Source: Alphaproteobacteria bacterium | GTDB taxonomy: Bacteria > Pseudomonadota > Alphaproteobacteria > Rhizobiales > JAKIUO01 | DNA length: 45,711 nt | Assembly (NCBI GenBank): GCA_024280895.1 | Contig: JAJRPI010000067.1 | Span: 1-45,711 of the forward strand | Direction: 5' to 3' | Shown: one piece after another, positions 1-45,711 of the stretch | Layout: every line of letters starts with the position of its first letter | Position numbering within the stretch: position 1 is the first letter of the stretch | Notes under the pieces: generated by a model | What the model was told of the DNA's origin: nothing | Seen by the model: the letters and a program-made list of their open reading frames with translations, nothing else | Database searches by the model: none | Program-made: the position numbers and the translations under genes

Positions 1-222
1 ATAGATCGTCAGGAATTCAAGCCCGTTGCGTGCTGCCGATCCCACCGCCCCATAAAACGTCCAGGATGTACAATAGACCGTGAGGGATAATGTATAGATC
101 AAGGGTGAGTTGATCATCCTTGATTTGTTGTTGGCAGCCAGCCGATTTACGAAAAAGGCTAGTAAAAACAATAGGGAAAGATAGCTTGCCGAGGTGATGA
201 GCACCAATCCTGAGTTGAGCAT
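1..222 (-). CDS. Sodium:solute symporter-type sensor histidine kinase, N-terminal part (runs off window)
   Basis: Only the first 74 codons are present, and the gene continues past the left edge. It opens with a hydrophobic helix (about residues 4-27), then a second segment carrying YCTSWTFYGAVG, a signature of transporter-like (SSS family) domains fused to histidine kinases such as CbrA and CrbS. In that family the transporter-like domain senses or transports a carbon source and the C-terminal kinase signals to a response regulator. The stop of the upstream small membrane protein lies 3 bases before this ATG, so translation is probably coupled. A plain symporter cannot be excluded because the kinase part lies outside the window, but a response regulator two genes upstream favours the kinase. 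Confidence 0.8.
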   Translation of the reverse strand, partial: MLNSGLVLITSASYLSLLFLLAFFVNRLAANNKSRMINSPLIYTLSLTVYCTSWTFYGAVGSAARNGLEFLTIY

Positions 223-225
223 GGC

Positions 226-495
226 TTAGGCCTCATCGCGGGGAGTTGGGGCGCCAGGTGATGGGTCGCTCTGGTGAGAACCGCGCAGGGCGCCGGGCTC
301 ATCGATCAGGTGCTCCGTTAGTTTTCTTGATGTCAAGATCAGCACGAACCACATTGTAAAAAGATAAACGGGAAGCACGGGGACGTCAAAAATCGTGGTG
401 TCCGGGCGAAACAGGAACAGCACGGGCGGTGTAAACAGAAACAGTCCCACCCACGGCATCAAGGTGGCAAGATCTTTGACGCGACCTTTATCCAT
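226..495 (-). CDS. Small membrane protein upstream of the transporter-type sensor kinase (CbrX-like position)
   Basis: This 89-residue protein has two hydrophobic segments (about residues 13-30 and 37-56) and a polar, proline-rich C-terminus. I do not recognise a named domain. Its place is informative: the next gene starts 3 bases after its stop and encodes a transporter-type kinase. Small membrane proteins such as CbrX of Pseudomonas occupy the same position and are translationally coupled to the kinase. An accessory or coupling role for the kinase is therefore inferred from context only. A GGGAG ribosome-binding site lies about 13 bases before the ATG. Confidence 0.75.
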   Translation of the reverse strand: MDKGRVKDLATLMPWVGLFLFTPPVLFLFRPDTTIFDVPVLPVYLFTMWFVLILTSRKLTEHLIDEPGALRGSHQSDPSPGAPTPRDEA

Positions 496-513
496 GCGAA
501 CTTCATGCTCCCT

Positions 514-897
514 TTATTGCGTTTGCGGTATGCTTTGCAGCAGCTCTAGCACGCTTTGCACGACATTATTATTGGCATAAGGTTTGGTAATGAATTTATC
601 GGCCCCAAGTTCCATCACGCGGCGTCGATCATTTTCTTGACCCTTGGCGGATAGCACAAGCACCTTGATGTCTTTCAGCTCGCCCTCGGAGCGCAAGATC
701 TTAAGAACCTCAAAGCCGGTTAGATGTTCCATCATCAAATCGAGCAGTAAAATATCGGGGGGATTTTTGCGGAGCATGTCGAGGGTCTGGCGGCCATCAA
801 CCGCCACATCCACTTCCAGCCCTTCTTTTTCCAGTAAAAAACTGAGCGATTGCACAATATAGGGCTCGTCTTCGGCGATTAGTACGGTCTTGTGCAT
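514..897 (-). CDS. Single-domain response regulator (CheY-like receiver)
   Basis: This is a stand-alone receiver domain of 127 residues with no output domain. The acidic pocket (E9, D10), the phospho-acceptor Asp53 in LLLDLMM, the switch Ser83 and the conserved Lys105 in ITKPY are all present. An upstream in-frame codon would add 27 residues, but the receiver fold begins at HKTVLIAEDE, so the ATG at 897 is preferred. It sits between the short-chain acyl-CoA-type regulator and the membrane protein/kinase pair on the same strand. The simplest reading is that it is the partner of the transporter-type kinase. With no DNA-binding domain it would act through protein contacts or phosphorelay. Confidence 0.9.
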   Translation of the reverse strand: MHKTVLIAEDEPYIVQSLSFLLEKEGLEVDVAVDGRQTLDMLRKNPPDILLLDLMMEHLTGFEVLKILRSEGELKDIKVLVLSAKGQENDRRRVMELGADKFITKPYANNNVVQSVLELLQSIPQTQ

Positions 898-981
898 AGG
901 TTCCCATTCCCCTGGGGTGATCGGTTCAATCAGATTAAAGTTCAATTTAGCATGATTTGCGAGATGCGTAAAAATCATTCC

Positions 982-2544
982 TTACAAGGTCCCTAACACC
1001 GAGCCATGCGCGCGGTGCTGGCAGGAGCTTCGTGGGCAGGTGCGGCAGTGAATGCCAATAGGCGTGATGTGTTGATCGCCGTGCCCCGCCAGCTGATCTC
1101 CATAAAGAACCTGGTCAATATAGTGTATTTCGCAGGCGATCATGATTGCATACATGCGGTCCGGTTCGCCATAAGCCCCGACATGTTTGGAAACCGTTCG
1201 GGCAATATACAGATATTGCTCTCCTTCGGGCAGGGCACCGATCTGCGTGCAGATTTGCCCTGGTGTTAAAAAAGCTCGGTAGGCCAGAAGCAAGGGGCAG
1301 GCGCCATCGCCGCGCGGTAATGGCAGATTGGGCAGGCTGTAGCGTTTGGAAATATTGCCCGCTGGATCAACTCGCAAAAAGGCAAAGGGCACGCCGGGAG
1401 CGTCTGAGCGTTTGAGGGTGGTGAAGCGATGACATATCTGCTCGAAACTGCCGCCAAAAGTGCGGCGTAGCAATTGGATGTCATAGCGGGTCTTTTCGCA
1501 CGCCTCCAAAAATGCCTCATAAGGAAACAAGAAGGCGCTGGCTGCGTAGTTCAGCAAGGCGCGCAAGGCACCTTGGTATACATCTCCTGTTAGGTCAGCA
1601 CTTTTGAGGATGCCTTTTAGGATGTCCCCATATTCCAGCTCGATCAGATGTTGCGTCAGTTGAAAACGTGCCGAGGCCTCTGGCAGTGTGTTAGCCAGGT
1701 AGAGTGTGCGGCTTTTCTTGTCATATTGATATCGTCCGGCGGTGCCTGGCGTGGTGCGCGCCTGCGGTGAGCGAAATTTCACCTGTGTGCCGTGTTTTGC
1801 CAAAAGATAATCGAATAGGGCATCGCTTAAGCGGTGGCTGGAATTCTCTATCCGGGCGCGCAGGCTCGTTGCCGCTTGTTCCAGCTCTTCGAAATAATTG
1901 TGCCGGTCGATCAGGAAATCATTGACCTGATCAGCCGGGGTCGAGGAGCGCAGTGATTTGCCCGGTTCATTGATGAATTCAAACAGGGCTTTTGCAGTGC
2001 TGCCAAGCTTGCGACTTTCTGCTGAGATGCCGGTGGCCATACTGTTGCGCACATCATCTGGCAAGTCCGGCACCTCTTCAAGGATTTCTGAAAAAGAGCG
2101 GATCGAGGTGATGATATTCATGATCTGATGGGAGCTTTCCACCAGATATGGGTCGCGGTTGAGGCGCTGAGACAGGGCCTCCAGTGCCTCGCTCGAGGTT
2201 TGGTGGGTGCGGTAGAGTTTGAGAATGCCCTGCGCCCATCGGGGGTGATTGGCAACAATATCCCGCGGTGCTTTGGGCTCCAGACGCGAATCGCGAAACA
2301 AAGGCTCGGCGGCCAGATTTTCGAGGTCGTGGATGAGGCGGGCGTCCTGGGGGGCTGACAGGTGTTCGGGATCTATATCGAGGGCGCGGGTCAGGCGGGC
2401 AACAAGATCGGGGCCGATATTGCGCTTATTATGCTCAATCAGGTTCAAATAGCTCACCGATATGCCGATTGAGCGCGCAAGGCTTGATTGTGTGACGCCC
2501 TTTTTCTTGCGAACCGAGCGAAGTCTGGGGCCAAGGGGGATCAC
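982..2544 (-). CDS. XRE-family short-chain acyl-CoA-type transcriptional regulator (PccR/RamB-like)
   Basis: The 520-residue protein starts with an XRE helix-turn-helix (about residues 8-62). Residues 138-192 (SSHQIMNIITSIRSFSEIL and following) resemble the dimerisation/histidine helix of sensor kinases, but no ATPase domain follows. The middle matches the IrrE-like region of this family, yet the HExxH zinc motif is absent (QHLIELE instead). The C-terminus carries the family DUF2083-type region ending in a Cys-rich tail (CRTCPRSSC). Characterised relatives (PccR, RamB) control propionate, acetate or glyoxylate genes in response to acyl-CoA. The gene reads away from the ABC importer and precedes the response regulator by 84 bases. 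TTTACAA boxes lie upstream. Its target genes are not known. Confidence 0.85.
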   Translation of the reverse strand: MIPLGPRLRSVRKKKGVTQSSLARSIGISVSYLNLIEHNKRNIGPDLVARLTRALDIDPEHLSAPQDARLIHDLENLAAEPLFRDSRLEPKAPRDIVANHPRWAQGILKLYRTHQTSSEALEALSQRLNRDPYLVESSHQIMNIITSIRSFSEILEEVPDLPDDVRNSMATGISAESRKLGSTAKALFEFINEPGKSLRSSTPADQVNDFLIDRHNYFEELEQAATSLRARIENSSHRLSDALFDYLLAKHGTQVKFRSPQARTTPGTAGRYQYDKKSRTLYLANTLPEASARFQLTQHLIELEYGDILKGILKSADLTGDVYQGALRALLNYAASAFLFPYEAFLEACEKTRYDIQLLRRTFGGSFEQICHRFTTLKRSDAPGVPFAFLRVDPAGNISKRYSLPNLPLPRGDGACPLLLAYRAFLTPGQICTQIGALPEGEQYLYIARTVSKHVGAYGEPDRMYAIMIACEIHYIDQVLYGDQLAGHGDQHITPIGIHCRTCPRSSCQHRAHGSVLGTL

Positions 2545-2620
2545 GGTTTATCCTCGATTTAACTCCCATTGACGGGAGGTAAATTCTTATCTGATTGAAT
2601 TTGCAGCACATTAGCATGAT

Positions 2621-2708
2621 TTTACAATTTTACAAATTCACATTATCGTCCTGTATAAGTTTTACAAAAAAAATGAGACTAAACAATAGTTTAAATATAA
2701 TTTTACAA
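2621..2708. promoter_or_regulatory. Array of four TTTACAA boxes, candidate operator
   Basis: The heptamer TTTACAA occurs at 2621-2627, 2629-2635, 2661-2667 and 2702-2708 in the AT-rich space between the divergent regulator and ABC importer genes. RamB and PccR relatives bind TTTGCAAA-like sites, so these boxes could be operators for self-regulation and for the importer. This is inference: the repeat is visible but binding is not. Confidence 0.45.
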
Positions 2709-2847
2709 GCGCGTTGATATCGGCTAGCGTTTCCAAAAAAGTAAACTGCGTCTTGTCGACGCATAGCGTTTTGCCACATGGGCTTTCTAATCGGGAAGCT
2801 GGGGCTTTGTTCAAAAAAGAGTGTTTAACAAACCAGAGAGGACAGTT

Positions 2848-4212
2848 ATGACAAAGAAAACGAGTAATATTGCCACAAGACGTACGATCTTGAAGGCTGG
2901 TGCCGGACTGGGGGCATTTGCCCTGACAAGCGGCGTCGCTCCTATGAGCTTTATTCGCGGTGCTCATGCGGCTGACTATTGCAACGCGCCAAAAGGCAAG
3001 ACCGTAACGCTCGGCTTCAACGTGCCACAGACCGGGGCCTATGCTGATGAGGGTGCTGATGAATTGCGCGCTTTCAAACTTGCTGTCAAACATTTGAACG
3101 GCGAAGGCGATGGCGGTATGCTCTCAACCTTCAAACCATCTGTCCTTAAGGGCAATGGCGTGCTTGGTAAAAAAGTTGCTTACGTCACCGGTGATACTCA
3201 GACCAAATCACCAGCTGCTCGTGCTTCTGCCAAGCGTATGATCGAAAAAGACAATGCTGTTATGATCTCTGGTGGCTCTTCTTCTGGCGTGGCGATTGCC
3301 GTGCAGGGGCTTTGTCAAGAAGCTGGCGTGATCTTTATGGCTGGTCTCACCCATTCAAATGATACAACTGGTAAAGACAAGCGCCGCAATGGTTTCCGCC
3401 ATTTCTTTAACGCTTATATGTCTGGTGCAGCACTTGGTCCCGTGCTTGAAAAAGAGTATGGCAAAGAACGCCGCGCTTATCATTTGACAGCTGACTACAC
3501 ATGGGGTTGGACACAAGAAGAAAGCATGAAGCGCACCACGGAAGCTCTTGGCTGGAAAACTGCCAAGGCCGTTAAAACGCCAGTTGGCGCAGGTGACTTC
3601 TCGCAATATATCACACCGGTTCTAAACTCTGGTGCCGATGTGCTGATCCTCAACCATTATGGCAAGGACATGATCAACTCGCTGACCCAGGCTGTACAGT
3701 TTGGTCTGCGTGACAAGCAGGTCAATGGCAAGAATTTCGAAATCATCGTGCCATTGTTCTCTCGTTTGATGGCTCAGGGTGCTGGCGACAACATCAAGGG
3801 CATCCTTGGTTCCACTAACTGGAACTGGTCTTTGAAAGACGCGGGTTCTGCTGCCTTTGTTAAGAGCTTTGGTGCTGAATATGGTGCGCCTCCTTCCATG
3901 GCTGCTCACACTTGCTATTGCCAGACTTTGCTCTATGCAAATGCTGCTGAAATGGCTGGTACCTTCTCACCTGAAGGTATTGTCAAATCACTGGAAGGCT
4001 TCAAATTTGATGGCCTTGGCAATGGTCCAACCGAATATCGTGCAGATGATCACCAGTGCTTCAAAGATGTGCTCGTGGTGCGCGGTAATCAAAAACCAAC
4101 GACCAAATATGATCTGCTGGAAGTGGTGCAAGTCACACCTCGTGCGCAGGTCGAGTATGATGCGAAGATCTTCGGTGGTGACTTGGGGCCGGTTAACGCC
4201 AAAGCCTGCTAG
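2848..4212 (+). CDS. ABC importer periplasmic binding protein, branched-chain amino acid/amide type
   Basis: This 454-residue protein has a twin-arginine signal peptide (TRRTILK near residue 10, cleavage after AHA) followed by a periplasmic-binding-protein type I fold (Peripla_BP_6), recognisable from VTLGFNVPQTGAYADEGADE and the long LivJ-like body. It would capture the solute and deliver it to the two permeases downstream. The ATG at 2848, preceded by AGAGAGGA, is preferred over an upstream in-frame start nine codons earlier because the signal peptide begins there. The exact ligand cannot be read from sequence. Branched-chain amino acids, amides or urea-like compounds are all possible. Tat export implies folding before secretion. 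Confidence 0.92.
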   Translation: MTKKTSNIATRRTILKAGAGLGAFALTSGVAPMSFIRGAHAADYCNAPKGKTVTLGFNVPQTGAYADEGADELRAFKLAVKHLNGEGDGGMLSTFKPSVLKGNGVLGKKVAYVTGDTQTKSPAARASAKRMIEKDNAVMISGGSSSGVAIAVQGLCQEAGVIFMAGLTHSNDTTGKDKRRNGFRHFFNAYMSGAALGPVLEKEYGKERRAYHLTADYTWGWTQEESMKRTTEALGWKTAKAVKTPVGAGDFSQYITPVLNSGADVLILNHYGKDMINSLTQAVQFGLRDKQVNGKNFEIIVPLFSRLMAQGAGDNIKGILGSTNWNWSLKDAGSAAFVKSFGAEYGAPPSMAAHTCYCQTLLYANAAEMAGTFSPEGIVKSLEGFKFDGLGNGPTEYRADDHQCFKDVLVVRGNQKPTTKYDLLEVVQVTPRAQVEYDAKIFGGDLGPVNAKAC

Positions 4213-4234
4213 TCGTCTGATCTTCAAATATTCG

Positions 4235-4279
4235 CCCACCCCCGAACGCAAGAAGTCGGGGGTGGGTGGAATTTTTTTT
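4235..4279 (+). terminator. Strong intrinsic terminator/attenuator inside the ABC importer operon
   Basis: A perfect 11-bp GC-rich stem (4235-4245 with 4256-4266, 10-base loop) is followed five bases later by eight Ts. It lies between the binding-protein gene and the permease genes, where partial termination is commonly used to make binding protein in excess of the membrane components. Confidence 0.9.
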
Positions 4280-4363
4280 GATAGTGATCGTGACAACTCG
4301 TCCGCAATGATCCAATATCAAGCTTACTGATAGTTGAGCGTGGGGCTCGGAAATAGGGAACTG

Positions 4364-5389
4364 ATGGACGCCATTTTTCTGCAAATTTTGAACGGGTTGG
4401 ACAAGGGGGGCGCTTATGCGCTGATTGCTCTTGGGCTGACACTGGCTTTTGGTACATTGGGAATTGTCAATTTCGCGCATGGGGCATTGTTTATGCTTGG
4501 TGCGTTTTGTGCTGTGACCTTTAACAAGCTGATACGGCTTGATGAGGTTGTTCTTCACCCCACACAAAAAACTGCATGGGGGACGCCGGTTGAAATCCGT
4601 ACCCCTTATATCGAGACATGGCTGGGGGACTTTGGTACCTTCTTGATTGATTATTCGGTGCCAATGTCGATCCTTCTGGTTATTCCTTTCATGCTGCTTG
4701 TTGGCGTGATTATGGAGCGCGGATTGATCAAGCATTTTTACCACCGCCCGCATGCCGATCAGATCCTTGTGACGTTTGGATTGGCAATTGTTCTGCAAGA
4801 AATCGTCAAACATTATTTTGGGGCAAACCCCATTCCGCAATCGGCCCCGGATATCGTTTCGGGCAGTGCCAATATCGGCTTGTGGCTGGGGCTCGGCGAG
4901 AGTGTTGTTTATCCCTGGTGGCGGCTGGTCTATTTTGCCTTCTCGGCGCTTGTTATCTTTGGGGTCTTCGCCTTTTTGCAATTCACGACTTTTGGCATGG
5001 TGGTGCGCGCTGGCATGCGCGACCGCGAAACCGTTGCCATGTTAGGCATCAATATTGAGCGCCGCTTTACGATCGTATTTGGCTTGGCTGCTGTTGTTGC
5101 TGGTCTTGCTGGCGCCATGTATACGCCAATTCTGCCTCCCGATTTTCATATTGGTATGGACTTTTTGGTGCTGTCATTCGTCGTCGTCGTTGTTGGCGGT
5201 ATGGGATCGCTTGGCGGTGCTGTGACGGCTGGGGTCTTGCTGGGGCTGTTGCAGTCTTTTGCCTCGATGAACGAAGTTAAAAGTATTTTCCCTGGCATTG
5301 ACCAGATCATTATCTATCTGGTGGCAGTGGTGATCCTGCTGGTATTACCTCGTGGTCTGATGGGCCGCGAAGGCGTGATGGAGGATTAG
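4364..5389 (+). CDS. Branched-chain amino acid/amide-type ABC permease, LivH-like
   Basis: This 341-residue polytopic protein of the LivH family shows the characteristic [19 protein letters not shown] stretch and a C-terminal [17 protein letters not shown] segment typical of BPD_transp_2 permeases. About eight hydrophobic helices are visible. It would pair with the LivM-like protein encoded four bases downstream to form the translocation pore in the inner membrane. The ATG at 4364 has AGGGAA just upstream; a TTG ten codons earlier is less likely. It carries an unusual polar insertion (about residues 60-85) between the second and third helices. Confidence 0.93.
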
Positions 5390-5393
5390 CAAT

Positions 5394-6620
5394 ATGTTTG
5401 GAACTTCCGTACGCGGTGACTGGCTGTTACTGTTTGTGTTTGCAGCGGTCATTTTGACCTTGCCTGTCACCTTGGTGCCCATTGGCGCGGCTTATCCCGA
5501 TCTCTTGCAAAAATTTGCCATATACGGATTGTTTGCCATTGGCTTCAATATCTTGTTTGGCCTCACCGGCTATCTGTCCTTTGGTCATGCAGCTTTCCTT
5601 GGTGTCGGCTCGTATGCGGCGGTCTGGGTGTTCAAGCTGTTCACAATGAACGTCATTCCAGCCGTTTTGTTCTCGATGATTGTTGCTGGCGTGTTCGCCT
5701 TTCTTATTGGGTATGTCTCGCTGCGCCGCTCAGGGATTTATTTCTCGATTCTGACGCTGGCCTTTGCGCAGATGTCCTATAATCTGGCTTTGTCAGTTCT
5801 CACGCCCCTGACCAATGGCGAAACCGCCCTTCAGGTTCGTAGCCTGGCCCCATCTGATCGTGGTGCTGATTATGTCTTGAAGCTGGTGGATGAGGATTTG
5901 CGTCTGGTTGATCAGGCCTTTGGAATTGTCGAACATGGTATTCCCATTACCAATCTGTTTGGTCTCAAAATGAGCGGCTATCCAGGGTTTTATTTCTGTG
6001 CGGTATTGTTGATCATTGGTTTTTACATTGCCATGCGTATATCACGCTCGAACTTTGGCATGATGCTGCGAGCCATTAAATCCAACCAGACCCGTTTGAC
6101 TTATACAGGTATCAACACCCGCCCTTATCTGCTGGCCGCCTTTATAATTTCGGGCATGTATGCTGGAATTGCCGGTGGATTGCTGGCAGTCACCGACCCG
6201 CTTGCCGGGGCCGAACGCATGCAATGGACCGCCTCTGGCGAGGTTGTGTTGATGACCATTCTGGGCGGTGTCGGCACCTTGCTTGGTCCCGTGATGGGCG
6301 CGGCGATCATTAAATATTTCGAGAATATTTTCTCCTCGATCAATGAAAATATTTTGCAGGCAACATTTTCTTTTCTGCCCTCAGGTTTGCAAGATGTAAT
6401 GGTGGCAGTGTTTGGCATGTTCACGGGAGCAGGCTGGCATTTGACACTTGGTTTGATGTTCATGATCATTGTCATCTTCCTGCCGGGCGGCATGATGGAA
6501 GGCTTTGCGCGGCTTTTTGGATTGTTCAAACGCAAAAAAACGGTTGCGATGTCAGCATCATCCAATACCCAGAACCCTGAGGCACGATCTTCCAATATAC
6601 AAGACGGAGGGGAGAGCTAA
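5394..6620 (+). CDS. Branched-chain amino acid/amide-type ABC permease, LivM-like
   Basis: This 408-residue permease of the LivM family has the landmarks [19 protein letters not shown] near residues 50-68 and [17 protein letters not shown] near residues 285-302. It would be the second half of the membrane pore with the LivH-like protein. Compared with typical LivM it has an extra soluble loop of about 70 residues (roughly 140-210) and a polar 30-residue C-terminal tail. It is tightly packed in the operon: 4 bases after livH and 3 bases before the first ATPase gene. Confidence 0.93.
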
Positions 6621-6623
6621 GTC

Positions 6624-7379
6624 ATGGCGGTTTTAGATGTCACGGATGTTAATAAGAGCTTTGGCGGACTACACGCGCTCTCAAATGTTAATTTGAGCGT
6701 TGAAGAGGGGGCTGTGCACGCGATCATTGGGCCTAATGGTGCGGGAAAATCGACCTTTCTCAATTGCATTATTGGCCGCCTTGCCCCTGATAGTGGCACT
6801 GTCATGTTCAATGGCACCTCGCTGATCGGCATGAAGTCGCACAAGATCAACCAGATTGGTGTGGCGCGGGTTTTTCAGACGCCGGAAATATTCAGCGATC
6901 TGAGCCTTCTTGATAATGTCATGATCCCGGCCTTTGCCAAGGCTGATGGCTCCTTTGCCTTAAATGCCTGGCGGCGCGTTTCTTCGCGTAAAAATATCCG
7001 CGAGGAAGCCGAACATATTCTCGCCGATGTGGGGCTGATCGAGCAGAGAGATATTTTGAGCTCAAGTCTGTCGCGTGGAGACAAGCGGCGTCTGGAATTG
7101 GCCATGTGCCTCATTCAGCATCCAAAGCTTCTTCTGCTTGATGAGCCAACGGCTGGCATGTCGCGGGCCGATACCAATAGTACGATTGATCTGCTCAAGC
7201 AGATTGGCGAGCGCGGCATCACCAAGATTATTATCGAACATGACATGCACGTGGTTTTTTCTTTGGCCACCAAAATTTCTGTTTTGGCGCAAGGGACGTT
7301 TATCGCTGAGGGTACGCCCGATGAGATCAAGGGCAATCGCGTTGTGCAAGAAGCTTATCTTGGAGGCGAAACCGTATGA
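6624..7379 (+). CDS. Branched-chain amino acid/amide-type ABC ATP-binding protein, LivG-like
   Basis: This 251-residue ABC ATPase has Walker A GPNGAGKS (residues 36-43), Walker B LLLLDEP (169-175) and an H-loop in IIEHDMHVV. The ABC signature reads LSRGD (149-153) instead of the usual LSGGQ or LS(Y/H)G(D/E) found in LivG proteins. It would power import together with the LivF-like ATPase. Its stop overlaps the start of the next gene by four bases (ATGA), which suggests coupled translation. Confidence 0.93.
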   Translation: MAVLDVTDVNKSFGGLHALSNVNLSVEEGAVHAIIGPNGAGKSTFLNCIIGRLAPDSGTVMFNGTSLIGMKSHKINQIGVARVFQTPEIFSDLSLLDNVMIPAFAKADGSFALNAWRRVSSRKNIREEAEHILADVGLIEQRDILSSSLSRGDKRRLELAMCLIQHPKLLLLDEPTAGMSRADTNSTIDLLKQIGERGITKIIIEHDMHVVFSLATKISVLAQGTFIAEGTPDEIKGNRVVQEAYLGGETV

Positions 7380-8089
7380 GTGACAAGCCATTTTTCGTTG
7401 CTCAGGATCTGCACGCTTATTATGGTGAAAGCTATATTGTGCAAGGCGTGAGCTTTGAAATGCAAGAGGGTGAAATTCTTGCGCTGTTGGGGCGTAATGG
7501 TGCGGGCAAAACCTCGACCTTGCGTACCATTGCACGTACCCAGGATCCAGCCTTGCAACAAGGTGAAATCTGGTTGAATGGCCACGCACTGCATGAAATG
7601 AAAGCCTACCAAGCCGCCCGGCTCGGTGTTTCACTGGTGCAGGAAGACCGCTGTATTATTCCAGGATTGAGTGTTGAAGAAAACCTCAAACTGGCCCAGA
7701 TCGCGGAACCTATTGGCTGGTCGCTTGAAAAGATTTATGAGCATTTCCCAAGATTGGCTGAGCGCCGCAAACAAGATGGTAGCACTTTGTCTGGTGGAGA
7801 ACAGCAGATGCTGGCCGTGGCGCGTGCGCTGGCCCGCGATATAAAGTTCTTGCTGCTAGATGAACCATATGAGGGGCTTGCCCCCGTGATCGTGCAGGAA
7901 ATCGAACGTATTTTGCAAGGCATCAAGGCGCTTGGCATTACGACTATTCTAGTGGAGCAAAATGCCGTTGCTGCATTGAAGCTGGCTGATCGTGCCATGA
8001 TCCTGGATACGGGTAAAATCGTTTTTGACGGCACCGCTCAAGAGGTGCTCGACAATACGGAATTACGCCATCAATATCTGGCGATCTGA
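7376..8089 (+). CDS. Branched-chain amino acid/amide-type ABC ATP-binding protein, LivF-like
   Basis: This 237-residue ABC ATPase of the LivF type has Walker A GRNGAGKT (residues 39-46), a canonical signature LSGGE (138-142) and Walker B FLLLDEP (158-164), followed by EGLAP, which is typical of LivF. It forms the ATPase heterodimer with the preceding gene product, which it overlaps by four bases. It is the last gene of the importer operon; a large palindromic repeat begins directly after its stop codon. Confidence 0.93.
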   Translation: MSDKPFFVAQDLHAYYGESYIVQGVSFEMQEGEILALLGRNGAGKTSTLRTIARTQDPALQQGEIWLNGHALHEMKAYQAARLGVSLVQEDRCIIPGLSVEENLKLAQIAEPIGWSLEKIYEHFPRLAERRKQDGSTLSGGEQQMLAVARALARDIKFLLLDEPYEGLAPVIVQEIERILQGIKALGITTILVEQNAVAALKLADRAMILDTGKIVFDGTAQEVLDNTELRHQYLAI

Positions 8090-8249
8090 GAGCGGTTTGC
8101 ATTCACTCGCAATCATTCCAGCTGGCATTTATACTCAGTTTTCTGCGTGAATAATTTTGAATATATCGAGATATATCCTGCATTTATTCACTTGAATCCG
8201 AACCAAAACTACTCACCTGTTTATGATCCCGAGTGAACGCAAAACGCTC
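8090..8249. repeat. 160-bp imperfect palindrome (dispersed-repeat-like)
   Basis: Outer arms of 20 bases (8090-8109 and 8230-8249, about 17/20 complementary) and inner arms GTGAATAA/TTATTCAC (8147-8154, 8184-8191) and ATATATC/GATATAT (8161-8167, 8170-8176) share one centre near 8169. The arms have the GAGCG..TT..ATTCACTCG look of intergenic palindromic repeats in alphaproteobacteria. It starts one base after the importer stop codon. The rest of the 305-base gap (8250-8394) holds only the upstream region of the stress-protein gene; no further gene is visible. Confidence 0.7.
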
Positions 8250-8394
8250 TACCCCCGTTGAATTTGTCTTGGATCAAGGCGCAAGCTCGCAAATCTCCCC
8301 ATGATTATTTGAACATGACAAGGGTGCCAGTTTTATTGGTTGCCCGGTCGTGTGCTTTCGCGTCCCGATAACCAACTTCAAGGGTGGTATAATC

Positions 8395-9237
8395 ATGATA
8401 AAAGACATTCTCGTTCATCTGGATGCCAGTGAAACCTGCGCTCAATGTGTGGAAGCGGCGGCGATGCTGGCAAAGCGCAAGGGGGCTCACCTGATCGGTC
8501 TGGCGTTTGCGCTGGAGAGTTCCTTGTTGCAATATTATGGCGGCAAACTGCCGATTGATTTGGCGGATCGCAACAAGGAAGCCACGCGTGAAGCGGCCAA
8601 GGCGGCCATCGATGTTTTTGAGCGCGGCACCAAAGGTCTAGAGATCAGCGCACAGAGCCGTATTGTTGAATGTTCGACAATGGAGCTGGCTGAAAAAATA
8701 GCCTTTGAGGCACGCCATGTCGATTTGACCTTTTTGGAGCAACCAAGTCCTGATCGCAAAAATCGTGGGCTGGTATCTTCTTTGCTGGAAGGCGCGTTGT
8801 TTAATACGGGGCGGCCGGTCTATATCGTGCCTTATATCGGGCGGCGAGATACGCCAGTGCGCAAAGCCGTGATCGCCTGGGATGGTAGTTACAAATCGGC
8901 ACGTGCCGTTAATGACGCTATTCCTCTTTTGTCTGATCGCGGTGAAACGGTGGTGCTGATCATCGACCCTGACAAGCGCAAAAAATCTCACGGCCCCAAG
9001 CCTGGCGCTGATATTGTCGCTCATCTCGAGCGCCATGGGATCAGGGCTAGTATTGTCGTGAAGCCCTCTGGGGGCCTTGATATTTCCACGACCATTCTCA
9101 ATTTCGTCTCTGACGCGGGTGCAGATCTGCTGGTCATGGGTGCTTATGGGCATTCGCGTTTGCGCGAGCGCACACTTGGTGGTGTGACGCGCACAATCCT
9201 CGATCAGATGACGGTTCCCGTGCTGATGTCCAATTAA
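8395..9237 (+). CDS. Universal stress protein, tandem two-domain type
   Basis: This 280-residue protein is made of two UspA domains. The first begins with KDILVHLDASE; the second begins near residue 158 (KAVIAWDGSY) and ends with the ATP-binding motif GAYGHSRLRERTLGG. The first domain lacks a clear G-2x-G-9x-G signature, so nucleotide binding probably resides in the second. Such proteins are cytoplasmic and induced by stress or stationary phase. The ATG at 8395 with AAGGGTGG upstream is preferred over an earlier in-frame start. The next gene, a ChrA-type transporter, starts 64 bases downstream on the same strand and may be co-transcribed. Confidence 0.92.
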   Translation: MIKDILVHLDASETCAQCVEAAAMLAKRKGAHLIGLAFALESSLLQYYGGKLPIDLADRNKEATREAAKAAIDVFERGTKGLEISAQSRIVECSTMELAEKIAFEARHVDLTFLEQPSPDRKNRGLVSSLLEGALFNTGRPVYIVPYIGRRDTPVRKAVIAWDGSYKSARAVNDAIPLLSDRGETVVLIIDPDKRKKSHGPKPGADIVAHLERHGIRASIVVKPSGGLDISTTILNFVSDAGADLLVMGAYGHSRLRERTLGGVTRTILDQMTVPVLMSN

Positions 9238-9301
9238 TATTTGAACAAGTGCGTCAATTATGGTCCATGATAGTCCTTAGGGTCAGGAGCGAGGGGATAT
9301 C

Positions 9302-10615
9302 ATGGATACTAGTCTTGAGGGCGATGCAGTGCGCGCCGCTCACCCGACACTGCGTGAAGCAATATTGGTATGGTGGCAGATCGGCATCTTGTCGTTTGGC
9401 GGCCCGGCTGCGCAAATCGCCTTGATGCACAAGATGATTGTTGACGAGAAAAAGTGGCTGGGAGAGCAGCAATTCCTCAATGCTCTCAGCTTTTGTATGT
9501 TGTTGCCCGGCCCCGAAGCCATGCAGTTGGCGACCTATGCCGGATGGCGCATGCACGGTGTTATCGGTGGTTTGATCGCCGGTTTGCTGTTTGTTATTCC
9601 CGGCGCCGTTGTGGTGCTGATATTGGCGATGATTTACGCCGCCTTTGGTAATGTTCCCATTGTCGAAGCCATATTTTTTGGTATCAAGGCGGCGGTTCTT
9701 ATTATCGTCATCGAGGCGCTCTTGCGCATCGCAAAAAAGGCGCTGAAACTGCCCGAACACTGGCTGGTGGCGGCGGTGTCGTTCATCGCGATATTCTTTT
9801 TTGCCTTGCCGTTTCCCTTGATTGTTTTGCTGGCGGGCCTTTATGGGTTTTTGCGCACAAGAGCGGATGACCAGCCTGAACATCACGTCGTAATCGCCAT
9901 CAAGCCGGTGCAGACCCTAAGAACAGTCTTGCTTTGGCTGGTGATCTGGCTAGTGCCTTTATTCGCTCTTTCCAGCGCGTTGGGAGAGGGGCAGATCCTT
10001 TCGCAGATCGGTTGGTTTTTCTCAAAGCTTGCCGTGGTCACCTTTGGCGGCGCTTATGCGGTTCTTGCCTATATGGGGCAGGATGTCGTGACCTCTTTTG
10101 GTTGGCTGCAGGCCGGGCAAATGATGGATGGATTGGGATTGGCTGAAACGACCCCTGGGCCATTGATCCTGGTGACTGAATTTGTTGGCTATCTGGCCGC
10201 TTATCAGCATGGAGGGCAATCGGCAATTCTGCTTGGTATTGCAGGGGCCATCGTGGCCTTGTGGGCGACCTTTGCGCCTTGTTTCTTATGGATATTTGCT
10301 GGTGCTCCCTATATCGAGTGGATCAGCGCGCAACCTCGCTTGAAAGGGGCACTGAGCGGCATCACGGCCGCTGTGGTCGGGGTCATTCTTAATCTCTCAC
10401 TATGGTTCGCCCTGCATGTGTTCTTTGGCAAGGTTGAGCTGGTGCATAAAGGGCCTTTGTCCTTGTGGACGCCCGATCTGGCGACACTGGATATAGGCGT
10501 CATCATATTGGCGGGTATCAGCGGCTATTTGCTGCTTTGGCGCCATTGGGGCATCCCATTGGTGCTCGCTATTGCCGCTGCTTTGGCACTTTTAGTGCGT
10601 TTTTTGCCCTTTTGA
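9302..10615 (+). CDS. chrA: ChrA-family chromate transporter (two-domain)
   Basis: This 437-residue membrane protein is built from two homologous CHR domains. The N-terminal half has SFGGPAAQIALMH (about residues 31-43) and LPGPEAMQLATYAGW. The C-terminal half has TFGGAYAVLAYMGQD and ETTPGPLIL. This bidomain form is typical of chromate efflux proteins that export CrO4 by proton or membrane-potential coupling, although many members are untested and could move other oxyanions. A good AGGGG site precedes the ATG. No chrB-type regulator is nearby, which makes a dedicated chromate operon less certain. Confidence 0.9.
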   Translation: MDTSLEGDAVRAAHPTLREAILVWWQIGILSFGGPAAQIALMHKMIVDEKKWLGEQQFLNALSFCMLLPGPEAMQLATYAGWRMHGVIGGLIAGLLFVIPGAVVVLILAMIYAAFGNVPIVEAIFFGIKAAVLIIVIEALLRIAKKALKLPEHWLVAAVSFIAIFFFALPFPLIVLLAGLYGFLRTRADDQPEHHVVIAIKPVQTLRTVLLWLVIWLVPLFALSSALGEGQILSQIGWFFSKLAVVTFGGAYAVLAYMGQDVVTSFGWLQAGQMMDGLGLAETTPGPLILVTEFVGYLAAYQHGGQSAILLGIAGAIVALWATFAPCFLWIFAGAPYIEWISAQPRLKGALSGITAAVVGVILNLSLWFALHVFFGKVELVHKGPLSLWTPDLATLDIGVIILAGISGYLLLWRHWGIPLVLAIAAALALLVRFLPF

Positions 10616-10844
10616 TCAATCAGGCCAGCGCTTTTTCCATGTGGATGGGCGCAAATTGCCGCTGGTTTGTTGCTGATTGGCAACAAAGGTTAACGAACCG
10701 TTATAATTCAATGTCCGGCCCTATACACTATACTGATCAATCTGCTTTACTATTTTTGGGTATGTTAGGTGGTTCGGATGTGAGCTGATATACGCTAATT
10801 GGAGCGGTGTTGCTGGCATCTTTGCGTAATTGGGAGTTGGGGTT

Positions 10845-12740
10845 ATGAAAGCGGTTCGCTTGTTTGGCTCGCTTGTTGTGGCGGTCAGTGTCGTGTGGCT
10901 GAGTGGTATTGAAGCCAAGTCACAAAATTTCAATTTCGATAATGTCATCTCTTTTGGCGATAGCTTGAGCGACAATGGCAATGCCTTTGCGTTGAGTGGT
11001 GGTCTTGGGCCGCCTGCGCCTTATTTTAATGGGCGTTGCTCAAATGGCCCAACATGGGTCGAGTTGCTCAATGGTCCGATGGTAAATTCAGGCGCTGCTA
11101 CCTATGGCGGCGGCGCGGTAGTTGGAGCAGGTGGCGCACCGGGTGACAATCAGAACTATGCTATTGGTGGCGCTCGTGCCGACAATGTCACAACCCAGCA
11201 GTTTATTCCTATTCCAGGCACAGGTGTTCCCTCACAAGTCAGTAATTTCCTCAATAACCAGGGCGCGGTGCCTTTGAGTTCAGGCACATTGTTCACCTTT
11301 CTTGCTGGCGCCAATGATCAGTTTGATGTGCTTGAATTTGGTGTTCCCACTCAGGGAAATATCCAGGCGCAGGCTATCGCGTCTGCGACCAGTATCGTGA
11401 CGCAGGTCGGGACACTGGCTGCCAACGGAGCTGGAACAATTCTGGTTGCCAATCTGCCGGATCTTGGCACGACGCCACAATTACTTGGCGGGCCAGCGCA
11501 AGGTGCTGGCAGCTTTGGATCCTTTATCTACAATAGTGCTCTTGCCACTGGCCTTGAAACGGTTGCCACAGCCGCTCCCAACACCAATATCATCCAGATG
11601 AATTTGAGTGGATTGCTGAGCGCAGCAATTGCCGACCCTGCGGCATTTGGTTTTACCAATGTAACGCAGAAATGTCTGGATACGGCTGTTCCTTCCCTGT
11701 GTGCCAATCCCGATGAGTTCCTTTTCTGGGATGGTGTCCACCCGACAGCAGCTGGACATGTGATCATCTCCCAAGCGGCATTGGCTTATTTGAATGTCGA
11801 CAAGGCCGCTGTCTCGGTTGCAGCGCTTTCAGAAACCAGCCTGCATCTGCGTGAAATTGGCTCGGATTATGCCTTAAATCGTATTGATGTGGCCTATAGG
11901 GATCGTCTCAATGACCCGCGTAGCGGTGTCTATGCTGAAGTTTCGGGCAAAACCGGTGGGCATGATGCCGATGGCGCGCGCTCGAAGCTGGATTACAATT
12001 TATACGGCATCAGAGCAGGCTATGATGCGGTCTTGGGGGCCAATAATTTTGCTGGCGCCGTGATCGGTCTGTTTAGCGGTGACACCAAGGGATCTGGCAT
12101 TAGTTCAGACATCACCACCATTCAGGGGGATGTTTATGGCACGAGCAATCTTGGACCGCTGTTTGTCAACCTGTCGGCTGGCGGTGGGATTGGCTGGATG
12201 GGTGGAACAGTACGTTCCTCCGGGGTGGCCAATTTAAAAAATACGGGTTCAACAAACTCTTATCAAGCCAATGTGGTTGCCGAAGCAGGGTTCGCTCTAA
12301 GCTTTTCCGGGCTTACCATCACACCGGCTGCCCGGGTGAATTACATATATTCCAGGCTTGATGGCTTCACTGAAAGCGGCGCTGTTGCTCCTGTGGAATT
12401 TGACTCGCAAACCACTTCCGCGCTGATCGGCGGGGTCTCGTTGCGGGTGGCGACGAAAGCGGCCCAGAATGGCCTCTCCACATCGTTTTATGGAGAAGTG
12501 GGATATAAAGATTATCTGGTTTATAGTGGTGACGCTATTCGTGGGAAACTGGCCAACAATACTGCATTGCCGTTTTCGACCGAGGTAGCTGATCCCGATG
12601 GAGGAGCCTTCACAGCCGAGCTTGGTGTTCAAGGTAATGTCATGCAAGGGTTGAATTTTGATGTCAGCTACGGCCTCACAGCTCATAATGCCGGCGGCAC
12701 AGCCCACTCTGGCAAGGCCCGCATAACGTATAAATATTAG
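10845..12740 (+). CDS. GDSL-type esterase autotransporter (EstA-like)
   Basis: The protein has 631 residues. A signal peptide (about residues 1-25) precedes an SGNH/GDSL hydrolase passenger: block I SFGDSLSDNG with nucleophile Ser40, block III GANDQFD, and block V DGVHP supplying the Asp and His. From about residue 350 the sequence changes to an autotransporter beta-barrel with alternating residues and a C-terminal aromatic residue (ARITYKY). This matches EstA-type surface esterases, which stay attached to the outer membrane and hydrolyse lipid-like esters. The ATG at 10845 with GGGAG about 11 bases upstream is chosen over an in-frame GTG-type start five codons earlier. The gene appears monocistronic. 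Confidence 0.92.
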   Translation: MKAVRLFGSLVVAVSVVWLSGIEAKSQNFNFDNVISFGDSLSDNGNAFALSGGLGPPAPYFNGRCSNGPTWVELLNGPMVNSGAATYGGGAVVGAGGAPGDNQNYAIGGARADNVTTQQFIPIPGTGVPSQVSNFLNNQGAVPLSSGTLFTFLAGANDQFDVLEFGVPTQGNIQAQAIASATSIVTQVGTLAANGAGTILVANLPDLGTTPQLLGGPAQGAGSFGSFIYNSALATGLETVATAAPNTNIIQMNLSGLLSAAIADPAAFGFTNVTQKCLDTAVPSLCANPDEFLFWDGVHPTAAGHVIISQAALAYLNVDKAAVSVAALSETSLHLREIGSDYALNRIDVAYRDRLNDPRSGVYAEVSGKTGGHDADGARSKLDYNLYGIRAGYDAVLGANNFAGAVIGLFSGDTKGSGISSDITTIQGDVYGTSNLGPLFVNLSAGGGIGWMGGTVRSSGVANLKNTGSTNSYQANVVAEAGFALSFSGLTITPAARVNYIYSRLDGFTESGAVAPVEFDSQTTSALIGGVSLRVATKAAQNGLSTSFYGEVGYKDYLVYSGDAIRGKLANNTALPFSTEVADPDGGAFTAELGVQGNVMQGLNFDVSYGLTAHNAGGTAHSGKARITYKY

Positions 12741-12960
12741 CTTTATCCCCTGATTGAGCAGCGTCGCAAGAGACCGTTTCTTTGTTCGCTTTCGTGCAAA
12801 GCTTTTCTGGACAGGTAGCAGCGGATTTGTTATAGCTGAACGACTGGACTTGTTGAGGCGAGTGGAGCATGACTTCGCTGGCTCATATCTCATTGAAAGT
12901 CCGCACTAATTTGACCTACTAAATCGATCTGAAATTTTAAACCCGAGAGGATGTGCTCAC

Positions 12961-13188
12961 TTGTTGGTACATGTCAGAGACAATAATGTCGATCAGGCGC
13001 TCCGAGCCCTGAAAAAGAAGATGCAGCGCGAAGGCGTATTTCGTGAAATGAAGCTGCGTAATTTCTATGAAAAACCTTCTGAAAAGCGTGCTCGCGAAAA
13101 AGGTGAAGCTGTTCGCCGTCAGCGTAAATTGCTCAGAAAACGGGCCCAGCGCGAAGGTCTGCTACCACATCGCGGTAGCACAAGCTAA
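12961..13188 (+). CDS. rpsU: 30S ribosomal protein S21
   Basis: This is a 75-residue S21 with the family core [21 protein letters not shown] and a basic C-terminal tail. It contributes to 30S mRNA binding and initiation. The start is a TTG at 12961: aligned with other alphaproteobacterial S21 sequences that begin MxVxVRDNN, this codon falls exactly at position 1, no in-frame ATG exists upstream, and GAGAGG (12945-12950) sits at a workable distance. The ATG at 12951 is out of frame. A rare start codon on a ribosomal protein gene may limit its translation. Confidence 0.95.
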
Positions 13189-13199
13189 ATCAAATTGCT

Positions 13200-13224
13200 G
13201 GCAGGTCCGTCATATGGGCCTGCC
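13200..13224 (+). terminator. Hairpin after rpsU, possible terminator
   Basis: A 9-bp stem with one mismatch (13200-13208 with 13216-13224, 7-base loop) lies 11 bases after the rpsU stop. There is no clear T run, so it may be a weak or Rho-assisted end or an mRNA-stabilising hairpin. Confidence 0.35.
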
Positions 13225-13528
13225 GCTAAATTGCTGATACTCGCAATTTTCCGCGTATTTACGAGTGATTGTGGTGAATGAGCCGCGGTCAGCTGGCTAT
13301 AGCACCTGTACGGGTGTTGATTGCCCTTGCAAGTCGCCTTGAAATCAATCATCCTTGCAGTGATAATGAATCTTATATGGTTTTGTAGCTATATAGCGTG
13401 CAAATGAGTATGGATTGATCGAACGGCAAGCGGATGCGATGATGACAATAATTGCTTCTATTTCAAATCAAATTGACGGGGCTTTACCGGCTCAAGGTGC
13501 GCGTTGGTGTTTGCCAACGGGCCAAAAA

Positions 13529-14425
13529 ATGCGTGTGATCGCGGCTATTGCAGTTTGTGGATTACTGATCGCTGGTTGCCAGTCTTCCAATCCCATTAGC
13601 GGCCTTGCAGGCTCTGATGCTGACAATAGCGCGCGCCAAAAAGGCTCCCTCGCCAGAGGTAGTAGTTTTCGCCGCGCCAATAAGGCACGACCAAAAATTC
13701 TGGCAAGTGGAGCGCGTCAAAATCTTGCTTCCCTATCCGAAGTTGTTCGCCGCAATCCAACGGATGTCAACGCGCTGAATATGCGCGGCACAGCCTTTGC
13801 CAAGAGCGCCAATTACCAACGGGCCTTGGCCGATTTTAATGCTGCCATTGATATCGATCCGCAATATTATCAGGCCTATGGCAATCGCGCGCTTGTTCAT
13901 ATCAAAATGCGTCGCACGGATCTTGCTAGGGCAGATTATGAACAGGCCTTGCGTCTGTCGCCGCAATATACCGCCGCCTATCTGGGGCGCGGCAGGTTAA
14001 ATATGAAAAGCAAGAATTATGCGATGGCGCTGGCCGATTTTCGCCAGACCATCAAACTTGATCCCTCCAATGCCATTGCCTATTTTCAGCGCGGCGCCAC
14101 CTACCAGCTGATGGGGCAACATGAAAATGCCATCAGCGATTTTAACATTGCTATTGGACTCAAGCCAGATACCCCTCAACCCTATTTTGCACGTGGGCAA
14201 AGTCGCTTTGAATTACAACAATATGAAACCGCCTATGATGATTTCTATATTGCCGCCAAGCGCAGCAATGGTAATGCGCGGGCCTGGACCTATCGGGGCT
14301 TGTCGGCCGAGCGATTTGGTGATCCCAAAAAGGCCGTGCGTGCTTATCGCCGCGCTCTCAAAGCCAAGCCCTATTATAAGCCCGCCCTTGACGGCATGAA
14401 GCGTCTTGGTGTGAAGGCCGCGTGA
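13529..14425 (+). CDS. TPR-repeat lipoprotein (NlpI-like)
   Basis: From the ATG at 13529 the product is 298 residues with a lipoprotein signal ending in LIAGC, so Cys17 would be lipidated. After a basic linker, about six tetratricopeptide repeats follow (for example NMRGTAFAKSANYQRALADF and YGNRALVHIKMRRTDLARAD). TPRs are protein-docking surfaces; NlpI-like lipoproteins use them to scaffold envelope proteases and peptidoglycan enzymes. Earlier in-frame starts (TTG at 13415, ATG at 13442) would put up to 38 residues before the lipoprotein signal and are less likely, though the ribosome-binding site at 13529 is weak. The stop overlaps the GTG of pabBC by four bases. Confidence 0.8.
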   Translation: MRVIAAIAVCGLLIAGCQSSNPISGLAGSDADNSARQKGSLARGSSFRRANKARPKILASGARQNLASLSEVVRRNPTDVNALNMRGTAFAKSANYQRALADFNAAIDIDPQYYQAYGNRALVHIKMRRTDLARADYEQALRLSPQYTAAYLGRGRLNMKSKNYAMALADFRQTIKLDPSNAIAYFQRGATYQLMGQHENAISDFNIAIGLKPDTPQPYFARGQSRFELQQYETAYDDFYIAAKRSNGNARAWTYRGLSAERFGDPKKAVRAYRRALKAKPYYKPALDGMKRLGVKAA

Positions 14426-16290
14426 ACAAGGCTGCAAAATCCTCTCCAGCTCCCTGGTTTTTATTTGATACTGGCGAAGATCCGCACGCGGGCCGTGCGT
14501 TATTGCTGGTACATGCGGTGGAGATCATTCGTGCTGACGAGATCGCACAGATTGACAGTGCCATTGAGCAATTAAGCGATGCCATCGATCGCGGGTTCAC
14601 TGCCGCTGGTTTTTTTTCCTATGAACTGGGTTATGGGCTGGAGCCTTCCTTGCACGCGTTGATGCCCAAAAACAGGCAGGTGCCGCTGATATGGTTTGCG
14701 CTATACCCCAAAATGCAACATCTGCAAGGCGATCAGTTGCAGAAGTTTGTGGCGCAACATAGCTCGCTTGCGGCCGCTTCAAAGCTTAAAAATATCAATG
14801 CTTGCGTGACAAAAGAGAGCTATTTGCGCAGCTTCTCGCGGGTCAAGGAACTGATTGGTGCGGGCGATATTTATCAGGTTAATCTGACCTTCAAGCTCGC
14901 CCTTGAATATGAAGGATCGCCCTTTGCTCTTTATGCCGATTTGCGCAAGAACCAGCCCGTTTCTCATGGGGCCTATCTGGAATGTGCCGATTTTTCTATC
15001 CTGTCTCATTCTCCCGAGTTGTTTTTTGAAATCAATAATGGCGATATTTTATCAAGACCTATGAAAGGTACGATCCGGCGAGGTGTTACCCCTAGCGAAG
15101 ATCAAGCGCTTTCTAGTGAGCTGCAGGGGGATGTTAAAAACCGTGCAGAGAATTTGATGATCGTTGACCTCATGCGCAATGATTTGTCCCGCATATGCGA
15201 GGTTGGGAGCGTTGAGGTGAAAGATCTGTATGAGGTCAGCGCCCTGCCAACGCTCTATCAAATGACCTCAGATGTGAGCGGCCGGTTACGCGATGATGTG
15301 CCGCTTTGCGAGATTATAAAGGCGCTTGTTCCCGCTGGCTCCATCACGGGCGCCCCCAAAATACGAGCCCAGGAAATTATCCAGCAATTGGAAGCGCAGC
15401 CACGCGGCGTCTATTGCGGCGCGATAGGCGTGTTCAGTCGCGACCGAAAATCGCATCAGCTATCGGCCCGTTTTAATGTGGGGATCAGAACTCTAACTCT
15501 GTTTAGCGATGGTAGCGGCGAAACTGGCATCGGCTCTGGCGTCGTGCAAGACAGTAAGGGAGAGGCCGAATATGAGGAATGTCTGCTGAAGGCAAAATTC
15601 ATGACTGAAGCTGGTTTGCAGCAAGCAGGTGCAAAGCTCAGCGATCCCAAGTCCCCCGAATTTAAATTGATCGAGACCATGCGCCTTGATCCAGATGGCA
15701 GTTATTTTTTACGCGATCGGCACCTTACGCGCCTTACGCGCTCGTCGGCGGAGCTGGGGTTTTCTTGCCTCCCACAAGAGATCGACAAAGAGTTGGGCAA
15801 GCTCGCAAAGCAATTGAATAAAAATACCTATCTTGTGCGCCTGTTGCTGGCGGCAGGCGGCGAGTTCACCTTGACCTCAACGCAAATCGACCCGCCTGAT
15901 CCCTCAAAAACAATCAGCTTCATCATTTCTGACAAACGCGTTGATAGCGCCGACATCCTGCTTGCCCACAAGACCACGAGACGAGAATTGTTCGATAAGC
16001 AATGGGCCAGCGCCAATAAGCAATGGGGCGCTAACGAGGTTTTGTTCTTGAACGAGCGCGGTGAACTAACAGAGGGGAGTCGCTCAACCTTGTTCGTTGA
16101 GCGAGAGGGAAAGCTGCACACGCCGCCGCTGTCTTGCGGATTGCTGCCCGGGACTTTGCGCGAGCAGATGATGGCGGAGGGGCAAATTGTTGAAAACGTT
16201 CTGACGCTTGATGATCTTAAAGGTGCGAAAATCTATTTCGGCAATTCGGTGCGCGGGATGCAATCTGCGAAGTTGAAAGAAGAACAATGA
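14422..16290 (+). CDS. pabB: Aminodeoxychorismate synthase component I fused to aminodeoxychorismate lyase (PabB-PabC)
   Basis: This 622-residue bifunctional enzyme serves folate synthesis. Residues about 105-395 are a chorismate-binding PabB domain: SPELFF, PMKGTIRRG with catalytic Lys215 (diagnostic of PabB rather than TrpE), DLMRNDLSRICE and PAGSITGAPKI. Residues about 410-620 are a class-IV aminotransferase fold like PabC: ETMRLDPDG, HKTTRR with Lys517 as the PLP lysine, and LTEGSRSTLF. Together they convert chorismate plus ammonia to aminodeoxychorismate and then to p-aminobenzoate and pyruvate. Ammonia would come from a separate PabA not seen here. The start is GTG, overlapping the TPR gene. 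The stop codon lies inside the inverted repeat of the element that follows. Confidence 0.94.
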   Translation: MNKAAKSSPAPWFLFDTGEDPHAGRALLLVHAVEIIRADEIAQIDSAIEQLSDAIDRGFTAAGFFSYELGYGLEPSLHALMPKNRQVPLIWFALYPKMQHLQGDQLQKFVAQHSSLAAASKLKNINACVTKESYLRSFSRVKELIGAGDIYQVNLTFKLALEYEGSPFALYADLRKNQPVSHGAYLECADFSILSHSPELFFEINNGDILSRPMKGTIRRGVTPSEDQALSSELQGDVKNRAENLMIVDLMRNDLSRICEVGSVEVKDLYEVSALPTLYQMTSDVSGRLRDDVPLCEIIKALVPAGSITGAPKIRAQEIIQQLEAQPRGVYCGAIGVFSRDRKSHQLSARFNVGIRTLTLFSDGSGETGIGSGVVQDSKGEAEYEECLLKAKFMTEAGLQQAGAKLSDPKSPEFKLIETMRLDPDGSYFLRDRHLTRLTRSSAELGFSCLPQEIDKELGKLAKQLNKNTYLVRLLLAAGGEFTLTSTQIDPPDPSKTISFIISDKRVDSADILLAHKTTRRELFDKQWASANKQWGANEVLFLNERGELTEGSRSTLFVEREGKLHTPPLSCGLLPGTLREQMMAEGQIVENVLTLDDLKGAKIYFGNSVRGMQSAKLKEEQ

Positions 16291-16517
16291 CCTCGCCGGT
16301 CAGGCGTGCTACGCGCACGACGCCAAGGGCGAGCCCTTGGAACCCGTTTTTAGGAGGGGAGTAATGCGTAGGGTGTCAATAGCGACAGCGTATTGCACCG
16401 TTGCGGACGCAAATCGGTGCAATACGCTGTCGCTATTGACACCCTACATTCATAAATGGGGTTTGGGGACCAGTCCCCAATGCTGTCTGCACAGGACGCA
16501 TGACCGGCGAGGTCATT
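16286..16517. repeat. Palindromic mobile-like element, copy 1 (contains a nested hairpin)
   Basis: Perfect 17-bp terminal inverted repeats (16286-16302 and 16501-16517, AATGACCTCGCCGGTCA) bound 232 bp. Inside are CCAAGGGC/GCCCTTGG and TTGGGGAC/GTCCCCAA hairpins and a nested 80-bp hairpin. In reverse orientation about 49 of its first 53 bases match the element at 42896. The pabBC stop codon (16288-16290) lies within the left repeat. There is no transposase, so this is MITE-like or REP-like. It fills the gap between two convergent genes. Confidence 0.8.
16368..16447. repeat. Nested 80-bp near-perfect hairpin
   Basis: Two perfectly complementary 33-base arms (16368-16400 and 16415-16447) flank a 14-base loop, which contains a further TTGCG/CGCAA pairing. 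The GTAGGGTG ends and the ATTGCACCG core resemble small intergenic palindromes found in many proteobacteria. The other copy of the host element at 42896 lacks it, so it looks like an insertion into a repeat. Confidence 0.85.
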
Positions 16518-16525
16518 ACTATTCG

Positions 16526-16574
16526 AGCACAAAAAAATGCCGGTGACATGAGCCACTGGCATTTAGAATTTTGT
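16526..16574 (-). terminator. Terminator of the small membrane protein gene (copy of the rpsD terminator)
   Basis: Read on the minus strand, a 9-bp stem with one weak pair (16537-16545 with 16554-16562, 8-base loop) is followed by seven Us. The 49-base block is nearly identical to the rpsD terminator at 17033-17082. It ends the convergent transcript from the 16599-16949 gene. Confidence 0.85.
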
Positions 16575-16598
16575 CATTTCTCGCCCCTGCGCGGGCGA

Positions 16599-16949
16599 TC
16601 AGATTGCCACAAAGAAATAGATGACAGAGCCAAGAACTGCGATTGTGATGAGTGCGGTGAGCAGAGAATTTGCAAAGCGATTGCTAAAGACAAGGGCGTT
16701 GCTGATCAAATCGGAACAGAACACGAGAAAACCTCCTACAAGCACTAATTGGGGGGAGGCGAAATCGCCAAAGAAGAAATAGACGGCACCAAACAGGAAG
16801 ATAAAAATCAGGCCGGTTACAAGAGCATTCATAAAGCGATTGTCAAAAACAAGCATATTGCCGACGGAGTCGGCGATAAATACAATGATCAGCACGCTCA
16901 CGGCCATGATGGCCAGAAATTCAAAAAGTCCATCGCTTGTCATTTCCAT
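16599..16949 (-). CDS. Small four-helix membrane protein with internal duplication
   Basis: This 116-residue protein has four transmembrane helices. The two halves are related: each has an acidic start, then (S/G)N-x-LVF-x-NRF-x-N, then a helix ending in VYFF or VIYFF. The first copy spans roughly residues 11-56 and the second 66-114. It therefore looks like a tandem-duplicated two-helix module. No known family is recognised. The ATG at 16949 with AGAGAG upstream is chosen; a longer reading would run back through the rpsD terminator and is not credible. The gene is bracketed by two copies of the rpsD terminator, which points to insertion or local duplication. Confidence 0.75.
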   Translation of the reverse strand: MEMTSDGLFEFLAIMAVSVLIIVFIADSVGNMLVFDNRFMNALVTGLIFIFLFGAVYFFFGDFASPQLVLVGGFLVFCSDLISNALVFSNRFANSLLTALITIAVLGSVIYFFVAI

Positions 16950-17032
16950 ATCGTATTCTCTCTTTAATTGTTCATTGTTCTGACTATTCTTATACCAAAG
17001 CGTATCGCAGCTGTCTTGTTTGTATGTGGACA

Positions 17033-17082
17033 AGCACAAAAAAATGCCGGTGACATGAGCCACCGGCATTTTTGAATTTTGT
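17033..17082 (-). terminator. rpsD intrinsic terminator
   Basis: On the minus strand, a perfect 9-bp stem (17044-17052 with 17061-17069, 8-base loop) is followed by seven Us. It lies just after the rpsD stop. As an A-run/stem/T-run it could work in both directions. The same block recurs at 16526-16574. Confidence 0.9.
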
Positions 17083-17097
17083 GTTTTCGTGTCCCGC

Positions 17098-17718
17098 TTA
17101 ACGAGAATAGAATTCCACGACAAGGTTTGGTTCCATCACAACTGGATATGGCACTTCGGCCAGTTCAGGTGTGCGCACGAAGGTAGATTTGAGTTTGCCA
17201 TGGTCGACATCAAGATAGTCTGGGATGTCGCGTTCGGGGCTACCGGCCGCTTCAATGACGATGGACAGATCGCGTGATTTTTCGCGGATCTCGATAACAT
17301 CACCTTCTTTACAGCGGTAGGATGGGATATTGACCCGTGTGCCATTGACTTTGACATGGCCATGAGAAACGAACTGGCGCGCCGAAAAGACGGTTGGCAC
17401 AAATTTGGAGCGATAAACGATGGCATCGAGACGGCGCTCGAGCAGGCCGATCAGGTTTTCGGATGTATCGCCTTTCATGCGGTCAGCAGCACCATAGATG
17501 CGCTTGAACTGCTTTTCAGTGATATTGCCGTAATAGCCTTTGAGTTTTTGTTTGGCGCGCAGCTGAATACCAAAATCGGAGAGTTTGCCACGGCGGCGTC
17601 CCTGTCCGTGCTGGCCTGGGCCATATTCTTTCCGGTTCACCGGGCTTTTGGGGCGACCCCAAATATTTTCGCCCATGCGGCGGTCGATTTTATATTTGGC
17701 GCGAATTCTTTTCGTCAT
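17098..17718 (-). CDS. rpsD: 30S ribosomal protein S4
   Basis: This full-length 206-residue S4 has the N-terminal [21 protein letters not shown] and an S4 RNA-binding domain in the middle (about residues 95-155, [10 protein letters not shown] and [11 protein letters not shown]). It is a primary 16S rRNA-binding protein that nucleates 30S assembly. As in other alphaproteobacteria the gene stands alone rather than in the alpha operon. AAGGGAC precedes the start. A perfect hairpin lies at the extreme 5' end of the predicted leader, and a strong terminator follows the stop. Confidence 0.97.
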
Positions 17719-17840
17719 GGATTTGCGTGTCCCTTAGACTTGATGCAATAAAATATGGGATGAAACCCGCTCTCCTTTGAGCACCTTTGGGGCGCTCCGA
17801 CAGTACCAGAAGCCATATCTTCCAGCCACAAGCAGGTAGG

Positions 17841-17864
17841 CACCTTGAGAGTGTTCTCAAGGTG
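17841..17864 (-). promoter_or_regulatory. Perfect stem-loop at the 5' end of the rpsD leader
   Basis: CACCTTGAGA pairs perfectly with TCTCAAGGTG around a 4-base loop. The hairpin begins right at the transcription start predicted from the promoter at 17872-17900 and about 125 bases before the rpsD ATG. It could stabilise the transcript or take part in S4 autoregulation; neither is shown by the sequence alone. Confidence 0.5.
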
Positions 17865-17871
17865 ATGGATG

Positions 17872-17900
17872 TTTCTAAGTATAGCGGTGGTTTTTGTCAA
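17872..17900 (-). promoter_or_regulatory. Predicted rpsD promoter
   Basis: On the minus strand, a perfect TTGACA -35 box (17895-17900) is followed after 17 bases by TAGAAA (17872-17877) as the -10 box. It is placed properly upstream of the rpsD leader hairpin. Confidence 0.55.
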
Positions 17901-18001
17901 GGAATATGCGGAGATTGTGACCTGATCTCGGACAATGATATTGTCGTGCCCGTTTTTATCGGCGTTTGGGCGGGAATGGCGGGATTTAAGAGCAGTGGCA
18001 T

Positions 18002-18970
18002 TTATTCAGAAATAGGTGTCGTCAGGTGGAAGCTGGCGGCCATGCGGCGATATTCGAGCAGATAATGGCTAAACAGCTTGCGCGGGGCAACGCCGACAAT
18101 GCGGAAATAGCCGCCCTTTGGATTGGCAAGCACCAGCTGATAGACGCCAACCGCTTGACCATTGGATTTGTTAATGGCGGTGCCAGACAGGCCATAGCCT
18201 TGCATGCCATCGACCATCAGCTCTTCTTCCGCCATTAGTTTCATATCGCGAAAGCGCGAGAACTTCGCCATCAGCTGGCGTCCGGTGTCTTTTAGCCCGG
18301 TGAGCTTGTGGCGTGACAGGGAAGGGGCGATGACGAACAAGGGTTTGCTGCTTTTTTTTTGGAGACTTTTGGGAGGGCGCTTGAGGGCAAATATGGTGGT
18401 GGAGCCAGCAATCGTGCTGCGCTCCTTGAAGGCCCCCTTATAAGTCAGGTAATAGGCTTTTGCGGTGCGTGCGCGTTTGTGGGAAAGAGAGACTTTCGCG
18501 AGAATATTTTTGGCACCGATATAGCTCAAGGGCGTCTCCACCTGTTCAATCGGGTTGACGGTGATTGTCACATAGGCGGCGCGTTCACTGTTTCTGAAAA
18601 TCAGCAGATATTTATCGAACTGGCCAACAGGTGTGTGTTGGCGGGCGAAGAAAAACAGATGATCATCATGCCGGCCATTGAGTTTTTCGCGACGCACTTC
18701 GCTATAGCCCTTGCTTGTCAATTCGCGTTCAAAGCGGTTGGTAAACTGGCTATAGGCTTCGCGCGGCAAATCGAGCACCATGATGGTTGCCCCGGCATCC
18801 TTGGAGAAGAAGCCGGCAAAGCGGCTTTGGGGCTGGAAAGCATCGGGCAGGGAGAACTTCACATAGCTGTTGTCAGCTTGCATGGAGCGGGCGTGTGCAT
18901 TCAAGGCAAGCAGAGGCAGAGCCAGCATAACAGCGGCAAGAGCAAGAATTTTTAATTTTCCAGCAATCAT
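18002..18970 (-). CDS. Secreted protein of unknown function
   Basis: This 322-residue protein has a clear Sec signal peptide (about residues 1-28, ending NAHA). The mature part looks like two PsbP/DcrB-like halves: the first begins VKFSLPDAFQPQSRFAGFF and the second contains GGYFRIVGVAP near the C-terminus. I do not recognise a named family, and the PsbP-like impression is weak. It is probably periplasmic. A GTG eight codons upstream would place an acidic-basic stretch before the signal peptide, so the ATG at 18970 is preferred. It lies 28 bases after the stop of the HAD phosphatase gene on the same strand and may be co-transcribed with it. Confidence 0.75.
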   Translation of the reverse strand: MIAGKLKILALAAVMLALPLLALNAHARSMQADNSYVKFSLPDAFQPQSRFAGFFSKDAGATIMVLDLPREAYSQFTNRFERELTSKGYSEVRREKLNGRHDDHLFFFARQHTPVGQFDKYLLIFRNSERAAYVTITVNPIEQVETPLSYIGAKNILAKVSLSHKRARTAKAYYLTYKGAFKERSTIAGSTTIFALKRPPKSLQKKSSKPLFVIAPSLSRHKLTGLKDTGRQLMAKFSRFRDMKLMAEEELMVDGMQGYGLSGTAINKSNGQAVGVYQLVLANPKGGYFRIVGVAPRKLFSHYLLEYRRMAASFHLTTPISE

Positions 18971-19022
18971 ATCGTCGTCTCGTCGGCTAGGCACTGGTTC
19001 TTCAACTCATGAATTTGTCATT

Positions 19023-19745
19023 TTACAAAAACGAATCAAGGTAAGGCAGCAGATCACGATAGTGTGAGACTATTGCATCTGGATGGAAGTTGGCAACCGG
19101 TTCGAGCGAATAGCCAAAATCAAGGGCAATGACCGGAATATTGGCAGCTTTTGCGGCCTTGATATCTGTTTCGCTGTCACCGATCATGATAGCATGAGCG
19201 CTGGACCCGCCCAAAGCCTCAATAGTCCCCAATATGTGCCCGGGATGGGGCTTTTTAACGCTGAGCGTATCGACGCCGATGACGGCACTGAAATAGTGAT
19301 CCATCGAGAGGCTTGCAAGCAATTGGTTCGAGAGATCAGCGCGCTTATTGGTGCAAACGCCCATGGGGATGCCCCGCGCGGCCAATTGATCAAGCAGCTC
19401 TATGACCCCTGGAAAAGGGCGGCTATTGACCGCGATATGGTCGCTATAATGAGCGATGAAGCGCTTGGTCAACTGATCAAGCTGCGCATCTGTTTTGGGC
19501 TGTTGTGCCAGTTCAAAGCCTTTGGCGATCATCGCACGCGCGCCAAGGCTGATCATGGTGCGCATCAACGCCTCGGGCGCCGCTGGGCATTTTTCCGCGG
19601 CCAGTAAATGATTGAGCGTTGCTATGAGGTCAGGCGCCGTATCGACAAGCGTTCCGTCCAGATCAAACAAAATCACTGGTTTGGGAGGGGAGGGCATGGT
19701 CTTTGATTTATCCTGTTTGTGAGCAAGGCTTGGCAGTGTGGTCAT
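19023..19745 (-). CDS. gph: HAD-family phosphatase, phosphoglycolate phosphatase-like
   Basis: This 240-residue haloacid dehalogenase hydrolase has motif I DLDGTLVDT (nucleophile and acid Asp), motif II in CTNK, motif III Lys in KKPHPGH, and motif IV GDSETD. The cap domain and the overall pattern match Gph, which removes 2-phosphoglycolate made during DNA repair or oxygenase side reactions. Specificity among HAD phosphatases cannot be fixed from sequence. The first 16 residues are polar and the ATG at 19697 (MPSPPKP) is an equally possible start. Confidence 0.85.
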   Translation of the reverse strand: MTTLPSLAHKQDKSKTMPSPPKPVILFDLDGTLVDTAPDLIATLNHLLAAEKCPAAPEALMRTMISLGARAMIAKGFELAQQPKTDAQLDQLTKRFIAHYSDHIAVNSRPFPGVIELLDQLAARGIPMGVCTNKRADLSNQLLASLSMDHYFSAVIGVDTLSVKKPHPGHILGTIEALGGSSAHAIMIGDSETDIKAAKAANIPVIALDFGYSLEPVANFHPDAIVSHYRDLLPYLDSFL

Positions 19746-19855
19746 TTCCGGTTAGGTATGGGACACAAATTCACCTATCACAACCACTTGCCTGTTTAGC
19801 GCTGATTTGAGTGCCGGGCAATCTGCTTGTAACCGCACATGGAAATTTAGACTAT

Positions 19856-22723
19856 ATGACCAATTCGGCACCCCAGCAGCTTGAGAGCTGGAGCAAACAG
19901 CTAAAAAAGCACAAATTGCGGATGAAAGATGACCCGCAGTTTTTGCCCATCAAGCAGCTGGCTTTCGAAATTTCCCGTGGGCTCGAAAATCATGCAACAA
20001 GCGGTAATGAGCTGCGCGGGGTTTGCCAAAAGCTTTGCGACCGGGCCTTGATACACCGTGCCCACATGATGCGCGAGCGCATAGGGTCCACCAATGAACG
20101 TGACGTGCTCTCGCGCTTTGCCAGCCTGGTTGAGGCCTCGACGCGCCATGACGGCAAGCCGGTTGATTTTGAAGGTTTTGCGCAAAAATGGCGCCAGCCC
20201 ATGCACGGGGCCGTTTTTACAGCTCATCCAACCTTTATGATGTCGCGCGAGATGCGCGCTATTCTTGTCGAGCTGATTGGCCAGGATGGCGATCTCGATA
20301 ATGATCTGGCAGCAAAAAAACTCAAGGGCATATCGCATGCGCCAGACGAAGATATCAGCTTGTTGTGTGAGCATGAGCAGGTGCAAGAAGCGCTTGAATT
20401 TGCCCAGGAAGCCAATCGTCGTTTGAGTTTGACCATTCTTGAAGTGGCACGCGAACACTATCCAGATGACTGGATGTCCCTCGACCCCAATCCGGTGGAG
20501 CTTAACAGCTGGGTTGGCTACGACATGGATGGGCGCAATGATATCAGCTGGTATGATAGTATTCGCTTTCGCCTCACAGAAAAACATTTGCAAATTTCGC
20601 GCGACCTCAAAATGAGCGCTAATGTGCGAGAGCGGCTGGGAGCAGGCGAAGCTGTCTCTCAGTTGGAAAAACTCGAACAGCTGTTTGCCAACGAGCTGAC
20701 GTTACTGGATCGCCATATCGAGCTGTTCGCAGGTGATCTTGAAGATCCCAAAATATTGTCGGTTGCGGCCAATCATTTGACCAAGAATAGCGACAAGGGG
20801 CTTGGCGGTGATCTCAAAAAGGTACTGGCTTTTTTGAGCACGGCTCTTGAGCATGCAAGCGATGATGAGGCGCGTCTGCAGCTGGTGTTACTGCGTGCCC
20901 GCATCAAGGCGCAGGGGCTGGGCACGGCCCGCATGCACTTTCGGGTCAATGCAGCGCAATTGCACAATGTGGCACGTGCGCCTCTTAAAATTGTCGGCAA
21001 TGTCGATCTAAGCTCTCGCGTCATTTTGACAAAACTTGACGAGCTGATCATCGCAACAAAGCCGCAAAAGATTAATTTCGCCTCGTTGGCGCTGGAGCGC
21101 GCCACCGCCATTCGTCAGTTTCTGGTGATGACGCAAATCCTCAAACATATTGACCGCATCAATCCTATTCGTTTGTTGATCGCGGAATGTGAAAACCCCT
21201 TTACCGTACTGGCCGCCGTTTATCTGGCCAAGCTCTATGGGATCGAGGAGCAAGTTGATGTGTCGCCCTTGCTGGAAACCGAAGAGGCGCTTGATCACGG
21301 CGCGCGGATTATTTCACAGCTTTTGAAAACCACTTCTTATGCAAAATATGTCAAGGGACGGGGCCGCCTTTGCGTGCAGACCGGCTTTTCCGATGCGGGA
21401 CGCTTTATTGGTCAAATCCCTGCCGCTCTGGCGATCGAGCGCTTTCATGGACAGCTTGCTGATGTGGTCGCTAAAGAAGCGCCAGATAGCGATTTTGGCG
21501 TGTTGATCTTTGACACTCACGGGGAAAGTATGGGGCGCGGCGCGCATCCAGCCAGTATGCGTGATCGTTTCGAATATGTGATGACACCGTGGGTCCGCTG
21601 GCGCTACCACTCGTTGAAAATTCCCCTTTATCATGAAGTGAGTTTTCAGGGCGGCGATGGCTATGTGTTGTTTGGCTCTGACAAGCTGGCTCTTTCGACG
21701 CTTGTGTCGATGCTGGTCTGCGGCTGTGAAAGCGCGCTGAAACAACCAGATGATCTGTTCTATGATGATCTGGATTTCTCCCTCGATTTTTTCGAGCATA
21801 TCATGGACTATCAAACCTCCTTGTTTGAAAAAGATGATTATCGCGATGCTCTGGGAGCATTTGGCACTGGGCTATTGGTAAAGACTGGCTCGCGAAAATC
21901 CATCCGTCAGTTCGAGGCCGCTCACGATCATCGTGCCCGCCTTGGAGAGATGAGAGCCATTCCGCATAACGCGATTTTACAACAAATGGGTTATGCCTTG
22001 AATGTTATTAGCGGCGTTGGCGAGACGGTGCGCGACGAGCATGATCGGTTTGTCGATCTATATAAGGGATCAGAGCGCTTACGGCGTATCATGTCGCTTG
22101 TGCGCCATGCCAGATCCTTGTCGAGCATCAAGACGCTGGCATCCTACTCGGCGCTGTTTGACGATGCCTTTTGGGTGACAAGGCCGCTGAATGATGATGA
22201 GACACATCTCAAAAATGCCTGTATTTATCTGGCCGATTTGCTGCGCGGCGACCGGCGTCATGATGGCATCATGCATCTGGCGACCTATTTGCGCGAGGAT
22301 GCGGTACGTTTGCATGATGTGTTTGACGAGCTCAATATCAAGGTCTATCGCAGCAAAGAGCAATGGCGCGAAGACCTGGATATGATGCACGCCCTGCGGA
22401 TTGCGCTGATCCAGCATATTTATCTGCTGGCGGCGCAAATACCAGAATTTTCCATGGCCAATGGTATCTCGCGAGAGCGTGTGATCGGCCTGATTATTTC
22501 GTTCCATATCACCGATGCTGTGGCGCTGTTACGCGAGGTTTATCCCGTTTCCATGCCTCAACCGCTTGATTATGACATGGAAGAAGAGGCGGGCGGTCTG
22601 GACCATCAAGGCGTTTCTTATGCCTCCATTCAAAGCGACCTCATCGACCCCATGGAGCAGACCTATGAGCTGGTGCTGCTGCTTGGTGCCGGAATAGCCC
22701 ATAATTTCGGGGCTCACGGTTAA
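19856..22723 (+). CDS. Divergent phosphoenolpyruvate carboxylase homologue, catalytic loop altered
   Basis: This 955-residue protein has the length and order of PEP carboxylase. FTAHPT (His124) matches the TAHPTE motif, but the Glu is Phe. YDMDGRND (222-229) stands where GGDRDGNP is expected. GFSDAGRFIG resembles the SDSxKDAG block. The glycine-rich catalytic loop HGRGG(T/S)xGRGG is replaced by THGESMGRGAHP (554-565), losing the first Arg, and QGGDG (598-602) replaces TEQGE. PEPC fixes bicarbonate onto PEP to make oxaloacetate. With these losses, activity is doubtful, and a regulatory or different catalytic role is possible. The start is chosen as the only ATG without an immediate stop. It appears monocistronic. 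Confidence 0.75.
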   Translation: MTNSAPQQLESWSKQLKKHKLRMKDDPQFLPIKQLAFEISRGLENHATSGNELRGVCQKLCDRALIHRAHMMRERIGSTNERDVLSRFASLVEASTRHDGKPVDFEGFAQKWRQPMHGAVFTAHPTFMMSREMRAILVELIGQDGDLDNDLAAKKLKGISHAPDEDISLLCEHEQVQEALEFAQEANRRLSLTILEVAREHYPDDWMSLDPNPVELNSWVGYDMDGRNDISWYDSIRFRLTEKHLQISRDLKMSANVRERLGAGEAVSQLEKLEQLFANELTLLDRHIELFAGDLEDPKILSVAANHLTKNSDKGLGGDLKKVLAFLSTALEHASDDEARLQLVLLRARIKAQGLGTARMHFRVNAAQLHNVARAPLKIVGNVDLSSRVILTKLDELIIATKPQKINFASLALERATAIRQFLVMTQILKHIDRINPIRLLIAECENPFTVLAAVYLAKLYGIEEQVDVSPLLETEEALDHGARIISQLLKTTSYAKYVKGRGRLCVQTGFSDAGRFIGQIPAALAIERFHGQLADVVAKEAPDSDFGVLIFDTHGESMGRGAHPASMRDRFEYVMTPWVRWRYHSLKIPLYHEVSFQGGDGYVLFGSDKLALSTLVSMLVCGCESALKQPDDLFYDDLDFSLDFFEHIMDYQTSLFEKDDYRDALGAFGTGLLVKTGSRKSIRQFEAAHDHRARLGEMRAIPHNAILQQMGYALNVISGVGETVRDEHDRFVDLYKGSERLRRIMSLVRHARSLSSIKTLASYSALFDDAFWVTRPLNDDETHLKNACIYLADLLRGDRRHDGIMHLATYLREDAVRLHDVFDELNIKVYRSKEQWREDLDMMHALRIALIQHIYLLAAQIPEFSMANGISRERVIGLIISFHITDAVALLREVYPVSMPQPLDYDMEEEAGGLDHQGVSYASIQSDLIDPMEQTYELVLLLGAGIAHNFGAHG

Positions 22724-22839
22724 TTTCAAGTGGAATTGTTTCAGTAACCCTATCGTCAGTTGACAAAGGCTTATCGATAGACTGGGCGCGCGCGATGGTG
22801 TAAATGTCTATGATTGATAAACCTATCTAAGGGATTGAC

Positions 22840-24354
22840 ATGTCGCGTAAAAATTATGCCCAAAATCGATTGGCAAGACTGAAAGAACATCTTCAGCATG
22901 AGAATTCGGATCTCATGGAGGCAGTGGACAGCTATAGCGAGCTGGACCTGATTGCTTGGCGCATGGGTCTTTTGCCACGCGGGATCTCTTACGCCAACCA
23001 TATTTCCTGGTGGCCGCTGGTGTCGATCCTTGGAACATTTTCTGCCGGAAAATCGAGTTTCATTAATACCTGGTTGGGCGAGGATGTGCAGCGTTCTGGT
23101 AATCAGGCGGTGGATGATCGCTTTACGGTGCTGTCTTATGGTCCTGACAAAAAGATTAAAACCTTGCCCGGACAAGCGCTTGATAGCGATCCGCGTTTTC
23201 CCTTTTACCAGATAAGTAAGGATATTGAGGGCGTCTCACCTGGAGACGGCAACAGGATCGACAAGTTTTTACAGATGAAAGTCGTGCCATCAGAGGTGTT
23301 GCGTGGCAAGCTGGTCATTGACAGCCCGGGCTTTGATGCCGATGAGCAGCGCAAGTCAACCTTGCGCCTGACCAAGCATATTGTGCGCTTAAGTGATCTC
23401 GTGCTGGTATTTTTTGATGCCCGCCATCCTGAAAGCGGCGCCATGCAAGACACGCTCAAACATCTTGTGGAAGAGCATGTGGACAGTATGGATAGCGAGA
23501 AGTTCATTTACATTCTCAATCAGATTGATACCTCGGCCGCTGACAATAATCTGGAAGATATCGTTGCCTCATGGCGTTCATCGCTGGCCCAAAAGGGACT
23601 GTCAGCAGGCAAGTTTTACGTTTATTTTAATGATGAGATCGCGGTTCCTGTTGAAGACAAGGATGTCTGGAGCAGCTATAAACGCAAGCGCGATCAAGAT
23701 CACAAGCTGATCATGGGGCATCTTGAATCCCTAAACACCGTGCGCACCTATCGCATTGTCGGCAATCTTAAACTGCTGGCCAATGACATCGAAGGCGATG
23801 TCATCCCACGGCTGAAAACAGCGCTGGGAAAATGGCGCAATAGCGTACGTATCACGGATTTGGTTTTGCTGACGCTCATTGGGCTTATTGCTCTTGTCGT
23901 CTGGTTTAAAACCGGTTTTGCTCTGGCTACATGGAAACTTGTGGCTCTGATCTGCGGCACGCTCGCGGCGTTTATCTTTGGCCATTATCTGGCGCGGCGC
24001 GGCTTTGCTTCCCTTTATAACAAGGGCCTTGGCGACGAGGATGTTGGAGATCTGGGAGCTGCCTTTGACAAAAACACCAGATGGTTCAGATCCGTCTGGT
24101 TGCGCCGCAATCCCGTTGGCTGGAGCACTGGCGTACGGCGCAAGCTGGACCGTATTCGCAACAAAACCGAGCAGATGATCGAGCATCTCAACAGCAAAAA
24201 TTCTGATCCGTCGGGACAGCTGTCAAACGTGCTGAGCTCTGCATCCAAAGCCAAATCAGCGGATGCAAAGCCCTTGGCCGCTATGCCAATGGCCTCTGCA
24301 CATGCAGGGGATAAAATCGCGGAAAACGGCAGCGGCGAACGCAAGATCTCGTAA
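22840..24354 (+). CDS. Dynamin-like GTPase, membrane-anchored
   Basis: The protein has 504 residues. The GTPase domain has G1 GTFSAGKSS (residues 65-73), a candidate G2 Thr in DRFTVLS, G3 DSPG (161-164) and G4 NQID (227-230, a variant of NKxD). After a helical region come two hydrophobic segments (about 339-356 and 364-384), then a basic helical region and a low-complexity Ala/Ser/Lys tail. Bacterial dynamin-like proteins remodel membranes or help tolerate membrane damage, including during phage attack. The two-helix hairpin here would insert into the inner membrane. It converges with the caspase-like gene. TAAGGGA provides a ribosome-binding site. Confidence 0.85.
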   Translation: MSRKNYAQNRLARLKEHLQHENSDLMEAVDSYSELDLIAWRMGLLPRGISYANHISWWPLVSILGTFSAGKSSFINTWLGEDVQRSGNQAVDDRFTVLSYGPDKKIKTLPGQALDSDPRFPFYQISKDIEGVSPGDGNRIDKFLQMKVVPSEVLRGKLVIDSPGFDADEQRKSTLRLTKHIVRLSDLVLVFFDARHPESGAMQDTLKHLVEEHVDSMDSEKFIYILNQIDTSAADNNLEDIVASWRSSLAQKGLSAGKFYVYFNDEIAVPVEDKDVWSSYKRKRDQDHKLIMGHLESLNTVRTYRIVGNLKLLANDIEGDVIPRLKTALGKWRNSVRITDLVLLTLIGLIALVVWFKTGFALATWKLVALICGTLAAFIFGHYLARRGFASLYNKGLGDEDVGDLGAAFDKNTRWFRSVWLRRNPVGWSTGVRRKLDRIRNKTEQMIEHLNSKNSDPSGQLSNVLSSASKAKSADAKPLAAMPMASAHAGDKIAENGSGERKIS

Positions 24355-24380
24355 TTGATACAAGAGCGGGTCATGAATGG

Positions 24381-24401
24381 TGAGGGGCACAACACCCCTC
24401 A
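24381..24401. terminator. Hairpin between convergent GTPase and caspase genes
   Basis: TGAGGGG pairs with CCCCTCA around a 7-base loop, 27 bases after the GTPase stop and 30 bases before the caspase-gene stop on the other strand. It has no strong T run on either side, so its role as a bidirectional end is tentative. Confidence 0.45.
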
Positions 24402-24430
24402 CTCCCATAACATCCTTACACCATTTGTCA

Positions 24431-25792
24431 TTATTGCGCCTTGCAGCGTTTTTTCTGTTCCCATAGCTGGATCAGTTTGACGTTCAAGTGTTCCACCGGC
24501 TTTTTCAAAATATTCGAGCTGGTAGTATTGCAACTTGAATTGTTGAAATATTGAATGCCCAATGGTGTCACAAAACAATAACCGTTGCGGTCATATATTT
24601 CATTGCGTGCCCGCCACAGCTCCAGGCAACTCAGGGGTTTGATCTCTCGCGGCAGGATCGGCTTTTGCGAGCTAGTTCTAAAGATCGGTTTATTGTCCCT
24701 GACACCCACTTTGATGAGCGGCATTGTCAACGCGCTGGCTGGCTGCTGGCTGCTGGTTTTGGGGACGCTTGTTCCCGCAAAACTGGCGACATTGAGAAAA
24801 CCGGCATGCATGAGCGCTGGTTGCTTGTTTAATTCAAGCGCGCTAAATTTCTGAATTTTTAGTTTCGCAGAAGATACGAACTTTCCCTCTGGATAAACCT
24901 GCAAGTAGATTTTGAAGGCGGCGGCATTGGTATTGTTCTTGATGCTGCTCCAGAACAGCTCCTCATCGGTTTTCTTCTTTTCGTGAAAAAAGAATTTTCC
25001 GAACAGGCGATCGATATAAAAGGGAGCCTGGCTCTGGTTCTCCACTTTGCTTTCTACGGTCGTCAAGACACTCAACTGGATGTTTTTGGCAAGTTCAGCA
25101 AGTTCGAGGTCGGGATTGTCCAGCTGTTCCAGCAGACTGCGGGTGAACACAGAGTTTTTGTTGGTATCATCTTCGCCAAGACTGTCGAAGGCTTCTTGTC
25201 CCTCATCGGCAGAATACATGATGAAGGTGCCGCTTCGGGCTGTGCGTATGGGCACCAGACCCCGCGTCAGACCGCCGATGGCTCTGGTTTTTTTACTGGC
25301 TTTAAACGGGTTGTTGCGACAGGCATCAAGGATCATGATGGTGGTCTGGGCGCCGCGACCCCGGATCATTTCGAGGATCTTTTGTACGTCGAACCCTTCA
25401 AAGCGCACATATTCTTCTTCGATGCCACCCGTTGCTGGAATATCGGTGGCCAGCAATAGGTTGGAGCGATCGATTTGTACACCGTGGCCTGCATAAAAGA
25501 ACACCACCTTGTCGCCAATGGAGATCCGGCTGGCGAGGTCCTGGATCTTTTGCACCATTTGTCGGCGCGTGAGATTAGTCCCTTGAATGACTTCAAAGCC
25601 GAGCGAGGTGAGCTTTTTATCAAGCGCCGTTGCGTCATTGACCGCTTTTTGCAGGCTGGGGACTTCCGCGTAAATATCATTTCCCAGCACCAGCGCAAGG
25701 CGCTTTTCGGTTAAGGCGGATGAAATGAAACCGCTTGTGCCCAGCGTCAGACAAAGCGTTGACGCGACAATAATCTTCTTAAAAATTTTCAA
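24431..25792 (-). CDS. Secreted caspase-like (peptidase C14) protein with YARHG-like tail
   Basis: The protein has 453 residues. A signal peptide (about 1-28) is followed by a caspase p20-type domain (30-260) with the catalytic dyad His103 in FYAGHG and Cys158 in LDACRNNPF. The middle is a low-complexity linker. The C-terminus (about 395-430) has SCLELWRARNEIYDRNGYCF, which resembles the YARHG domain found in extracytoplasmic proteins. Metacaspase-like enzymes cleave after Arg or Lys or act in stress and death responses; here it would work in the periplasm or outside. The start is TTG with GGGAG seven bases upstream, since no in-frame ATG fits the signal peptide. Confidence 0.88.
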   Translation of the reverse strand: MKIFKKIIVASTLCLTLGTSGFISSALTEKRLALVLGNDIYAEVPSLQKAVNDATALDKKLTSLGFEVIQGTNLTRRQMVQKIQDLASRISIGDKVVFFYAGHGVQIDRSNLLLATDIPATGGIEEEYVRFEGFDVQKILEMIRGRGAQTTIMILDACRNNPFKASKKTRAIGGLTRGLVPIRTARSGTFIMYSADEGQEAFDSLGEDDTNKNSVFTRSLLEQLDNPDLELAELAKNIQLSVLTTVESKVENQSQAPFYIDRLFGKFFFHEKKKTDEELFWSSIKNNTNAAAFKIYLQVYPEGKFVSSAKLKIQKFSALELNKQPALMHAGFLNVASFAGTSVPKTSSQQPASALTMPLIKVGVRDNKPIFRTSSQKPILPREIKPLSCLELWRARNEIYDRNGYCFVTPLGIQYFNNSSCNTTSSNILKKPVEHLNVKLIQLWEQKKRCKAQ

Positions 25793-25882
25793 AATTTTGC
25801 TCCCTCGTAAGACGTACCCCTATGGGATATATAGGGTTCTATCGCAAGAGTACCAGAGTTCGGCATTGCCTCAAGCAGATTT

Positions 25883-26479
25883 TTAACTGGATTTTTTGAC
25901 GAACTGGGTGAGGATGACAATTTGCTGGCCGCTGACACGTCCTTCGATATGTTCTGCATTGTCATTGACCAGAGATATATTGCGTACAGCGGTGCCCCGT
26001 TTTGCGGTAAAGCCAGCCCCTTTGACATTGAGATCCTTGATCAAGGTGACAGTATCTCCCGCCAGCAAGACCGCGCCATTGGCGTCTTTGTGGACGATGC
26101 CGGTGTCATCGCTTTCCTCATCTGCCGCCAATTTTGCTCCAGACTTTGCCCAGTTGAGCGTTTCGTCTTCCAGATAGAGCATGTCGAGTAGATCGCGTGC
26201 CCAGCCCTCACGCGATGACAGGCGCGTCAGCATGCGCCATGCCATCACTTGCACGGGAGGATGTGTGCTCCACATGCTCTCATTGAGGGCGCGCCAGTGA
26301 TGAACCTCAATTTTGTCGGGGTGATCGATCTGCTCCTTGCAGGTTTTGCAGATCAGCACGCATTGGGCGACACTGCCATCACTGCTTGGCGGTACCTCAA
26401 AAACGCCAAGCTCGTCAGAGGCGCTACATAGCTCGCATTTATGTTCGCTGCGTTGCAGCAATTCCGCTTCAATGGTCAT
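25883..26479 (-). CDS. phnA: PhnA-family zinc-ribbon protein
   Basis: This 198-residue protein has an N-terminal zinc ribbon formed by CELC (residues 15-18) and CKTC (44-47), a central helical region with WxxxP-type conserved residues, and a C-terminal SH3-like PhnA domain: DANGAVLLAGDTVTLIKDLNVKG and RGTAVRNISLV. The family (YjdM/PhnA) is named for its link to the phosphonate operon in E. coli, but its biochemical role is unclear. No phosphonate genes are nearby, so a phosphonate role is not supported by context. The ATG has AGGACAG upstream. Confidence 0.9.
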   Translation of the reverse strand: MTIEAELLQRSEHKCELCSASDELGVFEVPPSSDGSVAQCVLICKTCKEQIDHPDKIEVHHWRALNESMWSTHPPVQVMAWRMLTRLSSREGWARDLLDMLYLEDETLNWAKSGAKLAADEESDDTGIVHKDANGAVLLAGDTVTLIKDLNVKGAGFTAKRGTAVRNISLVNDNAEHIEGRVSGQQIVILTQFVKKSS

Positions 26480-26676
26480 TTTTCATCTGTCCTGCATTAT
26501 TGTGAAAATTATTTTGTCTCTTATGCTTTGTACAAGAGCTTGAAGTAAACAGATGATCTGTTTTTTTTCCAAGTCATCAAGCAGGCGTTAACAACTGTTA
26601 CTCGTTAAGTTCCGCAAACTGGAGTAGGCTCGCAGTTAGGTAAAAGAGCTGTATTTCGAACAAAAAGGAGACCCTC

Positions 26677-27108
26677 ATGCACCCGCTATCCAGAATTTTG
26701 ACATCACTCACGATTGTGCTTGCTGGCTTTTTGTTTGTGCCAGTGGCCGTGGCCCTGCCAGGGACTGGCGCCGTAAAGCTGATGCCGTTGCCAAAACCTG
26801 CCTCCGCCTTGCCTTTGACAAATAAACAAGGCGTGGTGGCCGATAATGCAACGCTCAAAGAGCTGATCAAGCAAGTTGGTTTGCGTATTCGTATTGGCCA
26901 TGGATATTATTATCCACGGCGCTATTACGGATATCGCCGTCCTTATTATTCGCCCTCATATCGTTATGGCTACAGGCGCCACTATCGCCACTATCGCCGT
27001 TATCCACGATATGGACGCCATCGTTATTCTCGTCGCTACAAACGCTATAAAAGACGGCGGGCCTTGCGACACCTACGACGTTTATTGCGCCATCGGCTGT
27101 ACTATTAG
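26677..27108 (+). CDS. Secreted Tyr/Arg-rich basic protein
   Basis: This 143-residue protein has a signal peptide (about 1-26) and a short ordered middle with DNATLKELIKQVGLRIRIG. From residue 74 to the end nearly every residue is Tyr, Arg, His or Pro, with YR and RY steps repeated. The expected charge is strongly positive. Similar short Tyr/Arg-rich exported proteins occur in alphaproteobacteria without a known function. Binding to envelope polyanions, to nucleic acid or to DNA in biofilms, or Tyr cross-linking, are conceivable but unproven. AAAAGGAG gives a strong ribosome-binding site, and a clear terminator follows the stop. Confidence 0.8.
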   Translation: MHPLSRILTSLTIVLAGFLFVPVAVALPGTGAVKLMPLPKPASALPLTNKQGVVADNATLKELIKQVGLRIRIGHGYYYPRRYYGYRRPYYSPSYRYGYRRHYRHYRRYPRYGRHRYSRRYKRYKRRRALRHLRRLLRHRLYY

Positions 27109-27128
27109 GTGATATAATATTTTGCTTC

Positions 27129-27165
27129 ATCCCCGGATCGGTTTAGCGCTTGTCCGGGGATTTTG
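27129..27165 (+). terminator. Intrinsic terminator after the Tyr/Arg-rich gene
   Basis: A perfect 9-bp stem ATCCCCGGA/TCCGGGGAT (27129-27137 with 27153-27161) is followed by TTTTGTTT. It lies 20 bases after the stop, just before the end of the convergent gene. Confidence 0.8.
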
Positions 27166-27173
27166 TTTGGGGA

Positions 27174-27758
27174 CTATTTGGCCGGGCATTTGTGCTGGGC
27201 TTTGCGTGTATCGCATGCGGAAACCCGACGTAGATATTTCGTCCATTTGACAATGCTGCTTTTTGCAGGCTTTTTCTTCCAGGCCTTTTGCACGACATAA
27301 AAACTGTCTTTGCCACGAATGGTTTTGAACCAGGTATATTCGGGTTTTTTTGTTTTGGTATTTAAAGGGCAGATCAGAAAAAAGAACGAATAGGCATAGC
27401 CATTTTCAAATCCTTTTTTGATCAGGATGGCACGGCTGCCTTTACATGCTTTGGTGTGTGTTGTGCGCATGAGATGAAAGAAATTGCTCGGCGACAGCTT
27501 CTTGTCATTGAGAAAAACTTGCACCGTGACCATTTCTGACCAGTTTTTCAATGACTGGGATTGCGGGATCATCTCCGTCATCTTCATATTCTTGACGCGG
27601 GTTCGATAGGCAATCTTGTATCCTTGCGGCTGGCCGACCAGCAGGTTCTCGTTTTTAAGGGCCGGCGCTGCCGATGCAAAAGAATTGGGCAAAAAGCCAA
27701 AGCTCAGCAACAGGAAGGCGCCTTTGATGGATAAGATATTTGCGCTTAAATGGTGCAT
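27174..27758 (-). CDS. Secreted protein of unknown function
   Basis: This 194-residue protein starts at the ATG that gives a compact signal peptide (about 1-29, ending SFASA); an ATG 11 codons upstream is also in frame. The mature part contains YKIAYRTRVKNMKMTEMIP and a Trp-x-Glu-Met-Val-Thr-Val-Gln segment that I have seen in a widespread uncharacterised exported family. Four Cys residues could form disulfides. No function can be assigned. It lies downstream of the DUF4261 gene on the same strand with a 63-base gap. Confidence 0.7.
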   Translation of the reverse strand: MHHLSANILSIKGAFLLLSFGFLPNSFASAAPALKNENLLVGQPQGYKIAYRTRVKNMKMTEMIPQSQSLKNWSEMVTVQVFLNDKKLSPSNFFHLMRTTHTKACKGSRAILIKKGFENGYAYSFFFLICPLNTKTKKPEYTWFKTIRGKDSFYVVQKAWKKKPAKSSIVKWTKYLRRVSACDTRKAQHKCPAK

Positions 27759-27820
27759 GATACGGGCCTCGCCAAAGAATTTTGATTGCATATATCATTC
27801 GTGCAAATAGGTGTGCCGCG

Positions 27821-28666
27821 TCAACTTATATAGAGACGATAGACCTGGTTACCGGGATTGAGGGTCGAGTCTTCAAACTTGATTTTGATTTGCGTTTGCT
27901 CGTTTTGACCAACCGTATCCCCATCATTGACAACGGGTCCCGATGTCATGAGATAGCTTGCCATATTTTGCATATTATCAATCATTGGCTCGGGAGATTT
28001 TCCCTCAAAACCGCGTGTTTCGATTTCCATCATGCCAAAGGTTCTGAGCCCAAATGTCATGGCTAGCCAGCCCGGTTCGCCATTCTTCGTTGGGAACTCT
28101 GTGTCTCGACCAAGCTTTATGGAAACAAACAGGGGCAAGGGAGGCTCTTTTTTGTATTGGTCGATAACGCCCAGAAACATATCAGTTCGCCACGCCGCAT
28201 CGGCCCCGTTCCATAAAACGCCAATAGCGTCGTTGCTTTCAACCACAGCTGCCGTCAAGCGAGCCAGCAAGGCGTGATCTTCTATGGTTGGCTCGCCAGC
28301 CATCACCGTGACAATGGCGTGGGATTTGCGGGCCTCGACGTCCTTTTGGATATCTGGCCACCACCAGGCACTCTGGAGGAAGCTTTCTTCGGGAGTCATG
28401 GGGTTGGGTTCATCAATCATCATGATGGCACATAATTTTTCATCGACGGTTCCCATTATGGGGGCATATTTTTCTTGTGCTTCTTCTGGCGGCGCAGTTT
28501 CAAATTCTGGAACCCGTTTTTTGATCGCGGCGACCATTTCGTCCGTTGTGGGAAAATCAGTGTTTTTCATCATCACAAAAGACAAGAGAGGTACGGCATT
28601 AAGCTCGTCTGGATTGTCTGTTTTTTCTGGCGATGCTGCGCCGGGTTCTTTGCCGTTCGAACTCAT
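27821..28666 (-). CDS. DUF4261-domain protein
   Basis: This 281-residue cytoplasmic protein has the DUF4261 pattern: SFVMMKNTDFPTTDEM at the start of the domain, a paired Trp stretch SAWWWPDI, a C-terminal GLRTFGMMEIE, then GFEGKSPEPMIDN and DGDTVGQNE. The N-terminal 25 residues are a charged, probably disordered tail. DUF4261 proteins have no established activity; some occur near secretion-system or immunity loci. Here it sits next to the DUF4160/DUF2442 pair and the Ntn-hydrolase-like gene. AAAGGATAGGG precedes the ATG. Confidence 0.85.
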   Translation of the reverse strand: MSSNGKEPGAASPEKTDNPDELNAVPLLSFVMMKNTDFPTTDEMVAAIKKRVPEFETAPPEEAQEKYAPIMGTVDEKLCAIMMIDEPNPMTPEESFLQSAWWWPDIQKDVEARKSHAIVTVMAGEPTIEDHALLARLTAAVVESNDAIGVLWNGADAAWRTDMFLGVIDQYKKEPPLPLFVSIKLGRDTEFPTKNGEPGWLAMTFGLRTFGMMEIETRGFEGKSPEPMIDNMQNMASYLMTSGPVVNDGDTVGQNEQTQIKIKFEDSTLNPGNQVYRLYIS

Positions 28667-28799
28667 TCACCCTATCCTTTCGGGACGTAAGATATATTGT
28701 TTCTCAATTGGAGATCTGTACACATTTTGCCAGGGTTTCGCAATATGTCGTGTTGGCGGCACTTAAGCACGATTGTCAGCATTTGCTGCTGGCTCGTTA

Positions 28800-29057
28800 C
28801 TATTCGGCGGCGGCAGCCGAGCGGGATAATATGTCATGCAGGAATTCGGGGGCGATATCAGCTCCATTGGGCCAGACGAGGGTGCCCGCTTTTTTATCCA
28901 GCGTGAATTTGGCAAAGGTGCTGGGCTCTTCGAGGGATTCAAAAATGGGGCCTTTTAAATAAACCTTTAGATCAAGCTCTCCCTCAAGCCCATCATCGAA
29001 CAAAAGCCAGACGCGGTGCCCCGAAAGATAGCGGGCTTTTTGGACATGAGGAAACAT
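28800..29057 (-). CDS. DUF2442-domain protein
   Basis: This 85-residue protein has the DUF2442 fold pattern: VWLLFDDGLEGELDLKVYL, then FAKFTLDKKAGTLVWPNGADIAPEFLHD. It is the second gene of a two-gene unit; its ATG is 3 bases after the stop of the DUF4160 gene, so translation is coupled. This pairing is very common in bacteria and has the layout of a toxin-antitoxin-like or mobile two-gene cassette, but its biochemical role is unknown. The 133 bases between it and the DUF4261 gene show no further feature. Confidence 0.9.
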   Translation of the reverse strand: MFPHVQKARYLSGHRVWLLFDDGLEGELDLKVYLKGPIFESLEEPSTFAKFTLDKKAGTLVWPNGADIAPEFLHDILSRSAAAAE

Positions 29058-29060
29058 AGG

Positions 29061-29318
29061 CTACTCCAAAGGCTCTATTTTTTCGAGTGGAAGTCCTTGT
29101 TCGGCGAGGCGCCAGACTTCACGCAGTTTATCTTGATGCAGTTCGTGCCATTCAAGAACAGATTTTAGCGCTCGACGCGGAAATCGTCCAGTGACAACAC
29201 CGCTGTCAATCTCGACCTTGATTTCATATTCGCCATATATAGCATGAAAATGTGGTGGAGGGTGATCAAGAAAATAGATGTATATTGAAATGCCAAGGAA
29301 TTGGCTGATTTCCGGCAT
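29061..29318 (-). CDS. DUF4160-domain protein
   Basis: This 85-residue protein has the hallmark DUF4160 sequence GISIYIYFLDHPPPHFHAIYG, where the HxPPHFH stretch is a potential metal or catalytic site. It is encoded directly before its usual partner DUF2442 with a 3-base gap. The product may act with or be controlled by the partner. AAAGGTGAAC gives a good ribosome-binding site. The pair is 110 bases downstream of the Ntn-hydrolase-like gene on the same strand, so one transcript is possible. Confidence 0.9.
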   Translation of the reverse strand: MPEISQFLGISIYIYFLDHPPPHFHAIYGEYEIKVEIDSGVVTGRFPRRALKSVLEWHELHQDKLREVWRLAEQGLPLEKIEPLE

Positions 29319-29428
29319 TTTGTGCGTTCACCTTTGTTTCTTTATAGTCGGGCTGGGTTTGCGAAGCCTGTTTTAACCATTCATAGGAAAAGTGAAGCTG
29401 TAGGATGATTGTAAGGGTTGCATGAACG

Positions 29429-30283
29429 TCATGGTCGGATTTTAAGATTCTCTGCTCGTTTTTGAAGCTCTTTTCTGACGCAATCAACCTGTTCCGACCA
29501 TGAAAGATACTTCATATTATTTGAAAGTTTTTCTGGTATTTTGTCTTTAAAAGGTGAGTACACATATGCAATCTTAGCCTGAGGAAGGATCGCGCCAACG
29601 ACAGGTGTTCCGACTTTATTCAGCACAACTATGGAATATTCATAATGTCCCTGACCAGCGTCAGCAGGTGCATCAGGGTGAGCTACCGTCTTTCCTGTAA
29701 TTAATCTTGGAAATTGCCATGTCATTGTTCCGCTGTTTGAAAGGTAAGTGTAGCCCTTATGCGTACCGAGGACACAGACAGGAAATCCCCCAATGGGATC
29801 GGTGAAACTTCGGGATTTGGATGTAAGAAAATCAATAAATTGATCTCTAAGCCGACTATCCCAAAGGTTCGATGGAATATTATCTTTTCGCGCAGCTCCG
29901 ATCATTTCAGAAAATTTATCATCACATCCAATTGAGCATACATCTTCACATTCCAACATTCCACCGTTGCGGATTAGATAAAGTTTTGCTCCATTTACAT
30001 GGGATGCCAAAAAGAAATCGATATCATATTTTAGCGATTTATTTTTCAAAAACTGCTGTAATTCTGCGATGCCATTCTGGGCAAACACGTCTCTGGCTTT
30101 TATTACTGAATCATTTGCGCGATCAGCAGCTCCAGAAAATGCAACGGCTACTTTGCTATTCAACACCGCCACCTTTAGCCTTCCGGGAATAACCCCAGAT
30201 TTGACGGCAGCTTCATCAGTCACCATTGTGTCAGACAGAATAAGTATTCTGTCATCTTTTTTTTGAGCGATCACAATCGTCAT
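29429..30283 (-). CDS. Orphan proteasome/HslV-fold Ntn-hydrolase-like protein
   Basis: The 284-residue product begins MTIVIAQ. Removing Met exposes Thr1, as in proteasome beta subunits and HslV. Counting from that Thr, Asp17 sits in LSDTMVT, and Lys36 in GRLKVAV aligns with Lys33 after a three-residue insertion. The strand VAVAFSGAADRA matches the Ser-Gly-x-Ala-Ala-Asp segment that forms the oxyanion region in the family. A later stretch (FFLASHVNGAKLYLIRNG, then CSIGCDD) matches the next beta sheet. The rest is unlike HslV, Anbu or known beta subunits, and the protein is longer by about 100 residues. No HslU or other unfoldase is nearby. A longer reading from 30307 would bury Thr1. The fold assignment is by motif reading only. 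Confidence 0.65.
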   Translation of the reverse strand: MTIVIAQKKDDRILILSDTMVTDEAAVKSGVIPGRLKVAVLNSKVAVAFSGAADRANDSVIKARDVFAQNGIAELQQFLKNKSLKYDIDFFLASHVNGAKLYLIRNGGMLECEDVCSIGCDDKFSEMIGAARKDNIPSNLWDSRLRDQFIDFLTSKSRSFTDPIGGFPVCVLGTHKGYTYLSNSGTMTWQFPRLITGKTVAHPDAPADAGQGHYEYSIVVLNKVGTPVVGAILPQAKIAYVYSPFKDKIPEKLSNNMKYLSWSEQVDCVRKELQKRAENLKIRP

Positions 30284-30415
30284 TGCGGGGTTTCCCTGTT
30301 TCCACACTGAGAATTGACGTCAGAAACAGCTAAATATCACATTTTTACAACTGCTTGAGCGGCGAGGTCGGTAGCCCTTTGCCTGTGTTTTTATTGGCGA
30401 GGCTGCGGCATATGG

Positions 30416-30435
30416 ATCCCCGCCTGCGCGGGGAT
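30416..30435. repeat. Short GC-rich palindrome (ATCCCCGC/GCGGGGAT)
   Basis: Eight-base arms flank a four-base loop, followed by GACAG and five Ts. This ATCCCCGC..GCGGGGATGAC motif is one of the intergenic palindromes seen across many bacterial genomes. It lies in the 309-base space between the Ntn-hydrolase-like gene and thiC, which otherwise contains only the partial repeat at 30533 and no gene. Confidence 0.6.
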
Positions 30436-30532
30436 GACAGTTTTTGTATGATTGCTAGGACGGGGTTGTTGATCCCGCCCCCCTACAAGTCAGAACCACT
30501 TTTTCCACATGAATTCACGTCGAAGGTGAGGT

Positions 30533-30590
30533 GCAGGGGATCATCCCCTGCTGCCAGCTGCATAGGCTGCCCCGCGCGGCGAGCGCATTT
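30533..30590. repeat. Partial/degenerate copy of the palindromic element
   Basis: GCAGGGGAT/ATCCCCTGC (30533-30551) and the following 22 bases match the element at 42896-43029 (21 of 22 in the GCTGCCAGCTGCATA block). The terminal repeat is decayed (GCGGCGAGCGCATT instead of ACCGGCGAGGTCATT). It lies just beyond the thiC stop. Confidence 0.55.
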
Positions 30591-30592
30591 TC

Positions 30593-32488
<1,896 letters not shown>

Positions 32489-32496
32489 CTATTCAA

Positions 32497-32883
32497 TCAG
32501 GCGAAATAGCCCATATAACTCATTAAAATCCCAAAAAATGCGGCGATGACCGCCTGAATATTGAGAAGTGTATCATTGCTTTTATAGTGCTTGGCGATCT
32601 TTGTCAGAATTTGCGGGGCGATGATCGCTAGTGTCCCCTTGATGAGCATGATCCAGCCGATCAGTGTTATTAAAACGCGCCAGTCGAGGGCCCAGACATT
32701 ATGGAACTGCAGCATGAGCAGCCCAAGGATCAGCGTAAAGGCCCCTATAACCATCAATAGCAGGGGCTGATCGCGCAAATCGTCGAACAGGCGATCACAG
32801 GCATTACGATTGGCATAGAGGCCAATCGTCGCGATCAGCATATAGGGCCCGATGATGCGGGCCAGCAGCACTGATGTATCCAT
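32497..32883 (-). CDS. Small membrane protein between TPP riboswitch and thiC
   Basis: This 128-residue protein has four hydrophobic helices: VLLARIIGPYMLIATIGLYA, PLLLMVIGAFTLILGLLML, VLITLIGWIMLIKGTLAI and IQAVIAAFFGILMSYMGYF. I do not recognise the family. Its position is the key evidence: the TPP riboswitch at 33025-33110 reads into it, and thiC follows 38 bases later, so it should be repressed by thiamine pyrophosphate. That suggests a role in thiamine or pyrimidine-precursor handling, for example transport. A GTG four codons upstream is an alternative start. Confidence 0.8.
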   Translation of the reverse strand: MDTSVLLARIIGPYMLIATIGLYANRNACDRLFDDLRDQPLLLMVIGAFTLILGLLMLQFHNVWALDWRVLITLIGWIMLIKGTLAIIAPQILTKIAKHYKSNDTLLNIQAVIAAFFGILMSYMGYFA

Positions 32884-33024
32884 AATCTGTCTCACTAAAC
32901 ATGCCTTGCCCGATGAGGGAAGAGGCCGTTTACGTTCACGGATCTAGCTGGTATTGGCAAAGATTGGTGCAAGGAGGCCGCTTGTATATTTTCCCCCTAA
33001 GGGTGGTGCAGCATCAAGACCCCG

Positions 33025-33110
33025 TCCCTCCGCCGGTACGAACCGGATCAGGTTATCAGGGTTTGCCTCAAACAGGCATCTCAGCCCTTGTCGTAAAGGG
33101 CACCCCTCAG
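33025..33110 (-). ncRNA. TPP riboswitch (THI element)
   Basis: On the minus strand the conserved thi-box blocks are present: GGGGTGCC, GGCTGAGATGCC, then ACCTGATCCGGTTCGTACC and GGCGGAGGGA. It binds thiamine pyrophosphate and reduces expression of the genes downstream. The aptamer end is about 140 bases before the membrane-gene start. The spacer contains a CCCTTAGGGG-type pairing, but the expression platform is not clear. The rest of the 378-base gap up to the histidine kinase gene shows no other gene. Confidence 0.95.
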
Positions 33111-33261
33111 GTGTTAAGCCTATTTTGCTGCTTTATTTGGAGGAGCGCAAGTCAATTGTGATGTGAAAATGTCTCATCATCATACAGCTATTAATTTCTT
33201 GTTCATTTCCGGCGTATACAAATTCTAATGGTTTACTAAAGCGATTTATGGGGTTTTTTTA

Positions 33262-34134
33262 ATGGGATCTCGATTCAAAAAGGGCTCACAAAACGGTGCT
33301 CTTTCCAGCTACAGCCAGAATCTGGGCAGTGCCTTGTCACGCCAGCAGGCCAAATTAGCTGAGCGTGCGGCGCGCGTTGAGGCCGAACAGGCCAGCAAAA
33401 TGAAATCAGCCTTCATCGCCAATATGAGCCATGAATTGCGCACGCCCTTGAACGCCATTCTTGGTTTTTCAAAAATACTGGGAAAAGCTGAAAACACGGA
33501 TCTTACGCCCAAACAGGTTGTTGAATTTTCCAGCTATATTCACGAAGCTGCCGATCATTTGCTGGATGTCGTCAATTCAATTCTTAATATTTCGAAGATT
33601 GAGAGCGGTACGACCATGCTGGATGTGCAAGATGTGTCCATATGCGAAATTATCCGCTCTGCCATGCGGCTCATCGAGCTTAAGGCAAAAGAGAACAATA
33701 TTACACTGCATGAAGAATATGAGCCTGATCTGGCGACCATGCGGGGGGATCCGATGCGGTTGAAGCAGATCTATACCAATCTGCTATCCAATGCCGTCAA
33801 ATTCACGCCAGCAGGCGGAAGCGTTTGTGTATCTGTTACGAGTTTTGAAAATAAAAAACTGATGGTGACGATCGGAGATACCGGTATTGGCATGGATCAG
33901 GCCGAGGTCGAAATTGCCATGTCGCCGTTTGGTCAGGTCGATAACAAGTTCTCGCGCGAGCAAGAGGGAACTGGCCTTGGGTTAGCCATTGCCAAGGGGC
34001 TGATCGAGCAGCATGGTGGCAAACTGGAAATTTCCAGCGCCCGCGGCGAGGGGACAGTTGTGGCAACAATATTGCCGGTAGATGTCAGCGAACTAAGACA
34101 GAAACAAAAATTATCTGAAAAAGTAGCGGCATAA
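33262..34134 (+). CDS. Cytoplasmic histidine kinase without a sensor domain
   Basis: This 290-residue kinase has no transmembrane segment. A coiled-coil-like N-terminus (residues 20-47) leads into the HisKA H-box MSHELRTPLNAILGFSKIL with phospho-acceptor His57, then an ATPase domain with N-box NLLSNAVKF, G1 DTGIGM and G2 GTGLGLAIAKGL. There is no PAS, GAF or receiver domain. It resembles the soluble PdhS/DivJ-like kinases of alphaproteobacteria by H-box sequence. No response regulator is adjacent; the HerA-like ATPase gene follows after 46 bases. Confidence 0.92.
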   Translation: MGSRFKKGSQNGALSSYSQNLGSALSRQQAKLAERAARVEAEQASKMKSAFIANMSHELRTPLNAILGFSKILGKAENTDLTPKQVVEFSSYIHEAADHLLDVVNSILNISKIESGTTMLDVQDVSICEIIRSAMRLIELKAKENNITLHEEYEPDLATMRGDPMRLKQIYTNLLSNAVKFTPAGGSVCVSVTSFENKKLMVTIGDTGIGMDQAEVEIAMSPFGQVDNKFSREQEGTGLGLAIAKGLIEQHGGKLEISSARGEGTVVATILPVDVSELRQKQKLSEKVAA

Positions 34135-34180
34135 TTTGATGCGCACTTGAACGACTAAATTACTCTTGATTGGGACGAAT

Positions 34181-36154
34181 ATGAATATGACACAAAAGGG
34201 GCACAGCACGACCCCCGTAGAAGACGCCACAAAGGGCGTGCCGGTTGGTCGTATTGTGTCTGTGACGGGTTCACAGGCTATTGCTCTGATCTTCCATAAT
34301 TCTAATGGAACACAAGAAAGCAAAGAACTGCAACCTGAAATGGGGACCCTTTTGAAGGTCGACACGCCGATCTCAGTGGTTCTTTGTCTGGTCTCTGCAT
34401 TAAGCGCTCCGGCCCCGACCGAGGTTGATAGCGAACAAGAGTTGTGGATCGCCGAGATTGAGCTGGTGGGCGAGTTGTTCAAAAATGAGCAAGGTGTGCC
34501 AGATAAATTTCGCCGCGGTGTTATGGCCTATCCAGCGCTGGGTGATCTGATTTACAAATGTTCCCATAAGGAGCTGGAAAAAGCCTATTCATGGGATAAT
34601 GAGGAAACCATCCGGATCGGTAAAATCCATCAAGATCAAAGCATTGATGCGGTGATACGGGTGAATGAAATGCTCGGCAAGCATTTCGCTGTGCTGGGTT
34701 CCACCGGTACCGGAAAATCTTGCTCAACAGCGCTTTTGCTACGCCAGATCCTCGATAAAAACCCAGAGGGCCATGTCGTATTGATTGACCCCCATAATGA
34801 ATATACAAAATGCTTTGGCAATATGGCCGAGGTCATTTCGGTCAATGAGCTGCAATTGCCGTTCTGGTTTTTGACCTTTGAAGAAATTGTCGAAGTGCTG
34901 GTGGGAGATCGCAAGGGTCGATCCAAGGAAATCGAAATTCTTGCTGACCTCATTCCCATGGCCAAGGCCCGTTATGCCAATGGCAAGCGTAGCGGGCGCA
35001 TAGCGATGCGCACCAGTGACAATGCCAATTTCTCGGTGGATGCGCCATTGCCTTATCGGATCTCCGATATAAATGATCTGCTCAATGAGCATATGGGTCG
35101 CCTCGATATGAAAACCTCGATTGGCCCCTACAAGGTATTGAAAGCCCGTATTGAAGCTGTGACATCAGATGTCCGCTACTCCTTCATGTTTGGGGCAACT
35201 ACCGTGCAGGATCAAATGGCGGCCATCCTTGGACGCTTGTTCCGTATTCCGGTGAATGGCCGACCGATTACGATCCTCGAAATGACAGGCTTGCCGTCTG
35301 AAGTCATCAATGTGGTGGTGTCAGTGATCGCTCGCATGGCCTTTGATTTCGCTCTATGGAGTGGTGGCAAGGTGCCGATCACCATCGTTTGCGAAGAAGC
35401 TCATCGCTATATTCCAGCTGATAGCTCCATGGGCTTTGAACCGACCAAACGCTCGCTCGCCAAAATTGCCAAGGAAGGCCGCAAATACGGGGTATCACTT
35501 GGGGTTATTTCACAGCGCCCCTCGGAAATTGATTCGACCATTTTGTCCCAGTGCAACACCTTGTTTGTGATGCGCATCGCCAACGACCTGGACCAAAAGA
35601 TCGTCTTGTCGGCGATCTCGGATGCCGCCAGTTCCCTGCTCGAATTTCTGCCGTCCCTTGGCATGGGGGAATGTATTGTTTTTGGAGATGGTGTGACGCT
35701 GCCGGTGCGCATGCGTTTTGATCGTTTGGATGATAAATATTTGCCGCGTAGTTCGACCGCCAAGTTTACAGAAAGCTGGCGCGAATCCATCGATGACAAT
35801 GAGGATTTCCTTGAGAATGTCGTCAAGCGTTGGCGGGCAGCAGGCACACCGACTGCTAATACGACCGGGGACGCGAAAATCGCTGAGGCAGTTTTGATGC
35901 CAAGCGATGCGGTCTCCAATGCCCCCGTTATGACCCCGGCTGCGCAAGATAATCCGGCACCAGAAATACAGGCTCCAGTCCCGACCCTGGAGGTGCCGCA
36001 AGCAGCCGAACCTGAAGCGAGCGCTCCTGATATTCCAGACCTTGAGGAAGGCGCGCCAGAAATAGAAATGAGCAAGGGTCTCATCGCCTCTGCGATCGAT
36101 GAAAAAGAGCGCATAAGAGAAGCGCTGCGATCCAAAAGTCGTTTCTTTAAATAG
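34181..36154 (+). CDS. HerA-like (DUF87) ATPase
   Basis: This 657-residue FtsK-HerA superfamily ATPase has an N-terminal HAS-barrel-like region (about 15-110), Walker A GSTGTGKS (173-180), IDPHNEY typical of HerA, Walker B IVCEEAHRY (402-410) and an arginine-finger-type SQRPSEID. The C-terminal 130 residues are Pro/Ala/Glu-rich and disordered. HerA proteins form hexameric DNA pumps; archaeal HerA works with the nuclease NurA, and bacterial forms take part in repair or defence. No nuclease gene is next to it here. The ATG at 34181 is chosen; a second ATG lies two codons later. Confidence 0.88.
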   Translation: MNMTQKGHSTTPVEDATKGVPVGRIVSVTGSQAIALIFHNSNGTQESKELQPEMGTLLKVDTPISVVLCLVSALSAPAPTEVDSEQELWIAEIELVGELFKNEQGVPDKFRRGVMAYPALGDLIYKCSHKELEKAYSWDNEETIRIGKIHQDQSIDAVIRVNEMLGKHFAVLGSTGTGKSCSTALLLRQILDKNPEGHVVLIDPHNEYTKCFGNMAEVISVNELQLPFWFLTFEEIVEVLVGDRKGRSKEIEILADLIPMAKARYANGKRSGRIAMRTSDNANFSVDAPLPYRISDINDLLNEHMGRLDMKTSIGPYKVLKARIEAVTSDVRYSFMFGATTVQDQMAAILGRLFRIPVNGRPITILEMTGLPSEVINVVVSVIARMAFDFALWSGGKVPITIVCEEAHRYIPADSSMGFEPTKRSLAKIAKEGRKYGVSLGVISQRPSEIDSTILSQCNTLFVMRIANDLDQKIVLSAISDAASSLLEFLPSLGMGECIVFGDGVTLPVRMRFDRLDDKYLPRSSTAKFTESWRESIDDNEDFLENVVKRWRAAGTPTANTTGDAKIAEAVLMPSDAVSNAPVMTPAAQDNPAPEIQAPVPTLEVPQAAEPEASAPDIPDLEEGAPEIEMSKGLIASAIDEKERIREALRSKSRFFK

Positions 36155-36279
36155 AACGGCATGAGCATGTGGGTGTTCGTATCGTTCACATGAATGTGTC
36201 AGCTTTCCCGGCAATTTTGTGTTATACTCAATCAAGTATTTCGAGCAATTGCGCGCGCAACAGCAAGGGAGACACGCAA

Positions 36280-36969
36280 ATGGCACTTACAAGACGAAGC
36301 TTACTAACTGGTTTTAGTGCTTTGGGAGGCGCCACTGCCCTTAGACTTGCAGGAGGAGGACTTGCAGGGGGAGGAATTGCGGGTGGATTAAGCGGTGCCG
36401 GGATCTCTTCCGCGCTGGCCAAAGAACCAGGATACACGATCGGCGAAGATGGGCTCTATCATCAAGACTGGTTTGTGGAGAGCTTTCTTGATTTGCGCGA
36501 TGATATCAAAGAAGCGGCTGATGAAGGCAAGAATTTCGCGATCCTTTGGGAGCAACGAGGCTGCCCCTATTGCAAGGAAATGCACAAGGTGAATTTTGCG
36601 GTTCCAGAAATTCGCAAATATATCAAAGCAAATTTCAACATTCTGCAGCTTGATATCTGGGGGCCTCGCAAGGTCACGGATCTTGACGGCAAGGAAATGG
36701 GTGAGCGCGAACTTGCCCAGCGCTGGCGGGTCAATTTTACGCCTACCATGAATTTTTTCCAAATGGACACCAGCAAATGTCTTGGCAAAGTCGGGCGCGA
36801 AGCAGAAGTCATGCGCATGCCTGGCTATTTCAAGCCTTTCCATTTTATCGCCATGTTTGAATATGTCCGCTCGGGCCGGACAAAAGAGATCGGCTTTCAG
36901 CGTTTTGTGCAGGAAAAAGGCGATAAATTGCGCGAAGAAGGCAAGAAAGTTGAGCTGTGGGGCGGATAG
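36280..36969 (+). CDS. Tat-exported thioredoxin-fold protein (SoxW-like)
   Basis: This 229-residue protein has a twin-arginine signal (TRRSLLTGFSALGG) followed by a long Gly/Ala-rich hydrophobic stretch ending near residue 48 (SALA). The mature part is a thioredoxin fold with the redox motif CPYC in WEQRGCPYCKEMH. It also has the cis-Pro loop VNFTPTMNFF. It resembles SoxW-type thioredoxins, but no sox sulfur-oxidation genes are in the window, so its substrate is unknown. AAGGGAGAC precedes the ATG; longer in-frame starts would spoil the Tat signal. Confidence 0.88.
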   Translation: MALTRRSLLTGFSALGGATALRLAGGGLAGGGIAGGLSGAGISSALAKEPGYTIGEDGLYHQDWFVESFLDLRDDIKEAADEGKNFAILWEQRGCPYCKEMHKVNFAVPEIRKYIKANFNILQLDIWGPRKVTDLDGKEMGERELAQRWRVNFTPTMNFFQMDTSKCLGKVGREAEVMRMPGYFKPFHFIAMFEYVRSGRTKEIGFQRFVQEKGDKLREEGKKVELWGG

Positions 36970-37030
36970 CAGCACAGCATTGGCTGGATGATGATTGCAT
37001 CAATTCCCTTGAGGGCTTATCAGTAGCCCC

Positions 37031-37894
37031 ATGACCCAAAGTAGCACCATACCATTTTTGAAAATGAACGGTCTTGGCAATGATTTCATCATCATTGACA
37101 ATCGCACGCTCAATCTCTCATTCACGACCAGGCAGGTGCGTGACCTCGCCAATCGCGAGACCGGTATCGGCTGTGATCAGCTGATCGTGCTGGAAACGTC
37201 CGATCAAGCTGACATCTTCATGCGTATCTATAACGCCGAAGGAGGAGAGGTCGATGCGTGCGGCAACGCGACACGCTGTGTTGGCTATCTGTTGCAAGCT
37301 GAATTGGGGCGCGCGGCCTCGCTGATCCAAACCAATGCCGGACTGCTTGGCGCTGTGGTGCAAGAGAGTGGCGATGTCAGCGTTGATATGGGGTCACCAC
37401 GTATGGGGTGGGAGCAAATCCCCCTGTCCGAAGAGTTTTACGATACCAGCCGCATCGAGTTGCAATTAGGCCCTATTGATAATCCGGTCCTGCATAGTCC
37501 TTGCGTCGTCAATGTGGGCAATCCCCATTGTATCTTCTGGGTAGATGATCTTGATGCTCATGACCTTTCTAAAATTGGCCCTTTTCTCGAAAATCATTTC
37601 TTGTTTCCAGAGCAGGCCAATATCACCCTTGCCAAGGTGGAAAGCGATGATGAAGTGACGATCCGTGTCTGGGAGCGCGGCGCGGGGCTGACCAAGGCCT
37701 GCGGGACAGCCGCTTGCGCGGTTGTGGTTTGCGGGGTGCGCCGCAAGCTTACCAATCGCGCTATCATCGTCAATCTGCCCGGCGGTGCTCTCAAAATGGA
37801 ATGGCGTGAAAGCGACGATCACATCATGATGACCGGCGCCACCGAACTCGAATATGCCGGTGAGTTCGAGCGCGCCGATTTTGCCTTTGCTTGA
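37031..37894 (+). CDS. dapF: Diaminopimelate epimerase
   Basis: This 287-residue enzyme has both catalytic cysteines: Cys77 in DACGNATRC and Cys224 in KACGTAACA. The N-terminal MNGLGNDFI is diagnostic. It interconverts LL- and meso-diaminopimelate for lysine and peptidoglycan synthesis, without cofactor. The gene follows the thioredoxin-like gene by about 60 bases and its stop is only 9 bases from the stop of the convergent DsrE-family gene, so the two transcripts must overlap or end inside each other. Confidence 0.97.
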   Translation: MTQSSTIPFLKMNGLGNDFIIIDNRTLNLSFTTRQVRDLANRETGIGCDQLIVLETSDQADIFMRIYNAEGGEVDACGNATRCVGYLLQAELGRAASLIQTNAGLLGAVVQESGDVSVDMGSPRMGWEQIPLSEEFYDTSRIELQLGPIDNPVLHSPCVVNVGNPHCIFWVDDLDAHDLSKIGPFLENHFLFPEQANITLAKVESDDEVTIRVWERGAGLTKACGTAACAVVVCGVRRKLTNRAIIVNLPGGALKMEWRESDDHIMMTGATELEYAGEFERADFAFA

Positions 37895-37903
37895 GCGTGT
37901 AAG

Positions 37904-38347
37904 CTACGGCTTGATATAGCTGTAGCCTTGTTCTTGCAGGCCTATGAGGCGCACAACCCCTGATGGCACTTTTGACGCTTCAGATATCAGTGGTACTTTC
38001 TTGCCGGATTTCGCCGCCATTTTGCGATGGGTATTGCCACAAGCCGAAAATTTCAACGACGGCATAGCCAAGCTCATGGTCTCAATGCGATCTTTAACGG
38101 GGCTGGTGTCAGCGCGTAGCATATGCAGGCCGGGGCCATAGGCCACCACTTCAACAATCACCTTGTCGCCTTTTGAGGTGTAATATTTAGTGAGATTTTG
38201 CACATTATTCAAAGCCATGTTCATGACCTTTTTGTTGTTTTGATCGACATGTACGGCGATCTTATGGGTCTTTCCCTGTGCGAACGTCGGGCCAGCAAGC
38301 ATAATACTCAAGAAAATGGCGGCGATGAGAGTTTGTAACTTCTTCAT
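37904..38347 (-). CDS. Secreted DsrE-family protein
   Basis: This 147-residue protein has a signal peptide (about 1-24, ending TFAQ) and a DsrE/DsrF-like fold: HKIAVHVDQNNKKVMNMALNN, VEVVAYGPGLHML, and a conserved Cys in KFSACGNT. DsrE-like proteins carry sulfur or bind small molecules; exported members are poorly understood. The ATG at 38347 is chosen because AAGGGACC lies upstream and the signal peptide starts there. A promoter with an inverted repeat is visible upstream. Confidence 0.85.
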   Translation of the reverse strand: MKKLQTLIAAIFLSIMLAGPTFAQGKTHKIAVHVDQNNKKVMNMALNNVQNLTKYYTSKGDKVIVEVVAYGPGLHMLRADTSPVKDRIETMSLAMPSLKFSACGNTHRKMAAKSGKKVPLISEASKVPSGVVRLIGLQEQGYSYIKP

Positions 38348-38380
38348 TTCATGGTCCCTTTTATTATTCATTACCAATGG

Positions 38381-38419
38381 AGTATAGGCGCATTTGTGGT
38401 TTGCTCGCAAATCACAAAT
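38381..38419 (-). promoter_or_regulatory. Predicted promoter and overlapping inverted repeat upstream of the DsrE gene
   Basis: On the minus strand, TTGCGA (38405-38410), an 18-base spacer and TATACT (38381-38386) form a plausible promoter. It is overlapped by an inverted repeat with 12-base arms (38392-38403 and 38408-38419, one mismatch) whose core is TTTGCTCGCAAA. This looks like an operator, but it could also serve as a weak terminator for the LysE gene. Confidence 0.4.
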
Positions 38420-38441
38420 TAATGATTTTTGTCTCTATTTA

Positions 38442-39083
38442 CTAGCCGTTCTGGGCATTTTTTAGTTGTAGCAAGCCGATACCCATAGCGATAAACAGGC
38501 CGCCAGTGACACGGTGAAACCAGCTCATGGCCCGTTGATTGCCAAACAGGCCTCGCGCTGATTTTCCAATAAAGCCATAGCTGAACAAGGAAAAAAACGA
38601 CAAGCCCATGAAGGTAGCTGTTAAAATGAAAAATTGCGGCATCAAGGCTTGGTCGAGCGTGATGAATTGAGGGAATAGAGCCATGAAGAACAAAATGGCT
38701 TTGGGATTGGTGAGCGCCAGCAAAAATCCTTCGCGAAAAAACGAAAAAGAGCGGCGCTGCTTGTTGGTGTTCTTATGGGCAAGAGACGCATCCGCGATTT
38801 TGATCGTGCGAAACTGGTTGATTCCCAAAAAGATCAAATAGAGCGCGCCAATCACTTTGACGATCAAGAACAGGGAGGCTGAAGAGACGAGCAGCACGCC
38901 AAGCCCTGAAATGGAAATGCAGGACAAAATGAACAGACCGGCGATATTGCCCGCTGTTGACCAAAATACTGACCTTAGGCCAGCAGCCATGCCGTTGGAT
39001 ATGGCAAGGAAGATCGCCGGTCCTGGGCTGATGATATAAAAGAAAGAAAACACGGCATAGATGATCAGTAAGTCAATGGTCAT
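38442..39083 (-). CDS. LysE/RhtB-family amino-acid exporter
   Basis: This 213-residue membrane protein of the LysE family has the family hallmark SPGPAIFLAISNG near residues 24-36, a central LGINQF loop and TNPKAILFFMALFPQF. About six helices are predicted. Family members export amino acids such as lysine, threonine or homoserine lactones; the substrate is not predictable. The ATG at 39083 follows the stop of the upstream gene by 8 bases, and an AGGAG at the end of that gene could serve as the ribosome-binding site. Confidence 0.9.
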   Translation of the reverse strand: MTIDLLIIYAVFSFFYIISPGPAIFLAISNGMAAGLRSVFWSTAGNIAGLFILSCISISGLGVLLVSSASLFLIVKVIGALYLIFLGINQFRTIKIADASLAHKNTNKQRRSFSFFREGFLLALTNPKAILFFMALFPQFITLDQALMPQFFILTATFMGLSFFSLFSYGFIGKSARGLFGNQRAMSWFHRVTGGLFIAMGIGLLQLKNAQNG

Positions 39084-39091
39084 AAGGGATT

Positions 39092-39580
39092 CTAACGCTC
39101 CTGGGATAAATCCGCGTTGCCAATAATCCGCCAACGATCCAGATCAATGAGCAATAGTTTGAGCCCCTTGTCTTTGGTTTGCAAGGTGAGCACCAGACGA
39201 TTGCCATTGATGGTGCTATCAAGATATTTGGCACCCGCTGGGATCAGGCCTTTTATGGCTCTCATCGATAAGGGCTGCGCGACGGTTAAATTCTGGGTGC
39301 CCATTGTCGCCTTGACCGTGGCAGGGGGGGGCGTGATAGGAGGGGCCGTGATAAGGGGAGCAGTGACGCCAACTGGTGCAATAGGCTTGGCCTTAGTTGC
39401 CGGTTGCGAGGCGCGGTAAGCAATGATACCAATCATCAGGGCAAAACCAAAGATCAGCATGAGGCCCATAATAATAACCAGATATTTCAACATACGCGCC
39501 TGACGCTTGTTAAAAACGGTGCCAGGAATGGGTGCGTTATCGTCGATCTCGTCTTCAACCGGGTCTTCTATGGAGTTCAT
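39092..39580 (-). CDS. Single-pass membrane protein, function unknown
   Basis: This 162-residue protein has an acidic N-terminus, one strong transmembrane helix (about residues 32-54, YLVIIMGLMLIFGFALMIG), a Pro/Ala-rich linker and a small beta-rich C-terminal domain (LDSTINGNRLVLTLQTKDKG). A beta-propeller-like WRIIG ending is seen. I do not recognise a family. Its ATG directly abuts the ATG of the divergent rluD gene, and AGAGGACGA lies upstream within rluD. The LysE-type gene follows and may be translated from the same mRNA. Confidence 0.8.
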   Translation of the reverse strand: MNSIEDPVEDEIDDNAPIPGTVFNKRQARMLKYLVIIMGLMLIFGFALMIGIIAYRASQPATKAKPIAPVGVTAPLITAPPITPPPATVKATMGTQNLTVAQPLSMRAIKGLIPAGAKYLDSTINGNRLVLTLQTKDKGLKLLLIDLDRWRIIGNADLSQER

Positions 39581-40597
39581 ATGAGTTCGTCCTCTAGTCA
39601 AAAACATGTCCTGACCGCTGGGGTCGAGGATGACAATATGCGTCTTGATCAATTCCTTGCCAAAGGCGTCGAGGGCATAAGCCGCTCGCGCCTCAAAGTG
39701 TTGATCAAGGACGGACAGGTGCGCTTTAAAGGCGCTACGATAGAGGAGCCGAACCATCGGGTCAAATGCGGCCAGCGCTTTGAGTTAAGCATCCCCGACT
39801 TGACCGAGCCGGACCCACAGCCTGAAAATATTCCTCTTGATGTGGTTTATGAAGATGAACATCTGATTGTCGTCGATAAACCTGCCGGCATGGTGGTGCA
39901 TCCAGCCGCTGGTAATTGGGATGGCACACTGGTCAACGCTCTTTTGCATCATTGTGGTGACAGCCTGTCAGGTATTGGCGGGGTGCGCCGCCCGGGCATC
40001 GTGCACCGCATCGACAAGGACACCAGCGGCCTGCTGGTAGTGGCTAAAAGCGATGCCGCGCATAAAGGCCTGTCAGCGCAATTTGCCGATCATGGCCGCA
40101 CTGGCCCCCTGACGCGGGCCTATCTGGCGCTCATCTGGGGGGCTCCCGTGCGCAAGCATGGCACCATAAATGTGCCACTGGCCCGCTCCACCAAAAACCG
40201 CCTGAAGATCGCGGTGGTGCCAGAAGCCAAATTCAATGCGGGATTGGGCAAATTTGCCATCACTCATTATGAGCTGCTGGACACCTATTTCGACACCGAT
40301 GGCATGGTGCGGGTGGGGCTTGTACGCTGCAAGCTGGAAACCGGCCGCACCCATCAAATCCGCGTTCATCTGGCTCATATCCATCACCCTCTATTGGGTG
40401 ATGATGCCTATGGTGCGGGCTATAAGGCCAGTGCCCGCAACCTGCCGGAAAAGGCGCGGCAAGCGCTGGAAAACCTTAACCGCCAAGCCCTGCACGCCTC
40501 TGAACTTGGCTTCGCGCACCCGATAACGGGTGAAGAGATTAGTTTCAATAGTGCGCTACCAAAAAAACTGCAGTCCTTGCTTGATGAGCTGGAATAG
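39581..40597 (+). CDS. rluD: Ribosomal large-subunit pseudouridine synthase, RluD family
   Basis: The protein has 338 residues. An N-terminal S4 RNA-binding domain (MRLDQFLAKGVEGISRSRL) is followed by the pseudouridine synthase domain with catalytic Asp in HRIDKDTSGLLVVAK, and LETGRTHQIRVHLAHI near the C-terminus. It isomerises uridines in helix 69 of 23S rRNA (RluD sites 1911, 1915, 1917 in E. coli); RluC-like specificity cannot be excluded. The ATG at 39581 has TGGAG upstream and abuts the divergent gene start. The defective GNAT gene follows 8 bases after the stop. Confidence 0.93.
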   Translation: MSSSSSQKHVLTAGVEDDNMRLDQFLAKGVEGISRSRLKVLIKDGQVRFKGATIEEPNHRVKCGQRFELSIPDLTEPDPQPENIPLDVVYEDEHLIVVDKPAGMVVHPAAGNWDGTLVNALLHHCGDSLSGIGGVRRPGIVHRIDKDTSGLLVVAKSDAAHKGLSAQFADHGRTGPLTRAYLALIWGAPVRKHGTINVPLARSTKNRLKIAVVPEAKFNAGLGKFAITHYELLDTYFDTDGMVRVGLVRCKLETGRTHQIRVHLAHIHHPLLGDDAYGAGYKASARNLPEKARQALENLNRQALHASELGFAHPITGEEISFNSALPKKLQSLLDELE

Positions 40598-40605
40598 GGA
40601 CCAAT

Positions 40606-41082
40606 ATGAACATCATCAAAGCGGATCTCAACGACCGCGCGCAGGCAGCGGACTTTATTTCACTAATGAGCCTGTATGCGCTGGACCCCATGGGCGGCGG
40701 CGAGGATTTGAGCGAGTAGGTCAAGGCTGATCTGCCAGCGGCGTTAGCGGCAAGAGACAATTGCATCAGTTTCATCGTTTATGTTGATGACCGGCCCGCC
40801 GGTTTATTGACGTGCATCGAAGGGTTCTCGACCTTCGCCTGCAAGCCTTTGCTCAATATTCATGATGTGATCGTCCATCCAGATTTTCGTGGGCGCAATA
40901 TTGCCGGTCAATTACTGGAGGCTGCCCAAGCGGAGGCCGTTACGCGCGGATGCGTGAAGCTGACCCTGGAAGTTCTGCAAGGCAATGTGGCGGCCCAAAA
41001 GGTCTATAGACGCGAGGGTTTTGCCCCCTATGTTCTCGATGCGCAGATGGGCAGCGCGCAGTTCTGGCAAAAACTGCTTTAG
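40606..41082 (+). pseudogene. GNAT acetyltransferase with in-frame stop codon
   Basis: An ATG at 40606 opens a reading frame of 159 codons that is intact except for a TAG at 40717-40719 (codon 38). Both sides belong to one GNAT-type N-acetyltransferase: MSLYALDPMGGGEDLSE before the stop, and FSTFACKPLLNIHDVIVHPDFRGRN with the acetyl-CoA-binding HPDFRGRNIAGQLL after it. A family-typical Tyr after LSE is plausible, so a single TAC/TAT to TAG change would explain it. It may be a recent pseudogene, an error, or, less likely, a readthrough gene. A shorter internal start (TTG at 40807) would omit the N-terminal helix. Confidence 0.8.
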
Positions 41083-41093
41083 CCTTTTTGGGA

Positions 41094-41513
41094 CTAGATT
41101 GGGCGATTGGCGATCTCGATATAGCGGGGATCATGTTGGTATTTCTCCAAAGGCTTGCTGTGAATTCCGTCAATCCATTTACGATCTTTGACATAGGTCC
41201 AGACCTTTTGTGGGCTGTCGCCCTGTTGCTCGTACACCTCAATTTTGATACGCCGATAACCATTTTGCAGATGGGTGGCCTCAAGCTCGTCCAGTTTCTC
41301 AAGCACCCGATCACTGACATTGAAGCATTCACCCAGCACCTGATGCCCTTCGCCTGGCTCCTCGATAAGGCACGGGGAGAACCATTTGCCGCCGATCACC
41401 AGCGGAAAACGCTGCTTCGTCTGGGCGGGGCCGATATAGCGCGCCTCGTTCATGTAGGGATCAAAATTGGCAAAGCCGCGTTTTAAGGTGCCATAGATGA
41501 ACAGGGTGTGCAT
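41094..41513 (-). CDS. Gamma-glutamylcyclotransferase/AIG2-like protein
   Basis: This 139-residue protein of the GGCT-like fold has the substrate-binding YGTLKRG motif at residues 7-13 and a conserved Glu in LDELEATHLQNGYRR that would be the general acid/base. The fold releases 5-oxoproline from gamma-glutamyl compounds such as glutathione derivatives; many bacterial members have unknown substrates. It converges with the defective GNAT gene, 11 bases apart. With glutathione-related GST and MAPEG genes 1.5 kb away, a role in glutathione turnover is possible but not shown. Confidence 0.87.
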   Translation of the reverse strand: MHTLFIYGTLKRGFANFDPYMNEARYIGPAQTKQRFPLVIGGKWFSPCLIEEPGEGHQVLGECFNVSDRVLEKLDELEATHLQNGYRRIKIEVYEQQGDSPQKVWTYVKDRKWIDGIHSKPLEKYQHDPRYIEIANRPI

Positions 41514-41613
41514 TGTGTGGTTCTTTGTTCGAGATAAAAATCGAGGGTGCTAAAATGCGATTATATGTCAAACCGCTTGCAATTTACATGGGTTTGGCGC
41601 GATAAGTTTTTCC

Positions 41614-42888
41614 ATGAGCAAACAAAAAAAATCCAGCTATCTGACCGGTGTGGAAACGGCGACCAGTGCCCTTCGCGGCGTGTTCGAGGAAACACCCCTG
41701 CAATATAATGCCTCTTTAAGCGATCGCTATGGTGCGAGGATTTATTTAAAGCGCGAAGATCTGACGCCAGTGCGCAGCTATAAATTGCGCGGGGCCTTTA
41801 ATTTTTTCCGCAAAGCCCTGCTGGCCAATCCCGATAAAAGCAAATTTGTCTGCTCCTCGGCCGGTAATCATGCGCAAGGCTTTGCCTATGCCTGTCAAAA
41901 ATTTGGTGTTGACGGGGTCATCTATATGCCCATCACGACGCCGCAGCAAAAAATCGACAAGACCCGCATTTTTGGTGGGGATCGTGTGCGTATCGAATTG
42001 ATCGGCGATATTTTTGACGAGAGCAACAAGGCGGCAATTGCTTACGCAAAAAAAAGTGGGGCCATGCTGGTGCCACCGTTTGACCATGCGGACATCATTG
42101 AAGGGCAAGCAAGCGTTGGTGTCGAAATACTGTCGCAGGCCAAGCAAAGCGATGGGGCGATTGATCTGTTGATCATGCCGGTGGGCGGCGGCGGTCTTTC
42201 TGCGGGCGTCAGCCAGGTATTTACGGAAATGTCGCCCAGCACCAAACTGCTTTATGTGGAACCCTCAGGTGCACCAAGCCTTAAACGTTCGCTGGAAGCG
42301 GGCAGTCGGGTGCAGCTCAATCAGGTCGACAGCTTTGTCGATGGCGCTGCCGTCGCTCAGGTGGGAGCAATCAACTTCAAGCGTCTTAAAAATATTGACC
42401 CCAAAAAAGTCTTGCTGATTTCAGAAGACAAGCTGTGCGAAACCATCATTTTGATGCTCAATCACGAGGGCATTGTGCTGGAGCCTGCCGGGGCGTTGGC
42501 CATTGAAGCTTTGCGTTCCATTCCAGCCAGTGAGCTCAAGGGCAAAAAAATCGTTTGTGTGACATCTGGTGGTAATTTTGATTTTGAACGTCTGCCAGAG
42601 GTCAAGGAACGGGCCATGAAAGCAGCAGGGCGCAAGAAATATTATATCATCCGATTACCTCAGCGCCCGGGAGCCTTGCGCGATTTTCTGGCTCTGTTTG
42701 GTCCAGATGATGATGTGGCACGCTTTGAATATTTGAAAAAATCAGCGCGTAATTTTGGCTCGATCCTGTTGGGTGTGGAGACCAAAGACGCTAAAAACTT
42801 CGTAACCTTGACCAAGAATATGAGTAAAGCGGGCATCCATTATGAGGACATCACCGATGATGACCTCATTGCCAGCTTTATTATTTAA
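41614..42888 (+). CDS. ilvA: Threonine dehydratase (deaminase), short form
   Basis: This 424-residue PLP enzyme of the fold-II family has the lysine that forms the Schiff base, Lys57 in SYKLRGAF, the serine/threonine loop SSAGNHAQG, and the glycine-rich PVGGGGLSAG that binds PLP phosphate. The C-terminal ~85 residues form a single ACT-like regulatory domain (YYIIRLPQRPGALRDF). It converts threonine to 2-oxobutanoate for isoleucine synthesis. The single ACT-type domain is the short form rather than the E. coli two-domain form. An MITE-like element starts 8 bases after the stop. Confidence 0.93.
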   Translation: MSKQKKSSYLTGVETATSALRGVFEETPLQYNASLSDRYGARIYLKREDLTPVRSYKLRGAFNFFRKALLANPDKSKFVCSSAGNHAQGFAYACQKFGVDGVIYMPITTPQQKIDKTRIFGGDRVRIELIGDIFDESNKAAIAYAKKSGAMLVPPFDHADIIEGQASVGVEILSQAKQSDGAIDLLIMPVGGGGLSAGVSQVFTEMSPSTKLLYVEPSGAPSLKRSLEAGSRVQLNQVDSFVDGAAVAQVGAINFKRLKNIDPKKVLLISEDKLCETIILMLNHEGIVLEPAGALAIEALRSIPASELKGKKIVCVTSGGNFDFERLPEVKERAMKAAGRKKYYIIRLPQRPGALRDFLALFGPDDDVARFEYLKKSARNFGSILLGVETKDAKNFVTLTKNMSKAGIHYEDITDDDLIASFII

Positions 42889-42895
42889 TGGTGTA

Positions 42896-43029
42896 AATGA
42901 CCTCGCCGGTCAGGCGTTCTGCGCAGACAGCGTTGGGGACTGGTCCCCGACCCCTCTTTTACAGATGGGGGATGCAAGGGGCTAGCCCCTTGCTGCCAGC
43001 TGCATAAGCTGCCGACCGGCGAGGTCATT
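42896..43029. repeat. Palindromic mobile-like element, copy 2
   Basis: Perfect 16-bp terminal inverted repeats (42896-42911 and 43014-43029) bound 134 bp. Inside is a 20-bp perfect palindrome (GCAAGGGGCTAGCCCCTTGC, 42974-42993) and a GGGGACTGGTCCCC segment. The left 53 bases match the reverse complement of the 16286 element at 49 positions. It fills the space between convergent ilvA and the GST gene. No target duplication is clear. Confidence 0.8.
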
Positions 43030-43034
43030 TGCTC

Positions 43035-43694
43035 TTACTTTACCAACATTTTTTTGGCGCGTTCTATGCGTTCGTCCGCACTGATCATTGGTGGCAATTC
43101 CATACCAATTTCAACGGCAGGGCGCTCATCTATGAGATCGATCCAGCGCAACAGATTGGGCAGCTGCGCGCCATCAAGGTCAAGCATGTCATAGCGCGAC
43201 GCCCAGGGGAAGGTGGCCATATCGGCAATGGAATAGTCACCAGCCAGATATTCAGCTTCTCCCAGCCTCTTGTCGAGGACACCAAGCAAGCGGGCGCTTT
43301 CTTTTGTGTAGCGATCAATGACGGACGGGATTTTTTCGGGAAAATAGTTCAAGAACACAAAGGCCTGTCCCATCATCGGGCCAACACCGGCCATTTGCAG
43401 CATCAGCCATTGCATGATAAGGGAGCGGCCCTTGGCGTCGGTTGGCATGAATTGCCCGGTTTTTTCCGCAAGATATATAAGAATTGCACCAGATTCAAAC
43501 ACGGCAAAATCACCTTCATCGCGATCAATGATGGCGGGGATTCTTCCATTGGGGCTGAATTTCAGAAAATCCGGTGCTTTTTGTTCTTCTTCATTGAAAT
43601 CAATAGGATGCAATTCATAGGGCAGTTTCATTTCTTCAAGTGCAATCGAAACCTTGTGACCATTTGGCGTGGCGGCCGTGTAAAAATCAATCAT
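43035..43694 (-). CDS. Glutathione S-transferase (YfcG/YghU type)
   Basis: This 219-residue GST has the N-terminal thioredoxin-like domain [17 protein letters not shown] and the glutathione-binding NGRIPAI and ESGAILIYL, followed by an all-alpha C-terminal domain. The TPNGxK start is typical of the YfcG/YghU (Nu-class) enzymes, which show disulfide-bond reductase and peroxidase activity with glutathione. It is encoded 59 bases after the MAPEG-family gene on the same strand, and the two form an operon under a promoter that a palindromic operator overlaps. Confidence 0.9.
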
Positions 43695-43753
43695 GTTTTA
43701 CGCCTTTCAAGAGAAGTTGAAAAAAAAGTGTTTCACTTTCAAGCTATTCAATT

Positions 43754-44152
43754 TTACAGCATTCCAACGGCAATATAGATCAAATAGAGGCCACCAGCCA
43801 TACCGACAATGCCGGTCGCGGCGACACCCACAGCACGGGGGATGCTGGAGCCTGATGTTTTGAACAGTCCAAGGGGATGCAAGAAGCGGCCAATGACAAA
43901 AGCGGATGCGGCGACAATGATGATCATCTGGTTGATGCCAGCCATTTCGAGCAATCCAAGTACGAGCAATACGATGGCGGCATTCTCGGCCAGATTACCA
44001 TGAGAGCGGATGCGCTTCAGCAATTCCGGTTGGCCTTTATCGCCCAGTCCTTGTGAATGTTTGTAACGGCTCTTGCCGCAAATCATCATCAGGATCATTT
44101 GCAGATTGATGATGATGCCTGCGGCGATGGCGGTGATCACTGGATAGGTCAT
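43754..44152 (-). CDS. MAPEG-family membrane protein
   Basis: This 132-residue protein has four helices and the MAPEG pattern: a polar loop with RSHGNLAENAAIVLLVLGLLE between helices 1 and 2, and GRFLHPLGL between later helices. MAPEG proteins include membrane glutathione transferases; activity against lipophilic electrophiles or peroxides fits its pairing with a soluble GST. AGGGAGC lies nine bases upstream of the ATG at 44152. It is the first gene of the two-gene operon, directly downstream of the TetR-type operator. Confidence 0.9.
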   Translation of the reverse strand: MTYPVITAIAAGIIINLQMILMMICGKSRYKHSQGLGDKGQPELLKRIRSHGNLAENAAIVLLVLGLLEMAGINQMIIIVAASAFVIGRFLHPLGLFKTSGSSIPRAVGVAATGIVGMAGGLYLIYIAVGML

Positions 44153-44186
44153 AGTGTTTTGCTCCCTTTGATTATAATTGCCACGG

Positions 44187-44215
44187 ATGCTAAAACAGAC
44201 CAGTTGGTCTGTCAA
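44187..44215 (-). promoter_or_regulatory. Promoter with overlapping TetR-type operator for MAPEG-GST
   Basis: On the minus strand TTGACA (44210-44215) and TAGCAT (44187-44192) are 17 bases apart. The palindrome ACAGACCA-GT-TGGTCTGT (44195-44212) overlaps the -35 box and spacer. GACC..GGTC palindromes of this type are bound by TetR-family repressors such as NemR or AcuR that respond to electrophiles. No such regulator is in the window. Confidence 0.7.
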
Positions 44216-44446
44216 GGGGGGAGGCCTGCCAGTCTGGCGGGTTAGGGGGCGGCCATGACCGGGGGAAGATACTAATATTTGGTGGGAATATGCTGTTCGG
44301 CTGATTTTTCATACTTTCGTGCGGGGCTGAGAGGATCAAAAGTGCGCGACAAGGCAGTTATGCCCAGCCGACGAGTTGTTTACAACATTTTAACGTTTGT
44401 AGGCTGAATATAAAAAAATTATATTGCTTGAAAAGGGAAACATTAA

Positions 44447-45711
44447 ATGAGCGGCCATACGCACATCGTGAATGCGCGGTTTTTGCCGTGGTTGACAATA
44501 CCCTTCCGATCGAACAGGGCTTTGTTTTTTTCTGTATATCTGTTTTCTTCGATTTCGGGCTGGGAGCGGGCTTTTGCAGACGCTGTGGTGACATGTGTTA
44601 CCGGAGCAGGAAACCTGTCTATCCAGTGTGGTGATGGGGCGGATGCCAGTGGAGATGGGGCTTCGGCTCTGGGTACAAATGCTACGGCGGCACATAATAA
44701 CGCGACAGCCATTGGTATTGACGCCACGACCACAAGAGACGATCAGATTATTTTTGGCACGCCGTCCAGTACCCATACCTTTTCGGGGCTGACCGGTGGG
44801 GCTAGTAACGCTGTCCAGGGAGCTGTTCAAGGCTTGGTCACAACCGATATAGATGGAAATATTGCCTCAGATGGTGGCGCACTACAAACACAAGTAGATG
44901 GCAATACGGCCACCAATGCCACGCAGCAAACGGCGATAGATGGGAATGCCACAGCAGCGAGTGCCAATGCGGCCACCAACGCGACGCAGCAAACAACAAT
45001 AGACGCGAACGCCACAGCAGCGAGTACCAATGCGGCCACCAACGCCACGCAGCAAACAGCAATAGATGCCAATGCCACGGCTGGGAGTGTCAATGCGGCC
45101 ACCAACGCGACGCAGCAAACAGCGATAGATGCGAATGCCACCGCAGCGAGTGCCAATACGGCCACCAACACCACGCAGCAAACAGCGATAGACGCGACAG
45201 CCACCGCTGCGAGCGCTAATGCGGCCACCAATGTCACGCAGCAAACGGCAATAGATGCGACCGCCACGGCTGCGAGCACCAATGCGGCCACCAATGCCAC
45301 ACAGCAGACAGCGATAGATGTCAATGCCACCGCAGCGAGTGCCAATACGGCCACCAATGCTACGCAGCAAACCGCGATAGATGCGAATGCCACAGCTGCG
45401 AGCGCCAATGCGGCCACCAACGCTACACAGCAAACAGCAATAGATGCGAATGCCACAGCAGCGAGCGCCAATGCGGCAACGAACGCCACACAGCAAACCG
45501 CAATAGATGCGAATGCCACAGCGGCGAGCGCCAATGCGGCCACGAACGCTACCCAGCAGACAGCAATAGATGGGAATGCAGCAACGAACGCTACGCAGCA
45601 AACCGCAATAGATGCGAATGCCACGGCTGCGAGCGCCAATACGGCCACGAACGCTACACAGCAGACAGCAATAGATGGGAATGCAGCAACGAACGCTACG
45701 CAGCAAACAGC
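44447..45711 (+). CDS. YadA-like trimeric autotransporter adhesin, N-terminal part (runs off window)
   Basis: 421 codons of an open frame reach the right edge without a stop. A long signal peptide (about 1-44, ending AFA) is followed by YadA-type head motifs with SALGTNATA and ATAIGIDA, then DDQIIFGTPSSTHTFSGLTGG, which is typical of alphaproteobacterial trimeric adhesins. From about residue 160 the protein is a stalk of 21-residue repeats with the consensus QQTAIDANATAASANAATNA. The membrane anchor would be beyond the window. AAAAGGGAAAC precedes the ATG. Confidence 0.85.
   Translation, partial: MSGHTHIVNARFLPWLTIPFRSNRALFFSVYLFSSISGWERAFADAVVTCVTGAGNLSIQCGDGADASGDGASALGTNATAAHNNATAIGIDATTTRDDQIIFGTPSSTHTFSGLTGGASNAVQGAVQGLVTTDIDGNIASDGGALQTQVDGNTATNATQQTAIDGNATAASANAATNATQQTTIDANATAASTNAATNATQQTAIDANATAGSVNAATNATQQTAIDANATAASANTATNTTQQTAIDATATAASANAATNVTQQTAIDATATAASTNAATNATQQTAIDVNATAASANTATNATQQTAIDANATAASANAATNATQQTAIDANATAASANAATNATQQTAIDANATAASANAATNATQQTAIDGNAATNATQQTAIDANATAASANTATNATQQTAIDGNAATNATQQT
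44924..45711 (+). repeat. 63-bp tandem repeats in the adhesin gene
   Basis: Ten consecutive 63-bp units run from 44924 to 45553, followed by units of 42, 63 and 42 bp and the start of a fourteenth. The 42-bp units lack seven codons (the ATAASAN part). All units keep frame. The array continues past the window. Confidence 0.92.

What the first reader, a model, noticed from the sequence alone, without database searches (positions are those of the whole stretch)
29429..30283. Orphan proteasome-fold Ntn hydrolase with the Thr1/Asp17/Lys33 triad but no unfoldase
With Met removed the protein starts with Thr, has Asp exactly at position 17 and a Lys at the position equivalent to 33, and contains an SGAADR strand like that of proteasome beta subunits and HslV. 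It is longer than known bacterial members, has no ATPase partner and lies in an accessory cluster. Established: beta-type peptidases need these residues. Inference: this is an undescribed self-processing or assembly-independent Ntn enzyme.
Basis: partly seen in the sequence, partly recalled or inferred. Interest (0 to 1): 0.75.

Follow-up and report, generated by a model that had tools for sequence, protein, structure and literature searches.

The report
Rare horizontally spread proteasome-like hydrolase gene
The gene encodes a distant bacterial relative of proteasome subunits that keeps the catalytic threonine, aspartate and lysine, seems to have been gained as a single accessory gene, and belongs to a broad class already described in 2021, although what it does is unknown.

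Summary
The minus-strand ORF 29429-30283 (284 aa) starts Met-Thr, with Asp at 17 and Lys at 36 (Thr1 numbering). Four relatives over the full length were found (one broken by a stop). Across the five, only 14 columns are invariant, among them Thr1, Asp17, the Lys and a Gly behind it. A low-confidence AlphaFold model (best at residues 41-110) matches proteasome entries in all 50 PDB rows listed (best Z 12.5, residues 1-156). So it is very probably a proteasome-fold Ntn hydrolase, though PF00227 does not detect it.

"Orphan, no ATPase" is usual for a class described in 2021: 22 uncharacterised proteasome-homologue subfamilies (PMC8665760). Whether this is one of them could not be tested.

New here: the gene is rare and absent from four congeners, whose slot beside thiC holds other genes or nothing. 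In 4 of 5 members its G+C lies 9-15 points below the surroundings, and no shared neighbour was seen.

Most likely mechanism: Met removal exposes Thr1, and the protein acts as an ATP-independent threonine hydrolase, probably a peptidase. Activity, oligomer and substrate are untested.

The parts
29429..30283 (-). gene of the proteasome-like protein, 284 aa, ATG start
   Evidence: Met-Thr at the same point in all five members
30278..30280 (-). codon of Thr1 (Met numbering T2), predicted nucleophile
   Evidence: sequence; invariant in 5 of 5
30230..30232 (-). codon of Asp17 (D18), predicted triad member
   Evidence: sequence; invariant in 5 of 5
30173..30175 (-). codon of Lys36 (K37), equivalent of proteasome Lys33
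   Evidence: sequence; invariant in 5 of 5
30131..30133 (-). codon of the invariant Gly50 (G51); equivalent of proteasome Gly47 or of a Gly three residues later
   Evidence: invariant in 5 of 5; register ambiguous
29816..30283 (-). part of the protein (residues 1-156) whose model matches proteasome subunits
   Evidence: pLDDT of residues 1-40 is only 49-56 per block of ten
29432..29815 (-). C-terminal part (residues 157-284), probably the last core strands plus an extension; fold not resolved
   Evidence: pLDDT below 50 for residues 153-267 and 272-284
29322..30590 (.). variable slot between the DUF4160 gene and thiC; edges depend on the congener compared (29324-30529 against G004, 29322-30590 against G003)
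28800..29318 (-). neighbouring DUF4160 + DUF2442 pair (DhiTA-type toxin-antitoxin candidate); context, not a part of the thing described
   Evidence: the domain pair is listed as dhiTA in PMC8198452 (one table passage)

Best explanation
The gene encodes a divergent proteasome-fold Ntn hydrolase that is gained and lost as a single accessory gene. Mechanism (inferred): translation starts Met-Thr, the cell's methionine aminopeptidase removes Met, and the free Thr1 becomes the nucleophile, with Lys36 (= Lys33) and Asp17 assisting. No propeptide and no dedicated ATPase are needed. The protein most likely hydrolyses short peptides, unfolded segments or one specific small substrate without ATP, alone or as a homo-oligomer. 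Shown here: the ORF, the conserved residues in five members, a low-confidence model resembling proteasome subunits, the patchy occurrence and the variable slot. Not shown: activity, oligomer, substrate.
For: Triad residues are among only 14 invariant columns of five sequences 20-25% identical to P0001. The model has the order strands, strands, two helices, four strands, two helices, as in proteasome subunits (recalled). Foldseek gave 979 PDB matches at E<=0.001 (50 listed, all proteasome entries); all 50 VIA-align rows are proteasome entries, best Z 12.5, rmsd 2.3, 107 residues. In 5 of those 50 rows the first aligned pair is model residue 2 (the Thr) with chain residue 1. hhalign of the family against nine Anbu-type proteins scores 29.8, 0 of 250 column shuffles as high; against five HslV 22.8, 1 of 250 as high. 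Absent from 4 of 4 congeners held, whose slot carries other genes or nothing. G+C is 41.3% in the gene against 50.8% in the window, and lower than the surroundings in 4 of 5 members.
Against: No Pfam, PADLOC or PHROGs match, and only two insignificant NCBIfam hits; PF00227 finds only the genome's own HslV. The model rests on two sequences: mean pLDDT 50.2, pTM 0.51, and the stretch with Thr1, Asp17 and Lys36 has pLDDT only 49-56. The model of a second member failed (pLDDT 31.1). The hhalign match to Anbu-type proteins covers residues 1-20 only, that to HslV 67 columns. A family-profile search of PDB sequences gave two insignificant hits: an unrelated inclusion membrane protein ranks first (E 0.72), a proteasome beta subunit second (E 1.1). 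If the invariant Gly corresponds to proteasome Gly50, the Gly47 position is Ala or Ser in all five. One member carries an in-frame stop and one locus is only a C-terminal scrap, so the gene is not strongly kept.
Confidence: 0.66

Rival explanations
1. Same fold and nucleophile, but not a peptidase: an amidohydrolase or a protein ligase/transpeptidase (as connectase is), acting on one specific substrate.
For: Single-gene distribution with no protease partner; PMC8665760 describes connectase, a monomeric specific protein ligase, in the same superfamily; the C-terminal part is longer than in HslV.
Against: The model shows no insertion between strands 3 and 4 like that of connectase; no substrate-like neighbour gene was recognised.
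Confidence: 0.17
2. A toxin or defence effector: the gene sits in a slot where congeners carry toxin-antitoxin-like genes, and its threonine protease activity would be triggered by phage or stress.
For: The slot lies beside a DUF4160/DUF2442 pair; congener G003 has a zeta-toxin-like kinase gene there; L003 lies next to a Fic/Doc gene and L016 next to a GmrSD-type gene; L006 lies about 1.6 kb from an integrase gene.
Against: No PADLOC match; no shared partner or antitoxin seen in five contexts; L017 lies beside lepA; no relative in the phage or plasmid collections.
Confidence: 0.1
3. A proteasome-fold protein without activity, serving as a structural or binding subunit, like proteasome alpha subunits.
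For: Possible loss of Gly47; several of the top structural matches are alpha subunits (chain identities partly recalled).
Against: Thr1, Asp17 and Lys are invariant at low overall identity, which a dead subunit would not need.
Confidence: 0.04
4. Not a proteasome-type protein; the residue pattern is coincidence.
For: No curated family hits it; the model is of low confidence; the first PDB profile hit is unrelated.
Against: Agreement of homologue conservation, model and profile comparison.
Confidence: 0.03

Closest known systems
Anbu (bacterial ancestral beta subunit)
   Same: Met-Thr start, then SDT at 16-18 in several; size 241-282 aa in the nine read here; the higher hhalign score of the two families tried, 0 of 250 shuffles as high
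   Different: The profile match covers residues 1-20 only; the neighbours scanned are not the transglutaminase, ATP-grasp and Alpha-E genes that PMC5666114 reports for Anbu. G154 and G042 carry an Anbu-type gene apart from this one (label from recall, supported by plasmid relatives annotated proteasome-type protease or peptidase, two of the seven fetched beside a transglutaminase gene)
HslV (ClpQ)
   Same: Thr1/Asp17/Lys pattern; hhalign in register from residue 2 to 71
   Different: HslV of this genome is another gene, beside an hslU-type ORF; about 175 aa against 284
20S proteasome beta subunit
   Same: The model of residues 1-156 matches proteasome subunits; one insignificant sequence hit to a beta subunit (E 1.1)
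   Different: PF00227 finds no other proteasome subunit in the genome; no propeptide; C-terminal part unresolved
The 22 uncharacterised prokaryotic proteasome homologues of Fuchs, Alva and Lupas 2021 (PMC8665760)
   Same: Divergent, often few representatives, no AAA+ interactor identified, some with extra C-terminal domains, no propeptide
   Different: Their sequences were not at hand. Whether this family is one of them, or one of the small clusters left out by the survey's minimum of ten representatives, is open

Membership tests
Proteasome-like Ntn hydrolases (family T1 and homologues) | Thr or Ser as residue 1 after Met or propeptide removal | tested here: met
   5 of 5 members; removal of Met itself not tested
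Proteasome-like Ntn hydrolases (family T1 and homologues) | Asp17 | tested here: met
   5 of 5 aligned (count 17 in four, 19 in L016)
Proteasome-like Ntn hydrolases (family T1 and homologues) | Lys33 equivalent | tested here: met
   5 of 5 aligned; count 36 in the window protein
Proteasome-like Ntn hydrolases (family T1 and homologues) | Gly47 of the oxyanion hole | tested here: inconclusive
   A Gly is invariant (G51, Met numbering) but may be Gly50; the other candidate column is A/A/S/S/S
Proteasome-like Ntn hydrolases (family T1 and homologues) | four-layer sandwich, residues 1-156 | tested here: met
   Z up to 12.5 to proteasome entries, but one model of low confidence (mean pLDDT 50.2) and a failed model of a second member
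Proteasome-like Ntn hydrolases (family T1 and homologues) | last core strands and complete sandwich | tested here: inconclusive
   pLDDT below 50 for residues 153-267
Pfam PF00227 (Proteasome) | score above the gathering cut-off | tested here: not met
   0 families at E<=1; the whole-genome search finds only HslV
HslV | adjacent hslU and HslV-type length | tested here: not met
   window ORFs read by eye show no HslU; the genome's HslV with an hslU-type ORF is on contig C89
Anbu | operon with transglutaminase, Alpha-E and ATP-grasp genes | tested here: not met
   none assigned by Pfam to the eight neighbours scanned; other window ORFs read by eye only
The 22 subfamilies of PMC8665760 | clustering with the published sequences of one subfamily | not testable with these tools
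Threonine peptidases | Thr1-dependent peptide hydrolysis | not testable with these tools
   needs purified protein

The most novel reading that the evidence does not exclude
An unnamed subfamily of proteasome-fold enzymes that travels as a single-gene cargo through the same variable slots as toxin-antitoxin modules, works without any ATPase, and acts as a conditional threonine protease or protein ligase in stress or phage response, possibly with an oxyanion hole lacking Gly47.
Probability: 0.1. Interest if true: 0.6.

Novelty: new member of a known kind. Interest (0 to 1): 0.36.

Why it matters
It adds an intact, testable member to a group of bacterial proteasome relatives without known function. 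A 284-residue protein that should need neither propeptide nor ATPase is a convenient subject for asking what ATP-independent proteasome-like enzymes do. The 2021 survey reported phage transfer for two subfamilies (PPH, AAH) and otherwise no genomic context that suggested a function; the exchange of this gene in a slot shared with toxin-antitoxin-like genes is such a context, though a weak one.

Tried and rejected
Searches that found nothing: P0001 in genome contigs and viral contigs, plasmids and phages; alignments A2, A4 and A5 in viral contigs; L006, L016 and L017 proteins in plasmids and phages. These searches reach only fairly close relatives.

HerA (34166-36154) as a hidden ATPase partner: rejected, because it is present in all four congeners while the gene is in none. 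The DUF4160/DUF2442 pair as an obligate partner: rejected, because G004 has the pair without the gene and I saw no such pair by eye in the contexts of the other members.

Start at GTG 30307 (eight extra residues): not favoured. In L006, L016 and L017 the ATG before Thr is the first possible start after a stop codon, and L003 aligns there.

G757 hit (L030, E 0.022): dropped as chance; I saw no Met-Thr ORF of this type at the locus among ORFs of 150 aa or more. L004/L029 (G154) is a C-terminal scrap beside an ORF that looks like a transposase (by eye) and was left out of the five-member counts. The model of L006 failed and was not used. Alignment A7 mixed HslV and Anbu-type sequences, one of them started too late, and was replaced by separate alignments in scripts 52 and 98.

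Placement in a named subfamily of PMC8665760 was wanted but not possible. Paper searches in which I found no paper on this family. Of PMC8665760 I read the abstract, Methods, Results and Discussion and passages, not the Introduction. Of PMC5666114, PMC13022661 (a reference-list entry only) and PMC8198452 I saw passages only.

Full report
What is there. The ORF lies on the minus strand, ATG at 30283 and stop at 29429, 284 residues. Removing the start Met leaves Thr1, with Asp at 17 and Lys at 36. Pfam (E<=1), PADLOC (E<=1), PHROGs (E<=5) and a PDB sequence search (E<=10) give no hit for it; NCBIfam gives two insignificant ones, E 0.077 and 0.16. PF00227 finds one protein in this genome, an HslV beside an hslU-type ORF on another contig (hslU read by eye).

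Relatives. With P0001 as query, 3 of 297 genomes of the order match: its own, G042 (28% identity over residues 1-254, with one in-frame TAG) and G154 (a C-terminal scrap). In 385 genomes of the class and 398 of the phylum only its own matches. In the genus it is in 1 of 5 genomes, its own (the other four are 88-99% complete). A two-row alignment (A2) found L006 in an alphaproteobacterial metagenome assembly. A three-row profile (A4) then matched 3 of 142 genomes of that order: the source genome itself, L016 and L017. It matched only the centre genome among 289 of the class and its own centre in a one-genome family. Profile A1 matched only its centre among 299. Profile A5 matched 2 of 175 at E<=0.05: the scrap in G154 and a hit that I dropped as chance. 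These samples overlap and cannot be added. No relative was found in the viral, phage or plasmid collections.

Conservation. In the five members, 20-25% identical to P0001, 14 columns are invariant, among them Met1, Thr2, Asp18, Lys37 and Gly51 (Met numbering); two alignments gave the same 14. All five have Met-Thr at the same point. The Asp of L016 is displaced by a two-residue insertion. One reservation concerns Gly47. Counted from the Lys, the invariant Gly is 14 residues on; in this genome's HslV the two candidate Gly residues lie 12 and 15 residues after Lys33 (sequence), so the register is open. If the invariant Gly is the later one, position 47 is Ala, Ala, Ser, Ser, Ser.

Fold. AlphaFold2 on an alignment of just P0001 and L006 gave mean pLDDT 50.2 and pTM 0.51. 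Residues 41-110 average 68-90 per block of ten, but residues 1-40, which hold the triad, only 49-56. The order strand-strand-(short helix)-strand-strand-helix-helix-four strands-helix-helix is that of proteasome subunits (recalled). Foldseek returned 979 PDB matches at E<=0.001; the 50 listed are all proteasome entries, with TM-scores of only 0.32-0.35 by query length. All 50 rows shown by VIA-align are proteasome entries too, best Z 12.5 at rmsd 2.3 over 107 residues, spanning residues 1-156. VIA only re-aligns what Foldseek ranked first, so this is one line of evidence, not two. In 5 of the 50 rows the first aligned pair is model residue 2 with chain residue 1 (beta chains by recall); in other rows it differs. 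The C-terminal part is unresolved. By eye, GGFPVCVL at 165-172 resembles the Gly-Gly strand of beta subunits. The second model, of L006, failed (pLDDT 31.1).

Profile comparison. hhalign of the five-member family against nine Anbu-type sequences scores 29.8, and 0 of 250 column shuffles reach it, but the alignment covers residues 1-20 only. Against five HslV it scores 22.8 over 67 columns, and 1 of 250 reach it. With fewer sequences the counts were 0 of 200 (two Anbu-type, 23.3; reversed control 18.5) and 3 of 200 (four HslV, 18.9; reversed control 15.8). A search of PDB sequences with the family profile gave two hits below E 10: an unrelated inclusion membrane protein (E 0.72) and a proteasome beta subunit (E 1.1). 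Each line is weak alone; together with conservation and model they make a proteasome-type Ntn fold very likely.

Surroundings. Downstream in the same orientation lie DUF4160 and DUF2442 genes, a domain pair listed as the type II toxin-antitoxin dhiTA in PMC8198452 (one table passage). Upstream is thiC. In four congeners the gene is absent. Against G003 the stretch 29322-30590 is replaced by about 1.5 kb with a zeta-toxin-like kinase gene and a 274-aa ORF, and most of the DUF4160/DUF2442 pair is missing too. Against G004 the stretch 29324-30529 is replaced by about 0.5 kb with a 147-aa ORF next to the DUF4160/DUF2442 pair. In G001 about 80 bases separate the flanking alignments. In G002 about 0.2 kb separate thiC from the homologue of the gene at 27177-27791; the genes between were not matched. 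G+C is 41.3% in the gene and 50.8% in the window. For the other members, gene against surroundings: L003 55.4 against 64.5, L006 36.0 against 50.6, L017 31.2 against 41.8; L016 39.9 against 39.5 on a short contig. Neighbours differ each time: a Fic/Doc gene (L003), a tyrosine integrase about 1.6 kb away (L006), a GmrSD-type gene and an unassigned ORF (L016), lepA (L017). Hence, by inference, a single-gene, horizontally moving accessory gene with no fixed partner.

Literature. PMC8665760 (Methods, Results and Discussion read) reports 22 new prokaryotic proteasome-homologue subfamilies, predicted to share the fold and the Thr/Ser1-Asp17-Lys33 triad. It identified no co-occurring AAA+ interactors, found propeptides only in proteasome beta and HslV, extra C-terminal domains in several, and required ten representatives per cluster. 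That makes the kind known. Whether this family is one of the 22 could not be tested.

Mechanism. Shown: residues, distribution, low-confidence fold. Inferred: methionine aminopeptidase exposes Thr1 (its preference for small second residues is established knowledge), Thr1 attacks an amide with Lys36 and Asp17 helping, and the substrate is reached without an unfoldase. I rate an ATP-independent threonine hydrolase at 0.66, with ligase/amidase, toxin/defence and inactive-subunit readings as rivals.

Noticed in passing
window 28800-30590 and loci L023, L024, L026: The stretch next to thiC is a variable slot: congeners have other small genes there (zeta-toxin-like kinase, a 147-aa ORF, the DUF4160/DUF2442 pair) or nothing.
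   Followed up: partly
window 44902-45708: Long tandem repeat array, period 63 (about 11 copies) and 105, open in two minus-strand frames; perhaps a repetitive protein that runs off the window end.
   Followed up: no
window 22840-25792: A dynamin-like GTPase (weak LeoA match) next to a convergent caspase-domain protein with a YARHG domain; both are matched in congeners G001, G002 and G003 (the G004 stretch does not reach them).
   Followed up: partly
window 30414-30438: GC-rich palindromic element between the gene and thiC, also flagged as terminator-like. No second copy in the window with up to 3 mismatches; among 38 loci its 18-base core occurs only in the two that cover this same place.
   Followed up: partly
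L003 1399-2262 and L004: The G042 relative has an in-frame TAG after residue 54, beside a Fic/Doc gene; G154 keeps only a C-terminal scrap, so the family also decays.
   Followed up: partly
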